Shown here piece after piece: positions 1 through 64,000 of a DNA stretch of 64,000 nucleotides; the first letter of the stretch is position 1, and each line of letters begins with the position of its first letter. The notes beneath the pieces were generated by a model. That model searched no databases. It was not told where the DNA came from and saw only the letters and a program-made list of their open reading frames with translations. Location of the stretch: the NCBI GenBank assembly GCA_947493325.1, contig CANLQI010000001.1, positions 996,501 through 1,060,500 on the forward strand. The letters are read 5' to 3'. The DNA comes from an uncultured Sphingomonadaceae bacterium (GTDB lineage Bacteria > Pseudomonadota > Alphaproteobacteria > Sphingomonadales > Sphingomonadaceae). Position numbers and translations under genes: made by a program.

Positions 1-1563
1 TATAATGTGTTGCTGCGCGACGATAAGAGCTTTCCGTATATTCTGTTGCGCGACGACCATGATTTTCCGCGCATGTACAAGCATCGCGGGGCGCAGAAAT
101 ATAAAGGGCAGTATTTTGGCCCCTTTGCCAGTGCCGGTTCGGTCACCAGCACGCTCAATTCAATGCAAAAGCTTTTCCTGCTGCGTTCATGCAGCGACAG
201 TTTTTTCAACAACCGGTCACGGCCTTGTTTGCTGTATCAAATCAAACGCTGTTCGGCGCCTTGTGTCGACCGGATCAGCAAGGAAGACTATGCGGGGTTG
301 GTTGAGGATGCGCGCAATTTTCTGACGGGCAAGTCTACCGATGTGCAGGTCCGGCTTGGCGAGCAGATGCAGGCGGCGTCGGACAATCTGGATTTTGAAC
401 TGGCGGCCAGCCTGCGCGACCGGCTGAAAGCGCTGACTTTTATCCAGGGTAGCCAAGCGGTACGCGCCAAAGGGGTCAGCGATGCGGATATTTTCGCGCT
501 GGCACAAACCGGGGGTACGGCCTGCATTCAGGCATTTTTCATTCGTGCCGGACAGAATTGGGGGCATCGCAGTTTTTTCCCGGCGCATGTCGAAGATATC
601 GAAGGCGCGGAAATCCTGTCGAGCTTTATCATGCAATTCTACCAGAATATGCCGCCGCCGCGGCTGATACTGGTGGACCGTGAACTGGCAGAAAAAGAGC
701 TGGTGCATGAGGCTCTGTCGGCACGTCTGTCACACAAGCTGGAAATCGCCGTGCCGCAGCGCGGTGAAAGACGGGGCCTTATCAAACAGGCCCAGCGCAA
801 TGCGCAGGAAGCATTGGTGCGCCGCAAGGCGGAAACTGCCAGTCAGACGAAGATATTGCGTGAGCTTGCCGACCTGTTTGATCTGGATGGCATTCCTGAT
901 CGTATCGAAACCTATGATAACAGCCATATCCAAGGCACCAATTCAGTGGGTGCCATGATTGTGGCCGGGCCGGAGGGGTTTCGCAAAAACGCCTATCGCA
1001 AGTTCAATATCAAGAACCCGGACACTGTGCCGGGCGATGATTTTGGCATGATGCGTGAGGTACTTGAACGCCGTTTTGCACGCGCGCAGAGCGAAGACCC
1101 TGACCGTGACAAGGGTGACTGGCCTGATCTGGTGCTGATTGACGGCGGCAAGGGGCAACTCAGTGCCGCGCAGGATGCGCTGGGTGAACTGGGCATTGAG
1201 GATGTCAATCTGGTCGGAGTGGCCAAGGGACCGGACCGCAATGCCGGCCGTGAGACGTTTTATATGCCCGATGGCCGCGAATTTACGTTACCGATCAATT
1301 CGCCGGTTCTTTACTACCTGCAACGCCTGCGCGATGAAGCGCACCGCTTTGCCATTGGCGCGCACCGCACCAAGCGTAAAAAAGCGATGGGGAGCAGTCC
1401 GCTGGACGAGGTCCCGGGCATTGGCCCCGCGCGTAAACGGGCACTGCTGATGCATTTTGGCACGGCCAAGGCAGTAAAGGCGGCATCGCTGGATGACCTG
1501 CAGCGTGCACCCGGCGTGTCAAAGGCGATGGCGCAGAATATTTATGACTATTTCCATGGGTGA
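1..1563 (+). CDS. uvrC: UvrABC excinuclease subunit C, 5'-truncated by the window edge
   Basis: This subunit makes the dual incisions in nucleotide excision repair together with UvrB. The frame is open from the first base, so the start codon and most of the N-terminal GIY-YIG nuclease core lie outside the window; the first visible residues (YNVLLRDDKSFPYI) match the segment at the end of that core. About 520 residues are visible. The UVR motif that contacts UvrB lies at about bases 355-435. The RNase H-like second nuclease follows, with ETYDNSHIQG and LVLIDGGKGQL carrying the acidic residues. A helix-hairpin-helix DNA-binding unit (DEVPGIGPARKRALL) closes the protein at about bases 1405-1545. 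The stop is six bases before recO, so the two repair genes are probably cotranscribed. Confidence 0.97.
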   Translation, partial: YNVLLRDDKSFPYILLRDDHDFPRMYKHRGAQKYKGQYFGPFASAGSVTSTLNSMQKLFLLRSCSDSFFNNRSRPCLLYQIKRCSAPCVDRISKEDYAGLVEDARNFLTGKSTDVQVRLGEQMQAASDNLDFELAASLRDRLKALTFIQGSQAVRAKGVSDADIFALAQTGGTACIQAFFIRAGQNWGHRSFFPAHVEDIEGAEILSSFIMQFYQNMPPPRLILVDRELAEKELVHEALSARLSHKLEIAVPQRGERRGLIKQAQRNAQEALVRRKAETASQTKILRELADLFDLDGIPDRIETYDNSHIQGTNSVGAMIVAGPEGFRKNAYRKFNIKNPDTVPGDDFGMMREVLERRFARAQSEDPDRDKGDWPDLVLIDGGKGQLSAAQDALGELGIEDVNLVGVAKGPDRNAGRETFYMPDGREFTLPINSPVLYYLQRLRDEAHRFAIGAHRTKRKKAMGSSPLDEVPGIGPARKRALLMHFGTAKAVKAASLDDLQRAPGVSKAMAQNIYDYFHG

Positions 1564-1569
1564 GCGCAT

Positions 1570-2304
1570 ATGGCCGTGATCCGCACTGACGGCATTGTCT
1601 GCACCACGCGTGACCATGGCGAACACGGCTGTGTGGTGCGGCTGTTCACGCCTAACAATGGTCTGATGGCGGGTTATGTGCGCGGCGCAAAGTCGCGCAC
1701 GAAACGTCCTGTGCTGATGCCCGCCAATCTGGTATCCGCTGAATTTCGCAGTCGGACGGCCGAGCAGCTCGCGAGCGTCGAGCTGGAACTCAGGGAAAGC
1801 CGTGCGCCTTATTATGAGGAACCGTTGGCCGCGGCCGCTTTCACATGGGCGACGCTGTTGACGGCCACAGTATTGCCGGAGGAACAGGCCTATGGGCGGC
1901 TCTACAGCGCATTTTCCGCGCTGCTGGACGCGATTGCCTCTGCACCCTCTGCGCGGGGCTGGTCGGCGGCGCTGGTGCGTTATGAGCTGCTCTTGCTGGC
2001 GGAAATGGGCTTTGGTCTCGACCTGCAGCAATGCGTGGCCAGTGGTGCAAAGGAAGAACTGATATATGTCAGCCCGAAAAGCGGCGGTGCGGTAAGCCGT
2101 TACAGCGCGAGGGGGCGAGAGCATCTGTTGCTGCCGTTGCCGGATTTCCTGCTATCCAGCGACACACCAGGCTGGAACCAGATTTTCGATGGACTGAAAC
2201 TCACGGGACATTTTATCGAACGCCATTTCTTTGATGGATATCGCGCCGATAGCTATATGGCGCGGCAGATGCTGGTGGACCGGCTGAAAAGGGCGGTTGC
2301 CTGA
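1570..2304 (+). CDS. recO: DNA repair protein RecO
   Basis: RecO acts in the RecFOR pathway, displacing single-strand-binding protein and loading RecA at gaps. The 244-residue length is the family norm. The N-terminal OB-fold start (IRTDGIVCTTRDHGEHG) and the following VVRLFTPNNGLMAGYVRGAK are typical; the rest is the helical C-terminal domain. The paired cysteines of the zinc finger found in some RecO proteins are absent, which is common in alphaproteobacteria. The ATG is six bases after the uvrC stop, so the genes probably share a transcript. Confidence 0.95.
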   Translation: MAVIRTDGIVCTTRDHGEHGCVVRLFTPNNGLMAGYVRGAKSRTKRPVLMPANLVSAEFRSRTAEQLASVELELRESRAPYYEEPLAAAAFTWATLLTATVLPEEQAYGRLYSAFSALLDAIASAPSARGWSAALVRYELLLLAEMGFGLDLQQCVASGAKEELIYVSPKSGGAVSRYSARGREHLLLPLPDFLLSSDTPGWNQIFDGLKLTGHFIERHFFDGYRADSYMARQMLVDRLKRAVA

Positions 2305-2359
2305 ATCATGCTAAACGGGCAGGAGTGATATCCGATAAACAAGGCGATAGGATATCTCC

Positions 2360-3406
2360 ATGCATATTGCGATATTGGCGGGCGACGGCATTGGACCGGA
2401 AATCATGGCGGAAGCGGAAAAACTGCTGGCCGCGCTGAACCTGTCTGACCTGAAGCTCAGCCATGCGAATGTTGGCGGCGCGGCCTATCATGCAGAAGAG
2501 CATCCATTGCCGCCCGCTACGCTGCAACTGGCCAAGGAATGTGATGCAATACTGTTTGGTGCTGTGGGTGATCCCACCTGTGACAGTCTGGAACGCCATT
2601 TGCGGCCAGAGCAGGCGATATTGGGACTGCGCAAGCAACTTGGCCTGTTTGCCAACCTGCGGCCTGCTGCGGTCTTTCGGGGGCTGGAAGATGCCTCCAC
2701 GCTGAAACCGGAAATCGCACGGGAAATAGACGTGATGATTGTGCGTGAGCTGACCGGTGATGTCTATTTCGGCGAACCGCGCGGACGGCGGGAGACAGGC
2801 GGAGGCCGCCGCGAGGGTTTCGACACCATGCTCTATGATGAGGATGAAGTGGCGCGTATCGCCCATGTGGCCTTTCGCACGGCCCGCGCGCGGCGTGGGA
2901 AACTATGTTCAGTCGACAAGGCCAACGTGCTGGAGACTTCGGTGCTCTGGCGCGAGGTGATGCTGGAAATCGCGCCTGGATATCCCGATGTTGAGCTGAC
3001 GCATATGTATGTTGATAATGCGGCAATGCAGCTGGTGCGTAACCCGGGGCAGTTTGACACGATTGTCACGGGAAACCTGTTTGGCGATATCCTGTCCGAC
3101 CAGGCGAGCATGTGTGTGGGTTCGATTGGCCTGCTCGCTTCGGCTTCGCTGGGCGAAGGGCATAAAGGCCTGTATGAACCCATCCACGGCAGCGCACCCG
3201 ATATTGCGGGACAAGGGATTGCCAATCCGGTCGCCATGCTCTTGTCGGTGGCGATGCTGCTGCGCTACAGCTTTGATATGACTGGAGAGGCGGATCGGAT
3301 TGAAGCGGCTGTCGCCAAAACGCTAAATGAAGGTATTTTCGGCGGCGATATGGGAGGTTTGGCATCGACGCGGGAAATTGGCGATGCCGTTATCGCCAGA
3401 CTATAG
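2360..3406 (+). CDS. leuB: 3-isopropylmalate dehydrogenase
   Basis: This cytosolic enzyme oxidises and decarboxylates 3-isopropylmalate with NAD in leucine biosynthesis. The 348-residue protein has the dehydrogenase signatures in order: the N-terminal [10 protein letters not shown], the substrate-binding [13 protein letters not shown], the [16 protein letters not shown] segment, the metal-binding [12 protein letters not shown], and [15 protein letters not shown] for the cofactor. The ATG lies 55 bases after the recO stop. It is followed 30 bases later by metZ, so this looks like an amino-acid synthesis pair. Other leu genes are not in the window. Confidence 0.96.
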
Positions 3407-3436
3407 CATGAGCGGCAATTTGCGCGGAGCGAGATT

Positions 3437-4645
3437 ATGAAAAGAAAAACCGGCCAGGATCGCGACATTACCCGCAAATGGCGTCCCGCGACTCAGGCGA
3501 TTCGCGGCGGCATTGCACGCAGCGAATATGGCGAAACGTCAGAGGCGCTGTTTCTGACTTCGGGCTATGCATATGATTGTGCAGAGGACGCGGCGGCGCG
3601 TTTTTCGGGTGATCAGCAGGGCATGACCTATAGCCGCCTGCAAAACCCGACAACCGAGATGCTGGAACAGCGTATTGCCCTGATGGAAGGGGCCGAGGCA
3701 TGCCGGTCGATGGCAACGGGCATGGCGGCGATGACGGCAGCCTTGCTGTGTCAGCTTGAAACCGGCGACCATGTCGTGGCGAGCCGGGCGCTGTTTGGTT
3801 CTTGCCGCTGGCTGACCGATACATTGCTTCCCAAATTCGGGATCGAAACGACGATTATCGATGGGCGTGAGCTTGCCAGTTGGGAAGCGGCGATACGCCC
3901 TGAAACAAAAGTATTTTTCTTTGAGACACCCGCCAATCCGACCATGGATATCATTGACCTGAAAGCTGTATGCGGCCTCGCAAAATCCTGCGGCATAATA
4001 AGCGTTGTCGATAATGCCTTTGCGACCAATGTGTTGCAGCGGCCAATGGAATTTGGCGCCGACGTCGTGGCCTATAGCGCCACCAAGATGATGGATGGGC
4101 AGGGGCGTGTACTCGCTGGCGCTGTGTGCGGCAGTGAAGAATTTATCAATGAGGTACTGTTGCCCTTCACCCGCAATACCGGACCGACACTCAGCGCATT
4201 TAACGCCTGGGTGGTGCTCAAGGGGCTGGAGACGCTTGATCTGCGAATCCACAGGCAGAGCACAAATGCGCTTAAAGTTGCCGAATTTCTGGAAAGCCGC
4301 GTTGCGCGGGTCAACTATCCGGGGCTTGCCTCACATCCACAGCACGCACTTGCCATGTCGCAAATGGATGCGGCGGGACCGATCATGTCGCTCTATCTGG
4401 ATGGCGGGCGCGAGCGTGCACATGGTCTTTTAAACGCGCTGCAATTAATTGATATATCAAATAATATTGGCGACAGCCGCTCGCTGATGACCCATCCCAG
4501 CAGCACCACTCACTATGGGCTCGAAGAAGAAGCGCGTCTGGAAGTAGGTATCACCGAAGACATGCTGCGGCTCAATGTCGGGTTGGAAGATCCGATAGAT
4601 GTGGTGGAAGATTTGCATCAGGCCCTTTCATCTGTCGGCCTGTGA
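3437..4645 (+). CDS. metZ: O-succinylhomoserine sulfhydrylase (PLP enzyme)
   Basis: The enzyme makes homocysteine directly from O-succinylhomoserine and sulfide, the alphaproteobacterial shortcut in methionine synthesis. It has 402 residues, the usual length for the Cys/Met-metabolism PLP family. The lysine that binds PLP lies in VAYSATKMMDGQG, preceded by VDNAFATNVLQRP; the C-terminal SLMTHPSSTTHYG is the active-site loop of the sulfhydrylase/cystathionine-synthase group. Only 30 bases separate it from leuB, which leaves no room for a SAM riboswitch of its own. Distinction from cystathionine gamma-synthase rests on overall similarity to MetZ, so substrate specificity is inferred. Confidence 0.93.
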   Translation: MKRKTGQDRDITRKWRPATQAIRGGIARSEYGETSEALFLTSGYAYDCAEDAAARFSGDQQGMTYSRLQNPTTEMLEQRIALMEGAEACRSMATGMAAMTAALLCQLETGDHVVASRALFGSCRWLTDTLLPKFGIETTIIDGRELASWEAAIRPETKVFFFETPANPTMDIIDLKAVCGLAKSCGIISVVDNAFATNVLQRPMEFGADVVAYSATKMMDGQGRVLAGAVCGSEEFINEVLLPFTRNTGPTLSAFNAWVVLKGLETLDLRIHRQSTNALKVAEFLESRVARVNYPGLASHPQHALAMSQMDAAGPIMSLYLDGGRERAHGLLNALQLIDISNNIGDSRSLMTHPSSTTHYGLEEEARLEVGITEDMLRLNVGLEDPIDVVEDLHQALSSVGL

Positions 4646-4660
4646 GTCCATATTGCCGGT

Positions 4661-5059
4661 ATGCAGAGTTTTTTCGATCATAGCGCAACCACCGAAGACA
4701 TCACGGTCCGTGCATCCGTAACCTACTTGCGGGACCAGTCAGAGGCCGACAAAGGTCGCTGGTTCTGGAGTTATCACATCCGCATCGAAAACCACGGGAA
4801 CAAGACTGTACAGCTGCTCACGCGGCATTGGCACATCACCGATGGACGCGGCGGCGTACATATTGTCGATGGTGAGGGCGTGGTGGGGGAACAGCCTGTG
4901 CTGGAACCTGGTCGAACCCATGATTATGTGTCCGGCTGTCCGCTGAACACGCCCACGGGCAGTATGAAGGGGCATTTCCGTATGCTGCGCGAAGACGATA
5001 TGATGATTGATGTCGATATCCCGCATTTCCCGCTCGAAGCTCCGGCAACGGCGCGCTAA
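4661..5059 (+). CDS. apaG: ApaG domain protein
   Basis: This 132-residue protein is a single ApaG (immunoglobulin-like beta) domain, linked historically to Co2+/Mg2+ tolerance and to diadenosine-tetraphosphate metabolism; its biochemical role is unsettled. Diagnostic segments are WFWSYHIRIENHG, LLTRHWHITDG, the glycine-rich VDGEGVVGEQPVLEPG and the C-terminal GSMKGHFRMLREDD. It starts 15 bases after metZ and is followed 9 bases later by a LysR gene, in a same-strand run. Length and motifs match the family closely. Confidence 0.94.
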   Translation: MQSFFDHSATTEDITVRASVTYLRDQSEADKGRWFWSYHIRIENHGNKTVQLLTRHWHITDGRGGVHIVDGEGVVGEQPVLEPGRTHDYVSGCPLNTPTGSMKGHFRMLREDDMMIDVDIPHFPLEAPATAR

Positions 5060-5068
5060 GGGCAAAGT

Positions 5069-5875
5069 ATGAAGCGTACCCATCTTCCCCTCAACGGCCT
5101 GCGTGTGCTAGACGCAGCAGCGCGGCATTTAAGCTTTACGCGCGCCGCAGATGAGCTGGCGGTAACACCGGCGGCTGTCGGGCAACAGATACGCGCGCTC
5201 GAAGATATGCTGGGCGTCGTACTGTTCCGCCGCACGCCCAAAGGGCTGGAGCTCACCGATGAAGCCGCGGCGGGGCTGGATTCGCTGCGCAGCGGTTTTC
5301 TGCAGTTCGAAGATGCGGTCGAGGCCATGCAGGCCAGCCAGTCTTCGCATAATTTCACCATCGCCGTACCACGCGATTTTGCCGAAAAATGGTTGCATAA
5401 ACGTCTTGCGGCATTTGCTGCCGACAATCCCAATGTACGTTTCTCGTTGGTTTCGGGCGATAGCGACATTGATTTTACCGAAGCCAATCTGGATCTGGCA
5501 TTTCGTCTGGCCGATGGCCCCGGTGATCTGGAGGGTGTGCCGATCGGTCCTGCCGAATTTATGACTGTCGCTGCGCCAGATGGACCGGAAGACTGGATAA
5601 GCTGGCCCGGATGCAGTTTCCGCAAAAGCGAAGACGAAAAGGAAGAGCCCGTAATGCAGGTCGCCGATGCGGGCCTCGCCCTGCAGGCTGCAATCGCCGG
5701 GTTTGGGCAGTGTTCTGTACCCGCTCTGCTGGTGGAGGACGATGTTGCAAAAGGGCGCCTGAAAGCCGTGACGGGGGGATGCAAATCAACCCGGGGTTAT
5801 TGGCTGGTCGCGCCTACACCGCAATGGCGTCAGAAAAAGGTCAAGGCGCTGGTGGCTGCGCTGACGGCGGAATGA
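5069..5875 (+). CDS. LysR-type transcriptional regulator, GcvA-like
   Basis: A 268-residue DNA-binding regulator. The N-terminal winged helix-turn-helix (about residues 1-62) has the typical ARHLSFTRAADELAVTPAAV and LEDMLGVVLFRRTPKGLELT segments; PLNGLRVLDAAARHLSFT is most like the GcvA/AmpR branch. The C-terminal effector-binding domain is rather short for the family (about 295-300 residues is usual) but shows no frameshift. Its ligand cannot be read from sequence. The stop overlaps the ATG of the downstream acetyltransferase (ATGA), so the two are translationally coupled. Target genes are unknown. Confidence 0.88.
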   Translation: MKRTHLPLNGLRVLDAAARHLSFTRAADELAVTPAAVGQQIRALEDMLGVVLFRRTPKGLELTDEAAAGLDSLRSGFLQFEDAVEAMQASQSSHNFTIAVPRDFAEKWLHKRLAAFAADNPNVRFSLVSGDSDIDFTEANLDLAFRLADGPGDLEGVPIGPAEFMTVAAPDGPEDWISWPGCSFRKSEDEKEEPVMQVADAGLALQAAIAGFGQCSVPALLVEDDVAKGRLKAVTGGCKSTRGYWLVAPTPQWRQKKVKALVAALTAE

Positions 5876-6396
5876 CTGTACCAGAGCTGGCAACCGAGCG
5901 GCTGTTGCTACGCCGGCTGAAACTGTCCGATGCAGAAAGCCTACATGCGGCATTTTCGGATGCGGAGCTTATGACATATTGGTCGAGCGGTCCGCACAAA
6001 ACACTTTCGCAGACACAGGCATATATCACCGGAAATATGAAGCCGGACATACCAACCTGGGCCATCACCCATAATCAGGGACTCGTGATGGGCTGGGCCG
6101 TGCTTATTCCGCACCGCGACAATGTGCGTGAAATCGGATATATCCTGCGCCGGGATGCGTGGGGCAAGGGCTATGCGCGCGAAGCGGCTGAACGCGTCAT
6201 TCAATATGGATTTGAAGAATTAGGGTTGCGCCGGATATTTGCCGATGTTGACCCGGATAATATCGCGTCGGTAGCGTTGTTGGAAAAAATGGGTTTTATG
6301 CGTGAGGGCTGTCTGCGCCGTGAATGGGAAACGCATATTGGTGTACGTGATAGCTGCATATACGGATTGTTGCGCGAAGAATGGGACGCAGCATAA
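5872..6396 (+). CDS. GNAT N-acetyltransferase, RimJ/RimL type
   Basis: A 174-residue acetyl-CoA-dependent acetyltransferase. The family opening ELATERLLLRRLKLSDAE is present, followed by the acetyl-CoA pyrophosphate-binding segment RRDAWGKGYAREAAERVI and the C-terminal VALLEKMGFMREG. These place it with the RimJ/RimL-like proteins that acetylate protein N-termini or small amines; the substrate here is unknown. The start chosen is the ATG at 5872, overlapping the upstream stop as ATGA; an earlier start would run far into the LysR gene. It ends six bases from the convergent PilZ gene. Confidence 0.85.
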   Translation: MTVPELATERLLLRRLKLSDAESLHAAFSDAELMTYWSSGPHKTLSQTQAYITGNMKPDIPTWAITHNQGLVMGWAVLIPHRDNVREIGYILRRDAWGKGYAREAAERVIQYGFEELGLRRIFADVDPDNIASVALLEKMGFMREGCLRREWETHIGVRDSCIYGLLREEWDAA

Positions 6397-6402
6397 CAGA
6401 GC

Positions 6403-6741
6403 TTAATGCACCGCTTGTATATCTGAAACAGGATGCAGCGCATCTATGGTATCGAAAAATTCATCCAGTCGGATGACGCGTTCAAACTGGAAACCCGCGC
6501 GCTTACCATCGGTCCAGATCATATGCGCATTGATGACTCCGATGACGGGCAAATGCACGGTTATACTTTCCCCTTTGCCAATGGGCATTTCGGACTGTGT
6601 CATAAATCCGTTGTCCGAAATATTGACAATATGTGCCTCAAACTCACCAAATCTACGATGCTCTGCTGTTGTGCGGTGATTGACCGTATGCCGCGCGGCA
6701 CGGCGCTGATCCACCACAGATAAACCTGTTTCCATGTTCAT
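6403..6741 (-). CDS. PilZ domain protein, probable c-di-GMP receptor
   Basis: A 112-residue stand-alone PilZ domain. It has both halves of the cyclic-di-GMP signature: an RxxxR motif (RRAAR near residue 13) and NxSxxG (NISDNGF near residue 41). A beta-barrel pattern follows (ESITVHLPVIGVINAHMIW, GKRAGFQFERVI). The protein has no membrane segment or output domain, so it presumably acts by binding a partner. An AGGGGC ribosome-binding site precedes the ATG. It lies downstream of tyrS on the same strand, with an 80-base gap. Confidence 0.8.
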   Translation of the reverse strand: MNMETGLSVVDQRRAARHTVNHRTTAEHRRFGEFEAHIVNISDNGFMTQSEMPIGKGESITVHLPVIGVINAHMIWTDGKRAGFQFERVIRLDEFFDTIDALHPVSDIQAVH

Positions 6742-6821
6742 TTTGCCCCTGTTATTTGCAGAAGAACAATATGAACGGAAAGAGTCAATAAAAGGTAAAC
6801 AGGTGAGATAGGAAGCCGGAT

Positions 6822-8051
6822 TTACCCGAAAACAACTATGCCGTGCTTCTTTTTACCGGCAGATATGCGGACTTCTTTCACGCTGGCATCAATCTGGTGC
6901 TGTTCGCTCGATATCTGTTCGCCATCCACGCGCGCGCCGCCGCCTTTGACCATGCGCTTGGCTTCGCCCTTGCTGCTGCACAGCCCCAGAGACACCAACG
7001 CATCCAGGATAGAGATGCTGTCACGGCCCACTTCAAAGCGGGGCAAATCGTCACCCGCACTGCCCTGTTCAAATGTTTTTTGCGCTGTCGTGCCGGCCTG
7101 CTCTGCCGCATCCGGGCCATGCGCGAGCGTGGTGGCGGCATCGGCCAGTATTTTCTTGGCTTCGTTGATCTCGGAACCCTGCAAAGTTTCCAGGCGTTTG
7201 ATTTCGCTAAGTTCGATATCGGTAAACAGACGGAGAAACTTGCCGACGTCTGCATCCTGCGTATTGCGCCAAAACTGCCAATAGTCATATGGCGCAAGAC
7301 TGTCCGCTTTTAACCAGACAGCGCCGTCGACGGATTTGCCCATTTTTTTGCCATCGGCGGTCGTGATAAGCGGTGTTGTCAAGCCATATAGCTGCGTTCC
7401 GTCGATCCTGCGGCTGAGTTCCATGCCGTTGACGATATTACCCCATTGATCGGAGCCGCCCATCTGCAACCGGCAATCCACGCGCCGGCTTAATTCAAGA
7501 TAATCATAGGCCTGTAAAATCATATAGTTGAATTCAAGAAAGGTCATGGGCTGCTCACGCTCAAGGCGCAGCCTGACACTGTCGAAAGTCAGCATTCTGT
7601 TGATGGTGAAATGCGGCCCTACATCGCGGAGCAGGTCAATATAATTAAGCTTACCAAGCCAATCGTTGTTGTTGATAAGGATTGCATCTGTCGGGCCATC
7701 TCCGAATGTAAGATATTGTTCGAATATGGTGCGGATGGAAGCGATATTATCTTCGATTTTTTCCGATGTGAGCAATTGACGGCTTTCATCCCGCCCTGAA
7801 GGATCGCCAATTCTTGTTGTGCCGCCGCCCATAATCACAATAGGTTTGTGGCCCGCCTGCTGCAAACGGCGTAACATCATGATGGATACAAGATTGCCTA
7901 CATGCAGCGATGGCGCAGTGGCATCAAAACCGATATAGCCGGGTATAATTTCCTTGCGGGCGAGCGCATCAAGGCCATCCGCATCGGTAATCTGGTGGAT
8001 ATAGCCGCGCTCGTCGAGTAGGCGTAACAGGTCGGATTGATATTGTGTCAT
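6822..8051 (-). CDS. tyrS: Tyrosyl-tRNA synthetase
   Basis: This class I synthetase charges tRNA-Tyr. It has 409 residues, the usual bacterial length. The HIGH motif appears as HVGN (residues 50-53) after [12 protein letters not shown], and KMSKS appears as KMGKS near residue 235, a common TyrS variant. The tyrosine pocket [15 protein letters not shown] is intact, and an S4 RNA-binding domain forms the last 65 or so residues ([20 protein letters not shown]). It is divergent from the DOMON-like gene, with 63 bases between the two starts. Confidence 0.97.
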
Positions 8052-8114
8052 GATTGAGCTTGTTACAGACTGAAATCCAGTCTCGCAATTGATTCGATGA
8101 AATGGAAGATTTGA

Positions 8115-8669
8115 ATGTCCTTAAAACTTGATTGCCATCCGGATAGCTATTGCGGGGCCGTAGACGATATCTCGGTTAACATCTCATTATCTCCCAGCAA
8201 GCATCTTATCTTAAAATATATTATATCAGGGGACATTGATGGTCTTAACTTGCCGGCGCACACACAGTCCATACGTACAGATGATCTGTGGGAAGAAACC
8301 TGCATGGAGATTTTTCTGAAACCCGCGCATGGTGATCAGTATTTCGAAATGAATTTCGCGCCATCGTCGCGGTGGGCAGTGTTCCAGTTTGAAAGTTACC
8401 GAAAGTCTATGCCGCACCCTGATGTCCCCGCGCCGCCTGTCGTGCGCACGCATTTGGAAAATGCCACATTCACGCTGTTTGCCGATATTGATTTGTCGCA
8501 GTTTCAGGAACTCGGTGCGGCGACAGAATTTGATATTGGCCTTTCGGCAGTTATTGAGGAACTGAGCAGCCGCAAATCGTTCTGGGCATTGGCGCACGCT
8601 GAAGGCGCGCCGGATTTTCATAATAAGGATTGTTTTATCCATCAACTACAGGCAGCAGAAGCCCCATGA
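8115..8669 (+). CDS. DOMON-like domain protein (CBM9-like fold)
   Basis: A 184-residue protein of the DOMON-like family found widely in sphingomonads. Segments such as [15 protein letters not shown] and [20 protein letters not shown] resemble CBM9-type beta-sandwich domains that bind sugars or haem. No signal peptide is visible, so it appears to be cytosolic, unlike most DOMON proteins. Its stop overlaps the ATG of the DUF1343/NamZ-family gene (ATGA), implying coupled translation and a shared job, perhaps handling a cell-wall sugar. No ligand is established; the function is inferred from fold and partner. Confidence 0.7.
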
Positions 8670-9871
8670 AAAACGGAATAGACAGGCTGATTGCCGAACC
8701 CGATCTGCGTGCTGCGCTCAACGGACAGAGAGTCGCGCTGCTCGCGCATCCTGCGTCAGTGACTGCGGATTTGACGCACTCGATTGATGCGCTCGCGGTG
8801 CTGGATGATATCACGCTGACCGCCGCCTTCGGTCCGCAGCACGGTATGCGCGGAGATAAACAGGACAATATGATGGAAACCGAGGATTTTACTGATCCTG
8901 TCCATAATATCCCTGTGTTCAGCCTCTATGGAGAGGTGCGCCGACCCACCGGCCAGTCGATGCAGACGTTCGACGTCATTCTCATCGACATGCAGGATCT
9001 GGGTTGCCGCATCTATACCTTTATCACGACGCTACGCTACATGCTTGAGGCCGCGGCCGAACATGGCAAGGCGGTTTGGGTGCTGGACCGTCCCAATCCC
9101 GCCGGTCGGCCTGTTGAGGGTCTGACGCTGCGCGAAGGCTGGGAAAGCTTTGTTGGGGCAGGGGCCATGCCGATGCGGCACGGACTGACATTGGGTGAGC
9201 TTGGCCACTGGTTTATTGATACACTGGGGCTGGATGTCGACTATAAAGTCATCAAAATGCAGGGCTGGGCACCGGAAGCTGCACCTGGCCATGGCTGGCC
9301 CGAAGACCGCATCTGGATCAATCCCAGCCCGAACGCGCCTAACCTGCCGATGGCACGCGCCTATGCTGGCACAGTCATGCTGGAAGGCGCAACCTTGTCC
9401 GAAGGCCGCGGCACCACACGTCCATTGGAGCTGTTCGGCGCGCCCGACATTGACGCGCGCGCGGTTATTGCGGAAATGCAGCAGCTCGCACCTGAATGGC
9501 TGCGCGGCTGTATCCTGCGTGATTGCTGGTTTGAACCGACATTCCACAAGCATGTCGGCCAGCAATGCAACGGCGTGCACATTCATGCGGAAGGCCCAGC
9601 TTACGACCATGATGCATTCCGGCCCTGGCGAATTCAGACGCTGGCGTTCAAGGCGATCCGCAACCTCTACCCGGATTACGATCTGTGGCGCGGTAAGGAT
9701 TTCAAATATGAATATACCAATGGCGTGCTGGCGATAGATGTGATTAACGGCTCGCCTCTGCTGCGCGAATGGGTGGATAACCCCGATTCAACACCGCAGG
9801 ATCTGGACGCAATCATGCTGCCCGATGAAAAAGCGTGGGAGACAGAACGGGCGAAATATCTCTTGTATTGA
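8666..9871 (+). CDS. DUF1343 / NamZ-like exo-beta-N-acetylmuramidase family protein
   Basis: A 401-residue DUF1343 protein. The characterised relatives (NamZ, GH171) remove terminal N-acetylmuramic acid from peptidoglycan fragments. Family blocks visible are GPQHGMRGDKQDNM, the DVILIDMQDLGCRIYTFI segment, VLDRPNPAGRP, INPSPNAPNLPMARAY, and the LSEGRGTTRPLELFGAP motif. The start chosen (8666) overlaps the upstream stop as ATGA; the N-terminus [13 protein letters not shown] has no signal peptide, so this copy should act in the cytosol, for example in muropeptide recycling. Enzyme activity is inferred from family membership only. Confidence 0.85.
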   Translation: MKNGIDRLIAEPDLRAALNGQRVALLAHPASVTADLTHSIDALAVLDDITLTAAFGPQHGMRGDKQDNMMETEDFTDPVHNIPVFSLYGEVRRPTGQSMQTFDVILIDMQDLGCRIYTFITTLRYMLEAAAEHGKAVWVLDRPNPAGRPVEGLTLREGWESFVGAGAMPMRHGLTLGELGHWFIDTLGLDVDYKVIKMQGWAPEAAPGHGWPEDRIWINPSPNAPNLPMARAYAGTVMLEGATLSEGRGTTRPLELFGAPDIDARAVIAEMQQLAPEWLRGCILRDCWFEPTFHKHVGQQCNGVHIHAEGPAYDHDAFRPWRIQTLAFKAIRNLYPDYDLWRGKDFKYEYTNGVLAIDVINGSPLLREWVDNPDSTPQDLDAIMLPDEKAWETERAKYLLY

Positions 9872-9873
9872 AT

Positions 9874-10767
9874 ATGATGGACGTTCAACCTTTTACTTTT
9901 AATGAACTGCTTGTCCGTTCCGATATCAATCCAACAGACGTCTTGATTATGCGTCACAGACCACATGAAACGAAATTGAATCTGATCTTTGACAGCATTG
10001 CCAGCGAGCACCCCGATCTTTTCAACTGTTATCAAAGCACGCACGCACCGCGCACCGAAGCAGCCCTGAAAAAAGCGAAATATCTCGCGTCTTTTATACG
10101 CCACCTGCCTGGTTCCGCTATTTTCATCGGGTTATATGAGGTGCGTGGTTTCCAGATACGTACGGCAGATGAAATTATGGCTCGGCCGATGCATCAGAAA
10201 CTTGTTGAACTTGGCATGAGCGGCGATTTCACGGCGCTTCAGTCGGGTATGATTGCTGAGTTTCATTTAAAACGTACCGATTGGGCCGGCATTTGGGCGG
10301 AAAAAATGGTCATTCAATGGCCGGGCGCGGACAGGGCGTGGTATCAATGGGCTGAGCGCAACACATTTGAGATTACCGCTATTGCGGAAAGCTCTCTGCT
10401 TTCAAAAGCTGTACCATCTTGGCAGGAAATGACACCTACGTGGCCCGAACTGCAGTATCTGCCACGCCGCTGGCACGCTGCGTTACGCCATTGGAGAGGA
10501 ATTTATCTTATTACGGATACACAGGGTGGACGGCACTATGTCGGGTCGGCGGCGGGGCAGGAAAATCTGCTGCAACGCTGGATGAATTATGCCGATACCG
10601 GTCACGGAGGCAACAAGCATTTGAAATCAAGACAACCTGAAAATTTCAGATTTTCCATTCTGCAGCGTCTTTCACCCGATGCCGAGCTGAGAGAAGTGGT
10701 GGCATTGGAAAACAGTTGGAAAGAACGGCTTTCAACACGCTATCCGAATGGACTGAACGAGAATTGA
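9874..10767 (+). CDS. GIY-YIG nuclease family protein with a distinct N-terminal domain
   Basis: About 297 residues. The C-terminal 90 or so residues form a GIY-YIG-type domain: GIYLITDTQGGRHYVGSAAG supplies the GIY and (altered) YIG strands, followed by the basic helix LLQRWMNYADTG and the acidic residue in VVALENSWKERL. The YIG motif reads YVG, as in several family members. The N-terminal 200 residues match no domain I recognise; they may be a specificity domain. The start is one of two adjacent ATGs three bases after the NamZ-like gene's stop. No methylase or restriction partner is nearby, so a restriction role is unsupported. Confidence 0.75.
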   Translation: MMDVQPFTFNELLVRSDINPTDVLIMRHRPHETKLNLIFDSIASEHPDLFNCYQSTHAPRTEAALKKAKYLASFIRHLPGSAIFIGLYEVRGFQIRTADEIMARPMHQKLVELGMSGDFTALQSGMIAEFHLKRTDWAGIWAEKMVIQWPGADRAWYQWAERNTFEITAIAESSLLSKAVPSWQEMTPTWPELQYLPRRWHAALRHWRGIYLITDTQGGRHYVGSAAGQENLLQRWMNYADTGHGGNKHLKSRQPENFRFSILQRLSPDAELREVVALENSWKERLSTRYPNGLNEN

Positions 10768-10776
10768 GCCTTGAAG

Positions 10777-11958
10777 CTATCCCGCCTTGCGGGTCAGCTC
10801 GCGCATGGCGTCATCCAATCCTTCCAGCGTCAGCGGGTACATGCGGTCGTTCATCAATTCCTTGATAATGCGCACGCTTTGTGAATAGCCCCATTGCTGT
10901 TCGGGCACAGGATTAAGCCATGCTGCAGCGGGATAGGTGTTCGTGAGCCGCTGCATCCATGCTGCACCCGGTTCGTCATTGAAATGTTCGACGCTGCCGC
11001 CCGGATGGCTGATTTCATAGGGGCTCATCGAGGCATCACCAACAAATATCAGTTTATAGTCATGGCCATATTTGTGCAGCACATCCCATGTCGGGGTGCG
11101 TTCGCTGAAACGGCGGCTATTGTCTTTCCACACGCCTTCATAGACGCAGTTATGAAAGTAGAAAAATTCCATATTCTTGAATTCTGACGTGGCCGCCGAA
11201 AACAGCTCTTCGCACAGTTTGACAAACGGATCCATGGAACCGCCGACATCCAGGAATAATAGCAGTTTGACGGCGTTATGCCGTTCGGGGCGCATTTTGA
11301 TATCGAGCCAGCCCTGCCGCGCGGTGCCATCGATCGTGCCGTCTATATCGAGTTCGTCAGCATTGCCTTCGCGAGCGAAGCGGCGAAGCCGCCGCAGCGC
11401 GACCTTGATATTGCGCGTACCCAATTGACGTGTGTTGTCGAGATTCTGGAATTCGCGTTTTTCCCAGACTTTCAGCGCCCGTTTGTGCGTGCTCTCCCCG
11501 CCAATCCGCACGCCTTCGGGGTTATACCCGCTATTGCCATAAGGCGATGTGCCGCCTGTGCCGATCCATTTATTGCCGCCCTGATGGCGTTTCTGCTGTT
11601 CCTCGAGGCGCTTTTTCAGCGTCTCCATAATCTCGTCCCAGTCACCCAGTGCCTTGATTTTTTTCATCTCTTCTTCGGAGAGATATTTTTCGGCCACGGC
11701 TTTCAGCCAGTCTTCGGGGATAGGTGTTTCCTCGGCGCCATAAGTGGTGGCAATGCCCTTAAATACCTTGGCAAAAACCTGGTCAAACCGGTCAAGCAGG
11801 CCTTCATCTTTCACAAATGTGGCGCGCGTCAGAAAGTAGAACTCTTCAGGCGAATAAGCGATCACATCTTTATCAAGCGCCTCAAGCAGCATGAGATGCT
11901 CTTTGAGCGATGCAGATATGCCTGCCGCGCGTAATTCATCCATGAATGAGAAGAACAT
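10777..11958 (-). CDS. VWA domain protein, CoxE-like
   Basis: A 393-residue protein with a C-terminal von Willebrand factor A domain. The metal-binding MIDAS site appears as FLDVGGSMDPF near residue 236, the DxGGS form typical of the CoxE-like branch. The N-terminal half (KDVIAYSPEEFYFLTRATFV) is the helical region conserved in this branch, followed by a Gly/Asn-rich linker. There is no signal peptide or membrane anchor. It starts 10 bases after a MoxR-type AAA ATPase, and such ATPase/VWA pairs act as cofactor-insertion or complex-remodelling chaperones; the client here is unknown. Confidence 0.87.
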   Translation of the reverse strand: MFFSFMDELRAAGISASLKEHLMLLEALDKDVIAYSPEEFYFLTRATFVKDEGLLDRFDQVFAKVFKGIATTYGAEETPIPEDWLKAVAEKYLSEEEMKKIKALGDWDEIMETLKKRLEEQQKRHQGGNKWIGTGGTSPYGNSGYNPEGVRIGGESTHKRALKVWEKREFQNLDNTRQLGTRNIKVALRRLRRFAREGNADELDIDGTIDGTARQGWLDIKMRPERHNAVKLLLFLDVGGSMDPFVKLCEELFSAATSEFKNMEFFYFHNCVYEGVWKDNSRRFSERTPTWDVLHKYGHDYKLIFVGDASMSPYEISHPGGSVEHFNDEPGAAWMQRLTNTYPAAAWLNPVPEQQWGYSQSVRIIKELMNDRMYPLTLEGLDDAMRELTRKAG

Positions 11959-11968
11959 CGGCTATTCT

Positions 11969-12838
11969 CTAGACTGGCTTGCGCCGGGCCATAAAGGCCA
12001 GTTTTTCAAACAACATCACATCTTGCTCATTCTTGAGCAATGCGCCGTGCAGTGGGGGAATCGCTTTGGTGGGATCGCGGTCCTGCAACACTTCCAGCGG
12101 CATGTCTTCATGCAGAAGAAGTTTCAGCCAGTCGAGCAGCTCGCTGGTTGATGGTTTCTTTTTGAGCCCCGGAACTTCACGAACCTCATAAAAAATATCC
12201 ATCGCCTTGGCGACCAGTGTTTTCTGGATATCGGGAAAGTGGACATCGATGATTTCCTGCATCGTGTCGCGGTCCGGAAATTTGATGTAATGGAAGAAAC
12301 AGCGGCGCAGAAATGCGTCGGGCAGTTCTTTTTCATTGTTGGAGGTTATGACAACGATGGGGCGTTCAGCGGCTTTAACCGTCTGCTTTGTCTCGTAGAC
12401 ATGGAATTCCATGCGGTCGAGTTCCTGCAGCAGATCGTTGGGAAATTCGATATCCGCCTTGTCAATTTCGTCAATAAGAAGAACGGGCAGCTCAGGACTT
12501 TCAAAAGCTTCCCATAATTTGCCGCGGCGAATATAGTTGCTGATATCATGCACGCGCTCATCGCCGAGCTGTCCGTCACGCAGGCGGGCGACTGCATCAT
12601 ATTCATACAGGCCTTGCTGCGCCTTGGTAGTCGACTTTACGTTCCATTCAATCAGCGGCGCACCGACCGCTTTGGCAATTTCATGTGCCAACACTGTTTT
12701 ACCCGTGCCGGGTTCGCCTTTAACAAGCAGCGGACGACGCAGTGTTACGGCGGCATTCACGGCCACTTTTAGGTCGTCGGTCGCCACATAATCCTGTGTG
12801 CCTTCAAAGCGCTTCATACGAATATCTTTCTGTTGCAT
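11969..12838 (-). CDS. MoxR-type AAA+ ATPase
   Basis: An AAA+ ATPase of the MoxR/CoxD class, up to 289 residues. Walker A is GEPGTGKT (residues 41-48), Walker B is VLLIDEID (about 117-124), sensor 1 is in VVITSNNEKELPDAFLRRC, and the arginine-finger and sensor 2 regions follow. The family usually begins MKRFEGTQDYVATDDL, so the second ATG at 12817 (282 residues) may be the true start; neither candidate has a strong ribosome-binding site. It lies directly upstream of the VWA gene and the pair probably forms one chaperone system. Confidence 0.9.
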   Translation of the reverse strand: MQQKDIRMKRFEGTQDYVATDDLKVAVNAAVTLRRPLLVKGEPGTGKTVLAHEIAKAVGAPLIEWNVKSTTKAQQGLYEYDAVARLRDGQLGDERVHDISNYIRRGKLWEAFESPELPVLLIDEIDKADIEFPNDLLQELDRMEFHVYETKQTVKAAERPIVVITSNNEKELPDAFLRRCFFHYIKFPDRDTMQEIIDVHFPDIQKTLVAKAMDIFYEVREVPGLKKKPSTSELLDWLKLLLHEDMPLEVLQDRDPTKAIPPLHGALLKNEQDVMLFEKLAFMARRKPV

Positions 12839-12896
12839 TTAATCATTCAATTAAACTGATAGGCAGAAGCAGTTTATATGGCAAGGTGCGGGATGG

Positions 12897-13397
12897 TTAT
12901 TCGCTGAAAACAGCGTGGAAACTGACAACTGTCTGCGGCTCTATAATGCGCAGCGGAAGAATCATGAAAAATTCGGCGGGCTGTCCGTGCGGGGCAAACT
13001 GCGGATACGGTCTGAAGCCAAAGCGGCTATAGTAATCCGGGTTGCCGACCAATATGCAACCGGCGGCATCGCGGGCATTCAGCAGTGCAATGCCTGCGTG
13101 GATCAGTTTTGAACCAATGCTAAGACGCTGCAATTCTGGGTCGACCGAGACTGGGCCAAGTGCATACCAGCCTTCCGATCCATCAGCTGCAAATGCAGGT
13201 GAAAAAGCGATGTGCCCCACAACATCAGGGCCCTTGCATGCAACCAGAGATATGGTGAGAACGTCCGATTGCCGCAGATTGTCTATCAATTCTTGCTCAT
13301 TACCGCCGGAATAGGGCATGGGCGCAAAAGCACGTTTGGTGAGGTTATATATTGCGGCGTGATCGTTTGCGTCTTCAGGGCGTATGCGCATATCCAC
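12897..13397 (-). CDS. GNAT N-acetyltransferase, YhbS-like
   Basis: A 166-residue acetyltransferase. It begins IRPEDANDHAAIYNLTKRAF and has the YhbS-type core: VVGHIAFSPAFA, then ALGPVSVDPELQRLSIGSKL with the acetyl-CoA-binding loop in slightly divergent form (QRLSIGS for QxxGxGS), and the signature VGNPDYYSRFGFRPY. The substrate is unknown; E. coli YhbS has been linked to protein acetylation. It follows rpoD by 23 bases on the same strand and might be read through from that operon. Confidence 0.85.
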   Translation of the reverse strand: MDMRIRPEDANDHAAIYNLTKRAFAPMPYSGGNEQELIDNLRQSDVLTISLVACKGPDVVGHIAFSPAFAADGSEGWYALGPVSVDPELQRLSIGSKLIHAGIALLNARDAAGCILVGNPDYYSRFGFRPYPQFAPHGQPAEFFMILPLRIIEPQTVVSFHAVFSE

Positions 13398-13420
13398 TGA
13401 CGATCACACCTTCGTGCTAG

Positions 13421-15433
13421 CTATTGATCCAGGAAGCTGCGCATTTTGCGACTGCGACTTGGGTGTTTGAGTTTGCGGAGCGCCTTGGCTTCAATCTGGC
13501 GGATACGTTCACGGGTCACCGAGAACTGCTGACCAACTTCTTCCAATGTGTGATCAGTATTCATGCCGATGCCGAAACGCATACGCAGCACGCGCTCTTC
13601 ACGCGGGGTCAGGCTGGCGAGGACGCGTGTAACCGTTTCTTTCAGGTTCGACTGGATCGCGGCATCCACCGGAATGATCGCATTTTTATCTTCGATAAAG
13701 TCACCCAGGTGCGAATCTTCTTCATCACCAATAGGTGTTTCAAGGCTGATCGGTTCCTTGGCAATTTTCATCACCTTGCGTACTTTTTCAAGCGGCATGG
13801 AAAGGCGCTCGGCCATTTCCTCCGGTGTCGGCTCGCGGCCCTGTTCATGCAGGAACTGGCGCGAAGTGCGCACCAGTTTGTTGATCGTTTCGATCATGTG
13901 CACTGGAATGCGGATGGTGCGTGCCTGATCGGCAATTGAGCGGGTGATTGCCTGGCGTATCCACCAGGTGGCATAGGTCGAAAACTTGTAACCACGGCGA
14001 TATTCAAATTTATCAACCGCTTTCATCAGGCCGATATTGCCTTCCTGAATCAGGTCGAGGAACTGCAGACCGCGATTGGTATATTTCTTGGCAATGGAAA
14101 TCACGAGGCGCAGGTTCGCCTCGACCATTTCCTTCTTGGCAATACGCGCTTCACGTTCGCCTTTCTGCACCATGTTCACGATCCGGCGGAATTCACGCAG
14201 CGACATGCCGGTGGCCGAAGCTATATCGCTGATTTCCGTACGGATACGGTCTACCGCCGCAATTTCCTTGGCGGCAAATGCCTGCCACTTTTTGTCGATT
14301 TTGGCGACATCGTCGAGCCAGTTTTCGTCCAGTTCATGGTCGATATAGGCATCAAGAAACGCCTTGCGCGGTACTTTGTGACGTTCGGCAAGGCGCAGCA
14401 TCTGACCGCCCAGAGCCGTCAGGCGACGATTGAATGCATATAGCTGATCAACCAGATATTCGATTTTGGTGGCGTGGAATTGCACAGCCTCGACTTGCGC
14501 GGTAAGTTCCTCGCGCAGGTCCTGGTATTTTTTCTCTTTGGACGCAGGAAAATCATTGCCGATACCGAGGACATCAAGACGGTCTTTCTGTATTTTTGAA
14601 AATTTCTTGAATAACGAAGTAATATAGGCAAATTTCTCAAGAGCTTCTGGTTTGAGAGCTTCCTCCATTTGCGCAAGAGAAAGCGTGTTGTCTTCCTCTT
14701 CCTCAGCTTCAGCTTCGCGCTTCTTGCGGCGTGCAGCTGCTTCTTCGTCCTCATCTTCATCAATGACTTCGTCGTCGTCGCTTACGTCATCATCGTCTTC
14801 CTTGAATGAGGGGCCTGCATTCTTTTCCGAAATTTCGCCGTCATCATCGTCATCATCTTCCAGATTTTCCGGAGCTTTGGACAGCATGGCATCAAGATCC
14901 AGAATCTCGCGCAGCTGCATTTCGCCTTCATTTAGCGCTGTCGACCATTCGATAATGGCATGAAACGTAATCGGGCTTTCGCAAAGCCCCAGAATCATTG
15001 TGTCACGGCCCGCCTCAATACGCTTGGCAATTGCGATTTCGCCTTCACGGCTGAGCAGTTCGACTGCACCCATTTCGCGCAGGTACATACGGACAGGATC
15101 ATCCGTGCGATCCACCGCGGCTTTTTTGGGCGCGGCAACATTAGCTTTTTCCTTGCTATCAACAGCGGCAGGGCCTTCTTTTATCGCTTCTTCCTGGGCT
15201 TCTTCGTCATTTTCAACAACATTGATGCCCATTTCAGAAATCGCGGACATGGCGTCTTCAATCTGCTCGGATGACATCTGATCCTGCGGCAGGGCTTCGT
15301 TTAGCTCGTCATACGTGACATAGCCGCGTTTTTTCGCTTTGGTGATCAGTTTCTTGAAAGATGCTTCTTTCAGGTCAATAAGCGGTTCGTCACCTTTTAC
15401 TGCCTTATTATCGCTTGCCAGCTTTTTCGCCAA
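13421..15433 (-). CDS. rpoD: RNA polymerase primary sigma factor (sigma 70)
   Basis: The housekeeping sigma factor, 670 residues. Region 1.1 is visible near the N-terminus ([20 protein letters not shown]), region 1.2 as [20 protein letters not shown], then a long acidic non-conserved region rich in Asp/Glu (about residues 195-250). Region 2 has [20 protein letters not shown] and the -10-binding [18 protein letters not shown]; region 4 ends with the -35-binding [20 protein letters not shown]. The only plausible start is a TTG at 15433, preceded by AGGACC, about nine bases upstream. It follows dnaG by 21 bases in the classic macromolecular-synthesis order. Confidence 0.97.
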
Positions 15434-15454
15434 AATTTGGGTCCTAATCTTGTC

Positions 15455-17311
15455 TCAATCTACCGAGCCGCGGTCTGCGAGTTCGGACAGTCGGCGGTCA
15501 AATTCCGTCTTTCGTGTCCTGAGCCGCTGCTGCTCGGCAAAATATTTATCATCCAGTTCGTTCTCAAACTTTCTCGTCGCTTCGGCCAAAGCTTCTTCAA
15601 GCGCAGGCCGCGCCGTCATAACTGCAATCGCTTCCGACAGATCATGCCTGGCCGCATCTGGCTGTGCAGGCGCTAAATCCCTTGCGGGGCGATTAAAGGA
15701 GAAAGCAAGTTGGTCCGCGCGCATTATATGCCTGACCGCATCACTTAACCCCCGTTCGCCTAATATGGTAAGTAGTGTGGACGTATCAAGTGTTTCTGTA
15801 TCCATTGCAGCGTCTAAAATAACACTTAGCAGTTTTGACAGTTCCTGTGTCGCCGGTTGATAGGCGGAAAGCGCATCCAGGTGGGTGTTGGCGGCATCGG
15901 GATATTGGATAAGGCCGGCGATGACAGCAGCGCATAAAGCATCGCTTTTTCCGCGCCTGCTATAAGCACGTGCATCGTCGGTTACGGGCCGTTCTGGGGT
16001 GAATTTCTGTGATTTGAAACCCGGTTTATAGGATGGTTGATAGGTCTGCTGGCGCGCGTAAAATGCATCGTCAAACCTGCTCTGGAATTCCTGCCTGTAC
16101 AATCCGCGTACGTCACTGTCACTTATTTGCGACACATGCTCCATTAAACGGCTTTTCAGACCTGCTTTGGCTTCCGGTGTCTCCAGAGGCTCCCGCGCAT
16201 ATTCATATTGCCAGATATGATCGAGCAGCCCGCGCGCCGAGTCGAGCAGTTCCTGAAAAGCGGAAGGTCCGGATTTTTTGACCAGATCATCGGGGTCCAT
16301 CCCATCAGGTAGAGATACGATTTTCAGACTATGGCCTGCACGCAGCAGGGGCAGGGCACGGCCTGCGGCGCGCATGGCCGCTTTCTGCCCCGCCGCATCG
16401 CCGTCAAAGCAAAGGATCGGCGTCTCCGCCATTTTCCACAGCTTTTCGATCTGGAATTCAGTCAGAGCTGTGCCGAGCGGGGCCACCACATCCTCAAAAA
16501 CCGCCTGTGACAGCGCGATTGCGTCCATATAGCCTTCCACGACCAATATGCGTCCAGTCTGGCGCGAGGCGGGAGAGGCCTTGTCCAGGTTATAAAGTGT
16601 GCGCCCCTTATCGAACAAAGGCGTGTCGGGGGAGTTGAGATATTTGGGCTCACCCTGTCCCAATATCCGCCCGCCAAAAGCAACGACCCGCCCGCGCGGA
16701 TCGCGGATCGGGATCATCAACCGGCCACGGAAGCGGTCATAGGGCGCCTTGCCGTCGACCGATATCATCATGCCTGCCTCGACCAGCATGTCTTGACTGA
16801 AGCCGGAAAGTGCTTGCTTGATCCGCCCGCGCGCATCGGGCGCATAGCCAAAGCCGAATTCGTGGATAATCCGCTGTGAAAGCCCGCGCTGTTCCAGATA
16901 AGCGCGCGCACCGCTGCCCTCTACATCATGCAGCCGGTCCACAAACCAGTCCTGCGCCGCCGCCATGACGTCATGCAGACCCGCCTGCTGCTCCGCCTTT
17001 TGCGCGGCGCGCGGGTCGGGGGCGGGGACCTGCATGCCGGCCTCTGCCGCCAGTTCCTTCACCGCATCCATAAAGCCGAGGCCACGCTGTTCGGTCATCC
17101 AGCTGATCGCATCGCCATGCGCGCTGCACCCGAAACAGTGGTAAAACCCTTTTTCATCATTGATCGTGAAACTGGGTGTCTTTTCGTTATGGAAAGGGCA
17201 GCATGCCTTATACTCGCGCCCCGCTTTCTGGATTTTCACCGTGCGGCCGATCAGCGTGGACAGCGTCGTGCGCGCCCTCAGTTCATCCAGCCATTGCGGT
17301 GAAAGTGCCAT
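15455..17311 (-). CDS. dnaG: DNA primase
   Basis: DnaG makes RNA primers for replication. It has 618 residues. The CHC2 zinc finger is at residues 38-62 (CPFH then CFGC), followed by RNA-polymerase and Toprim domains with the catalytic VVEGYMDAIAL and the metal-binding CFDGDAAGQKAA. The C-terminal third is the divergent helicase-interaction region. The gene starts three bases after the lipoprotein gene and is followed by rpoD, so yqeY-lipoprotein-dnaG-rpoD may form one transcript; the lipoprotein inside this set is the unusual member. Confidence 0.97.
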   Translation of the reverse strand: MALSPQWLDELRARTTLSTLIGRTVKIQKAGREYKACCPFHNEKTPSFTINDEKGFYHCFGCSAHGDAISWMTEQRGLGFMDAVKELAAEAGMQVPAPDPRAAQKAEQQAGLHDVMAAAQDWFVDRLHDVEGSGARAYLEQRGLSQRIIHEFGFGYAPDARGRIKQALSGFSQDMLVEAGMMISVDGKAPYDRFRGRLMIPIRDPRGRVVAFGGRILGQGEPKYLNSPDTPLFDKGRTLYNLDKASPASRQTGRILVVEGYMDAIALSQAVFEDVVAPLGTALTEFQIEKLWKMAETPILCFDGDAAGQKAAMRAAGRALPLLRAGHSLKIVSLPDGMDPDDLVKKSGPSAFQELLDSARGLLDHIWQYEYAREPLETPEAKAGLKSRLMEHVSQISDSDVRGLYRQEFQSRFDDAFYARQQTYQPSYKPGFKSQKFTPERPVTDDARAYSRRGKSDALCAAVIAGLIQYPDAANTHLDALSAYQPATQELSKLLSVILDAAMDTETLDTSTLLTILGERGLSDAVRHIMRADQLAFSFNRPARDLAPAQPDAARHDLSEAIAVMTARPALEEALAEATRKFENELDDKYFAEQQRLRTRKTEFDRRLSELADRGSVD

Positions 17312-17314
17312 GGG

Positions 17315-18037
17315 TCAGGGACATATACCTTCCGCATTATCATTGCGGGTTGTGGGAGAGGGACCGGCGCCTATCGCGGTCTTGCCATCCGCTTCCAGAA
17401 TGAATGCATCCATCGGACCCATAGGTGGTTTGGTTGATTTCCAGAAGAAAGTTATGGTTTCGCCTGTGGACCATTCGGTACCGCTGGCAATTTCATAAGT
17501 GATGCCATCTGCGGTACAGCGTATCTCGAATGCGCCATCGGTGCCTAGTGCCTCTGCGGTTTGTTCTTTGGAATAGCCCGCCTCGCCGGTAAAGCCGAGC
17601 GCTGGCAGCACCATCTTGAAAGCAGTGGCCTTGGCAACAGGATCAACCGCTTCGGATTTCGGGAACTTGTCATCATTGTGCGGATCCACGCCGGGCGTGA
17701 CGGTATAGACATAGGTATAGACCATATCGTCACCCGCTGCTTTTGGATCGCATGTTTCGGTACCTTCTACGCACGCCACATAGCCGATAAGGTCACCGAC
17801 AGAAGTGAGGTCTGTGTTCAGCGAAGAATCGACTTCAGGACCCAGCGGCCCGACAATTTTCGCGCCCAGCTTGAGCGTGTCGAAATCCAGTGCTTCAACA
17901 CCATCATTCTGCGCATCAGTGGGGGTGATCTGCTGGGTTTCACGTGCATCGGTGCCCGTCTGACCATCCGTGCCGCTCTCGCCGCAACCAGCCAGTGTCA
18001 GCATAGCCAATGCGGGCACGAAAACTGAATGTTTCAT
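17315..18037 (-). CDS. Putative lipoprotein of unknown function
   Basis: About 240 residues. The N-terminus MKHSVFVPALAMLTLAGC is a lipoprotein signal with lipobox LAGC, so Cys18 should be lipidated; a Ser/Gly/Thr/Asp-rich linker follows. The start is chosen because GGGGAG stands about eight bases before this ATG, whereas longer versions start with no signal peptide. The body contains two cysteine-containing segments (CVEGTETCDP, IRCTADG) and no domain I recognise. It sits between yqeY and dnaG, three bases before dnaG, so it is probably expressed with them. Confidence 0.75.
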   Translation of the reverse strand: MKHSVFVPALAMLTLAGCGESGTDGQTGTDARETQQITPTDAQNDGVEALDFDTLKLGAKIVGPLGPEVDSSLNTDLTSVGDLIGYVACVEGTETCDPKAAGDDMVYTYVYTVTPGVDPHNDDKFPKSEAVDPVAKATAFKMVLPALGFTGEAGYSKEQTAEALGTDGAFEIRCTADGITYEIASGTEWSTGETITFFWKSTKPPMGPMDAFILEADGKTAIGAGPSPTTRNDNAEGICP

Positions 18038-18062
18038 TTTATATCTCCCCTGTACCATGCCT

Positions 18063-18515
18063 TCAGGACAAGGCCGCTTTGACAAGGCCGCTAGCCTTGC
18101 TCATGTCGAGCGTGGTGCCATGGCGTGATTTCAGCTCCGCCATCACCCGGCCCATATCCTTCATAGATGTTGCGCCCAGTTCCGCCTTGATCGTGTCAAT
18201 CGCCGCGCGGGTTTCATCCTCCCCCATCTGTGCGGGCAGGAATTCCTCAATCACGGCGAGTTCCACCTTTTCGATATCGGCCAATTCAGCGCGTCCGCCA
18301 TCTTCGTACATCTTGATCGATTCGCGGCGCTGTTTCGCCATTTTCTGCAGCACATCGGTCACCAGCGCGTCATCATCGCCGCCCGCTTCCTTGGTGCGTA
18401 GCTCAATGTCACGGTCCTTGATTTTGGCAAGAATCATGCGGGTTGCCGCTGTTCTGTCCTTGTCCTTGGCTTTCATCGCCGCAACCTGTGCAGCCTTGAT
18501 ATCGTCGCGAATCAC
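18063..18515 (-). CDS. GatB/YqeY domain protein
   Basis: A 150-residue protein formed of the YqeY helical domain, the same fold as the tail of the amidotransferase subunit GatB that contacts tRNA. Diagnostic segments are MIRDDIKAAQVAAMKAKDK, the RTAATRMILAKIKD helix, RRESIKMYEDGGR, and the C-terminal GATSMKDMGRVMAELKSRHG. Stand-alone YqeY is often encoded next to dnaG and rpoD, as here, but its molecular role is not settled. It is the first gene of this minus-strand run, divergent from carA. Confidence 0.92.
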   Translation of the reverse strand: MIRDDIKAAQVAAMKAKDKDRTAATRMILAKIKDRDIELRTKEAGGDDDALVTDVLQKMAKQRRESIKMYEDGGRAELADIEKVELAVIEEFLPAQMGEDETRAAIDTIKAELGATSMKDMGRVMAELKSRHGTTLDMSKASGLVKAALS

Positions 18516-18687
18516 GGGCGAACTCCATTGCTCATGAATTTAAGAATAAAGGAAAGACATAGCCGGAATTTTCGCAATTTCATAGATTGTTCCGTGCCCG
18601 TGGATAACTTAATACACCGGTCGTTTGGACCGCAGTTTTTGGCGTGCCAGGCGGCAACACAAATCCATTACGCAAGGATACCCGATC

Positions 18688-19968
18688 ATGGCAAAAGCCA
18701 ACATTCCCGAACGACCAGAAGGCGCCACCGGGATATTGGTTCTGGCTGATGGGTCAGTGGTGTGGGGCCGTGGTTTCGGCGCGACAGGCGAAGCGGTGGG
18801 CGAACTGTGTTTCAACACCGCCATGACAGGGTATCAGGAAGTGATGACCGATCCCAGCTATGCGGAGCAGGTGATTACCTTTACCTTTCCGCATATCGGC
18901 AATGTCGGCAGCAATGATGAAGATATTGAGGCGGACAGCGCGCATGCGCTTGGCTGCGTGGTGCGCGAAGATGTGACCGCGCCAAGCAATTTCCGTAGCA
19001 ATGCAAATTTTACCGAGTGGATGGCGGCCAATGGGCGCATCGGGCTGTCAGGCGTCGATACCCGCGCGCTCACCCGGCGTATCCGTGAGGCAGGCGCCCC
19101 CAATGTGGTGATTGCATATAATGAAGATGGCCGGTTCGATATGGACGACCTCCTCGCGAAAGCGCGGGCGTGGGGCGGGTTGGAAGGCCTCGACCTTGCC
19201 AAGGATGTGACCCGTGACGACACAGGCATATGGACAGGCGGTCCATGGCGGCTAGGATTTGGTTATGAGGAAAGTGAACCCTCTAACCCGTCATTCCGGC
19301 GAAAGCCGGAATCCCCTTCTGTTTCGAGCGGTAGTACAGAGGAAGGAGATTCCGGCTTTCGCCGGAATGACAAAGATATACCTCATGTCGTGGCGATTGA
19401 TTATGGCGCGAAACGCAATATATTCCGCAACCTTGTACGTGCGGGTGCGAAAGTCACTGTGGTTCCTGCACAGACTTCGCTGGATGATGTGCTGGCATTG
19501 CAGCCGGACGGCGTGTTCCTTTCCAACGGCCCCGGTGACCCCGCCGCGACGGGGGCATATGCGGTGCCGGTGATACAGGGCCTGCTGGAGCGCGATATCC
19601 CGCTGTTCGGCATCTGCCTCGGCCACCAGATGCTGGCGTTGGCGGCAGGCGCGAAAACCATGAAAATGCATCAGGGGCACCGCGGCGCGAACCATCCGGT
19701 ACAGCGCGTCGGCGGAGGCTGGGACGAGAGCGCCGATGGAGGGGAAAGACTGGTCGAGATTACCAGCATGAACCACGGCTTTGCGGTCGATGGCACGACG
19801 CTCCCCGCCAATGTCACCGAAACCCACCGCAGCCTGTTCGACGGCAGCAATTGCGGCATTGCGTTCAAAAACAAAAACGCATTCGGCGTGCAGTACCACC
19901 CCGAAGCCTCTCCGGGGCCGCAAGACAGCTTCTATCTGTTCAAGAAATTTGTGGGGGGATTGGGGTGA
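18688..19968 (+). CDS. carA: Carbamoyl-phosphate synthase small (glutaminase) subunit with a repeat-derived insert
   Basis: CarA hydrolyses glutamine and passes ammonia to CarB for arginine and pyrimidine synthesis. It has 426 residues from the ATG at 18688, longer than E. coli CarA (382). The N-terminal domain has ATGEAVGELCFNTAMTGYQE; the class I glutaminase domain has DYGAKRNIFRNL, the nucleophile in LFGICLGHQML and the histidine in VQYHPEASPGP. Residues about 201-228 (from PSFRRKPES to GFRRND) are encoded by a REP-pair palindrome at 19290-19371 and lie in the linker between the two domains. The frame is kept, so the enzyme is presumably functional. The stop overlaps a small lipoprotein start (GTGA). 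Confidence 0.96.
   Translation: MAKANIPERPEGATGILVLADGSVVWGRGFGATGEAVGELCFNTAMTGYQEVMTDPSYAEQVITFTFPHIGNVGSNDEDIEADSAHALGCVVREDVTAPSNFRSNANFTEWMAANGRIGLSGVDTRALTRRIREAGAPNVVIAYNEDGRFDMDDLLAKARAWGGLEGLDLAKDVTRDDTGIWTGGPWRLGFGYEESEPSNPSFRRKPESPSVSSGSTEEGDSGFRRNDKDIPHVVAIDYGAKRNIFRNLVRAGAKVTVVPAQTSLDDVLALQPDGVFLSNGPGDPAATGAYAVPVIQGLLERDIPLFGICLGHQMLALAAGAKTMKMHQGHRGANHPVQRVGGGWDESADGGERLVEITSMNHGFAVDGTTLPANVTETHRSLFDGSNCGIAFKNKNAFGVQYHPEASPGPQDSFYLFKKFVGGLG
19290..19371. repeat. REP-pair (REPIN-like) palindrome inside carA
   Basis: Two exact 23-base inverted arms (19290-19312 and 19349-19371) flank a 36-base spacer. Each arm holds its own hairpin, ATTCCGGC-GAAA-GCCGGAAT, behind a GTC head. This is the architecture of paired REP sequences mobilised by RAYT (Y1) transposases. 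The whole element is in frame with carA and free of stop codons. A relative with different stem sequence is at 63735-63830. Confidence 0.9.
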
Positions 19969-20231
19969 GGCATCTCGCTTGGACTTTTATTCCTTTGGCT
20001 GTGCTTACGTCTTGCTCAGACCGCTATTGTACTGATCCGGACTTGTGTTGGGCGAATCGGACTGATGTCATTCAGGCCGCGGAACGATGTGGCATTGAAG
20101 ACTTCAACCCGAGGGAGGATAGCGCCGGTACCTTTTTGCCTTACGTCGAAGGTGAAGACCCTGATAGAGGGCCAAAAACGAATTGCATAATTGAAGACCT
20201 TGAAGGTCAAGGACTGATGGTAACCCACTAA
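19965..20231 (+). CDS. Small putative lipoprotein between carA and carB
   Basis: An 88-residue protein with no family I recognise. It starts at a GTG overlapping the carA stop (GTGA) and its TAA shares a base with the carB ATG (TAATG), so it is translationally tied to both. The N-terminus [17 protein letters not shown] is a short lipoprotein signal with lipobox LTSC (Cys17). The mature part is acidic and has four more cysteines (CTDPDLC, ERCGIED, TNCIIED), possibly disulfide-bonded. Being a secreted protein in a pyrimidine/arginine operon it probably has no role in carbamoyl-phosphate synthesis. Confidence 0.65.
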
Positions 20232-23200
20232 TGCCCAAAAGAACTGACATAAAATCTATCCTAATCATCGGCGCTGGCCCCATCATTATCGGGCAGGCGT
20301 GCGAGTTTGATTATTCGGGGACGCAGGCGTGCAAGGCGCTGAAGGAAGAGGGGTACCGGATCATTCTGGTCAACTCCAACCCCGCGACGATCATGACCGA
20401 TCCCGACATGGCGGATGCGACCTATGTCGAGCCGATCACGCCCGAGATAGTTGCCAAGATTATCGAAAAAGAACGCCCGGACGCGGTGCTGCCGACCATG
20501 GGCGGGCAGACGGCGCTTAACTGTGCGCTGTCGCTCAACCGTGACGGGGTGCTCGACAAATATAACGTCGAGCTGATCGGCGCGGATGCCGAGGCGATTG
20601 ACAAGGCCGAGGACCGGCAGAAATTCCGTGAGGCAATGGACAAAATCGGCCTGGAAAGCCCGAAAAGCGCGATTGCGCAAAGCCTGGACCAGGCGCTCGA
20701 GGCGCTGGAGCATGTGGGCCTGCCCACCATTATCCGGCCCAGTTTCACTATGGGCGGCACGGGCGGAGGCATCGCCTATAACCGCGATGAATTCGTCAGT
20801 ATCGTTACCGGCGGGCTGGATGCCTCGCCCACCACCGAAGTGCTGATCGAGGAATCGGTGCTGGGATGGAAGGAATATGAGATGGAGGTTGTCCGCGACC
20901 GGGCGGATAACTGCATTATCATCTGTTCAATTGAGAATATCGATCCGATGGGCGTGCACACCGGCGACAGCATCACCGTAGCGCCCGCGTTAACGCTAAC
21001 TGACAAGGAATATCAGATCATGCGCAATGCCAGCATCGCGGTACTGCGTGAAATTGGCGTTGAAACCGGGGGATCAAACGTACAGTTCGCGGTGAATCCC
21101 GCCGATGGCCGCCTGATCGTGATTGAAATGAACCCACGCGTGTCGCGGTCGTCCGCACTGGCATCGAAAGCCACGGGCTTCCCGATCGCCAAGGTCGCGG
21201 CAAAGCTGGCCGTGGGCTATACGCTGGACGAGATTGACAATGACATTACCGGGGCAACGCCGGCGTCGTTCGAGCCGACTATTGATTATGTCGTCACCAA
21301 AATCCCGCGCTTTGCTTTCGAGAAATTCAAGGGCGCAGAGCCATTGCTGAACACCGCGATGAAATCGGTGGGTGAAGTGATGGCGATTGGCCGCAATATC
21401 CATGAAAGCTTGCAAAAAGCGCTGCGCGGTCTGGAAACCGGGCTGGACGGATTTAACCGCGTACCAGAGCTGGAAGGCGTATCGCGCGACGTGATCACCG
21501 CCGCGCTGGCGCGGCCGACGCCCGACCGCCTGCTTAACACCGCACAGGCGATGCGTGAGGGGCTGAGCGTCGAGGAAATCCACGGCATCACCAAATATGA
21601 TCCCTGGTTCCTCGAACGGATAGCCGAAATTATCGCCGCTGAAGCGGATATTGTCGAAAATGGCCTGCCAATTGAAGCGCAGGGCCTGCGCAAGCTCAAG
21701 TCCATGGGTTTTTCGGACAGGCGGCTTGCCACATTGGCGGTGCGTTCGGTGCATGTCGCGGGCGGCATGGGACAGGTACAGGCAAAATCTCATGGGTTAC
21801 TGCATGATGCAATGCAGGCGATGGCCGGTGCGACCAGCGAGCAGGAAGTGCGTGAACTGCGCCACAGGCTGGGTGTGCGGCCCGTATTCAAGCGGATTGA
21901 TACCTGCGCGGCGGAATTTGAGGCGAAGACGCCCTATATGTATTCGACCTATGAAACGCCGATATTTGGCGCGCCTGAATGTGAAGCTGCGCCGAGCGAA
22001 CGCAAGAAAGTCGTGATTCTGGGCGGCGGGCCAAACCGGATCGGGCAGGGGATAGAGTTTGACTATTGCTGTTGCCACGCCTGTTTCGCGCTGGAGGAAC
22101 AGGGCTATGAAACGATCATGGTCAACTGCAACCCGGAAACGGTATCGACGGACTATGACACGTCCGACCGGCTCTATTTTGAGCCGTTGACAGCGGAAGA
22201 CGTGCTTGAGATTCTGGATGTTGAGCGTTCGACGGGCGAGCTGGCAGGCGTGATCGTGCAATTTGGCGGGCAGACGCCGCTTAAGCTCGCACAGGCGCTG
22301 GAAGATGCAGGTATACCGATACTGGGCACATCGCCCGATGCGATCGACCTGGCTGAAGACCGGGAGCGTTTTGCCAAACTGGTCGATAAATTGGACCTGA
22401 AACAGCCGGAAAATGGCATTGCACGCAGCCGTGAGGAGGCAATCGCGGTGGCCGAGCGCATTGGCTATCCGGTGCTTATCCGGCCATCTTATGTGCTGGG
22501 CGGGCGGGCGATGGAAATTGTCGACAGCCCGGCGCAACTGGATGATTATATCGCCACCGCCGTACATGTGTCGGGCGACAGCCCTGTGTTGATCGACCAG
22601 TATCTGCGCGATGCGATTGAGGTGGATGTCGATGCGATCTGTGATGGTGATGATGTCGTGGTTGCGGGTGTGCTCCAGCATATCGAGGAAGCCGGAGTGC
22701 ATAGCGGCGACAGCGCCTGTACCATCCCGCCGCACAGCCTCTCCGATGACCTGATTGCGGAAATGGAGCGACAGACTGTGGCGCTTGCCCAAGGCTTGAA
22801 AGTACGCGGTCTGATGAATATCCAGTTCGCGGTGAAAGAGGCGCAAGTCTATCTGATCGAAGTCAATCCGCGCGCCAGCAGGACCGTGCCGTTTGTCGCC
22901 AAAGCGATTGGCAGCCCGATAGCCAAGATCGCCGCACGTGTTATGGCGGGCGAGAAACTGGCAAATCTACCATCAATTGATAGAAGTATTGACCATATAG
23001 CTGTCAAAGAAGCAGTTTTTCCCTTCAGCCGCTTCCCTGGCATCGACCCCGTTCTTTCTCCTGAGATGAAATCCACCGGGGAAGTCATGGGGATTGATTC
23101 CAGTTTCCCGATTGCATTTGCCAAGTCACAAATGGCCGCGAGCATGATACTGCCTGAAAAAGGCACGATATTTGTTTCTGTAAAAGATACGGATAAGCCG

Positions 23201-23566
23201 GTTATTCTTCCTGCCGTAAAAATGCTTATGGAACATGGGTTTGATGTGGTGGCAACAGGCGGCACCGCGGCATATCTGAAAGAGCAGGGACTTGATGTTA
23301 CGCAAGTCAACAAAGTTGCGCAGGGGCGTCCGCATATTGTGGACCGCATCAAGGACGGCGATATCGCTTTGATTTTTAACACAACTGAAGGCTGGCAGAG
23401 CCATAAAGACTCGCAATCGATCCGCGCGTCGGCGTTGCATGGGAAAGTGCCGTATTTCACAACAGCATCCGCCAGTGTGGCCGTTAGTGCAGCGATTGCG
23501 GCCCTTACAACACAAAGTCTTGATGTTAAGCCGCTTCAGGACTATTATATGGTTTCCAACGCCTGA
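20231..23566 (+). CDS. carB: Carbamoyl-phosphate synthase large subunit
   Basis: CarB uses ammonia from CarA, bicarbonate and two ATP to make carbamoyl phosphate. At 1111 residues it is slightly longer than the E. coli protein. Both duplicated ATP-grasp halves are present: the first opens with [20 protein letters not shown] and has [17 protein letters not shown], the second opens with [20 protein letters not shown] and has [16 protein letters not shown]. The C-terminal MGS-like allosteric domain contains [19 protein letters not shown] and [18 protein letters not shown]. The ATG overlaps the stop of the small lipoprotein gene by one base. Confidence 0.98.
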
Positions 23567-23665
23567 CCCCGACAATCTGTGCTTTATGGCGGACCGTTCC
23601 CAAACGGCCCGTAAGCCAGCTTTTTGCCGGTTCAGGCCATAAGAGTTTTAAAAAGGAAAGCCATA

Positions 23666-24142
23666 ATGGCAAGTGTTGAAAAAATGCCTATGCTGCAAAT
23701 AGGCCATGAAAAACTGAGTGAAGAATTACGTGCCCTGAAAATCGAACGCCCGTTAATTGTGGATGCGATCGAAGAAGCGCGCGCGCACGGTGATTTGTCG
23801 GAAAACGCTGAATATCATGCTGCGAAAGAACGCCAGGGCCAAGTCGAAGCAACGATTAGTGATCTGGAAGACAAGCTGAGCCGTGCACAGGTTATTGATC
23901 CCAAAACATTATCGGGTGATAAAATTGTATTTGGCGCGACAGTCACATTGCTTGACGAAGATGATAAGCCGGTCAAATATCAACTTGTAGGCCAAGCAGA
24001 AGCCGATGCCAAAAAAGGCATGATTAGCTACAATAGCCCGCTTGGCCGTGCGCTTATTGGCAAGACAGTTGATGAGGAAGTCGAACTGACGGTCCCATCA
24101 GGTGACAAATATTATCTCGTCGAGAAAATTGAATTTATCTAA
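23666..24142 (+). CDS. greA: Transcription elongation factor GreA
   Basis: GreA rescues backtracked RNA polymerase by stimulating transcript cleavage through its coiled coil in the secondary channel. It has 158 residues from the ATG at 23666, which follows AAAGGAAAG. The acidic tip of the coiled coil is [20 protein letters not shown], and the C-terminal FKBP-like domain ends [20 protein letters not shown]. It lies 99 bases after carB; carAB-greA is a common alphaproteobacterial order. A rho-independent terminator follows at 24162. Confidence 0.96.
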
Positions 24143-24161
24143 ACAACTGCCGGACTAATAC

Positions 24162-24198
24162 AAAAGGCATCCTTCCGATAAGAAGGGATGCCTTTTTG
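24162..24198. terminator. Bidirectional rho-independent terminator between greA and the DUF4170 gene
   Basis: An AAAAGGCATCC...GGATGCCTTTTT hairpin with a one-base bulge and a short loop lies between the convergent ends of greA and the DUF4170 gene. An A-run precedes and a T-run follows the stem, so it can terminate transcription in both directions. Confidence 0.8.
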
Positions 24199-24223
24199 TT
24201 ATTTTGAAATAACGGGGGGCGAA

Positions 24224-24463
24224 TTACTTGCTCTCGCCGTCTGCTCCATCTTCCAATGTCGGTTCCAGCAGTTTGTGCAGATGGACGATGACATATTTCA
24301 TCTCTGCATCGTCGACTGTGCGCTGCGCATTGCCGCGCCATACATCTTCTGCTTCCTCATAGCTAGGATAGACGCCAACCAGATCCATTTGATCAATTTC
24401 AGTAAAATCAAGACCGCGCGGATCGGAAACGCGTCCACCGAGAACCAGATGTAATTTGCTCAT
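24224..24463 (-). CDS. DUF4170 domain protein
   Basis: A 79-residue small soluble protein. The sequence (HLVLGGRVSDPRGLDF, then VGVYPSYEEAEDVWRGNAQR and MKYVIVHLHKLLEP) matches the DUF4170 family, which is almost confined to alphaproteobacteria and has no known function. The fold is probably a small alpha/beta domain related to inhibitor or stress proteins, but this is a guess. It is convergent with greA and separated from the next minus-strand gene by 59 bases, so it may have its own promoter. Confidence 0.8.
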   Translation of the reverse strand: MSKLHLVLGGRVSDPRGLDFTEIDQMDLVGVYPSYEEAEDVWRGNAQRTVDDAEMKYVIVHLHKLLEPTLEDGADGESK

Positions 24464-24522
24464 AATTCGTACCCTGTTCAGAAAATCTAGTGTAAATTGC
24501 CGTTACGGCAGTGTGTCGCTCC

Positions 24523-24888
24523 CTAGTCTTTCGGAGCGAACGCGTCTACGGCTCCGTCTGCAATTTTTTGCACTGCATCGCTTAAAAAGCGCTCTGCGCT
24601 ATCGAGCGCCGCATCTTCGCCGCGTAATTTGGGAATAAAAGCCCCCGCAACTGCTCCTAGAAATGCGCCTGCCGCAATGTAGCGGAGCGGGTTTTCATCA
24701 ACATGTATCACGGCTTGCTCGGCTGTATCATTCGCACGGGTTTTAGCCGCTGCATACGCTTTGCGGCTCTTCTCCACGCTTTGTTGCGCGATTTTGCCGG
24801 CACTGTTTTTCATGCTGGAGGACTGAGATTTGGTTTTGGCTAGGGCATTGCGGTATGTCTGGCCGGCTTTTTCTAATCTTGTGCTCAT
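24523..24888 (-). CDS. DUF883/YqjD-like membrane-anchored protein
   Basis: A 121-residue protein with a long charged Lys/Ala/Ser-rich helical part and a hydrophobic segment near residues 65-90. The segment DENPLRYIAAGAFLGAVAGA resembles the DUF883 C-terminal anchor seen in YqjD/ElaB, inner-membrane proteins that bind ribosomes in stationary phase in E. coli; here a further 35 residues follow the membrane segment. It is the last gene of a four-gene minus-strand set of small membrane proteins, 31 bases after its neighbour. Family assignment is tentative. Confidence 0.65.
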   Translation of the reverse strand: MSTRLEKAGQTYRNALAKTKSQSSSMKNSAGKIAQQSVEKSRKAYAAAKTRANDTAEQAVIHVDENPLRYIAAGAFLGAVAGAFIPKLRGEDAALDSAERFLSDAVQKIADGAVDAFAPKD

Positions 24889-24919
24889 TTCAATATCCCC
24901 GTTTGGTCTCTATAACAAT

Positions 24920-25207
24920 CTACTCGGCTTCACGCAGATTTTCTATAGCTTCCTGAATAGGCTTTCTCGCCAATAGCAGCGCGGCTGCGATTGCCACACC
25001 TGCTAGCGGCCATTTGTTATTCTTGGCGATTTCCATGCCCTCTTTAACAATGATATCTGCGGCTTCTTCTGCATTTTCTTTGGCTTCTGCAGCAAGGTTG
25101 CTAGGTGCAAAGCGCTGTTTTGCATGCGCTGCCGATGCTTTCAATTGCACTTGTGCCAGGTTCTTCCTGGCCTTTTTCTCACGGATATCATGGATGTTCG
25201 GCTTCAT
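24920..25207 (-). CDS. Small membrane protein, YqjK/DUF3618-like
   Basis: A 95-residue protein: a basic, Ala/Lys-rich amphipathic N-terminal half and one membrane segment near the C-terminus (NNKWPLAGVAIAAALLLARK). This layout resembles YqjK and DUF3618 proteins. Its ATG overlaps the stop of the upstream holin-family gene (ATGA), so the two are translated together. No catalytic motif is visible. Its role is probably structural or stress-related, inferred from the cassette. Confidence 0.65.
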   Translation of the reverse strand: MKPNIHDIREKKARKNLAQVQLKASAAHAKQRFAPSNLAAEAKENAEEAADIIVKEGMEIAKNNKWPLAGVAIAAALLLARKPIQEAIENLREAE

Positions 25208-25650
25208 GATTCATTTTCCGTTTCATCGCCGCGGTATAGATTTTGCAGCCGCCGTGTTTTCCAGGTTGCAAATAGAAAGCAGAGTATCGCCAGCACCAGA
25301 CACGTCAGTGTAACAATGCCGATCGCCACCCAGTGTCCGAAAAGCGGGATAAGCGCGAGCAGCAGTCCAAGTACAAGTGCCATCACAGCAACGCTGCCGA
25401 AAACACCGACACCGACCATCAGCACGGAAATATGCTTGCTCTGGCTGACGGTATAGGAAATGCGCGCGCGGTGGAATTCCAGTTCGGTTTCCACTCTCGT
25501 CTGCAAATCGTCAATCAGTCCGCGCAATTCAGCCGAAAGGCTCCGGCGTGAACCAGAGCCTTCCGCATCGCTGTCGTTTGCGACCGGAACATGTGCGCTG
25601 TCATCATCGGATGCGGCGGGCAATTCCGGTTCATTGTCACTGTTGCTCAT
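25204..25650 (-). CDS. YqjE-like phage-holin-superfamily membrane protein
   Basis: A 148-residue protein with an acidic N-terminal tail, an amphipathic helix (LSAELRGLIDDLQTRVETEL) and two membrane segments (about residues 75-100 and 105-130) ending in a basic tail. This matches the Phage_holin_3_6 family (YqjE, 'holin-X'), which despite the name is a chromosomal membrane protein family. The ATG at 25650 is preferred over the adjacent in-frame TTG. It lies 11 bases after the DUF883-like gene and overlaps the next gene by four bases. Confidence 0.78.
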   Translation of the reverse strand: MSNSDNEPELPAASDDDSAHVPVANDSDAEGSGSRRSLSAELRGLIDDLQTRVETELEFHRARISYTVSQSKHISVLMVGVGVFGSVAVMALVLGLLLALIPLFGHWVAIGIVTLTCLVLAILCFLFATWKTRRLQNLYRGDETENES

Positions 25651-25661
25651 CAAATAGGGCT

Positions 25662-26156
25662 TTAGCTCTTATTCGAACCGGATTTGAACATCCGTGTGAG
25701 CATAAAGCCTGCAACAGCTGCGATACCAATTGCTACGGCAGGGCTTTTACGCACGAATTCACGCGTATCATCGCCAAGCTCGCTCAGATCTTTTTCCTCG
25801 ATCTTGTCGCCAAACTCGTTAAATTTCTCACCCGCTGTGCGTGCATAGTCGCCATATTTGCTGCCCAGGTTTTCATCGATCACATTTGCGGTGTCAGCAA
25901 TAATCTGACCTAGATTGCGAACGGCTTCACCTGTGCGCATTTTGGCATCATTGGCGTAATCGCCCGCTTTTTCCTTTGCAAACTCAGCCTTGTCGCGGGC
26001 CTGTGCTGCAAAGTCGCTATCATTGCTGGTTTGCGCAGAAGTTTTGGCAACTGCCTTTGTAGGTGTCTTCTTTTTCGCAGTGCTTGCGGTTTTCTTTTTT
26101 GCAGCGGGTTTCTTTGCCGCTGATTTGGATGCTGTCGTTTTCTTACTGTCGGCCAT
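25662..26156 (-). CDS. DUF883/YqjD-like protein with basic histone-like N-terminus
   Basis: A 164-residue protein. The first 45 residues are a Lys/Ala/Thr-rich basic tract (KKPAAKKKTASTAKKK), like histone H1 tails and suited to binding nucleic acid or ribosomes. A long charged helical region follows (residues 50-130), then a C-terminal membrane segment (RKSPAVAIGIAAVAGFMLTR). The start at 26156 is backed by AGGAGGAAAA just upstream. It heads the four-gene membrane cassette and is divergent from eno. Confidence 0.72.
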   Translation of the reverse strand: MADSKKTTASKSAAKKPAAKKKTASTAKKKTPTKAVAKTSAQTSNDSDFAAQARDKAEFAKEKAGDYANDAKMRTGEAVRNLGQIIADTANVIDENLGSKYGDYARTAGEKFNEFGDKIEEKDLSELGDDTREFVRKSPAVAIGIAAVAGFMLTRMFKSGSNKS

Positions 26157-26371
26157 GAATTTTCCTCCTGAAGTGCCGGTATCATAAAACCGGTTAAATT
26201 GTCCCAATGCCTTATGCTCAATTTGGCGTTTTAACAGATTTTTTCAAGTGGCTTAGTGTAATAACACGCAGCCACGAAGTTTATATTCCGATATTGCCAA
26301 TAAAGGCGCGTGCTTATAGAGCGTGCGGAATATATAATTGTTCCGAAATTATCCGCTCAACACCGAAATAA

Positions 26372-27661
<1,290 letters not shown>

Positions 27662-27805
27662 ACCGTTTAAGAGCTTTTTTGGACAAGCTCTGGCAGAACC
27701 GCGCAGATAAATCTGGCTGATAAAAGAATCACTTGGCCGCGTGTTTCTAAAAATTGCGATATATATGCTTGCAATGGGAACAAAATTCTGATTCAACAGA
27801 TAATT

Positions 27806-28117
27806 ATGGCGAGTAAGCGAATACGTTTGGAAGCATTGAAAAGTTCGGCGACTGCGGGTCTCGCGTTGCTGGCTTTGCTTGCCATTGGCGCTTATGCGGT
27901 GATCGGGCCAACAGGTGTACTTGCGTGGAGCGATTATCAGCAACGTCTGGAGCAGCAGACCGCTGAACTTGCGGCGCTGGAAAAAGAGCGCGATGCACTT
28001 CGCAACCGTGTTGACCTGTTAAATCCCGATGGTGTTGACCCGGACCTGGCCGGTGAATTGCTACGTAAGGAACTTAACGTGGTACATCCAGATGAAATTG
28101 TTGTTCCCCTGAAATAA
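27806..28117 (+). CDS. ftsB: Septum formation initiator FtsB/DivIC-like
   Basis: A 103-residue bitopic membrane protein of the divisome. It has a short cytoplasmic basic start, one membrane segment (about residues 16-36, LALLALLAIGAYAVIG), then a coiled coil (LEQQTAELAALEKERDALRN) that pairs with FtsL. The C-terminal LRKELNVVHPDEIVVPL is the family tail. It lies between eno and pdhA, as in many alphaproteobacteria, with 144 bases of non-coding DNA after eno. Confidence 0.88.
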   Translation: MASKRIRLEALKSSATAGLALLALLAIGAYAVIGPTGVLAWSDYQQRLEQQTAELAALEKERDALRNRVDLLNPDGVDPDLAGELLRKELNVVHPDEIVVPLK

Positions 28118-28170
28118 TTTTACTCCGGAATTTTATTTTTTACCCTGCATAATATTGTGAAATGACGTTG

Positions 28171-28197
28171 CGGTATGCTGTGCATTGATGCATACCG
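28171..28197. promoter_or_regulatory. Inverted repeat upstream of pdhA
   Basis: An exact 8-base inverted repeat (CGGTATGC and GCATACCG, 11-base spacer) lies 35 bases before the pdhA start codon. It could be an operator or a leader hairpin. No T-run follows, so it is not a terminator. No regulator can be assigned. Confidence 0.4.
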
Positions 28198-28231
28198 GTG
28201 CTGATAATGATGGCATGAAAGGGACGCTCCA

Positions 28232-29323
28232 TTGGCTAAAAAACCAGCATCCAAACCGGCCGCGAAGAAAAAGGCAGCGCCGCGCAAGAAAACTGCTGCT
28301 GCGACTTCATCTTCATCTTCGCGTGTTCCCAAACTCCCTGCATATAAACCGTATAAAGCGGATAAAAAGGAACTGCTCGACCTTTACGAGCAAATGCTTC
28401 TCATCCGCCGCTTTGAGGAAAAGGCCGGGCAGCTGTACGGTCTTGGGCTGATTGGCGGTTTTTGCCATCTCTATATCGGACAGGAAGCGGTTGCCGTGGG
28501 CCTGCAGTCGGCACTAAATGAAGGTCATGATAGCGTGATTACGGGATATCGTGACCATGGCCATATGCTGGCCTATGGCATTGATCCCAAAGTTATTATG
28601 GCCGAATTGACGGGCCGCGCTGCTGGCATATCCAAGGGCAAAGGCGGGTCAATGCATATGTTCTCGGTCGAACATAAATTTTATGGTGGGCACGGTATTG
28701 TCGGTGCCCAGGTGTCGCTGGGCACCGGTTTGGGTTTTGCACATAAATACCGTGAGGATGGCGGTGTCTGCATGGCATATTTCGGTGATGGCGCCGCCAA
28801 TCAGGGGCAGGTTTATGAAAGTTTCAACATGGCGGAGCTTTGGAAGCTTCCCATGGTTTTTGTAGTTGAGAACAACCAATATGCCATGGGTACGAGTGTG
28901 AATCGCTCCTCCGCCGAAGACCAGCTTTTCCGCCGCGGTGAAAGCTTCCGTATTCCGGGTGTTCAGGTGAATGGCATGGACCTGCTGGAAGTGCGCGGTG
29001 CTGCCGAGATGGCACTGAAATGGGTGCGCGCCGGAAAAGGGCCGGTGCTGCTGGAACTGAAAACCTATCGGTACCGCGGCCACTCGATGTCGGACCCGGC
29101 CAAATATCGTAGCCGTGAAGAAGTCCAGTCGATGCGTGAAAAATCAGATGCAATTGAGCAAACGAAGAATCAGCTTATCAAAATGGGTATGACGGAAGAC
29201 GATTTGAAAGAGGCTGACAAAAAAATCCGCAAGATTGTTGCTGAAGCTGCCGATTTTGCAGAAAGTTCACCAGAGCCAGAAGCTTCAGAGCTTTATACGG
29301 ACGTGTTGGTGGAGGATTACTGA
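28232..29323 (+). CDS. pdhA: Pyruvate dehydrogenase E1 component, alpha subunit
   Basis: With the beta subunit this thiamine-diphosphate enzyme decarboxylates pyruvate and acetylates the lipoyl arm. It has 363 residues. The thiamine motif begins [14 protein letters not shown] and closes with [10 protein letters not shown]; the phosphate-loop region [19 protein letters not shown] is intact. The N-terminus is an unusual Lys/Ala/Pro-rich tail plus a Ser run (residues 2-31), probably a disordered extension. The only available start is TTG at 28232, after GAAAGGGA; an in-frame stop lies eight codons upstream. The stop and the pdhB ATG overlap (TGATG). Confidence 0.95.
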
Positions 29324-30696
29324 TGGCTATTGAACTGAAAATGCCGGCACTCTCGCCCACTATGGAAGAGGGCACATTGGCTAAATGGCTCGTGAAAGAA
29401 GGTGATACAGTATCGTCGGGCGATATTATTGCCGAGATCGAAACCGACAAGGCGACCATGGAATTTGAAGCCGTTGATGAAGGCGAAATTACCAAGATAC
29501 TAGTTGCGGAAGGCACGGACGAAGTCAAAGTCGGAACTGTTATTGCCACAATGGCAGGCGAAGATGATGGTGATGCGGACGCGGAAACCACGCCTGCACC
29601 TGCTCCGGTTTCGGCCGACGCTGAAAAAGAAGCGCCTACACAAGACGTTTCCATTGCTTCACCGTCGCCACCTGTATCGCGGGCCAGCGATCCGGCCGTT
29701 CCAGAAGGCACCGAAATGGTAAGCATCACCGTGCGTGAAGCATTGCGCGATGCCATGGCCGAAGAAATGCGCAAGGACGACCGCGTGTTCGTGATGGGTG
29801 AAGAAGTCGCCGAATATCAGGGGGCATATAAAGTCACACAAGGGCTGCTTGACGAGTTCGGGCCCAAGCGTGTCATTGACACCCCGATCACCGAATATGG
29901 TTTCGCCGGGGTCGGTGCGGGCGCTGCAATGGGCGGCTTGCGGCCAATTATAGAATTTATGACATTTAACTTCGCGATGCAGGCGATCGACCATATCATC
30001 AATAGCGCAGCCAAGACGAATTATATGTCGGGTGGTCAAATGCGCTGCCCGATCGTATTTCGTGGTCCCAATGGTGCGGCTTCCCGTGTGGCGGCGCAGC
30101 ATAGCCAGAATTTTGGCCCCTGGTATGCATCTGTTCCAGGCCTGATCGTCATTGCGCCCTATGATGCCGCAGATGCGAAAGGTCTTTTGAAGGCGGCAAT
30201 CCGTACCGAAGACCCGGTCGTATTCCTTGAAAACGAACTGATGTACGGTCGCAGTTTCGATATTCCCGATCTGGATGACTATGTTCTGCCAATTGGCAAA
30301 GCACGCATTATGCGCGAAGGCAGCGATGTAACGATTGTGAGCTATTCAATCGGTGTCGGCCTGGCGCTGGAAGCGGCAGATGCGCTGGCAGGTGAGGGCA
30401 TTGATGCGGAAGTCATCGACTTGCGCACATTACGTCCGCTCGACACCGAAACGGTGTTGACCAGCCTTAAGAAAACCAACCGTATGGTTGTGGCTGAGGA
30501 AGGCTGGCCAACATGCTCCATCGCATCGGAAATCATTGCTGTTGCCATGGAGCAGGGCTTTGATGACCTTGACGCACCCGTATTGCGTGTAACGGACGAA
30601 GATGTGCCGCTGCCCTATGCTGCAAACCTTGAAAAAGATGCCTTGCTGAGTACGCCGCAAATCATCGAGGCGGCCAAGAAAGTTTGTTACAAGTAA
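29323..30696 (+). CDS. pdhB: Pyruvate dehydrogenase E1 component, beta subunit with N-terminal lipoyl domain
   Basis: The 457-residue protein is a fusion: a lipoyl domain at residues 1-80 with the lipoylated lysine in [11 protein letters not shown] (Lys43), an Ala/Pro/Glu-rich linker (about 85-130), then the transketolase-like E1 beta domain ([47 protein letters not shown]). Such lipoyl-E1 beta fusions are well known in alphaproteobacteria. The start overlaps pdhA by one base. The E2 and E3 genes are not in the window. It ends 15 bases from the convergent TadE-like gene. Confidence 0.96.
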
Positions 30697-30711
30697 TCCG
30701 GCTGATGTGTA

Positions 30712-31368
30712 TCAGTCTGCGCTGAAAACATTGCAGTCCGCTTTTGGTGTGCCATCCGCGACAAGGCCTGCGCTTAAGTCACGGGTGTCGCGTACATTAT
30801 ATGCGGCTTCCTCATAAAGTGTTTTATTATTCAGAAACATATCACCAAAAATTGGCTGGTGTGCGTAAGTGACTTCAACATACATAACGGCATCGCGTGA
30901 TGCCGCCTGGATTTTACCGCCTGTCCGGCCCATGCCTGTAAAGGCCGGGTCTTTCGTGCCATTTGTGCCCTCTGTGCCATATAATGACGTAGCGGTTTTC
31001 GCACCTTTGCATCTTTGCCATGCGATCCGCTGATTACCGTTTTCATCCTGTTCAAGACTGGAGATAATGATGCGCCCATTCTGCAGGATATCAAGCGCAC
31101 CCGCCTGAATATCCGCGCCAGCGACAAGCTGGGTAATATCGGACTCGAAAATGGTCTTGCTGATATCATTGTTGAGCGTGGTTCCCATGCGGGACGCATT
31201 ATCCGCAATTGACACAGTAGTTTGTGCAAGCGTCGTTTTTTGCAGAGTGAGATACGCGACCTCTGATCCATACATGCCAAGTGCGAGGAAAACCGGCAGG
31301 GCATATGCAAATTCCACAAGTGCAACACCGGATTTGCTGCGCAGCAATTGTGCCATTCGATTATTCAT
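30712..31368 (-). CDS. TadE-like pilus assembly protein
   Basis: A TadE-family pseudopilin-like protein of about 218 residues. The N-terminus has the typical RSKSGVALVEFAYALPVFLA, where the Glu after the hydrophobic start resembles pilin processing sites. The rest is an extracytoplasmic domain with no motif I recognise, and it lacks the acidic repeats of its neighbour. The ATG at 31368 overlaps the upstream stop (ATGA) and has AAGGAT at the right distance; an ATG at 31374 is the alternative. It is the last of three Tad-type genes. Confidence 0.8.
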   Translation of the reverse strand: MNNRMAQLLRSKSGVALVEFAYALPVFLALGMYGSEVAYLTLQKTTLAQTTVSIADNASRMGTTLNNDISKTIFESDITQLVAGADIQAGALDILQNGRIIISSLEQDENGNQRIAWQRCKGAKTATSLYGTEGTNGTKDPAFTGMGRTGGKIQAASRDAVMYVEVTYAHQPIFGDMFLNNKTLYEEAAYNVRDTRDLSAGLVADGTPKADCNVFSAD

Positions 31369-31976
31369 GCGCATATCCTTGTGACATTAACAGAACCCTG
31401 TTCGCCATATGGCTGGTTGCGCAGAACGGTTTGGGCGACCACGTCTTTCCGGCTATCACGCCCTAACATGGCATAAAGGGGGAACAGACTCTCATAACTT
31501 GCGGTAACTTTGTACAAAACAACGTCGTTCGGACCACCCAATCCTTCTTTGCCGACATCATTATCCCATTGCCCATTGCCATTTTCATCGGAAAAACATT
31601 CCCCGGGATCATAGACGCCATTCTTGTTTCCGTTCGCATCGGCTTTGTCTTCGAACGGTTCCGCGCGCGCCACATCGGTAAATTCATAATAGCTTTTGCG
31701 CTCAAATATGAGCTCAGCATCAGGCGTTATCGCTTTGACGCGCGATTTTACCTGCGTATCTATTTCGGTGAGCGAATTGGCGGCGCTTTCGAGTGTGGAA
31801 GAGCGCGCAGCCTCTAACACCGCGCCTTTCAATATACCCTGCATATAAACGCTATGCCCAATGTCGAATGATCCGAGCAGCAACAACAGGAATGTCGGGG
31901 CGATAATGCCAAACTCCACAACCGTGGCGGCTTTTTTATCGGCGCATAATTTATTTGCTATCTCGCGTTTTATCAT
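31365..31976 (-). CDS. TadE-like protein with acidic Asp/Asn-Gly repeats
   Basis: A 203-residue TadE-family protein. The pseudopilin-like start is KKAATVVEFGIIAPTFLLLL. The middle part has two stretches rich in Asp, Asn and Gly (DANGNKNGVYDPGE and DENGNGQWDND) spaced like calcium-binding loops; such inserts occur in other alphaproteobacterial TadE proteins. The start overlaps the stop of the VWA/TadG gene (ATGA), and its own stop overlaps the third gene, so all three are translationally coupled. Confidence 0.82.
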   Translation of the reverse strand: MIKREIANKLCADKKAATVVEFGIIAPTFLLLLLGSFDIGHSVYMQGILKGAVLEAARSSTLESAANSLTEIDTQVKSRVKAITPDAELIFERKSYYEFTDVARAEPFEDKADANGNKNGVYDPGECFSDENGNGQWDNDVGKEGLGGPNDVVLYKVTASYESLFPLYAMLGRDSRKDVVAQTVLRNQPYGEQGSVNVTRICA

Positions 31977-33766
31977 CGGGCCAGCCTCAAGGAAGCAACG
32001 GTTTGCGCGATATCGGCAAAATTCTGGTTCAGCTCGTCCGCATTGGTGGACACAAATGCGCTATCCGCACTGGCACAGGTTTTGAGTTCATTGGTCAGCG
32101 TGGTGCCGAATGATACCACCCACAAACGGATGCCCTTGGCCTTGACAGCGTCACATATTGCCAGAAAGCGTGATTGCGATCGTGCTTCCTGCGCTGCCAC
32201 CAGAGCATTGTCATAGTTTCGTGTGGGCGCCTGATTGGTAATCCGCCTGTCATGACGTTCGATACCATACATGGTGTACAGCCATTCATAATTGGTGAGC
32301 AGGCCGTCCGTCATGAAAATCATGTGGCGGGAAACATAGCCGTTATTGGGCGCGGCTTCCCTGACATTGGATTGAAATATGCCGTCCGGGGAACTGAGCC
32401 GTGCGCCCCATAGCAGGCCGACATCATGATATGTGCCGCCGCCCGTGGTCAGCCCATCGACATAGGCATCATAGGCTGATTCCGTCATCTCAGTCAGTTT
32501 TTGTGCCGCATTGGGGCAATTGCTGCTGACACGTTCACCGCTGGTTGATTCGGTTTCATTATAGTTGCGCAGATAACTTATTTCGGGCCAATGGGGCTTC
32601 CATTTACTGGCATCACTGCCACCGGGCAGGCTGTCTATGTCAAGATCCCACGGCGTATCGCCGGTATTGGACTGAATACGCTTGCTGGTTGCATTATATG
32701 ACCATGTGGCTCCCGGTGATGTCTCGCGCTCTTCTATACAGCCGTTCCAGTAATGCATCGATGTGTCGAGATTTGTCGGGTTCCGGACACCGGCAAAAGT
32801 TTTATATACGGAAGTATCAATTTCCCTTTGCGAATATTTGTACGTTGTCGTGGTTTCCTGGGTGCCCTCATGATAATCGTCCCAGATACAATAGCCTGTA
32901 CTGCTATCGTAGCGGCCATAAATGTATGAATTATGCCAATACCCGTAATAGGCGCTGCAATTTCGCGTATAGGTTTTGTTATTGCTTCGAAAATGTTCCA
33001 CTACTTCACCTGGCGTGGTGGTGGTGACAGTCTCTTTCAATGCGGATTGATATGTGTGGGTATCGGCTATCCAGCTGGGGTCCAGTAATCGTCCCACATT
33101 CACTGTCTCAACATAGGGAACAAAGGCATAGCGGATACGCGCATTACTGTTCTGCGCAGCATCATCGACTGTATCAAAAAAGTTTTTCATCGCATTCTTC
33201 AGCGCTGTGATGCGCTTTTTTGATGTGTTGCTGGTGCTATTGCCGTTGACATCATTTTCCATTGAACCGGTGACATCCAGAACCATGGTGACGTCGCTAT
33301 TGGAAACTTCGTAAATCGCACCGCATGTGATCGATAATTTGAAGCTGTCTTTACCGAATACATGCATGACAACAGTTGGCAGTGTCACAGTCGCCTGCGC
33401 TGTATATTCGCTATTGCCTGATCCGTTCTGACTTCCTGCCAGGCGCGTGATTTTGCTATTTGATGTGCCCATATAATCGGCAGGGAAATTGGCGCGGAAA
33501 AAATTTCCTGCAATTGTTTCTGCATCACTGCTGGGGTTGCTGTCACTCAGCGCTTTGCGGCCTGCCAGAGCGGCAGCATCGCATGCCTGCTGCAGCTTGC
33601 TTTTGACCATATAACCGCGGCTTGTATCAATGCCGCCGCCGATTAACGCTGCCAGCGGGATAAGTCCCGCCGCCATGATTGGCAGAACATTGCCCCGTGC
33701 ATCGTGCAGCACGCGTTGCATGCTGCCCGTATTAAGGGCTGAGTGTGTTGCTTTCAAATGAGGCAT
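31973..33766 (-). CDS. TadG-like protein with VWA domain
   Basis: About 597 residues. The N-terminus (DARGNVLPIMAAGLIPLAAL, then GIDTSRGYMVKSKLQQACDA) is the Tad/TadG leader that anchors it in the inner membrane. A von Willebrand factor A domain follows, with its MIDAS in MVLDVTGSMEND. A long insert rich in Tyr, Ser and Thr (roughly residues 230-330) separates parts of the domain. The start chosen is the ATG at 33766; an ATG at 33721 is also possible, and neither has a strong ribosome-binding site. It heads the three-gene set; no secretion ATPase or pilin gene is nearby. Confidence 0.82.
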   Translation of the reverse strand: MPHLKATHSALNTGSMQRVLHDARGNVLPIMAAGLIPLAALIGGGIDTSRGYMVKSKLQQACDAAALAGRKALSDSNPSSDAETIAGNFFRANFPADYMGTSNSKITRLAGSQNGSGNSEYTAQATVTLPTVVMHVFGKDSFKLSITCGAIYEVSNSDVTMVLDVTGSMENDVNGNSTSNTSKKRITALKNAMKNFFDTVDDAAQNSNARIRYAFVPYVETVNVGRLLDPSWIADTHTYQSALKETVTTTTPGEVVEHFRSNNKTYTRNCSAYYGYWHNSYIYGRYDSSTGYCIWDDYHEGTQETTTTYKYSQREIDTSVYKTFAGVRNPTNLDTSMHYWNGCIEERETSPGATWSYNATSKRIQSNTGDTPWDLDIDSLPGGSDASKWKPHWPEISYLRNYNETESTSGERVSSNCPNAAQKLTEMTESAYDAYVDGLTTGGGTYHDVGLLWGARLSSPDGIFQSNVREAAPNNGYVSRHMIFMTDGLLTNYEWLYTMYGIERHDRRITNQAPTRNYDNALVAAQEARSQSRFLAICDAVKAKGIRLWVVSFGTTLTNELKTCASADSAFVSTNADELNQNFADIAQTVASLRLAR

Positions 33767-33903
33767 TAAGTGATGTTTTCCGCTGAGTGGAATCTTGTGG
33801 GCATGTGAGCGTTTTAGGGAAAAATGGTAAATCTGCCTCAAACAGTTCTGGTTAATGCGATCTTTACCTTGATACGTCCCCATATTTGGTGGATGTGGAC
33901 AGC

Positions 33904-34581
33904 ATGCAGGTGATGGAAGCTGAACTGACGCCGCTGCAAAGGCTGATATTTGCATATGCACCGGCAAAAAGCCGCGCTGCTTACGATGCAATATTCGCAT
34001 TGGATAACAGATGCGGGGCAATTTTGCGGGGTACGAGCGAAGTCATGCTTGGGCAAATGCGGCTTGCATGGTGGCGTGATATGCTGGCGAAGCCTGCAGC
34101 GGAAAGGCCGCAAGGTGACCCAGTAGTGCACGCGCTGGGTGAGATTGAAAATGATGGGCTGAATCTCAAAACCCTGTTGCCCATTGTGGATGCATGGGAA
34201 TTACTGCTTGTCAGCGAGGAACTTACACATGAACAGATTGAGGATTATGCCGATCAGCGCGGAGTGACGATTTTTAATTCGATTGCGGTGCGTTCGGGCC
34301 TTGAAAACAGCATGGTTGCCACAGCCAAAGCAGGGCATTTATGGGCAATATGGGATCTGGCACGTCATTCAGCCGATGATAATTTACGCGAGGCTTTGCT
34401 CCAAAAACTGCAGGAGGAGCAAAGGTTTCTTAAAAAATTCTCACCGCCGCGCAGTATGCGGCCGTTATCGATTATGTTGCGACTTGCACATAAAGACGCA
34501 GCAGGCGGCAGTCTGGAAGCGCCCATCATGCGCCCGGCCACGGCGGCGCAAATAATCTGGCATGGACTCACTGGCTTATGA
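33904..34581 (+). CDS. Squalene/phytoene synthase family protein, NDUFAF6-like
   Basis: About 225 residues with the all-helical squalene/phytoene synthase fold. The segment GQMRLAWWRDML is the hallmark of the NDUFAF6-like branch, whose mitochondrial member helps assemble complex I; the Asp-rich substrate motifs of true synthases are not visible. It is therefore unlikely to make carotenoids. The start is uncertain (ATGs at 33904 and 33913, TTG at 33886). It is divergent from the TadG-like gene and is followed 30 bases later by the EF-hand gene. Confidence 0.75.
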   Translation: MQVMEAELTPLQRLIFAYAPAKSRAAYDAIFALDNRCGAILRGTSEVMLGQMRLAWWRDMLAKPAAERPQGDPVVHALGEIENDGLNLKTLLPIVDAWELLLVSEELTHEQIEDYADQRGVTIFNSIAVRSGLENSMVATAKAGHLWAIWDLARHSADDNLREALLQKLQEEQRFLKKFSPPRSMRPLSIMLRLAHKDAAGGSLEAPIMRPATAAQIIWHGLTGL

Positions 34582-34611
34582 TATAAGCATATTCTGGAAA
34601 CGGGGGCATGG

Positions 34612-35076
34612 ATGACACGGATATTGGCAGGCGGACTGGGCGCGATATTATTGATAACGGCGGGTTGGTTTTTCTGGATAGGGCAGGCTGATACCCAGAT
34701 TGATATTCCCCCGCCTCCGCCCGCACCCATTGAGGAAGAGAATAAGGAACCCGAACTGCCGAAGGCGGATGTTGCGGGCCTAAAAGGCCCGACACCGCCC
34801 GAAGCGACCGAGCTAACCCGCGAACAGCGACGCTTCGCGCGTTATGATCGTAATTACGACCAGCGTATCACGCGCGCCGAAATGCTCAGCAGCCGCACCA
34901 AAGCGTTTAAGAAGCTAGACAAGGACGGCAATAATCTGCTTACATTCGAGGAATGGGCAGTGTCCACAAGCCAGCGTTTTGAGAAAGCGGATGGAAACGG
35001 AAACGGTGAGCTGGACCCGGCAGAATTTGCCACGACCAAGCCCAAACGCGCCAAAAAGGCCAGATGCCGCTGCTGA
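34612..35076 (+). CDS. EF-hand calcium-binding protein, membrane-anchored
   Basis: A 154-residue protein. An N-terminal hydrophobic segment (about residues 4-24) acts as signal anchor, followed by a Pro/Glu-rich linker. Three 12-residue EF-hand loops are visible: DRNYDQRITRAE, DKDGNNLLTFEE and DGNGNGELDPAE. The last two have good ligand residues, the first is more degenerate. The domain should face the periplasm. It converges on trmFO with only 9 bases between the genes. The role is unknown. Confidence 0.8.
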   Translation: MTRILAGGLGAILLITAGWFFWIGQADTQIDIPPPPPAPIEEENKEPELPKADVAGLKGPTPPEATELTREQRRFARYDRNYDQRITRAEMLSSRTKAFKKLDKDGNNLLTFEEWAVSTSQRFEKADGNGNGELDPAEFATTKPKRAKKARCRC

Positions 35077-35085
35077 CCAAGTAAC

Positions 35086-36426
35086 TTAAGCGGCTTTATG
35101 TGCCTCGAGCCATTGCCGTAAATCGGAACGCGCGCGTGACGTCATGGCTTCTTTGCGGGCTTTCTTATGCACTTTTTCGGCAAGCGGGGCGAACAGCCCG
35201 AAATTGACATTCATCGGCTGATACTGGCTCGCATCGGCGTCGCCGGTAATATGCGCTAACAGCGCGCCAAGTGCGGTTGTCTGTGGGGGCAGGGGCAGCG
35301 TTTCGCCCCGTAGTTCTGCGGCGGTCATCCGCCCGGCCATTAATCCAACAGCGGCACTTTCAACATAGCCCTCACAGCCGGTGATTTGTCCGGCAAAACG
35401 GATATGCGGCGCTTTCTTGAGCCGTAGCTGACGATCGAGCAACTGCGGCGAATTGATGAATGTATTGCGGTGTAATCCGCCCAGTCGTGCAAATTCGGCT
35501 TTCTCTAACCCGGGGATCGTGCGGAACAGTTCCACCTGCGCGCCGTGCTTCATTTTAGTCTGAAAGCCGACCATATTCCACAAAGTGCCAAGCTTATTAT
35601 CCTGACGAAGCTGGACCACCGCATGCGGCCAACGCCCCGTGCGCGGATTGTCGAGACCAACTGGTTTCATCGGGCCATAGCGCAGCGTATCCAGCCCGCG
35701 CGATGCCATGATTTCTATCGGCATACAGCCCTCGAAATAAGGTGTATCTTTCTCCCAGTCCTTGAATTCGGTTTTCTCGCTGTCGAGCAGTCCTTGATGG
35801 AATGCTTTATACTGCGCTTCATCCATCGGACAGTTGATATAGTCCTTGCCGTCACCTTCGGGGCCAACCTTGTCCCACCGACTCGCCATCCAGCAGATAT
35901 CCATATTGATGCTGTCGCGGTGGACGATCGGTGCAATGGCATCAAAGAAAGCCAGTGCTTCGTCACCCGTAGCAGCGCCGATATTTTCGGCAAGCGACAT
36001 GGCAGTGAGGGGACCGGTGGCAACAATCGTAAGGCCGCTACCGGGAAGCTGGTCGACGCGTTCGCGTACAATTTCAATATTGGGATGCTCTTCCAACTGC
36101 CGGGTGACATTGTCAGAAAATATATCACGGTCAACGGCGAGCGCAGACCCGGCAGGCACTTTTGCCGTTTCTGCCTTGGCCATAATGAGGGAATTTAGAT
36201 GACGCATTTCCGCATGCAACAGGCCCACGGCATTGCGCTCTGCATCATCGCTGCGAAAGCTGTTGGAGCAGACCAGTTCCGCCAGACCGTCCGTCTGATG
36301 CGCCGCCGTCATTTCGCCGGATCCGCGCATTTCGGAAAGGCGTACTTTAATGCCAGCCTCGGCCAGTTGCCAGGCTGCTTCTGATCCGGCGAGACCGCCG
36401 CCAATGATATGCACGTCATGTGTCAT
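35086..36426 (-). CDS. trmFO: Methylenetetrahydrofolate-tRNA-(uracil-54) methyltransferase
   Basis: TrmFO makes ribothymidine at position 54 in the T-loop of tRNA using methylene-tetrahydrofolate and FAD. It has 446 residues from the ATG at 36426, which is preceded by CGGAG. The dinucleotide-binding start is [18 protein letters not shown]; family blocks [20 protein letters not shown] and the active-site cysteine in [14 protein letters not shown] are present. Longer starts upstream have no flavin-fold support. It is convergent with the EF-hand gene. Confidence 0.95.
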
Positions 36427-36548
36427 GTAAGTTGCTCCGTCTGAGGTCAGCACAGGCTCATACATAATGCGCGGCCCAGACACAAAATATTATGATGCAT
36501 TTCGCATATAGTGAATGCTATGGCCCTGCAGGCAGGGGAGGAGGACCC

Positions 36549-37211
36549 ATGGTAAAACGCGCATTTGTGGAATCACGGCCCTATCTATTGTTCAGCCTGA
36601 TATTCGGCATCAGCTATTTCTTTATCCGCGATGGCTGGATTCCCGGCTTTTACGCGATGCTCTGGAAAAGTGCTGCGGTCGGATTTCTGGTTCTATACGC
36701 GCTGCGCCGCCATCCATCTTTTGATGCCAAATTGCTGGCCGGCGTCATGGCATTCGGATCTTTGGGCGATATGCTCATCGAAATAGATTTGACCTGGGGC
36801 GCAATTGCGTTTGTCGGCGGACATCTCGCCGCAATCTGGCTTTATGTTAGAAACAGGCGGGAAAACTTGGCTTTCAGCCAAAAAGCATTTGCGATCCTGC
36901 TGATACCATTCATAGTGTTTATTGCCTGGATATTGCCCGCGGATCGCAGTGCTGCGCTTGGGATAGCCGTATATGCACTGTTTCTGGCGGCTATGGCGGC
37001 TATGGCATGGACCAGTGTTTTTCCCCGCACCCGTGTCGGGGCAGGCGCACTTATGTTCGTTCTGTCCGACCTGCTCATATTTGCCGAAATTGGCCCTCTT
37101 GCAAGCTCGAACATCCCATGGCTGCTTATCTGGCCGCTTTATTATTTTGGCCAATTCCTGATTTGTACCGGTGTGATTCAGACATTACGCAAAGATATCC
37201 CGTGCGTATAA
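36549..37211 (+). CDS. YhhN-family membrane protein (lysoplasmalogenase-like)
   Basis: A 220-residue polytopic membrane protein with about seven or eight hydrophobic segments. Its pattern (KSAAVGFLVLYAL, then FGSLGDMLIE and VLSDLLIFAE) has the paired acidic residues of the YhhN/TMEM86 family, whose animal members hydrolyse lysoplasmalogens. The bacterial substrate is not known. The ATG at 36549 follows a strong GGGGAGGAGG site. It is divergent from trmFO and convergent with gyrA. Confidence 0.82.
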   Translation: MVKRAFVESRPYLLFSLIFGISYFFIRDGWIPGFYAMLWKSAAVGFLVLYALRRHPSFDAKLLAGVMAFGSLGDMLIEIDLTWGAIAFVGGHLAAIWLYVRNRRENLAFSQKAFAILLIPFIVFIAWILPADRSAALGIAVYALFLAAMAAMAWTSVFPRTRVGAGALMFVLSDLLIFAEIGPLASSNIPWLLIWPLYYFGQFLICTGVIQTLRKDIPCV

Positions 37212-37229
37212 TCTTTATGGGCACTCAGC

Positions 37230-39959
37230 CTATTCTTCTTCGCCGGCACCGGCAGCCGCGTCATTCGGATTTACTTCAGAACCGTCTTCATTTTCGGCGA
37301 TTCCTTCGTCATCCTCTTCGCTCTCATCAATCTTGGCAGCACTAACGACATATTCGCCCTTGGCAACGTCAAATAGCTTCACACCCGCACTATTGCGGCC
37401 AATAACCCGCATGCTGCCCACTGTCATACGGATCATTTTCGCCTGATTGGTGACCAGCATCAACTGTTTGTCATTACTGGCGGGAAATGATGCGACAACT
37501 TCACCGTTGCGCTTGATATTGTCGATATTGAGAATACCTTGTCCGCCGCGCCCTGATTGGCGGTATTCAAAGGCAGAAGAGCGCTTGCCATAGCCATTGG
37601 CGCAGACTGTCAGGATAAACTGCTCATTCTCACTAAATTCGGCCATGCGCTGTGCGGAAAGCGCAGGTTCGTTGTCATTCTCTTTCCATGGCGCGGCTTT
37701 CAGATATTGTTCGCGCTCTTCGGCGGTTGCTTCAAACCCGTGTACAATGGAAAGCGATATGACTTCATCATCGCCTTTCAGTTTCATACCGCGCACACCG
37801 GTCGAAGTCCGGCTCTGGAATTCACGCACGACTGTAGAGGCAAAGCGAATGGCCTTGCCTTCACGTGTGGCAAGCAGGACATCATCACCTTCGGTGAGTA
37901 ATGCAACACCGATCAGGCGGTCATCGCTGTCTTCATCAAAACGCATGGCGATTTTGCCGTTGGATGGAATATTTGTGAACGCCCCCATGGAATTTCGGCG
38001 TACCGTACCTTTGGCGGTCGCAAACATAACGTGCAGATTTTCCCATTCCGCTTCATCTTCCGGCAGTGGCAGAACGGTGGAAATTGTCTCGCCTTCCGCC
38101 AGTGGCAGGAGGTTCACCATCGGGCGCCCCTTGGTCTGCGGCCCGCCCTCGGGCAGTTTCCAGACTTTCAGGCGGTACACCTGTCCATGCGTGGAAAAGA
38201 ATAAAACAGGTGTATGCGTTGAGGTGACGAACAGCTCTGTGACGGCATCCTCATCTTTGGTGGCCATGCCGGCGCGGCCTTTGCCGCCTTTGCGCTGCGC
38301 ACGGAATGTGTCGAGCGCGGTGCGCTTGATATAGCCGCTATGTGTAACGGTCACGACCATATCCTCACGTTCCATCAGATCCTCGTCGTCAAGCCCGTCC
38401 CATGCAGGAGCGATTTCCGATACGCGCGGCGTCGCAAATTCGTCACGTACTGCGATCAATTCTTCACGGATCACTTCATACAGTTTTGCGCGATCGGCCA
38501 GAATTGATAAATATTCTTCAATTTTGCTTGCAAGTTCTTTTAACTCATCACCAATTTCGTCACGGCCCAGTGCGGTAAGGCGGTGCAGGCGAAGATCCAA
38601 TATGGCTTTGACCTGCGCTTCAGACAGTTTGTAAGTATCGCCCTCGACTTCAGTTTCAATGGCTTCGACCAGCTTGATATAGCTGGCAATTTCCGCGACC
38701 GGCCATTCGCGCGCCAGCAATGCTTCCTTGGCATCTGCGGGGCTGGACGAAGCACGGATAATCCGAACGACTTCATCCATGTTGGTCACGGCAATGACAA
38801 GACCAAGCAGGATATGCGCCCGGTCACGGGCCTTGTTCAATTCGAACTTGGTGCGCCGCGTGATAACTTCTTCGCGGAATTTGACAAATGCCTCGATAAT
38901 ATCACGCAGATTGAGCACTTCGGGGCGTCCGCCGCGAATGGCGAGCATATTGGCCGGGAAACTCGACTGTGCGGGCGTGTGCCGCCAAAGCTGGTTGAGC
39001 ACGACTTCGGGTGTCGCATCACGTTTCAATTCAATGACGACGCGCACGCCCTTACGGCTCGATTCATCACGGATATCGGAAACACCCTCGATCCGCTTGT
39101 CTTTGGCTGCCTCGGCGATTTTTTCGACAAGGCCGTTTTTGCCCACCTGAAACGGGATGGATGTGAGGACAATGGATTGCCGGTCGCCGCGGCGCTCCTC
39201 TATCTCATGCCGGGCCCGCATCATTATGGAACCCTTGCCATCATGATAGGCTGACTTTGCGCCGCTCTGCCCCAGAATGAGCGGAGCAGTGGGGAAGTCA
39301 GGGCCGGGGATAATTTCGATCAGTTCATCAATGGTAATCGCACCATTGTCGATAAAGGCAAGGCAGCCATTGATAACTTCGCCCAGATTATGGGGCGGAA
39401 TATTTGTCGCCATGCCCACGGCAATACCGCCCGCGCCATTAACCAGCAGATTCGGGAACCGCGCAGGCAATACCTGTGGCTCTTCGCGTGAACCGTCATA
39501 GTTCGGTGTGAAATTGACCGTGTCCTTGTCGAGATCATTCAGCAGGCTATTGGCGACCTTGGCAAGCCGGGCCTCGGTATAGCGCATGGAAGCCGGCGGG
39601 TCGGGGTCCATTGAGCCAAAGTTACCCTGACCGTCAATCAGCGGAACGCGCAGGGACCAGTCCTGTGTCATGCGGGCCAGTGCGTCATAAATCGCGCTGT
39701 CACCATGCGGGTGATAGTTGCCCATCACGTCGCCGACTATTTTCGCGGATTTGCGATATGCGCGGCCTGCCACAAAGCCGCCTTCCTGTGAGGCATAGAG
39801 AATGCGGCGGTGCACCGGCTTCAGGCCATCACGCACGTCGGGCAATGCGCGGCTGACTATGACCGACATGGCATAGTCGAGATAGCTGGTTTTCATTTCG
39901 TCAACAATGTCGATCCGTTCGATATCGGATGGCGGCGTGACGGTGTTTTCTTCGCTCAC
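37230..39959 (-). CDS. gyrA: DNA gyrase subunit A
   Basis: The breakage-reunion subunit of DNA gyrase, 909 residues. The catalytic tyrosine is Tyr127 (MRYTEARL). The quinolone-determining region reads HPHGDSAIYDAL with the Ser and Asp (residues 88 and 92) found in sensitive strains. The GyrA box that wraps DNA is QRKGGKG, followed by the six-bladed C-terminal propeller and an acidic tail. It begins at a GTG at 39959 after GAAGAGA. No gyrB is present, as is usual outside the origin region. Confidence 0.98.
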   Translation of the reverse strand: MSEENTVTPPSDIERIDIVDEMKTSYLDYAMSVIVSRALPDVRDGLKPVHRRILYASQEGGFVAGRAYRKSAKIVGDVMGNYHPHGDSAIYDALARMTQDWSLRVPLIDGQGNFGSMDPDPPASMRYTEARLAKVANSLLNDLDKDTVNFTPNYDGSREEPQVLPARFPNLLVNGAGGIAVGMATNIPPHNLGEVINGCLAFIDNGAITIDELIEIIPGPDFPTAPLILGQSGAKSAYHDGKGSIMMRARHEIEERRGDRQSIVLTSIPFQVGKNGLVEKIAEAAKDKRIEGVSDIRDESSRKGVRVVIELKRDATPEVVLNQLWRHTPAQSSFPANMLAIRGGRPEVLNLRDIIEAFVKFREEVITRRTKFELNKARDRAHILLGLVIAVTNMDEVVRIIRASSSPADAKEALLAREWPVAEIASYIKLVEAIETEVEGDTYKLSEAQVKAILDLRLHRLTALGRDEIGDELKELASKIEEYLSILADRAKLYEVIREELIAVRDEFATPRVSEIAPAWDGLDDEDLMEREDMVVTVTHSGYIKRTALDTFRAQRKGGKGRAGMATKDEDAVTELFVTSTHTPVLFFSTHGQVYRLKVWKLPEGGPQTKGRPMVNLLPLAEGETISTVLPLPEDEAEWENLHVMFATAKGTVRRNSMGAFTNIPSNGKIAMRFDEDSDDRLIGVALLTEGDDVLLATREGKAIRFASTVVREFQSRTSTGVRGMKLKGDDEVISLSIVHGFEATAEEREQYLKAAPWKENDNEPALSAQRMAEFSENEQFILTVCANGYGKRSSAFEYRQSGRGGQGILNIDNIKRNGEVVASFPASNDKQLMLVTNQAKMIRMTVGSMRVIGRNSAGVKLFDVAKGEYVVSAAKIDESEEDDEGIAENEDGSEVNPNDAAAGAGEEE

Positions 39960-40088
39960 AAATACATCTCTTCAGCTATTAAATAATAAGGATTTACCTT
40001 AGGCCAGAGATATGGGGAATGCCAGCTTTTCCGGGTGGTTTCGCGGCGTTTTCAACAGGTTTTTGGATGAGCGAAGTGAGAAGCTATA

Positions 40089-40790
40089 TCAGGGCCGGAT
40101 TTCTTCGCCATCCCACGCAAAAATCTTGCCGCTATCGGCAGGTTTTAGATCATCCAGAACATCCAGCAACTGCAATGCCGCACGTTCTCTGTCGAATAGC
40201 TGCGATGGCTTTACATTGGCCTGAAATGGTTTGCTGAGCGGTGTATCGACAGTGCCGGGATGCAGCGCAACCGCGATGGAGCGTTCGTTCTGCCGCCGCC
40301 ATTCTATGGAGATATTCCGAACCATCATATTAAGCGCCGCTTTGGCGGCACGGTAACCATACCATCCGCCAAGACGGTTGTCGGAGATGCTGCCCACGCG
40401 CGCGCTGATCGCGGCAAATATGCAATGCTCTTTGCGCGGCATCAGGGGCAGAAAATGTTTAGCGACCAGTGCAGGGCCTGCTGCATTGGCAATATAGTTC
40501 TGCGTCAGCCAGTCCATGTCAAGTTCACGCAGACTTTTCTCAGGACCTTTTTCGCCGGCATGCAGCAATCCGGTGGCTGTAAATACCAGCGTGGGCGCTA
40601 TGCCGGATTTTTTGAGCCGTTCAGCGGCGGTCTTGATGCTGTCCTCATGTGCAATATCAATATGGCCGCTGCCCTCAAAGCTGCGGGCAAGACGGATGAC
40701 ACGGCTATATTCGCCTTCTTCTTCCAGCGCATTGGCAATCGCATTGCCGATTCCGCCACTCGCGCCGATTATGACGGCAGTGCCGCTCAT
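40089..40790 (-). CDS. Short-chain dehydrogenase, C-factor-like
   Basis: A 233-residue NAD(P)-binding oxidoreductase. The cofactor motif is VIIGASGGIGNAIANAL, and the catalytic residues are Ser in FAAISARVGSIS, Tyr and Lys in WYGYRAAKAALNM. Overall it resembles the CsgA/C-factor branch. The substrate is unknown. The start overlaps the stop of yaaA (ATGA), so the two are cotranslated; yaaA's role in peroxide stress suggests, weakly, a related function. Confidence 0.85.
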   Translation of the reverse strand: MSGTAVIIGASGGIGNAIANALEEEGEYSRVIRLARSFEGSGHIDIAHEDSIKTAAERLKKSGIAPTLVFTATGLLHAGEKGPEKSLRELDMDWLTQNYIANAAGPALVAKHFLPLMPRKEHCIFAAISARVGSISDNRLGGWYGYRAAKAALNMMVRNISIEWRRQNERSIAVALHPGTVDTPLSKPFQANVKPSQLFDRERAALQLLDVLDDLKPADSGKIFAWDGEEIRP

Positions 40791-41545
40791 GCACGGACAA
40801 AGCGCAAAATGCTGTCATCACTATTGTCTGCGTCAAAACTGTAGCCATCACTGTCAAAAGACTTGACCGCTTCCACATCATCCAATCTGTGTTCGCAGAT
40901 ATAGCGCGCCATCATGCCGCGGGCGCGTTTGGCGGCAAAACTTATAAAGCGTGGGCCATCCGGTCCATCCTGCCGAAAGTCCACATCGACAATTCGCGCA
41001 TCCAGTTTTTTTGCGCCTTTGGCCACGCTTGCAAAATATTCCTGTGACGCAAGGTTGAGTATGGTTTGCGCATTTTGCGCTTCCAGATCCTCGGCAAGCT
41101 GCGCGGCGATATCATCACCCCAAAAATCCACAAGAGATTTGTAACGCGGCGCCCAGCGTGTTCCCATTTCCAGCCTATAAGGCCGAATATTGTCAAGCGG
41201 GCGCAGCAAGCCATATAGCCCGGATAAAATTCTTACATGATCCTGCGCAAAATCGATGGCGGCTTCATCAAGAGAGCGTGCTTCAAAGCCTGTGTAGACA
41301 TCACCTGAAAAGGCATAAATTGCCTGTCTCTCTGGCTGATCATGAAAGTTTTTATAGCGGCCATAGTTCAATTCAATTAACTTGTTCGAGACAGGCATGA
41401 TTTCCTGCAGGCGCTTTTTGCTAAGATTGGAGATTGCCGAGACCAGCTTGCCGGTACGCTCCGGAAACCTTGGCATGCTCCTTTCTTGCGTCGCTACAGG
41501 TGTTTTATAGTCAAGAGACTTCGCGGGAGATATAAGAATTATCAT
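40787..41545 (-). CDS. yaaA: Peroxide stress protein YaaA
   Basis: A 252-residue DUF328 protein. YaaA lowers free iron and protects DNA during peroxide stress in E. coli. Family blocks are the N-terminal MIILISPAKSLDYKTP, AIYAFSGDVYTGFEARSLD, ILSGLYGLLRPLDNIRPYR and NLASQEYFASV, and the C-terminal FISFAAKRARGMMARYI. The start at 41545 gives exactly the family N-terminus; the open frame continues upstream by 27 codons without similarity. It is coupled to the SDR gene downstream. Confidence 0.93.
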   Translation of the reverse strand: MIILISPAKSLDYKTPVATQERSMPRFPERTGKLVSAISNLSKKRLQEIMPVSNKLIELNYGRYKNFHDQPERQAIYAFSGDVYTGFEARSLDEAAIDFAQDHVRILSGLYGLLRPLDNIRPYRLEMGTRWAPRYKSLVDFWGDDIAAQLAEDLEAQNAQTILNLASQEYFASVAKGAKKLDARIVDVDFRQDGPDGPRFISFAAKRARGMMARYICEHRLDDVEAVKSFDSDGYSFDADNSDDSILRFVRA

Positions 41546-41687
41546 GCCGCAGTGATATACGAAGGAACTCCACGTTGCCAACCCTGCATATTGACTATAA
41601 TACATCCTAAATGACTTATCGGCCATATCAGCTCGTTCAAGCGCTATTCAGACGTGTTTTGATATGTATATTTGTAAGTTAGATGTT

Positions 41688-41707
41688 GGTCAGAATTGTT
41701 TCTGACC
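41688..41707. promoter_or_regulatory. Perfect inverted repeat upstream of the TPR-like gene
   Basis: GGTCAGAA and TTCTGACC are separated by TTGT, about 76 bases before the ATG of the secreted TPR-like gene. The following TTGAAA at 41708 could be a -35 box, which would make this an upstream operator. No T-run follows, so it is not a terminator. Confidence 0.35.
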
Positions 41708-41783
41708 TTGAAATAACGGGGTTTTAATACACATTCAAGTTATAAACAGGTCGCAACAGACGGCTTTATTCTAGGAGATAACT

Positions 41784-43136
41784 ATGCGTCGCAATTCACA
41801 TTTTTCATTGGCTGTAGCTCTTATGGCAGGTGTCGCCACCACGATGTCCTTTGCCATGCCTGCCGATGCTGCACATGCAGTGCAGAAGAAAAAGAAGAAA
41901 AAGGGAAAAGAGGCGGAAGCGCCCAAATATGAGTTGAGTGATGAATTTCGCTCTGCTGCCGGACTTGCGCAAGATGCGCTAGCCGGTGAGGACACTGCAG
42001 CGATGATTAAGGCTGTTCAGCCGTTGGAAGCATTGGCTAAAACAAGTGATGAAAAATATTTTGCAGGTCAGATTAATCTTAACCTTGCTTCAAAGACAAA
42101 TGATGTGGCTTATCAGAAGAAAGGCTTGGAATTATCTTTGCTCAGTGAGCGTCCATCTGCTGCAGACCGTGGCCTATACAATGCAACTTTGGGGCAAATG
42201 GCCCTTATTAACGATCGCAACAATGCAGCGGCACAAGACTATTTTGCGAAAGCAGTCGCTGCTGGCTACAGCAGCAACGTCATGTATTATCAATATGCGG
42301 AAGCGAAATTTGGAACTGCGATTGATAATTCAGGCGGATCAAGTATCACCAGTGCCAATGCACCCATCGCACAAGAAGGCTTGACATATCTTAGCCGTGC
42401 TTTGGAACTTCCAGATGAGAAAAATCGCCTGAATGACGCCGACTTGTATAAGCGTGGTGCAGCTATTGCCTCTGCAATCAATTCACCAGATGCGATATCC
42501 TGGGTAAAAAATTATGTGAAAACTGATCAAAGCCCTGATAGCTGGAGGATGGCACTATCGACTCTACGCAAGCAGGCCAGATACACAAATCAGGACAATT
42601 TGGACCTTATGCGCTTAATGCGCCGCACCAAATCCATGAAGACAAGCAGTGACTATGCAGAATATGTCGAAAATGCCGATGCCCGCAGTTTGCCGGGTGA
42701 GGTGGAATCTGTCTTGCGAGAAGGCACTGCCGCTGGTCTTGTGAATACATCAGACTCATATTTTTCGGCTGCACTCGCAATTACCAAGAATATTGTGAAG
42801 CAAGACCGTGCTGACCTGGGTGCCTCCGAAAGGAGTGCGCAATCAGCTTCTCATGGCCGCATTGCTCTGGCAACGGGTGACGCATATCTTGGATATGGCG
42901 AAGCAAGCAAGGCAGTCGGTTTATATGAGCTTGCACTTTCAAAAGGGGATATTGACCGTGATCGTGCATTAACTCGCTTGGGAATTGCCCATGCTGATAA
43001 TGGCGACTATGCAGCCGCACGCGAAAAATTCTCTATGGTATCAGGTGTACGTAAACCGCTTGCAGAAATGTGGATGCTTTGGGTCGACCAACAAGACACG
43101 CAATCCAATACAGCAAGTTCAACCTCTGCAAGCTAA
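41784..43136 (+). CDS. Secreted TPR-like protein of unknown function
   Basis: A 450-residue protein with a clear signal peptide (about residues 1-29, ending AMPADAA), then a Lys-rich tract (QKKKKKKGKEAEAPK). The rest is helical and resembles degenerate tetratricopeptide repeats, for example AQDYFAKAVAAGYSSNVMYY and KAVGLYELALSKGDIDRDRA; the C-terminal AIADNGDYAAAREKF-like unit is the clearest. It should be periplasmic. AGGAGA lies eight bases before the ATG. The gene is more AT-rich than its neighbours (about 40-45% G+C in sampled lines). A terminator follows. No known function. Confidence 0.75.
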   Translation: MRRNSHFSLAVALMAGVATTMSFAMPADAAHAVQKKKKKKGKEAEAPKYELSDEFRSAAGLAQDALAGEDTAAMIKAVQPLEALAKTSDEKYFAGQINLNLASKTNDVAYQKKGLELSLLSERPSAADRGLYNATLGQMALINDRNNAAAQDYFAKAVAAGYSSNVMYYQYAEAKFGTAIDNSGGSSITSANAPIAQEGLTYLSRALELPDEKNRLNDADLYKRGAAIASAINSPDAISWVKNYVKTDQSPDSWRMALSTLRKQARYTNQDNLDLMRLMRRTKSMKTSSDYAEYVENADARSLPGEVESVLREGTAAGLVNTSDSYFSAALAITKNIVKQDRADLGASERSAQSASHGRIALATGDAYLGYGEASKAVGLYELALSKGDIDRDRALTRLGIAHADNGDYAAAREKFSMVSGVRKPLAEMWMLWVDQQDTQSNTASSTSAS

Positions 43137-43158
43137 TTCAGCATAATATTTATATTTG

Positions 43159-43190
43159 GGGAGCGGTACTTAGGTGCCGCTCCCTTTATC
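43159..43190 (+). terminator. Rho-independent terminator after the TPR-like gene
   Basis: An 11-pair stem (GGGAGCGGTAC with GTGCCGCTCCC, one G-T pair) around a TTAG loop is followed by TTTAT. It lies 20 bases after the TPR-like gene and overlaps the stop of the convergent Lrp gene. Confidence 0.75.
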
Positions 43191-43662
43191 AGACTTCAAT
43201 CGGGACGCCGGGCTGATCTTTGGCTGTGCGTATTGTCAGCGAGGTCTTAACGCTGGCGACATTCGGTGCAGGCGTCAATTTCGATGTCAGAAATTCCTGA
43301 AATGTCTGCAGATCGTGCGATACTATTTTCAGGATAAAATCTATTTCGCCATTGAGCATATGACACTCACGTACTTCCGGCAGTTCTTTAATATGATCTT
43401 CAAAGAGGCGTAAATCATCTTCTGCCTGGCTTTTAAGGCTGACCATGGCAAAGACAGTAATGGCGTAGCCCAGCATATTAGGTTCAACATTGGCATGATA
43501 TGATTTGATAATGCCAGCATCTTCCAATGCGCGGACACGGCGAAGGCAGGGCGGTGCAGTCAGTCCTACACGTTCCGCCAGCTCAACATTTGTGATCCGC
43601 CCCTCAGCCTGCAATTCGGCCAGTAATTTACGATCAATCTCGTCCAGATTTGTAATGGCCAT
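43189..43662 (-). CDS. Lrp/AsnC family transcriptional regulator
   Basis: A 157-residue regulator. The N-terminal helix-turn-helix (ELQAEGRITNVELAERVGLT, then PPCLRRVRALEDAGIIKSY) and the C-terminal RAM ligand domain (LFEDHIKELPEVRECHMLNG, DFILKIVSHDLQTFQEFL) give an intact Lrp-type protein. Such regulators respond to amino acids and form octamers on DNA. There is no amino-acid gene beside it to suggest a target. The 258-base AT-rich gap upstream probably holds its promoter and that of the next gene. Confidence 0.92.
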   Translation of the reverse strand: MAITNLDEIDRKLLAELQAEGRITNVELAERVGLTAPPCLRRVRALEDAGIIKSYHANVEPNMLGYAITVFAMVSLKSQAEDDLRLFEDHIKELPEVRECHMLNGEIDFILKIVSHDLQTFQEFLTSKLTPAPNVASVKTSLTIRTAKDQPGVPIEV

Positions 43663-43812
43663 ATAATTTCTCGTTCTTTATTGTTACAAATGTCTTATTG
43701 TATGCACGTCCGGTAATTTCGTGCGGTTATGCAAGCATATACTATAATTATATTATTTTGTAGCGCAATTGTTCCGCAATGCAACTTTGCAAAAATTGGC
43801 TCGCAATATATC

Positions 43813-43834
43813 ATCCTACAGGCTAGGATATAAT
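43813..43834 (+). promoter_or_regulatory. Possible promoter with overlapping inverted repeat
   Basis: In the AT-rich gap a perfect -10 hexamer TATAAT (43829-43834) overlaps an ATCCTA...TAGGAT inverted repeat (43813-43829), about 87 bases before the kinase-like gene. No good -35 box stands 16-18 bases upstream, so this is tentative. Confidence 0.3.
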
Positions 43835-43920
43835 CACTGTATTATTTGCTTTTAAGGTATTAATTTATAAAGATAATATCGAAATAAAACGAAATACAGC
43901 AAAACTGGTTACGGATTTAT

Positions 43921-45087
43921 ATGCGTTTTGATGATCGAATAAGCACGGTTTTGGAAAGCGATGTGCCCGATGGTGTGGCCGCACATGCGCAATATATTCA
44001 GCTCGCCGATTTGCTGTCCCAGCGTTCCAGTGATTTGTCACCGTTACAAATGATAACCTGTGTGAAGCGAATACATGTATTGCGGGAGGCTGTACCTGAA
44101 GCTGAGCGTGTCAATCTGATTAAGAGTTTGCACGGCAGATTCAAAAACACATCGCTTGTTCAGTATTTTGCTGCTGCAGACCCGGTCGTTGCCAGTGCCG
44201 CGATAGCTGCCGCCGAACTTGATGACGGCAATTGGGCTGCACTTATTCCAAACCTGTCTGTACGGGCGCGGGGGTTCTTGCGCAGTCGGCGGGATTTAGG
44301 GCCGCTCGCAAAACAGGCTCTGGCAAGATTTGGTACAACCGATATGGCACTGCCATCTTATGCCGACGCTCAAAATGACGCAGATGGCATTGGCGATGAA
44401 GATGGTGCTTCAAAAAAGAATAGAAGAAAAATTGCAGAGCGGGAAATCAGTAAAATAGTTGCCCGTATTGAAGAAGTGCGAAAAGCGCGCATGGCAAAAG
44501 AAAGTGAAGATATTGCTTCCGTTTCTGAAGACTCATCTGGCCTAGTCTCTACATCGCCGGTGGATGCAAACGCAGATCAGAAAATTTCTTCTCCGGTCTC
44601 GCTGGAAAACGTCCACATCCGTGAATGGCTCCCACCTCGTATCCGGGAACGATTCAAGAAGGCCGCAAAGACTGAAGCACCTGTTTTGCAAATCAAATTT
44701 GCGAAGAATTTTCAGGGTTTTGCAGCATCCCATACAAGCGTAGAGCGTATCATTTCACGTTTATTGTCAGCATTTGCCACTTGTGTGGACGGTGAAAAAT
44801 CACTCAAACTGGAATTCAGCAATCTAAATGTTGAAATGGCGCAAATGTCGGTAAAAATACCGCAGGCTATCGTGGATATTAAAAATGCCAATTCATTTTT
44901 GGGTCATGCTGATGACCAGAATGGAACAGTCAACATAGCTTTGCGAGCTATTGATTTTTCTTTTCGGCTTGCGCGCAAGCTGGCGGAGCATGAAAATGGC
45001 ACACTCATTATGGAGAACAGCCACATCTTCCTGACTCTGCCGCGCACTGCAGAGGAGAAAGAGCAATCTGCGGGGGCTAGTCGATAA
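43921..45087 (+). CDS. Protein with degenerate histidine-kinase ATPase-like C-terminus
   Basis: A 388-residue soluble protein. The N-terminal 120 residues are helical (repeat-like, resembling DUF2336/HEAT architecture). A charged, probably coiled, segment follows (KKNRRKIAEREISKIVARIE). The C-terminal 150 residues have the ordering of a histidine-kinase catalytic domain, ending FRLARKLAEHENGTLIMENS then IFLTLPRT, which parallels the 'IARRLAEAHGGTL...LP' tail of true kinases. The Asn and glycine boxes for ATP are not visible, and no phosphorylatable His box is evident. It is more AT-rich than average. The function is unknown; a pseudokinase scaffold is a guess. Confidence 0.6.
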   Translation: MRFDDRISTVLESDVPDGVAAHAQYIQLADLLSQRSSDLSPLQMITCVKRIHVLREAVPEAERVNLIKSLHGRFKNTSLVQYFAAADPVVASAAIAAAELDDGNWAALIPNLSVRARGFLRSRRDLGPLAKQALARFGTTDMALPSYADAQNDADGIGDEDGASKKNRRKIAEREISKIVARIEEVRKARMAKESEDIASVSEDSSGLVSTSPVDANADQKISSPVSLENVHIREWLPPRIRERFKKAAKTEAPVLQIKFAKNFQGFAASHTSVERIISRLLSAFATCVDGEKSLKLEFSNLNVEMAQMSVKIPQAIVDIKNANSFLGHADDQNGTVNIALRAIDFSFRLARKLAEHENGTLIMENSHIFLTLPRTAEEKEQSAGASR

Positions 45088-45180
45088 ATATTCCGTACAG
45101 GCACGGCATGGCTTGCCAAACTACATAAAGTTCGGCTATCGGCGCGTCTGGCGTTTATTATGAAACGCCTAGCACTGGTG

Positions 45181-45257
45181 GGGCCTGTAGCTCAGTTGGT
45201 TAGAGCTGGCCGCTCATAACGGCTAGGTCGGGGGTTCGAGTCCCTCCGGGCCCACCA
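45181..45257 (+). tRNA. tRNA with CAT anticodon, probable tRNA-Ile2 (or elongator tRNA-Met)
   Basis: A 77-base cloverleaf with encoded CCA. The acceptor stem is GGGCCTG, the D-loop contains AGTTGGTTA, the anticodon loop CTCATAA gives anticodon CAT, and the T-arm is GGGGG-TTCGAGT-CCCTC. It is not the initiator, whose first pair is unpaired. The C4-G69 and C5-G68 pairs match known TilS determinants, favouring the lysidine-modified isoleucine tRNA; some annotations would call it tRNA-Met. Confidence 0.9.
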
Positions 45258-45352
45258 ATTTTCTGCTTTTGGATAAATTTCTTCATGAGCAGCAAAAAAG
45301 TGCAAAAATTGTTTTGCCTTCTCGGCCAAGTGCTATTAGGGGAGGCGGGCGT

Positions 45353-45429
<77 letters not shown>

Positions 45430-45457
45430 CTTTTCCCTTTATTCAGACATTTGGCCG

Positions 45458-45706
45458 CTATTGCGCGGTGTCGTCGTCCATCCCGGTGATGATTTCCTCA
45501 GTGTCGGCATCAATCTCGGCCTGCTTGATTTTCATGGCTTCATCCGCCGCTTCCTCAAGCGTTTTTGCTTCGGCATCGACTTTTTCGTCAATCTGCTGTG
45601 CAGCCACCTCCGGATCGTCAGAAAATTCGTCGCTGCCGCAAGCTCCTAGAGTCACGCAGAATATGGCGCTGCCCACAAGGCTTTTGGTGAAGCGGTTACT
45701 CGGCAT
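45458..45706 (-). CDS. Small putative lipoprotein, acidic
   Basis: An 82-residue protein. The N-terminus MPSNRFTKSLVGSAIFCVTL leads to the lipobox LGAC (Cys23). The mature part is a strongly acidic Ala/Asp/Glu-rich helix (about 60 residues, for example IDEKVDAEAKTLEEAADEAM), probably a coiled coil or oligomer like Lpp. It overlaps the end of the upstream M28 peptidase gene by 11 bases, so it is likely part of that transcript. No family recognised. Confidence 0.65.
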   Translation of the reverse strand: MPSNRFTKSLVGSAIFCVTLGACGSDEFSDDPEVAAQQIDEKVDAEAKTLEEAADEAMKIKQAEIDADTEEIITGMDDDTAQ

Positions 45707-47063
45707 CGGGCGTAAAGTCCGTTTCGCTATTGGCAATGATGGATAGCACAGTCGTCCAAGCGGCTACATTCTGTTTAAGCTGCTTTTTATCCACTTTGTC
45801 GAGCGTATCGTCAGGTGTGTGGTGCAAGTCAAAATAGCGTGTACCGTCCTGCTGCAGGTCAATTACAGAAACACCACCAACGGCTATCAGGGGGCCTATA
45901 TCCGCGCCGCCCGTAGCCGGTGCCCGGCCCGGACCAATACCTAGCGGTGCGAGTGCTGCCGTGATTTTGCCCGCCACATCGCCTGCGCGTTCGGGGAAGT
46001 TATATTCAACGCGCCATACCCTGTCCGCGCCAAAATCCGATTCCATGGCAATCGCGTGCTTTTCACTGGAATGTTTTGTGGCATAATCCCTGCCGCCCCA
46101 GATGCCGACTTCTTCCGCGCCGGCCCAGAATATGCGGATGGTGCGTTTCGGCTGTCCGGCGTTCATAATGTGTTTGGCCGCCGCAGTGACAATTCCGCAT
46201 CCCGCGGCATCGTCAAACGCGCCAGTGCCTAAGTCCCAGCTATCCAGATGGCAGGAGACCAATATCATGGGCAGGTCCGGGTTGCTGCCTGGCACTTCGG
46301 CAATAACATTGCCCGATGTCTGTTGGCCAATATTACGCGGCGTGAGCTTCAGCTTCATGCGCACTTTCTGCTCGCGTTCAAACATACGGACCAGATTTTC
46401 GGCGTCGGGAATGGCAAGAGCGGCCGCCGGAATAGGTTTGATGCCATCCTGGAAGCGCATGTTGCCGGTATGCGGGTTGCGGTGATAGTCGGTGCCAACC
46501 GACCGTATGACTATGGCGGCAGCACCTTTTGCCGATGCGACATTCGGACCGACCCAGCGTGTCGGACCAAAAGCGCCATAGCTTGAACCATCCTGAGTGC
46601 GGTGCATCGCATGGCTGACAAAGGCGATTTTGCCGTTCAGGCTGTCTGTCGGTGCGGCTTGCAAATCGGCGAGCGTCGGGAAATAGACGACTTCGGCTTC
46701 CATACCGTCCGGCCCTGTGCTGGCGCTATTGCCGAGTGCAGTCAGCACAAGTTTTTGTGGGAAGGGGCTTACAATTTCTGCCGTTTCCTCTCCGCGCACC
46801 CACGTTGGCATCTGATATTCCTCGATACGTACATTCTTGAAGCCCAGTGCTTTCAGCTTAGCCACCGACCACGTCCGTGCGCGGGCTTCCGCTTCAGTTC
46901 CTGCCTGACGGGGGCCAATCTCGGTCGTCAGCCCTTCGGTAATATCCCATGCGACTTTATCTTTCAGCGCGGCATCGCGCAGCGCTGCTGGATCATGCGC
47001 ATTTTGTGCCAGCGCGGGGGTGGATATGGAAAGGGCGAGCAGGGGGAGGATCATATGTTTCAT
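45696..47063 (-). CDS. M28-family metallopeptidase, secreted
   Basis: A 455-residue zinc aminopeptidase-like enzyme. The signal peptide is MKHMILPLLALSISTPALA. Metal ligands are visible in SCHLDSWDLGTGAFDDAAGC, in the WAGAEEVG pair, in MESDFGAD and in LHHTPDDTLDKVD. A PA-type insert lies between the N-terminal segment and the catalytic core (about residues 120-230). M28 enzymes cleave N-terminal amino acids; the substrate is unknown. The ATG at 47063 gives a standard signal peptide; an in-frame GTG three codons earlier is the alternative. Confidence 0.9.
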   Translation of the reverse strand: MKHMILPLLALSISTPALAQNAHDPAALRDAALKDKVAWDITEGLTTEIGPRQAGTEAEARARTWSVAKLKALGFKNVRIEEYQMPTWVRGEETAEIVSPFPQKLVLTALGNSASTGPDGMEAEVVYFPTLADLQAAPTDSLNGKIAFVSHAMHRTQDGSSYGAFGPTRWVGPNVASAKGAAAIVIRSVGTDYHRNPHTGNMRFQDGIKPIPAAALAIPDAENLVRMFEREQKVRMKLKLTPRNIGQQTSGNVIAEVPGSNPDLPMILVSCHLDSWDLGTGAFDDAAGCGIVTAAAKHIMNAGQPKRTIRIFWAGAEEVGIWGGRDYATKHSSEKHAIAMESDFGADRVWRVEYNFPERAGDVAGKITAALAPLGIGPGRAPATGGADIGPLIAVGGVSVIDLQQDGTRYFDLHHTPDDTLDKVDKKQLKQNVAAWTTVLSIIANSETDFTPDAE

Positions 47064-47200
47064 ACCGCCCACTCTAGTCGCAGATAACAGATTTGCAATC
47101 CTGTCTTGCGAGCACGCCTCAGCATGGCTAGAGACATGGCAAATTCAATGACCATACCGCGCATCACATATGATGCCTGCGTAGAGAACAGGACGACAAA

Positions 47201-48880
47201 ATGGCCGTACAATATAGCTATGTAATGAAAGGTCTCTCAAAGACTTTCCCGGGCGCGCCGAAACCCGTGCTCGACAATATCCATCTGCAATTCCTGCCCG
47301 GCACGAAAATTGCCATTATCGGCAAGAATGGTGCGGGTAAATCTACGCTAATGAAAATCATGGCGGGCATGGATACCGAATTCACGGGCGAAGCATGGCC
47401 GGGCGAAGGCATTCGTGTCGGCTATCTGGCGCAGGAACCCGATCTGGACGAGAGCAAGACGGTCAAGGAAAACGTGATGGATGGCATCCGCCCGATTGCC
47501 GACCTTGTCGAGCGCTTCAATGAGATCAGCACACTCATGGCCGATCCGCCGGAAGACGCCGATTTTGATGCACTCATGGAAGAAATGGGCACGCTTCAAG
47601 AAAAGATTGACGCAGTTGATGGCTGGACGCTTGATAACCAGCTTGAAATTGCGATGGAAGCACTGCGCTGTCCGCCGGGTGATTCGCCTGTAACAGACCT
47701 GTCGGGCGGTGAAAAACGCCGCGTGGCTCTATGCCGCCTGTTGCTCGACAAACCTGAAATTTTGCTGCTCGACGAACCGACCAACCACCTTGATGCGGAA
47801 TCAGTTGCATGGCTGGAAAACCATCTGATTGAATATCCCGGCAATGTCATCCTTGTGACCCATGACCGCTATTTCCTCGATAACGTTGTGAGCTGGGTGC
47901 TTGAACTGGACCGCGGCAAGGGCATTCCATTTGAAGGCAATTACTCGCAGTGGCTTGATGCCAAAGCCAAGCGGATGGCGCAGGAAGAGCGTGAAGACAA
48001 AGGCCGCCAGAAAGCCATCGAGCAGGAGCTTAAATGGATGCGGCAGTCCCCCAAGGGCCGCCAGACCAAGTCGAAAGCGCGTATCAAATCGTTTGACCAG
48101 CTGGTCGAGGCGCAGGAAAACCGCGTTGTCGGCAAGGCGCAAATCCTCATTCAGACACCGGAACGTCTGGGCTCTAAAGTGATTGAAGCCAATAACTTGA
48201 GCAAGGCCTATGGTGACAAGCTGCTTTTCGAAGATTTGTCTTTCACATTGCCGCCGGGCGGTATTGTCGGCGTAATCGGTCCAAACGGTGCGGGTAAAAC
48301 CACGTTGTTCCGCATGATAACAGGACAGGAAGAGCCGGACACGGGCAGCATTGAACTCGGTGACACGGTCAAGCTCGGCTATGTTGACCAAAGCCGCGAT
48401 CACCTTGATCCCAAGAAGAATGTCTGGGAAGAGATTTCCGACGGTCTGGACGTGTTTACGCTCGGCAAGAATGAAGTGCAGACCCGCGCCTATGTGGGCG
48501 CATTCAATTTCAAGGGTGTCGACCAGCAGAAGAAAGTCGGCCAGCTGTCAGGCGGTGAGCGCAACCGCGTGCATATGGCCAAAATGCTGAAAGAGGGCGG
48601 TAACGTACTGCTGCTCGACGAACCGACCAACGATCTTGATGTGGAAACGCTGCGTGCGCTGGAAGATGCGCTGGAAAGCTTTGCCGGCTGCGCCGTGGTG
48701 ATCTCGCACGATCGCTTCTTCCTTGATCGTCTGGCCACCCACATCCTGGCATTTGAAGGCGACAGCCATGTCGAATGGTTTGAGGGTAACTTTGAGAGCT
48801 ACGAAGAAGACAAACGCCGCCGCCTGGGCGATGCGGCAGATCGTCCGACGCGGGTGAGCTATAAGAAACTGACGCGGTAA
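47201..48880 (+). CDS. ettA: Energy-dependent translational throttle protein EttA (ABC-F)
   Basis: An ABC-F ATPase that binds the ribosomal E site and gates the first elongation steps. It has 559 residues and two ABC modules. Walker A of the first is GKNGAGKST, and its signature is LSGGEKRRVALCRLLLDKPE with Walker B LLLDEPTNHLDAES. The second has GPNGAGKTTL, then LSGGERNRVHMAKML and LLLDEPTNDLD. The linker (KGRQTKSKARIKSFDQLVEA) is the PtIM arm of the EttA branch. No membrane domain is present. Confidence 0.97.
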   Translation: MAVQYSYVMKGLSKTFPGAPKPVLDNIHLQFLPGTKIAIIGKNGAGKSTLMKIMAGMDTEFTGEAWPGEGIRVGYLAQEPDLDESKTVKENVMDGIRPIADLVERFNEISTLMADPPEDADFDALMEEMGTLQEKIDAVDGWTLDNQLEIAMEALRCPPGDSPVTDLSGGEKRRVALCRLLLDKPEILLLDEPTNHLDAESVAWLENHLIEYPGNVILVTHDRYFLDNVVSWVLELDRGKGIPFEGNYSQWLDAKAKRMAQEEREDKGRQKAIEQELKWMRQSPKGRQTKSKARIKSFDQLVEAQENRVVGKAQILIQTPERLGSKVIEANNLSKAYGDKLLFEDLSFTLPPGGIVGVIGPNGAGKTTLFRMITGQEEPDTGSIELGDTVKLGYVDQSRDHLDPKKNVWEEISDGLDVFTLGKNEVQTRAYVGAFNFKGVDQQKKVGQLSGGERNRVHMAKMLKEGGNVLLLDEPTNDLDVETLRALEDALESFAGCAVVISHDRFFLDRLATHILAFEGDSHVEWFEGNFESYEEDKRRRLGDAADRPTRVSYKKLTR

Positions 48881-49052
48881 TAGTGCTTAGCTTCGCATAG
48901 CTTCGCACCAAGGAGCGCCTAATTTCCGCCAATGTTGGATAAATCCTGTTGGGAATCGGGTCAGAATCTGGAGTGACAACAAACAAGAAAAAGCCAGTGT
49001 TATGCTGATAACATGATACACTTTTGCATAGAGTGTAGGAAAGTGTTTTAAT

Positions 49053-50147
49053 TCACAGCATAAACCGCATCTGCCCGTCACGCTCTGGTGGAATAAACAG
49101 GTCGCTGCGAAGTCCGAATTTTGGGTTTGCCAAGCCGTAACGCTTGCGCGCTATTGCGGTACGCGTGCGCAGCAATTCAGCCCATGGCCCTTGTCCGCGG
49201 AAACGGTCAAAGAAATTCGGGTCATTATTGCGCCCTCCACGGATTGACTGAATGATATGCATTACCTTCTCCTTGCGATCAGGAAAGTGCGCCTCCAGCC
49301 AGGCTATGAACAGCGGAGCCACTTCATGTGGCAGGCGCACGGCGATTGTTGAAATGCTGAGCGCGCCATGCTTGGCCGCTGCCTCGGCTATGGCCTCTAT
49401 TTCATAGTCCGTAATCGCCGGAATAACGGGTGCGATATTTACGTGGACTGGAACACCGGCATCCCGCAGCATCCTGACTGCGGTAAGGCGTTTATGTGGG
49501 GTAGGGGCCCGTGGTTCGAGTATCCGCGCCATATTCGGATCCAGTGAAGTGACGGAAATGGCGACGGCAGTCAGTTCCATTTCGGCGAGCTTCGTGAGCA
49601 GGTCGATATCGTCACATACCCGGTCCGACTTGGTGGTGATACCGATAGGGTGGCGCGTTTCCAGCATCATTTCCAATATGCTGCGCGTGATACGGTAGCG
49701 GCCTTCTATGGGCTGGTACGGATCGGTGTTGGTGCCAATCGCAATAGGCTGCACCTTGTAATTGGGTTTGGACAGTTCCTGACGCAAAAGCTTTGCTGCG
49801 TTGGGTTTGGCAAACAGTCTGGTTTCAAAATCCAGCCCCGGTGACAGGTCATGATAGGCATGGGTAGGTCGGGCAAAGCAATATACACAGCCATGTTCGC
49901 AGCCGCGATAGGCATTAATTGAACGGTCAAACGGAATATCTGGCGATCTATTGAATGTAATGATTTTCTTGGGAGATTCTTCGGTGACGGTGGTGCGCAG
50001 TTTCTGGGGCGGGCCATCAATGTTTGCCGCCATATCGCGCCAGTCGCCATCGGTTTCGCGGTCAGGCAGGTTGAAACGCTGCGGCGGTGCATTGCGCGTC
50101 GCTCCGCGGCCTTTTAATATATGCTCTTCCTTGTTTTTTGCCACCAT
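49053..50147 (-). CDS. PA0069-type radical SAM protein
   Basis: A 364-residue radical SAM enzyme of the PA0069 family. The [4Fe-4S] cluster motif CxxxCxxC is in NAYRGCEHGCVYCFARPTHA. The remaining radical-SAM barrel segments include IAIGTNTDPYQPIEGRYRIT and VAISVTSLDPNMARILEPRA, and the Arg/Lys-rich C-terminus follows. Its substrate is unknown; some relatives sit near DNA-repair genes. The start is the ATG at 50147, with GGCGGAAC upstream. Confidence 0.9.
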   Translation of the reverse strand: MVAKNKEEHILKGRGATRNAPPQRFNLPDRETDGDWRDMAANIDGPPQKLRTTVTEESPKKIITFNRSPDIPFDRSINAYRGCEHGCVYCFARPTHAYHDLSPGLDFETRLFAKPNAAKLLRQELSKPNYKVQPIAIGTNTDPYQPIEGRYRITRSILEMMLETRHPIGITTKSDRVCDDIDLLTKLAEMELTAVAISVTSLDPNMARILEPRAPTPHKRLTAVRMLRDAGVPVHVNIAPVIPAITDYEIEAIAEAAAKHGALSISTIAVRLPHEVAPLFIAWLEAHFPDRKEKVMHIIQSIRGGRNNDPNFFDRFRGQGPWAELLRTRTAIARKRYGLANPKFGLRSDLFIPPERDGQMRFML

Positions 50148-50285
50148 GCTCTGTTCCGCCTTTATAAGACAGAGTGGAATAGAACAAAATAAGAACAAAT
50201 AGCAATATAGGAGAGGCTATTTTTCTGTAGTCGCGATATCAAATCGATGAATTACGGGAATCGTGGCGGCTATCTCCTTATTCCA

Positions 50286-52073
50286 TCAATCGCCATTATG
50301 TGTGCTTTGAACTACCGGCCTGCCGCTGATCCGAACATTCCTGCCGCCACTGCGATCCGGAAAGCGGGGCCACATCCCTTGGGCGAGACCATTGGCGCTG
50401 CTGGAGCGGGTATTCGCCTGTTTCTCGTACATCCAGTAATTGCGCAGAATGATACCGACATAGGCGCGGGTCTCCGAATAGGGAATCGATTCAATAAACA
50501 GCAGTGGGTCACCGCCATCGCGTATTTCGGTATTCCAACGCGCAACCGGCGTTGGGCCGGCATTATACGCGGCGATCACTTTGGGCAAAAGTCCCTGTGT
50601 CTGGGGAATGTTTTTAAGATACTCCAGATAAGTCTGGCCGTACTCCAGATTGACTTCTGGGCGGTAGAGGTCAGACACATTAAAACGTTCACCGCGCGAA
50701 CGAGCGACATCGCCTGCCGTGCCAGGGCGTACCTGCATCAATCCGCGTGCATCCGCTGCGCTTCTGGCCTTGGGCCGGAAACCCGATTCCTGCAATGTGT
50801 GCGCATAGACAAGGGCAGGGTCCACACGCCAGCCTTTGACAGGAGCCCATTTCGGGCTGGGATATTTTGCGAAGCTATCAATTCGTGCACCCGCAGGGCC
50901 ATTGTGGGCCATGAATATCTGTGCAGCAGGCAGGCTGAGATCGCGGGCCAGACGCAGCAGGGGCGCATGTTGATCGGCTCTGCCAATGCGTGCCTGATGC
51001 CGCAGCACTTCATCCGCCAGCGATGTTTCGCCAATTTCGGTAAGTCCGATGGCGATCTTCACATTTTTATTATTGCGAATGGCTTTCCAGTCATCCTTGC
51101 TGAAATCGGCGCGCTGCTTAGTGCTTTCTGGTACCAGCCCCAAACGTTCGCGCGCCAGCAAGCCGTATAGAGTTTCACTGTAACCACTCGCAAGCCTAAG
51201 ATTTTGCTGTACATTCTCTGGCGCACGGCATTTTAGATTGGCACGTGCCGCCCAGTAATATCCGGCAGCACGCATCTCGGTATTCTGTGCAGAGGTTGCC
51301 GTTTTCTGGAAGGATTCCGCCGCACGTACGCAGTCATTCAGCCGCCAGGCGGCAAGCCCCGCAACCCAGTGCGCCTCGGACACCCATGTCCCGCGGCCCT
51401 GCACAGCGCGCATCGCCATTTGCAGTGCCATGTTATCATTGTTTTCGATATAATAGGACCAGGCAATCCGCTGCTGCCACTCCGTCCGCGCTTCAACCGA
51501 AAGTTGGTTTTCAACACCGCTGAGCAGCAATGCTGCCCCGCGTGGGTCATCATTTTTGATGCGGTCATATATCGCAGAGGCTGTTTCGGCGGGCATGGAA
51601 TTGTCGGCAATAGTCCGCGGCTTGCCGCGCCGCGAGACACCCCGGAAACTGGCGAGACGATTGACCTGCGGAGTTCTGGGCAGGATAGTCGCGCCGCGCC
51701 GTGTGGCCAGACGGCCAAGCTGCGCAGCCTGCGGGATATGCGGAGCATCATTAAGCAGGCCCATCAAAGGACCAAGTTCGGCTTTGGGAGAGTTTGCCGC
51801 CAGATAAAACTCGGCTTTGGCGATATCATGTAACGGCCCGGATTGCCGCTGTGACAGCATATCCGACACTTTGTCCCATTGCTCGCTCTTTATGGCAGCA
51901 AATATAGTGCGGTAATATTCCCTATCCCTGCGGCTGAGATGGCCAGGAACATTGCTATGGCTGGCCCGTTTTTGAAAATAATCCGCTGTCCCGCCTGCAT
52001 GGGCGGGCATTGCGGAAAGCGCGGCTATTGCAGCCAAAGAAGCCGCCGACAAAGCCCATTTCATAACATTCAT
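50286..52073 (-). CDS. Soluble lytic murein transglycosylase (Slt type)
   Basis: A 595-residue periplasmic enzyme that cleaves peptidoglycan glycan strands to 1,6-anhydro products. A signal peptide covers residues 1-26 (ending LSAMPAHA). Most of the protein is the helical superhelical U/L domain; the catalytic C-terminal domain has the active-site glutamate in YAHTLQESGFRPKARS, then ADARGLMQVRPGTA and VIAAYNAGPTPVARW. The start at 52073 is fixed by the ATGA overlap with the UDG-fold gene upstream and a GGAAAG site, so the two are translationally coupled. Confidence 0.9.
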   Translation of the reverse strand: MNVMKWALSAASLAAIAALSAMPAHAGGTADYFQKRASHSNVPGHLSRRDREYYRTIFAAIKSEQWDKVSDMLSQRQSGPLHDIAKAEFYLAANSPKAELGPLMGLLNDAPHIPQAAQLGRLATRRGATILPRTPQVNRLASFRGVSRRGKPRTIADNSMPAETASAIYDRIKNDDPRGAALLLSGVENQLSVEARTEWQQRIAWSYYIENNDNMALQMAMRAVQGRGTWVSEAHWVAGLAAWRLNDCVRAAESFQKTATSAQNTEMRAAGYYWAARANLKCRAPENVQQNLRLASGYSETLYGLLARERLGLVPESTKQRADFSKDDWKAIRNNKNVKIAIGLTEIGETSLADEVLRHQARIGRADQHAPLLRLARDLSLPAAQIFMAHNGPAGARIDSFAKYPSPKWAPVKGWRVDPALVYAHTLQESGFRPKARSAADARGLMQVRPGTAGDVARSRGERFNVSDLYRPEVNLEYGQTYLEYLKNIPQTQGLLPKVIAAYNAGPTPVARWNTEIRDGGDPLLFIESIPYSETRAYVGIILRNYWMYEKQANTRSSSANGLAQGMWPRFPDRSGGRNVRISGRPVVQSTHNGD

Positions 52074-52867
52074 TGTTTTATACTTTCCATCAGCCATTGC
52101 CAGTCTTGCCATGCTTTTACCTTTAAACCGGGTCGCTGCATCAACGTGCGCGGGTGAAAACTGCTTGCTGCAGGGATTTGCCCGGAATCATGATTGATAA
52201 ATTGCAGTTTGAGTCGATTTTTCGGCAAGTCGTTGTCCGTGAGCGCCGAATTGGGCATATTCCCGAGCAAAATTACAGATTGCGGCGCAACGAGTGCGAT
52301 ATGTTTGTCCATTATTTCCCGGTATGCCTGCAGCATAGCGGTATCCAGCTTATGCTCCAGTGAATGTTCTGGAAGAAGTGACGCATGGTAGACGTCACTG
52401 TCGTCAATCGCTGCGGCAGCCAATATGCGTTTCAGCAATGTACCGGACTGCCCGGAAAACAGCGTCTGCAAATCATCATTGTCGGGCATGTCTGCGATGA
52501 TCATCAATTTGGGTTTCAGGGGTCCGTGCGGCGCAATCCGGACGCCTTTACCGCTTGGCAATGCAAGGCCCGCTTCTTCCATCCAATAAGCAATGAATTC
52601 TTCGTGACTATCTGGCGGAGCTGGCAAATCGATGTTTTGGACCGCGGGGTTGACCGCTTTTTTTGCAGCCGTGGCAGAATTTTCGCGTGCGATATTTGGC
52701 CGGCTGCCGGACTGATTTTGCGCAGCGGATTTTGTCTCACCCGGTTCCGGCTTGTCGAGCCAACCCTCGGCTTCCGTAGAGTAATCGAGATCAACGCCTG
52801 CCAGTTCCCACCATTCCAGCAGACTATCCAGTTCTTCGCGGACTATGCCGTCTGACATTTCACTCAT
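52070..52867 (-). CDS. Uracil-DNA glycosylase superfamily protein, divergent
   Basis: A protein of about 265 residues with the UDG superfamily fold. The N-terminal 90 residues are a charged, low-complexity region. The core opens with KLMIIADMPDNDD, where active family 4/5 enzymes have a GEAPG-type motif, and ends with AASSFHPRTLMQRPGLKVKA, which corresponds to their HPSxLL motif. No cysteine occurs in the protein, so the [4Fe-4S] cluster of families 4 and 5 is absent. Activity is therefore uncertain. The start (52867 or 52858) is unsure. It overlaps the lytic transglycosylase start by four bases. Confidence 0.7.
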   Translation of the reverse strand: MSEMSDGIVREELDSLLEWWELAGVDLDYSTEAEGWLDKPEPGETKSAAQNQSGSRPNIARENSATAAKKAVNPAVQNIDLPAPPDSHEEFIAYWMEEAGLALPSGKGVRIAPHGPLKPKLMIIADMPDNDDLQTLFSGQSGTLLKRILAAAAIDDSDVYHASLLPEHSLEHKLDTAMLQAYREIMDKHIALVAPQSVILLGNMPNSALTDNDLPKNRLKLQFINHDSGQIPAASSFHPRTLMQRPGLKVKAWQDWQWLMESIKQ

Positions 52868-53002
52868 GCCGCATTGCCCATAAATTTGCACATAGAGGGT
52901 TGGTCATCCGCTTCCAATTGGCTATCAAACCGTAATGAATAGGGATGTTTTTGCCGATTGGCAAAGGCTGATCGGGTCTAAAGAGAAGATAAGGGCGATA
53001 TT

Positions 53003-54655
53003 ATGAGCGAACGTGAATCAATGCCATATGACGTGGTGATTGTGGGCGGCGGGCCAGCCGGCCTTTCGGCGGCAATCCGGCTGAAGCAGCTGGCAGCGGC
53101 TGAGGAACGCGAGATTGATGTTTGCATTCTGGAAAAAGGCTCTGAAATTGGCGCGCATATTCTGTCTGGCGCGGTGGTTGATCCGATTGCTCTGGATGAA
53201 CTGATACCCGACTGGCGCGACAAGGGCTGCCCTATGGCAGAAACCCCGGTCACCGAAAACCATCACTGGATTCTGACCAAGGGCCGCAAATTCGCGATGC
53301 CGCACATCATGACGCCGCCTTATATGCATAATAAGGGCACCTATACCGGCTCGCTGGGCAATATGTGCCGTTGGCTCGGTGAGCAGGCCGAAGAGCTCGG
53401 CGTGGAAATTTTCCCCGGCTTTGCGGCCGCTGAAATCCTTTACAACGATAATGGTTCGGTCAAGGGCGTAGCCACCGGCGATATGGGTATTGCCGAAGAT
53501 GGCAGCAAAAAGGGTGAGTATGAACCCGGCCTTGAGCTGCATGCCAAATATACGTTTTTTGCCGAAGGCGCGCGGGGCCATCTTACCAAGATATTGAAGA
53601 GCCAGTTTGATCTGGAAGCGGACTGCGAGCCGCAGACTTACGGGCTCGGCATGAAAGAGCTGTGGGATATTCCGGCGGACCAGCACGAACCGGGCCGCGT
53701 GATCCATACACAGGGGTGGCCGCTTGATGACGCATGGGGCGGAGGGTTCCTCTACCACCAGGCGAACGGGCAGGTATCACTCGGCTTTGTGGTGGCGCTG
53801 TCTTATAAAAACCCGCACCTTTCCCCGTTTCAGGAATTTCAGCGCTGGAAAACGCACCCGGAAATCCGCGCGATACTCGAAGGTGGCAAGCGTGTGGCCT
53901 ATGGCGCGCGTGTTATTAACGAGGGTGGATGGCAGTCCGTACCGAAACTCGCATTCCCAGGCGGCGCGCTGATCGGTTGCAGCGCCGGTTTTGTAAATGT
54001 GCCGCGGATCAAGGGCACGCACACCGCCATGAAATCCGGCATGCTGGCGGCGGAAAGCGCTTATGCCGCCGTTCAGGCGGAACGCACATCGGATGAACTC
54101 GGCGACTATCAGGAAAGCCTGAATGAAAGCTGGATCGCGGCGGAGCTTAAAAAGGTCAAAAATGCCGAACCTCTGGTCGACAAATTTGGCGGCACATGGG
54201 GCACGATCTTTGCCGGCGCGGACATGTGGATGCGGCAGCTGCGCATCGGCCTGCCATATACCATGGGGCACAAGCCGGACCATACCAAGCTGTGGCGCGA
54301 AGACCAGTGCGTGAAAATCGAATATCCCAAGCCGGATGGCGTGATTTCGTTCGATCGTCTGTCATCGGTATTTCTGTCGAACACCAATCATGCCGAAGAT
54401 CAACCGGTGCATCTACAACTGAAAGATGCGAGTATTCCGGTCGAGCATCACCTGCCGGTATTTGATGGTCCGTCACAGCGATATTGCCCGGCAGGCGTGT
54501 ACGAATTTGTCGAGGATGAGAGCGGCAATCCCAAATTCCAGATCAATGCGCAGAACTGCGTGCACTGCAAGACATGCGATATCAAGGATCCCGCGCAGAA
54601 CATCAATTGGGTCGTGCCTGAAGGCGGCGGCGGCCCCAACTATCCGAATATGTAA
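53003..54655 (+). CDS. Electron-transfer flavoprotein:ubiquinone oxidoreductase
   Basis: A 550-residue membrane-associated flavoprotein that passes electrons from ETF to ubiquinone in fatty- and amino-acid oxidation. The FAD-binding start is VVIVGGGPAGLSAAIRL; the family blocks GSLGNMCRWLGEQAEELGV and PGGALIGCSAGFVNVPRIKG follow. Near the C-terminus the ferredoxin-like [4Fe-4S] cysteines are in CPAGVYEF and NCVHCKTCDIKDP. An AGGGCG site precedes the ATG. It lies 136 bases from the divergent UDG-fold gene. Confidence 0.95.
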   Translation: MSERESMPYDVVIVGGGPAGLSAAIRLKQLAAAEEREIDVCILEKGSEIGAHILSGAVVDPIALDELIPDWRDKGCPMAETPVTENHHWILTKGRKFAMPHIMTPPYMHNKGTYTGSLGNMCRWLGEQAEELGVEIFPGFAAAEILYNDNGSVKGVATGDMGIAEDGSKKGEYEPGLELHAKYTFFAEGARGHLTKILKSQFDLEADCEPQTYGLGMKELWDIPADQHEPGRVIHTQGWPLDDAWGGGFLYHQANGQVSLGFVVALSYKNPHLSPFQEFQRWKTHPEIRAILEGGKRVAYGARVINEGGWQSVPKLAFPGGALIGCSAGFVNVPRIKGTHTAMKSGMLAAESAYAAVQAERTSDELGDYQESLNESWIAAELKKVKNAEPLVDKFGGTWGTIFAGADMWMRQLRIGLPYTMGHKPDHTKLWREDQCVKIEYPKPDGVISFDRLSSVFLSNTNHAEDQPVHLQLKDASIPVEHHLPVFDGPSQRYCPAGVYEFVEDESGNPKFQINAQNCVHCKTCDIKDPAQNINWVVPEGGGGPNYPNM

Positions 54656-54670
54656 GATTGTCAGGCTGAA

Positions 54671-55525
54671 ATGGCTGAACGCCTATCCGAAACCGCTTAT
54701 GCGAAAATCAATCTCGCATTGCATGTCCGCGCGCGGCGTGAAGACGGCTATCATGAGCTGGAAACGATCTTCGCATTTCTGGATGATGGCGATGTGTTGA
54801 TAGGGGAGCCGGCAGATGGACTGACGCTCGAGATTATCGGGCCTTTTTCGGAGGACCTGGAAACAGACGGAAATCTCGTACTGCAGGCGGCATCTGCCCT
54901 GCGCGATAATGCGGGGGTTCACGCAGGCGCGAAACTGGTGCTGGACAAAAGACTGCCTATTGCCTCGGGGATTGGCGGCGGGTCCGCCGACGCGGCGGCG
55001 GCGCTGCGGCTGCTTAACCGCCTATGGGCACTGGATCTGACAGAAAGTGAGCTGGCGGCGATAGGTATGCCGCTGGGCGCGGACATCGCGGCGTGTGTCT
55101 ATAGCCGCACCTGTATTGGCACGGGCGCAGGCGAACAGATTGATCTTGCGCAGGACAGCAGCCTGACGGGTTTTCACTGCCTGCTCGTCAACCCGGGCAT
55201 TGCTGTTGCGACAGGTCCGGTTTTCCGTGGATGGGATGGTATTGACCTTGGCGGATTAGGGACGGGTGATATTCTTGCTGTGGCACTGGCGGGGCGCAAT
55301 GACCTGCAGGCACCCGCCCTTGAAATTGCGCCGCAAATAGCGGGTGTCTTGCACATGCTCGAAGCGTGCTCACCTGTGCTGGCGCGAATGTCCGGTTCTG
55401 GCGCGACATGTTTTGCCCTGTTTGACAGTGCAGACACTGCGCAAGATGCAGAGCTGGGAATCCGCAAGCGGTATCCCGAATACTGGACACTGTCGGGCAG
55501 TCTGCGGGATGCAGCAGATGCGTGA
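54671..55525 (+). CDS. ispE: 4-(cytidine 5'-diphospho)-2-C-methyl-D-erythritol kinase
   Basis: IspE phosphorylates CDP-methylerythritol in the MEP pathway to isoprenoids. It has 284 residues, the family length. The GHMP-kinase blocks are the N-terminal YAKINLALHVRARREDGYH with the catalytic lysine, the glycine-rich ATP loop PIASGIGGGSADAAAALR (about residues 97-112), and the C-terminal ARMSGSGATCFALF. It starts 15 bases after the ETF-QO gene, and its stop overlaps the next gene's start region. Confidence 0.95.
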   Translation: MAERLSETAYAKINLALHVRARREDGYHELETIFAFLDDGDVLIGEPADGLTLEIIGPFSEDLETDGNLVLQAASALRDNAGVHAGAKLVLDKRLPIASGIGGGSADAAAALRLLNRLWALDLTESELAAIGMPLGADIAACVYSRTCIGTGAGEQIDLAQDSSLTGFHCLLVNPGIAVATGPVFRGWDGIDLGGLGTGDILAVALAGRNDLQAPALEIAPQIAGVLHMLEACSPVLARMSGSGATCFALFDSADTAQDAELGIRKRYPEYWTLSGSLRDAADA

Positions 55526-56261
55526 AGAAGCGCCTGCATGGAGATATGTTGCGGGCGCAGGTGACAATGCTAAAATATGTGTCATTGGTGACCATGCGTC
55601 AAACCATGTCCCGGATGACATTGATTTGGGCATAGCGGCAGAATTGCTGAACACGCATATTGCCGTTGATCTGGGCAGCGCGGAAGTTGCGCAGCGCCTG
55701 CATGATATATTTGGTTTCTCGCTGTTTCTGGCAACCACATCGCGGCTTGTGGTCGATCTGAACCGTTCGCGCGATGATGCGGCCGCCATTCCTTTGCAAA
55801 GCGATGGGATAGACATTCCGGGCAATGTTCTGGACAGTGAAGCACGTAATCGGCGGTTGCAGCGCTTTCACGACAGCTATCATGATGCACTTGGCGAGCA
55901 TATCGCGCGTATCAAGCCTGCATTCCTGCTATTCTTGCATAGTTTTACGCCTGCGCTGAAAAGCGATGGCGCAAAGCCGCGCCCGTGGCATTTCGGCGTG
56001 ATGTATAATCATGATGAAAGGGCCGGAAAGCTCGCGCTGCCGTTGTTCGCCGCTACGGGGCATGAAACCGGCGATCAGCTTCCCTATTCGGGCAAGGTTT
56101 ATAGCAGCTCGCTGGAAAGACATGGGGATGCCAATCAGATTCCCTATATCGGCCTTGAAATGCGGCAGGATTTGATTGCTGAGAGTACAGGGCAGGACAG
56201 TTTTGCTCAAATTATCGGACCCATATGTCAGGAAATTACACAAAAGCTTGCATCTGCATAA
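55518..56261 (+). CDS. N-formylglutamate amidohydrolase-like protein
   Basis: About 247 residues of the FGase (HutG-like) family. Family features are ICVIGDHASNHVPDDI near the start, SRLVVDLNRSRDDAAAIPL, the FLHSFTPAL segment and the C-terminal IPYIGLEMRQDLI. The family hydrolyses N-formylglutamate from histidine breakdown, but no hut genes are nearby, so the substrate is uncertain. The start (55518 or 55509) falls inside the last codons of ispE; 55518 has GCGGGA at a suitable distance. Confidence 0.85.
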   Translation: MREEAPAWRYVAGAGDNAKICVIGDHASNHVPDDIDLGIAAELLNTHIAVDLGSAEVAQRLHDIFGFSLFLATTSRLVVDLNRSRDDAAAIPLQSDGIDIPGNVLDSEARNRRLQRFHDSYHDALGEHIARIKPAFLLFLHSFTPALKSDGAKPRPWHFGVMYNHDERAGKLALPLFAATGHETGDQLPYSGKVYSSSLERHGDANQIPYIGLEMRQDLIAESTGQDSFAQIIGPICQEITQKLASA

Positions 56262-56320
56262 TCACATGTCATTAAAGGCGCGATCAGGCCCGTAACAAGA
56301 GCGTAACAAGAGAAAGTGCA

Positions 56321-58042
56321 ATGAACCGTAAATTTGATAAATCCAAATTGCCGAGCCGCCATGTTTCCGTGGGGCCAGAACGCGCGCCGCATCGCAGTTA
56401 TTATTACGCCATGGGTCTGGATGAAGACGATATTGCGCGGCCATTTGTGGCGGTGGCATCGGCGGGTAATGACAGCGCGCCGTGTAACACGACACTCAAT
56501 GCGCAGGCTGATATCTGCCGGCAGGGCGTGGAAACAGGCGGCGGCATGCCGCGCCGGTTCAACACGATTACCGTGACTGACGGTATTGCCATGGGGCATC
56601 AGGGAATGAAAAGCTCGCTGGTCAGCCGCGAAGTCATTGCGGACTCGGTGGAACTCAGCGTGCGCGGCCACTGCTATGACGCGCTTGTCGGCTTTGCCGG
56701 GTGCGACAAAAGTCTGCCGGGCATGATGATGGCGATGCTCAGGCTCAATGTGCCTTCGATTTTCGTCTATGGCGGTTCAATCCTGCCCGGCACTTACCAG
56801 GGTGAGGATGTCACTGTTGTCGATGTGTTTGAGAAAGTGGGCCAGCATGCCGCCGGGAATTGCCCCTTGCAGGAGCTTATTGCGCTCGAAAAAGTGGCTT
56901 GTCCAGGGCATGGCGCATGCGGCGGGCAATTTACTGCCAACACTATGGCCTGTGTCGGTGAAGCGATTGGATTATCATTGCCAAACAGCAATATGGCCCC
57001 CGCACCGTATAAATCACGTGAAGAAATAGCGATCGCCGCAGGCGAACAGGTTATGGCGCTTTTGGAAACGAATTTGCGCCCGCGTGACATTTGCACACGC
57101 GAAGCATTTGAAAATGCGGCGCGCGTGGTGGCAGCCACGGGCGGATCTACCAATGCGGCGTTGCACCTTCCCGCTATGGCGAGCGAGGCAGGTATCGATT
57201 TTGACCTGTTCGATGTAGCCGAGATTTTCAAAACCACGCCCTATATTGCCGACCTGAAACCCGGTGGCAGATATGTTGCCAAGGATATGCATGAAGCGGG
57301 CGGTGTCTATATGTTGATGAAAACACTGATGGATGGCGGTTTTTTGCATGCTGATTGTATGACGGTAACGGGCCGGACACTGGGTGAGAATATTGATGAG
57401 ATCACCTGGAACCCGGATCAGAAAGTCATTTATGGCGTCAAGGCGCCAATCACGCCGACTGGCGGTGTCGTGGGGCTTCGCGGCACATTGGCACCTGAAG
57501 GCGCAATCGTGAAAGTGGCGGGGATGGACCGGTTGCAATTTACCGGACCGGCGCAGGTTTTTGAATGCGAAGAAGATGCCTTTGCCGCTGTCGAAAACCG
57601 CGAGATTAACGAAGGCAGTGTTATCATTATCCGCAATGAAGGCCCTAGAGGCGGCCCCGGCATGCGTGAAATGCTGTCGACAACAGCCGCGCTGTACGGA
57701 CAGGGTATGGGCGAGAAAGTCGCGCTTATCACCGATGGACGTTTTTCGGGTGCGACACGCGGCTTTTGTATTGGTCATGTCGGACCGGAAGCGGCTGCTG
57801 GCGGACCGATCGGGCTGGTGCATGATGGTGACGTGATTGCGATTGATGCGGAGGCCGGCACGATTGACCTGCAGGTCAGCGAGGAAGAGCTGGCAAAACG
57901 GCGCGAAACATGGAAACCGCATGAAAATGACTATGCGTCCGGCGCGTTGTGGCGCTATGCGCAGAATGTCGGAGCTGCGCATAAAGGCGCCATCACACAT
58001 CCTGGCGCCAAAGCAGAAAAGCATATCTATGCAGATATTTAA
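56321..58042 (+). CDS. ilvD: Dihydroxy-acid dehydratase
   Basis: IlvD dehydrates dihydroxy acids in the last shared step of valine and isoleucine synthesis, using an iron-sulfur cluster. It has 573 residues. The cluster cysteines are in [13 protein letters not shown], in [12 protein letters not shown] and in [20 protein letters not shown]. The C-terminal [17 protein letters not shown] contains the catalytic serine region. The gene starts 59 bases after the amidohydrolase gene and is followed by an RNA methyltransferase 14 bases later. Confidence 0.97.
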
Positions 58043-58056
58043 CCCGGAATCTTCAT

Positions 58057-59259
58057 ATGGGTGAGGAAATCGTTCGCATAGCCGCGCGGGGTGACGGTAT
58101 CACCGAAAGCGGACAGCATGTGCCGATGTCTGCACCAGGAGATGTGCTACAGGATGATGGTGGCCTGGCCTGGGGGCCGCACCATGTCGAGCCGCCCTGC
58201 CAGCATTTTGAACTGTGCGGCGGATGTAGCCTGCAACAGCTTGATAACACAAGCTATGCTGAATTTGTCCGTGACCGCGTCGCCAATTCGATTGATTCCC
58301 AAGGGTTGCAGGCGGATGAAATCGCGCTAGCAGTGCTCAGCCCGCCGCAAAGCCGCCGCCGCGTCGGCCTGCGCGCCATTCGCATGGGACGCAAACTGCA
58401 TGTGGGATTCCATACCGGCGGCAGTCACCGTGTTATTGACATGCAGCAATGCGAAATCATGCGGCCAGAGCTGTTCGCGCTTGTCGCCCCGCTCAGGCGG
58501 TTGCTGGATAGCTGGCCCGGCAAGGCGCTCAGCTGCGTGATTGATATGACACTGGTGGATCAAGGCGCGGACATCCATATCAAAAACCTGACATTTGAAG
58601 GTCTTGAGCAGACACAGGCACTGCTTGATTTTGCGCGCGAACATGATCTGGCACGGCTAAGCATGGACCAGGGCTATGGCCCCGAAGCCGTTTGGGAGCC
58701 GGAACCTGTGACGATGAGCTTTGGCAGTCATGCCGTTGGCTTTCCTGTGGGCGCATTCCTGCAACCCACCCGCGAAGGTGAGGATGCGCTTGTCGCCGCC
58801 AGCAAAGAGGCTTTGCAGGGCAGCAAAGTCATAGCCGACCTGTTTTGCGGTATCGGCACTTTTGCGCTGCATCTTACGCAAGGGCGTAAAATCTATGCAG
58901 GCGAGGCTTCGCGTGACGCACTGATGGCACTTAAAATGACCGCCAACATGCGGCAGTTGACGATATTTGCCGACCATCGTGACCTGTACCGCAAGCCGCT
59001 TATGGCTGAGGAGTTGAACCGGTTTGAGGCTGTCCTGCTTGACCCGCCCCGTTCCGGTGCAAAAGAACAGGTAGGTGAGCTGGCTTTATCAAATGTTCCG
59101 AAAATCTGTTATATCAGCTGCAATCCGGTAAGCTGGGCCCGCGATGCGAAAAAACTGTGTGAGGCAGGATATAATATTCGCAAAGTCTGGCCAGTGGGGC
59201 AGTTTCGCTGGTCCACACATGTCGAACTTGTCAGCTTATTTGAGAAAGCGGAAAGCTAG
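58057..59259 (+). CDS. TrmA/RlmD-type RNA uracil methyltransferase
   Basis: A 400-residue SAM-dependent RNA methyltransferase. An N-terminal [4Fe-4S] cluster is likely (CQHFELCGGCSLQQL, with a fourth Cys in QQCEIM). The SAM-binding fold has ADLFCGIGTFALHL, and the catalytic motifs are LLDPPRSGAKEQV and ISCNPVSWARDAK with the nucleophilic cysteine. Relatives methylate U747 or U1939 of 23S rRNA or U54 of tRNA; since trmFO in this window covers tRNA U54, a 23S rRNA target is more likely here. The stop shares CTAG with the convergent nitrilase gene. Confidence 0.92.
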   Translation: MGEEIVRIAARGDGITESGQHVPMSAPGDVLQDDGGLAWGPHHVEPPCQHFELCGGCSLQQLDNTSYAEFVRDRVANSIDSQGLQADEIALAVLSPPQSRRRVGLRAIRMGRKLHVGFHTGGSHRVIDMQQCEIMRPELFALVAPLRRLLDSWPGKALSCVIDMTLVDQGADIHIKNLTFEGLEQTQALLDFAREHDLARLSMDQGYGPEAVWEPEPVTMSFGSHAVGFPVGAFLQPTREGEDALVAASKEALQGSKVIADLFCGIGTFALHLTQGRKIYAGEASRDALMALKMTANMRQLTIFADHRDLYRKPLMAEELNRFEAVLLDPPRSGAKEQVGELALSNVPKICYISCNPVSWARDAKKLCEAGYNIRKVWPVGQFRWSTHVELVSLFEKAES

Positions 59260-60200
59260 TCTTTCCAGACCACGCCGTCTTTTGCGCTGCGATCTACACG
59301 TAATTCAAACACATCCGCGCGGGAATAATGGCCGTCTGTGTCGAGCGAGGCAAGGCCTTGACCAATTATTGACATATCCAGCTCCGCCGTGATGATTTCC
59401 GCTTCGTCACCGGCCTGTGCCAATATTTCGGCATCAGGCGCAATGATCTGGCTGCCGCCAAACTGTAACTGGCCTTCATCCATCTGCATCACCAGCGCGT
59501 GAGCTTTTGCGTTATTGCCCAGTCGCTCTATGCTCTCCAGCAGGTCGTTCCGGTGTTGAACTGTGCCTGCCGCCAGCACGAAACAACGCCCTTCAAATGC
59601 ATAATGGCGTGAAGCAATCGAATAGCTTTCGCGCACGGTTGGCCATGCCGCAACATGCACCGTTTCCCCCTGATTATGCATGGCTGCACGCGCAAGCGGC
59701 ATCCAGTGTTCCCAGCAGATCAGGCTGCCGATCCGGGTTTCCGCGCCATTATGAATATCCAGTGTGGAGCCATCACCCCGGTTCCAGATCAGCCGCTCAC
59801 CATGCGTAGGGACCAGTTTGCGATGGGGCAGGGGCGACTGACCGGGCCTGAACAGCATCTGATTGTTATACAGACTGCTGCGCCGCCGCTCATGCGCGCC
59901 CACGGATACCATCACGTCGGCTTTGTCGACCAATGTTTGCAACACTTCAAAGCGCGGGTCGTTCTCCCGCACAGCCTGTTCCAGCAATATGGCATGCAGC
60001 GCTTTGGTGCCAGGATGATCCCATTTGGCGGCATCCGATGCTTCGTCCAGCCAAAGCGGGTATCCGCCCAGAAATGTCTCGCCAAAGGCAATCAACTGCG
60101 CGCCCGTATCAATGGCATCCTGCACCAGAGGAAGGAGCTGTTTCAGCCCTTCAGTGATATCGAGCGGCACGGGTGCAGCCTGAACAATGGCTGTTTTCAT
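59256..60200 (-). CDS. Nitrilase
   Basis: A 314-residue carbon-nitrogen hydrolase of branch 1. The catalytic triad is visible: Glu41 in FGETFLGGYP, Lys128 in PHRKLVPTHGER, and Cys162 in LICWEHWMPLARAA. The CWEHWMP form is typical of true nitrilases and cyanide-degrading enzymes rather than amidases. The natural nitrile is unknown. Its stop codon overlaps that of the convergent methyltransferase (CTAG). A MAPEG gene follows on the upstream side by 12 bases. Confidence 0.92.
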   Translation of the reverse strand: MKTAIVQAAPVPLDITEGLKQLLPLVQDAIDTGAQLIAFGETFLGGYPLWLDEASDAAKWDHPGTKALHAILLEQAVRENDPRFEVLQTLVDKADVMVSVGAHERRRSSLYNNQMLFRPGQSPLPHRKLVPTHGERLIWNRGDGSTLDIHNGAETRIGSLICWEHWMPLARAAMHNQGETVHVAAWPTVRESYSIASRHYAFEGRCFVLAAGTVQHRNDLLESIERLGNNAKAHALVMQMDEGQLQFGGSQIIAPDAEILAQAGDEAEIITAELDMSIIGQGLASLDTDGHYSRADVFELRVDRSAKDGVVWKD

Positions 60201-60212
60201 CGGTTGGGAATC

Positions 60213-60641
60213 CTAGTGATGGGAAAATACATATATGACTATATGCACCACAAGCGCCCAGAGACACAGGCTGGAGAGCACGAATATTGCGAAACGCAGC
60301 GGAATGAGATTTACTGTCACCTGCACCAGGCTATGAATGATCCGCAGAATGACAAAGGCCCAGGCCAGATAGAGGTTCCATCCGTTGCCGATGCCCATAA
60401 TGCCTAGCAAAATGCAGGCCGGGTAGAATAATGTGGGCAGCTCGAGCAGGTGGTTATAATTATCTGCCTTCCACTGCACCTGGCGCGGCAATGTCTTGAG
60501 GTCATCCTTGGTATAAACGGCGGGATCCATGTTGATCTTCGCTTTTTGCATGGCGGGGATGCGGGTCACATACATCCACAGCCACATGACCATGGTCCAC
60601 ACAAAAAGAACGGCGACAGGCTGAAAGATTGGGCTGTTCAT
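60213..60641 (-). CDS. MAPEG family membrane protein (first of two)
   Basis: A 142-residue protein with four membrane segments of the MAPEG (microsomal glutathione transferase-like) family. The family landmarks are VYTKDDLKTLPRQVQWKADN and YNHLLELPTLFYPACILL, followed by AWAFVILRIIHSLVQVTVN. Glutathione-binding roles are known only for some members. It begins one base after the stop of a second MAPEG gene, so the pair is probably one transcript. Confidence 0.87.
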   Translation of the reverse strand: MNSPIFQPVAVLFVWTMVMWLWMYVTRIPAMQKAKINMDPAVYTKDDLKTLPRQVQWKADNYNHLLELPTLFYPACILLGIMGIGNGWNLYLAWAFVILRIIHSLVQVTVNLIPLRFAIFVLSSLCLWALVVHIVIYVFSHH

Positions 60642-60642
60642 A

Positions 60643-61083
60643 TCACAGCGCTCTGTTCATGGTTGCAATTACCGCGCTGAATGAGAGGACAATGAGGCAT
60701 AGCGTGGAGACCACAAATAGCAGGAAGCGGATATTGATCTTATTCACCGTGGCCTGCCAGACACTGTGGATGATACGCAGAATTACATAGGCCCATGCCA
60801 ACCCCTCCATTAAAACCGAAGTCGCACCGGCAATGGTCAGAATGATAACCGTGGCATAAAATATGGTCGGCTGTTCCATCAGGTGTGTGTAATTGTGCGA
60901 CTTCCATGCGGTATTGGGCGGCAATTGCGGATCAAGGTCCTGACCACGTCCGCCCGGAGGACCTGCGCGCAAATCCTTGCCAAGCGCCCTGACTGCCGAC
61001 AGGCGTGTTCCCGCCATCCAAAACAGCATTAACAACGACCACAGCACCAACACGGCTGCGGGCAATAGCAAAGCGGTATTCAT
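60643..61083 (-). CDS. MAPEG family membrane protein (second of two)
   Basis: A 146-residue MAPEG protein, a paralogue of its neighbour. It shares HNYTHLMEQPTIFYATVII and AWAYVILRIIHSVWQATVNK, with about 40% identity by eye. A longer loop (GPPGGRGQDLDPQLPPN) follows the first membrane segment. The two may form a heteromer. They are separated from the ornithine decarboxylase gene by 88 bases. Confidence 0.87.
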   Translation of the reverse strand: MNTALLLPAAVLVLWSLLMLFWMAGTRLSAVRALGKDLRAGPPGGRGQDLDPQLPPNTAWKSHNYTHLMEQPTIFYATVIILTIAGATSVLMEGLAWAYVILRIIHSVWQATVNKINIRFLLFVVSTLCLIVLSFSAVIATMNRAL

Positions 61084-61171
61084 AACGGCTGTTTCTCCTA
61101 CGCGATAATGCGCGGAGAGTGCGGCATGGCAAACCGATTGTCAAATGCAACCTATTTGGCGCATCAAAGAT

Positions 61172-62365
61172 TTAGCTGCCGATCGAAATCACATTATCGC
61201 GTGCAGTGTCGCCATGCACGACACCGGTGTACAGGCTGGCCATTGGTTCATCGGCAACATCAAAGCTCGTCGCATCGCCAAAACCATTAAAAGCGGTTTT
61301 CATGGCCGCGCCATAGGCACCAATCATGCCTATTTCGATATAGTCGCCTGCGGCCATATCAGCGGGTAGTTCGAACGGCCCGGCCATATAGTCCATGTCA
61401 TCGCATGTGGGGCCGTAAAAGCTGAATGGTTCTGATACGCCTCGGCGTAGGCCATTCAGGCTCTGCACCGGGAAACGCCAACCAATATGCGCCGCATCAA
61501 ACAGTGCGCCATAGGCACCATCATTAATATACAGCTCGCTGCCACGGCGGCGTTCGACGCGCACGATCAGCGAACTATATTCTGCGCACAGCGCGCGGCC
61601 CGGTTCGCACCATAGCTCGGCCGAATAGCTGATCGGCAGGCTTTCATAGGTGCGGTCGATGATTTCGAAATAATCGGTCAGGGCAGGCGGTTCCATGCCG
61701 GGATAAACAGATGGAAAGCCACCGCCAATATCGACAATATCAACGGTAACCGAGGCGTCAACAATCGCGGCGCGCACTTTTTCGAGAGCCTGCACATAGG
61801 CATGCGGCGACATAGCCTGACTGCCGACATGGAAACAAATGCCCAATGTATCGGCCGCCTGGCGCGATTGCATGAGCAGTTCCTGTATCTCGTCAAGGTC
61901 TGCACCAAATTTTGCGGCAAGGCTGAGTTCGGCAAATTCGGAAGATACGCGCAGGCGGACGCATAGTGTCAGGTCATCTGCATCATGCGTGGCTTCGCGG
62001 ATTTTGAGCAGCTCATCCAGGCTATCGAGCGAGAATATCCGCACACCATGCGTGAAATAGGCTTCGTGAATGGCTTCGGCGGTCTTGATGGGATGCATGA
62101 AACACAGCGTTGCATCCGGCAAGATGCGGGCAACAAGTCGCACTTCCGCAATAGACGCCACATCATAGTGAGTGACGCCTGAATCCCACAGGATTTGCAG
62201 CAATTCGGGCGAAGGGTTCGCCTTAACTGCATAGAGCGACTTCCCGGGGAAATTATCCACGAAGTAACGGGCGGCGCGGCGCGCAGCATGCGGTCTGTTG
62301 AGGATTACGGGTTCGGTGGGGCGGTGGGCCCCAATTACAGCCAGTGCGTCAGGATAGATGTGCAA
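61172..62365 (-). CDS. Ornithine decarboxylase, type III fold
   Basis: A 397-residue PLP enzyme making putrescine from ornithine. The PLP lysine is Lys48 in SLYAVKANPSPELL; other landmarks are CFHVGSQAMSP, DIGGGFPSVYPG, WCEPGRALCAEYSS and the active-site YGPTCDDMDYMAG. The start is a TTG at 62365 with a strong AGGGGG site nine bases upstream; an in-frame stop nine codons earlier excludes a longer version. Together with the next two genes it forms a spermidine pathway. A structured leader lies upstream. Confidence 0.94.
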   Translation of the reverse strand: MHIYPDALAVIGAHRPTEPVILNRPHAARRAARYFVDNFPGKSLYAVKANPSPELLQILWDSGVTHYDVASIAEVRLVARILPDATLCFMHPIKTAEAIHEAYFTHGVRIFSLDSLDELLKIREATHDADDLTLCVRLRVSSEFAELSLAAKFGADLDEIQELLMQSRQAADTLGICFHVGSQAMSPHAYVQALEKVRAAIVDASVTVDIVDIGGGFPSVYPGMEPPALTDYFEIIDRTYESLPISYSAELWCEPGRALCAEYSSLIVRVERRRGSELYINDGAYGALFDAAHIGWRFPVQSLNGLRRGVSEPFSFYGPTCDDMDYMAGPFELPADMAAGDYIEIGMIGAYGAAMKTAFNGFGDATSFDVADEPMASLYTGVVHGDTARDNVISIGS

Positions 62366-62540
62366 CTCAAGGGACCCCCTAAACGTTCGTCATAGCAAAA
62401 TGCTGCCTTGCGGTTGGAAGTCCCCTTGGGGCAGCGAAGCGCGGATATATGCACGCCATGCCTCTATGTAAAGCATAAATATTTGCCGCATGCTGAACAA
62501 ACGGTACGCATTTGTAAAATAATGTTCGACTTCTTGAGCG
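62366..62540 (-). promoter_or_regulatory. Structured leader of the ornithine decarboxylase gene, speF-like
   Basis: The 175 bases between nspC and the decarboxylase gene can form a GCTGCC/GGCAGC stem (62435-62430 with 62407-62402). AAGGGGAC (62427-62420) can pair with GTCCCTT (62375-62369), which lies between the AGGGGG ribosome-binding site and the TTG start. CCCC at 62431-62428 can instead pair with that site. Two small overlapping ORFs lie in it, of 33 codons (62491-62390) and 26 codons (62459-62379). Alphaproteobacterial ornithine decarboxylase genes are known to carry a leader RNA called speF; I could not align this one. Confidence 0.45.
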
Positions 62541-63713
62541 TTAGCTCAGGCGATCGCGAAATTCGGTCCAGTCAAACTCTCTGACACAGTGCAAGGCATC
62601 GTTTTCACTGTTCCACAGCCAGATAGAGGGTAAAGGCACGCCATTAAACGTATTGGTTTTTACCATAGAATAATGCGCCTGATCCAGAAAAGCGACGCAC
62701 TGCCCCGCCTCCATCGGCACGGGCAGCACGTAATCGCCGATAATATCGCCAGCCAGACACGATGGCCCGCCGAGCCGGATCTGCGCGCCTTGGTCTTTTT
62801 CACCCAGCATGGCGGGGCGGTAAGGCGCTTCGATCACATCGGGCATATGGCAGGTGGCGGAGATGTCGGTAATGCCGACTTTCATGCCATTGTCCATCAC
62901 ATCGAGTATCTCACCGACCAGTATCCCGGCGTCCAGTGCAATGGCTTCACCGGGCTCCAAATAGACTTCAAGTCCTGTATCTTCGCGGATCTGCGTGAGA
63001 AAATCGACAAGCAGATCGCGCTGGTAATCTGCGCGGGTAATATGATGCCCGCCGCCCAGGTTAATCCACTTAAGGTCAGGAAGTATATCCCGAATCTGCG
63101 GGTAAAGCCTCTCCCATGTCGTCCGCAAGGGCACAAAATCCTGTTCGCACAATGTGTGGAAGTGGAGACCCGATACGCCATGCAGATGCTCCGGCTTCAG
63201 CTGACTGACCGGGAAGCCGAGGCGGCTATGCGCCTGACACGGGTCATATTTCTCGACTTCGCCCAGCGGCATTTCGGGATTGATGCGCAGGCCGATATCG
63301 AAACTGTGACCGGCGGCACGCGCCTTGTCTGCGTCCCCTGAAAACCGGGCAATCTGGTCCGGGCTATTGAAAATCACATGATCGGACAGTGTAAATATCT
63401 CGGCCATGTCTTCGGCTTTGTAAGCGGGCGAATAGGTTTCGACCTCGCCGCTATATTTCTCCGCCGCCAGCCGCGCTTCCCACAGGCCCGATGTGCAGCA
63501 TCCATCCAGATATTCACTGACGAGTGGTGCCAGCGACCACATCGAAAACGCCTTAAGCGCAGCGAGTATCTTCACACCGCTGCGCGCTTTCACGTCAGCC
63601 AGTATTTCCAGATTGCGGCGAACAGCGACTTCGTCAACAACAAAAGCAGGCGTGGGGACACGGCTCAGGTCAAAGCCTGAAAACGCCCCCGGATCACCTG
63701 CTTTTGTTTGCAT
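62541..63713 (-). CDS. nspC: Carboxynorspermidine/carboxyspermidine decarboxylase
   Basis: A 390-residue PLP enzyme that decarboxylates carboxyspermidine (or carboxynorspermidine). It begins DLSRVPTPAFVVDEVAVRRN; the PLP lysine is in LAALKAFSMWSLAPL, then LHGVSGLHFHTLCE, WINLGGGHHITRADY, YLEPGEAIALDAG and the family's GPSCLAGDIIGDY. It is closer to NspC than to LysA or ornithine decarboxylase. The dehydrogenase that supplies its substrate ends just upstream of it. Confidence 0.93.
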   Translation of the reverse strand: MQTKAGDPGAFSGFDLSRVPTPAFVVDEVAVRRNLEILADVKARSGVKILAALKAFSMWSLAPLVSEYLDGCCTSGLWEARLAAEKYSGEVETYSPAYKAEDMAEIFTLSDHVIFNSPDQIARFSGDADKARAAGHSFDIGLRINPEMPLGEVEKYDPCQAHSRLGFPVSQLKPEHLHGVSGLHFHTLCEQDFVPLRTTWERLYPQIRDILPDLKWINLGGGHHITRADYQRDLLVDFLTQIREDTGLEVYLEPGEAIALDAGILVGEILDVMDNGMKVGITDISATCHMPDVIEAPYRPAMLGEKDQGAQIRLGGPSCLAGDIIGDYVLPVPMEAGQCVAFLDQAHYSMVKTNTFNGVPLPSIWLWNSENDALHCVREFDWTEFRDRLS

Positions 63714-63734
63714 TAGATTGTTACCTTCATAAAT

Positions 63735-63830
63735 CCGTCATTCCCAGCTTGACTGGGAATCTATCTCACAACGGTTGAATTAATAGGTATATGTCGCGAG
63801 ATAGATTCCCGCTTTCACGGGAATGACGGT
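63735..63830. repeat. REP-pair (REPIN-like) palindrome, intergenic
   Basis: Two inverted arms (63735-63767 and 63798-63829) share a GTCATTCCC head and a GAGATAG...CTATCTC outer match around a 30-base spacer. Each arm forms a small hairpin, ATTCCCAG-CTTGA-CTGGGAAT and ATTCCCG-CTTTCA-CGGGAAT, so the arms differ inside. It nearly fills the gap between nspC and the dehydrogenase gene and could stabilise or end the transcript. It has the same layout as the element in carA. Confidence 0.85.
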
Positions 63831-63838
63831 TTGCATAT

Positions 63839-64000
63839 TTAAAATCCCAGCGGCCCGTCCAGTTCCTTTACCTGCCAAGGCAGGCCATGTTCGTTTAGCA
63901 TCTCCATAAACGGATCGGGGTCGAACTGCTCCATGTTGAACACGCCATCGCCTTTCCATTTACCGGTCAGGATCATGGCCGCGCCGATCATGGCGGGTAC
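63839..64000 (-). CDS. Carboxy(nor)spermidine dehydrogenase, 3' end only
   Basis: The minus strand is open from the window edge to a TAA at 63839-63841, giving 53 residues. The visible end (GAAMILTGKWKGDGVFNMEQ, then FDPDPFMEMLNEHGLPWQV) matches the C-terminus of the saccharopine-dehydrogenase-like enzyme that condenses aspartate semialdehyde with putrescine to carboxyspermidine. Its position directly upstream of nspC agrees with this. The start lies outside the window. Confidence 0.85.
   Translation of the reverse strand, partial: VPAMIGAAMILTGKWKGDGVFNMEQFDPDPFMEMLNEHGLPWQVKELDGPLGF

Follow-up and report, generated by a model that had tools for sequence, protein, structure and literature searches.

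An in-frame CGTC-type REP pair in the CarA linker of a sphingomonad and recurrent palindromes at the same linker in Sphingomonadaceae

The carA gene and its insert

The window, by which we mean the whole stretch of 64,000 nucleotides that was analysed (C1:996501-1060500 of a 2.57-Mb genome of an uncultured Sphingomonadaceae bacterium), contains a carA gene with zero internal stops across its 426 codons (Table 1). The encoded protein scores 393.7 bits against the TIGR01368 profile, above the cut-off of 307.35, and its structural-database matches are E. coli CarA chains (E 6.5e-116), the best solved chain being 1t36_B. The nearest named CarA, from the uncultured Sphingomonadaceae bacterium isolate 4-2062, is 95% identical and is followed by those of Erythrobacter, Sphingomonas and similar. 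In the alignment with 1t36_B, E. coli residues 185 to 188 lie opposite residues 197 to 229 here and thus the E. coli linker is indeed short, as an initial sequence-only reading of this DNA had stated. Immediately downstream, a small open frame (19965-20231, plus strand) has a possible GTG start that overlaps the carA stop and terminates on the carB start; by eye, its N-terminus is lipoprotein-signal-like.

Table 1. Coordinates of carA and of the parts of its insert (window numbering)
Feature	Position	Strand	Basis or remark
carA, carbamoyl-phosphate synthase small subunit, bears the insert	18688..19968	+	open frame, ATG at 18688, stop at 19968, 426 aa
Linker codons at the junction of the N-terminal and glutaminase domains, residues 196-231	19273..19380	+	relatives' linkers most often 8-10 aa
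REP pair in the carA frame (28 codons, 84 bp) with outward tags	19289..19372		exact arms; 117 genome pattern matches; missing in two congeners
Left REP unit: CGTC tag, 8-bp stem ATTCCGGC/GCCGGAAT, GAAA loop, then CCC	19289..19315	+	sequence; tags and tails counted in 103 units
Spacer separating the left and right REP units	19316..19345	+	sequence
Right REP unit: TGTC tag, stem and loop as in the left unit	19346..19372	-	sequence; exact arms

The linker holds a pair of inverted 23-nt arms at 19290-19312 (plus strand) and 19349-19371 (minus strand) that match with 0 mismatches, an arm match expected 0.00 times on the basis of 100 dinucleotide shuffles of the window. A repeat search lengthens the arms to 30 nt at 97% complementarity, 22 nt apart. 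The sequence-only reading had described exact arms, each a hairpin with a GAAA/TTTC loop, lying in the carA frame without a stop at about residues 201-228, and this description is confirmed in full, as the stems are 8 bp long, the 426 codons are open and the REP pair codes for CarA residues 201-228. The limits it gave, 19290-19371, are those of the arms; the full extent is one base larger on either side once the tag bases are included. The RNA fold of a 92-nt stretch has an energy of -59 kcal/mol (z = -9.78), which 0 of 200 shuffles equal. An AlphaFold model of CarA, computed with an alignment of 29 CarA sequences, has a mean pLDDT of 77 and values below 50 at residues 196-206 and 211-226; the insert is thus without predicted structure, and is predicted to be disordered.

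Dispersed copies and empty sites in congeners

If the palindrome were a mobile element, further copies would be expected in the genome and empty sites in sister species, and the sequence-only reading had proposed looking for both. Searching with the carA arm at up to 3 mismatches found 93 units in the source genome (reversed-pattern control 0), and a degenerate unit pattern found 117 matches (control 0), so that the palindrome is not unique. The same pattern found 46 and 2 matches, respectively, in two other sampled species of the genus (G001 and G002; controls 0). Among 103 distinct units in the stretches fetched around such matches, the tag is CGTC in 74, TGTC in 23 and CCTC in 1, and the tail is CCA in 49, CTC in 27 and CTA in 18; the left unit of carA ends in CCC. 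All 15 close pairs in the source-genome stretches are arranged tag-outward.

Both congeners have a palindrome-free CarA linker of 9 residues at the position where the source protein has 39, in flanks that are 84-91% identical to those of the source at the DNA level. Since both sampled congeners are empty at the site, the insertion is recent, as had been supposed. The source linker is 90 nt longer than those of the congeners, in frame, which leaves 6 nt unaccounted for by an element of 84 nt, and no target duplication was recognised in the carA alignment with the two congeners. With neither a target duplication nor a transposase identified (see below), the case for mobility is made by copy number and by presence and absence among relatives, and on these a mobile in-frame insertion into carA is supported.

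Recurrence, reading frame and tolerance

The sequence-only reading treated the palindrome as a single event. The insertion itself stands, but it is not a one-off, for the linker has been struck repeatedly by different palindromes. The CarA protein found a match in 396 of the 397 genomes searched in the family, and in 54 of these, including the source, one match covered almost all of the protein together with the linker. All 54 were fetched, and 47 carry palindrome-family sequence, in frame and stop-free, between the GxGY and HVVAIDYG motifs: type A in 16, B1 in 15, B2 in 7, C in 5, D in 3 and a further type in one (L182). A is similar to C and B1 to B2, and D is the CGTC type of the window. 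L169 has one arm only and L188 a single B1 unit, and the remaining seven genes (L035, L144, L157, L170, L171, L186 and L187) have other or short linkers. A type C pair is also present in G065, which has a partial bridging match, bringing the total to at least 48 of the 397 genomes. Palindromes were found in 0 of 44 carA genes from genomes that lack a full bridging match (43 by script, L049 by eye), a non-random sample (24 + 20) picked from the listed best matches, and no bridging match was found in 24 genomes from other families of the order. Of 44 long linkers, some of them duplicates, 35 have an inverted repeat better than any from 50 shuffles; it is no better in L036, L127, L136, L137, L144, L146, L150 and L151, and ties in L166. 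L136, L137 and L144 are without a recognised palindrome type. By eye, the further type in L182 (CGAGCGCCAGCGAGG / CCTCGCTGGCGCTCG) is apparently doubled.

Clustering of whole inserts by similarity was set aside as a means of counting events because the outcome depends strongly on the threshold (50 inserts form 45 clusters at 80% identity, 33 at 70% and 10 at 60%), and a tree was used instead. This quick, single-gene tree of the CarA core, with the linker removed, has 165 distinct rows out of 173 parsed (50 palindromic, 107 uninserted and 8 other; L049, L177, L179, L182, L188 and L299 were left out). It requires 48 label changes for seven states, 29 for inserted versus not, and 35 with merged types and the 8 other rows excluded, where changes are gains and losses taken together. 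The starred branches alone force 14 changes for A/C, 12 for B and 3 for D, with a direct swap counted in two. Pairs of relatives illustrate the same pattern: L141 and L142 have type A and type C, respectively, in one linker position with flanks 94-95% identical; L181 has type A and L184 type B2 (flanks 91-94% identical); and L127 has type A next to an empty neighbour, L131 (flanks 89-91% identical). Turnover of the carA palindromes looks fast. In L149 and L152, 105 of 111 linker positions are identical between flanks of 85-89%.

Host genomes tend to be rich in the type that they have in carA. Across 45 typed genomes, a set without L182, L188 and G065, the abundance of the carA type has a mean percentile of 0.594 versus 0.500, a value reached in 0 of 5000 permutations that ignore kinship. 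Types A and C drive the trend, the carA type agreeing clearly with genome-wide abundance in both (medians 85 vs 9 and 37 vs 9); the agreement is weak for B (64 vs 48) and absent for D (24 vs 30). Counting the carA copy, carrier genomes have 7-236 units of A, 18-47 of C and 11-117 of D, each with a control of 0; the B pattern, which is loose, matches 3 to 27 times in the controls of its carriers and exceeds control by at least 6 (G211: 14 vs control 8).

The inserts are read with a bias of frame. In 19 type A inserts one phase is used by 19/19 forward arms and 18/18 reverse arms, whichever arm comes first, a count whose effective n is lowered by common ancestry and which may carry a composition bias, the inserted genes being best matches to an inserted query. 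The type A forward arm of L172, which is second in order and broken, begins in another phase and is not part of the 19/19. In 18 of the 19 inserts another frame is also without stops but is used in 0, and its mean net charge is +8.1 versus -2.8 for the frame in use; the remaining frame is interrupted by stops in 12. Type C arms likewise keep to one phase (5/5 and 5/5, with the G065 copy reading in the same way), and B1 inserts use all three phases. Reading in a single phase despite an open, strongly basic alternative points to a filter at the level of the protein, and selection against strongly basic linkers likely explains the bias.

The CarA linker is not the only place in which such sequence is read in frame. 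The ileS gene of the source genome (above the TIGR00392 cut-off; L210 / L269, C1 from about 176884) has three in-frame palindromes of two types: a D pair common to the congener G001 and missing in G002, a B2 pair, and, closer to the C-terminus, a further D pair. Palindromes also occur in L278 and L280 at the linker that holds the B2 pair, in a survey of 30 loci from 35 genomes where several frames are cut at the locus ends and L292 is poorly aligned. A helicase-like frame around 1500-1523 of L001 also has an in-frame REP-type stretch (RHSGESRN...GFRRGD), the reading as a helicase resting on a DEAD score of 24.7 bits, below the cut-off of 26. A REP pair at the start of a prmC-like frame (L002, around 1500-1576) may be leader and is not counted, since the true start may be downstream. 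The candidate view of carA as a unique hotspot is weakened by the three ileS palindromes and the linker shared with L278 and L280; with the helicase-like copy, they make carA one of several tolerant places, and we claim no special target site.

Based on these observations, we consider it highly probable that a CGTC-type REP pair inserted into the flexible CarA linker, where it would be translated and tolerated, and that this has happened repeatedly in Sphingomonadaceae with palindromes of several types. The units would be a short, non-autonomous repeat that was multiplied in the lineage, and a pair of them plausibly entered by transposition the linker that joins the two CarA domains. The length of the element is divisible by three and the frame that it entered has no stops, so translation should yield ~28 disordered residues, and the enzyme presumably remains functional. 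The linker would tolerate additional polar or acidic sequence, genomes would differ in the palindromes that are abundant in them, and selection would purge copies that are frame-shifting, stop-containing or strongly basic when translated.

Alternatively, the linker could be a preferred DNA target, so that the recurrence reflects insertion preference and not tolerance. Many insertions of several types in one linker are what such a preference would give, yet in 18 of 19 rows the first arm of type A begins anywhere from 2 to 10 codons past the anchor (the measurement for L033 is unreliable), flanking DNA in common is not apparent by eye, and the palindromes that occupy the site are unlike one another. 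In addition, one ileS linker is palindromic in three examined genomes (the source, L278 and L280), as tolerance predicts, and we regard a target preference as unlikely. It is quite unlikely, too, that the inserts are retained for a benefit to the enzyme, whether an improvement or a tuning of, for instance, how the glutaminase domain is coupled to CarB. The consistent phase and the acidic or polar composition of type A would suit such a role, and some inserts look common to species, as in L149 and L152, where the linker is more conserved than its flanks; however, most of the 397 genomes have no bridging match, the inserts of close relatives can differ completely, and purifying selection on harmful frames accounts for the bias without any benefit. 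The frame bias and the recurrence do not establish an adaptive role.

A broader form of the insertion-and-tolerance reading, in which unlike palindromes are rapidly gained and lost at the CarA linker, are screened by frame, and leave disordered and often acidic linkers of 30-60 residues that measurably alter the coupling of glutaminase and synthetase, is rather unlikely; if true, selfish repeats would have been convergently recruited as CarA protein sequence. In any case, the CarA linker is a replicated natural experiment, with unlike in-frame palindromes in dozens of species and empty-site relatives, and it permits tests of how repeats become protein, which frames are tolerated and at what rate inserts turn over. 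The young copy of the window, with its perfect arms, offers a handle on the movement of CGTC REPs, for which no transposase is known.

Repeat class and possible mobilisation

The elements resemble the CGTC-1 REPs described by Di Nocera, De Gregorio and Rocco 2013 (PMC3733652), which are reported to have a CGTC tag that is often TGTC or CCTC instead, an AT-first stem of 8 bp, a loop of 4 nt and a short unpaired tail that is mostly CCA, to form inverted dimers, and to occur in alphaproteobacteria, including sphingomonads. The carA units have CGTC and TGTC tags, as do 97 of the 103 fetched units taken together; their stem, ATTCCGGC-GAAA-GCCGGAAT, is of 8 bp with AT first and a 4-nt loop; and the family is multicopy and dispersed (117 matches versus a control of 0). 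Tag, stem, loop and dimer form thus fit the CGTC-1 REPs, and the tail agrees only partly.

The 2013 article reports intragenic CGTC-1 REPs in several species, for example in tRNA synthetases of 'E. lithoralis' and S. alaskensis, and REPs at about the same site in recB of two Xanthomonas species. What its available text describes are scattered intragenic copies with one same-site pair, whereas the CarA linker shows many strikes, several types and a phase bias. The Rickettsia palindromic elements (RPE) cited there, of which RPE-6 is equated with CGTC-1 REPs, are similar in being in-frame palindromes in genes of likely functional proteins, and the carA element likewise keeps the frame of the conserved gene around it and is missing in close relatives; they differ in their hosts, and the recurrence of unlike palindromes at one site is absent from the account of RPE in the available text of PMC3733652. 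We found no published description of palindromes in carA in the open-licence PMC literature, among the matches listed. Intragenic REPs are already known. As far as the listed matches and the available part of the 2013 article go, what appears to be new is how often a single linker has been struck, the involvement of several palindrome types, and the filtering by frame.

The sequence-only reading had called the element a REPIN, moved by a RAYT transposase, and suggested a search for the RAYT gene. The carA element looks like a REPIN, being made of short hairpins as an inverted pair, and the dispersal of inverted REP pairs over the genome and the tag-outward layout shared by all 15 close pairs in the fetched source-genome stretches are also as in REPIN-RAYT systems. 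However, the tag of those systems is of the GTAG type and not CGTC/TGTC, and a transposase search with PF01797 (Y1_Tnp, RAYT) gave 0 matches in the source genome, so that no RAYT gene flanked by REP was found there. The source genome has 117 units without a Y1_Tnp match, while G002 has 1 match and only 2 units; at least one match is present in only 11 of the 50 genomes examined; and the available text of PMC3733652 reports no transposase association for the CGTC REP super-family. Mobilisation by RAYT is thus unsupported, and we judge it very unlikely that the element is a RAYT-mobilised REPIN. An assembly or annotation artefact is extremely unlikely, for, while misassembly is possible at repeats, the insert is free of stops and frameshifts, sits on a 1.9 Mb contig and has similar counterparts in Pontixanthobacter rizhaonensis (L066), Sphingomonas sp. 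35-24ZXX (L076), Sphingopyxis indica (L080) and Sphingobium indicum (L090).

Within the genus, the load of CGTC REPs varies nearly 60-fold (117, 46 and 2 in G000, G001 and G002, respectively), and the sole Y1_Tnp match among the three lies in the genome with 2 units. The window itself has a second CGTC-type REP close to its end, a single unit (GTCATTCCCGTGAAAGCGGGAAT) at 63805-63827 on the minus strand.
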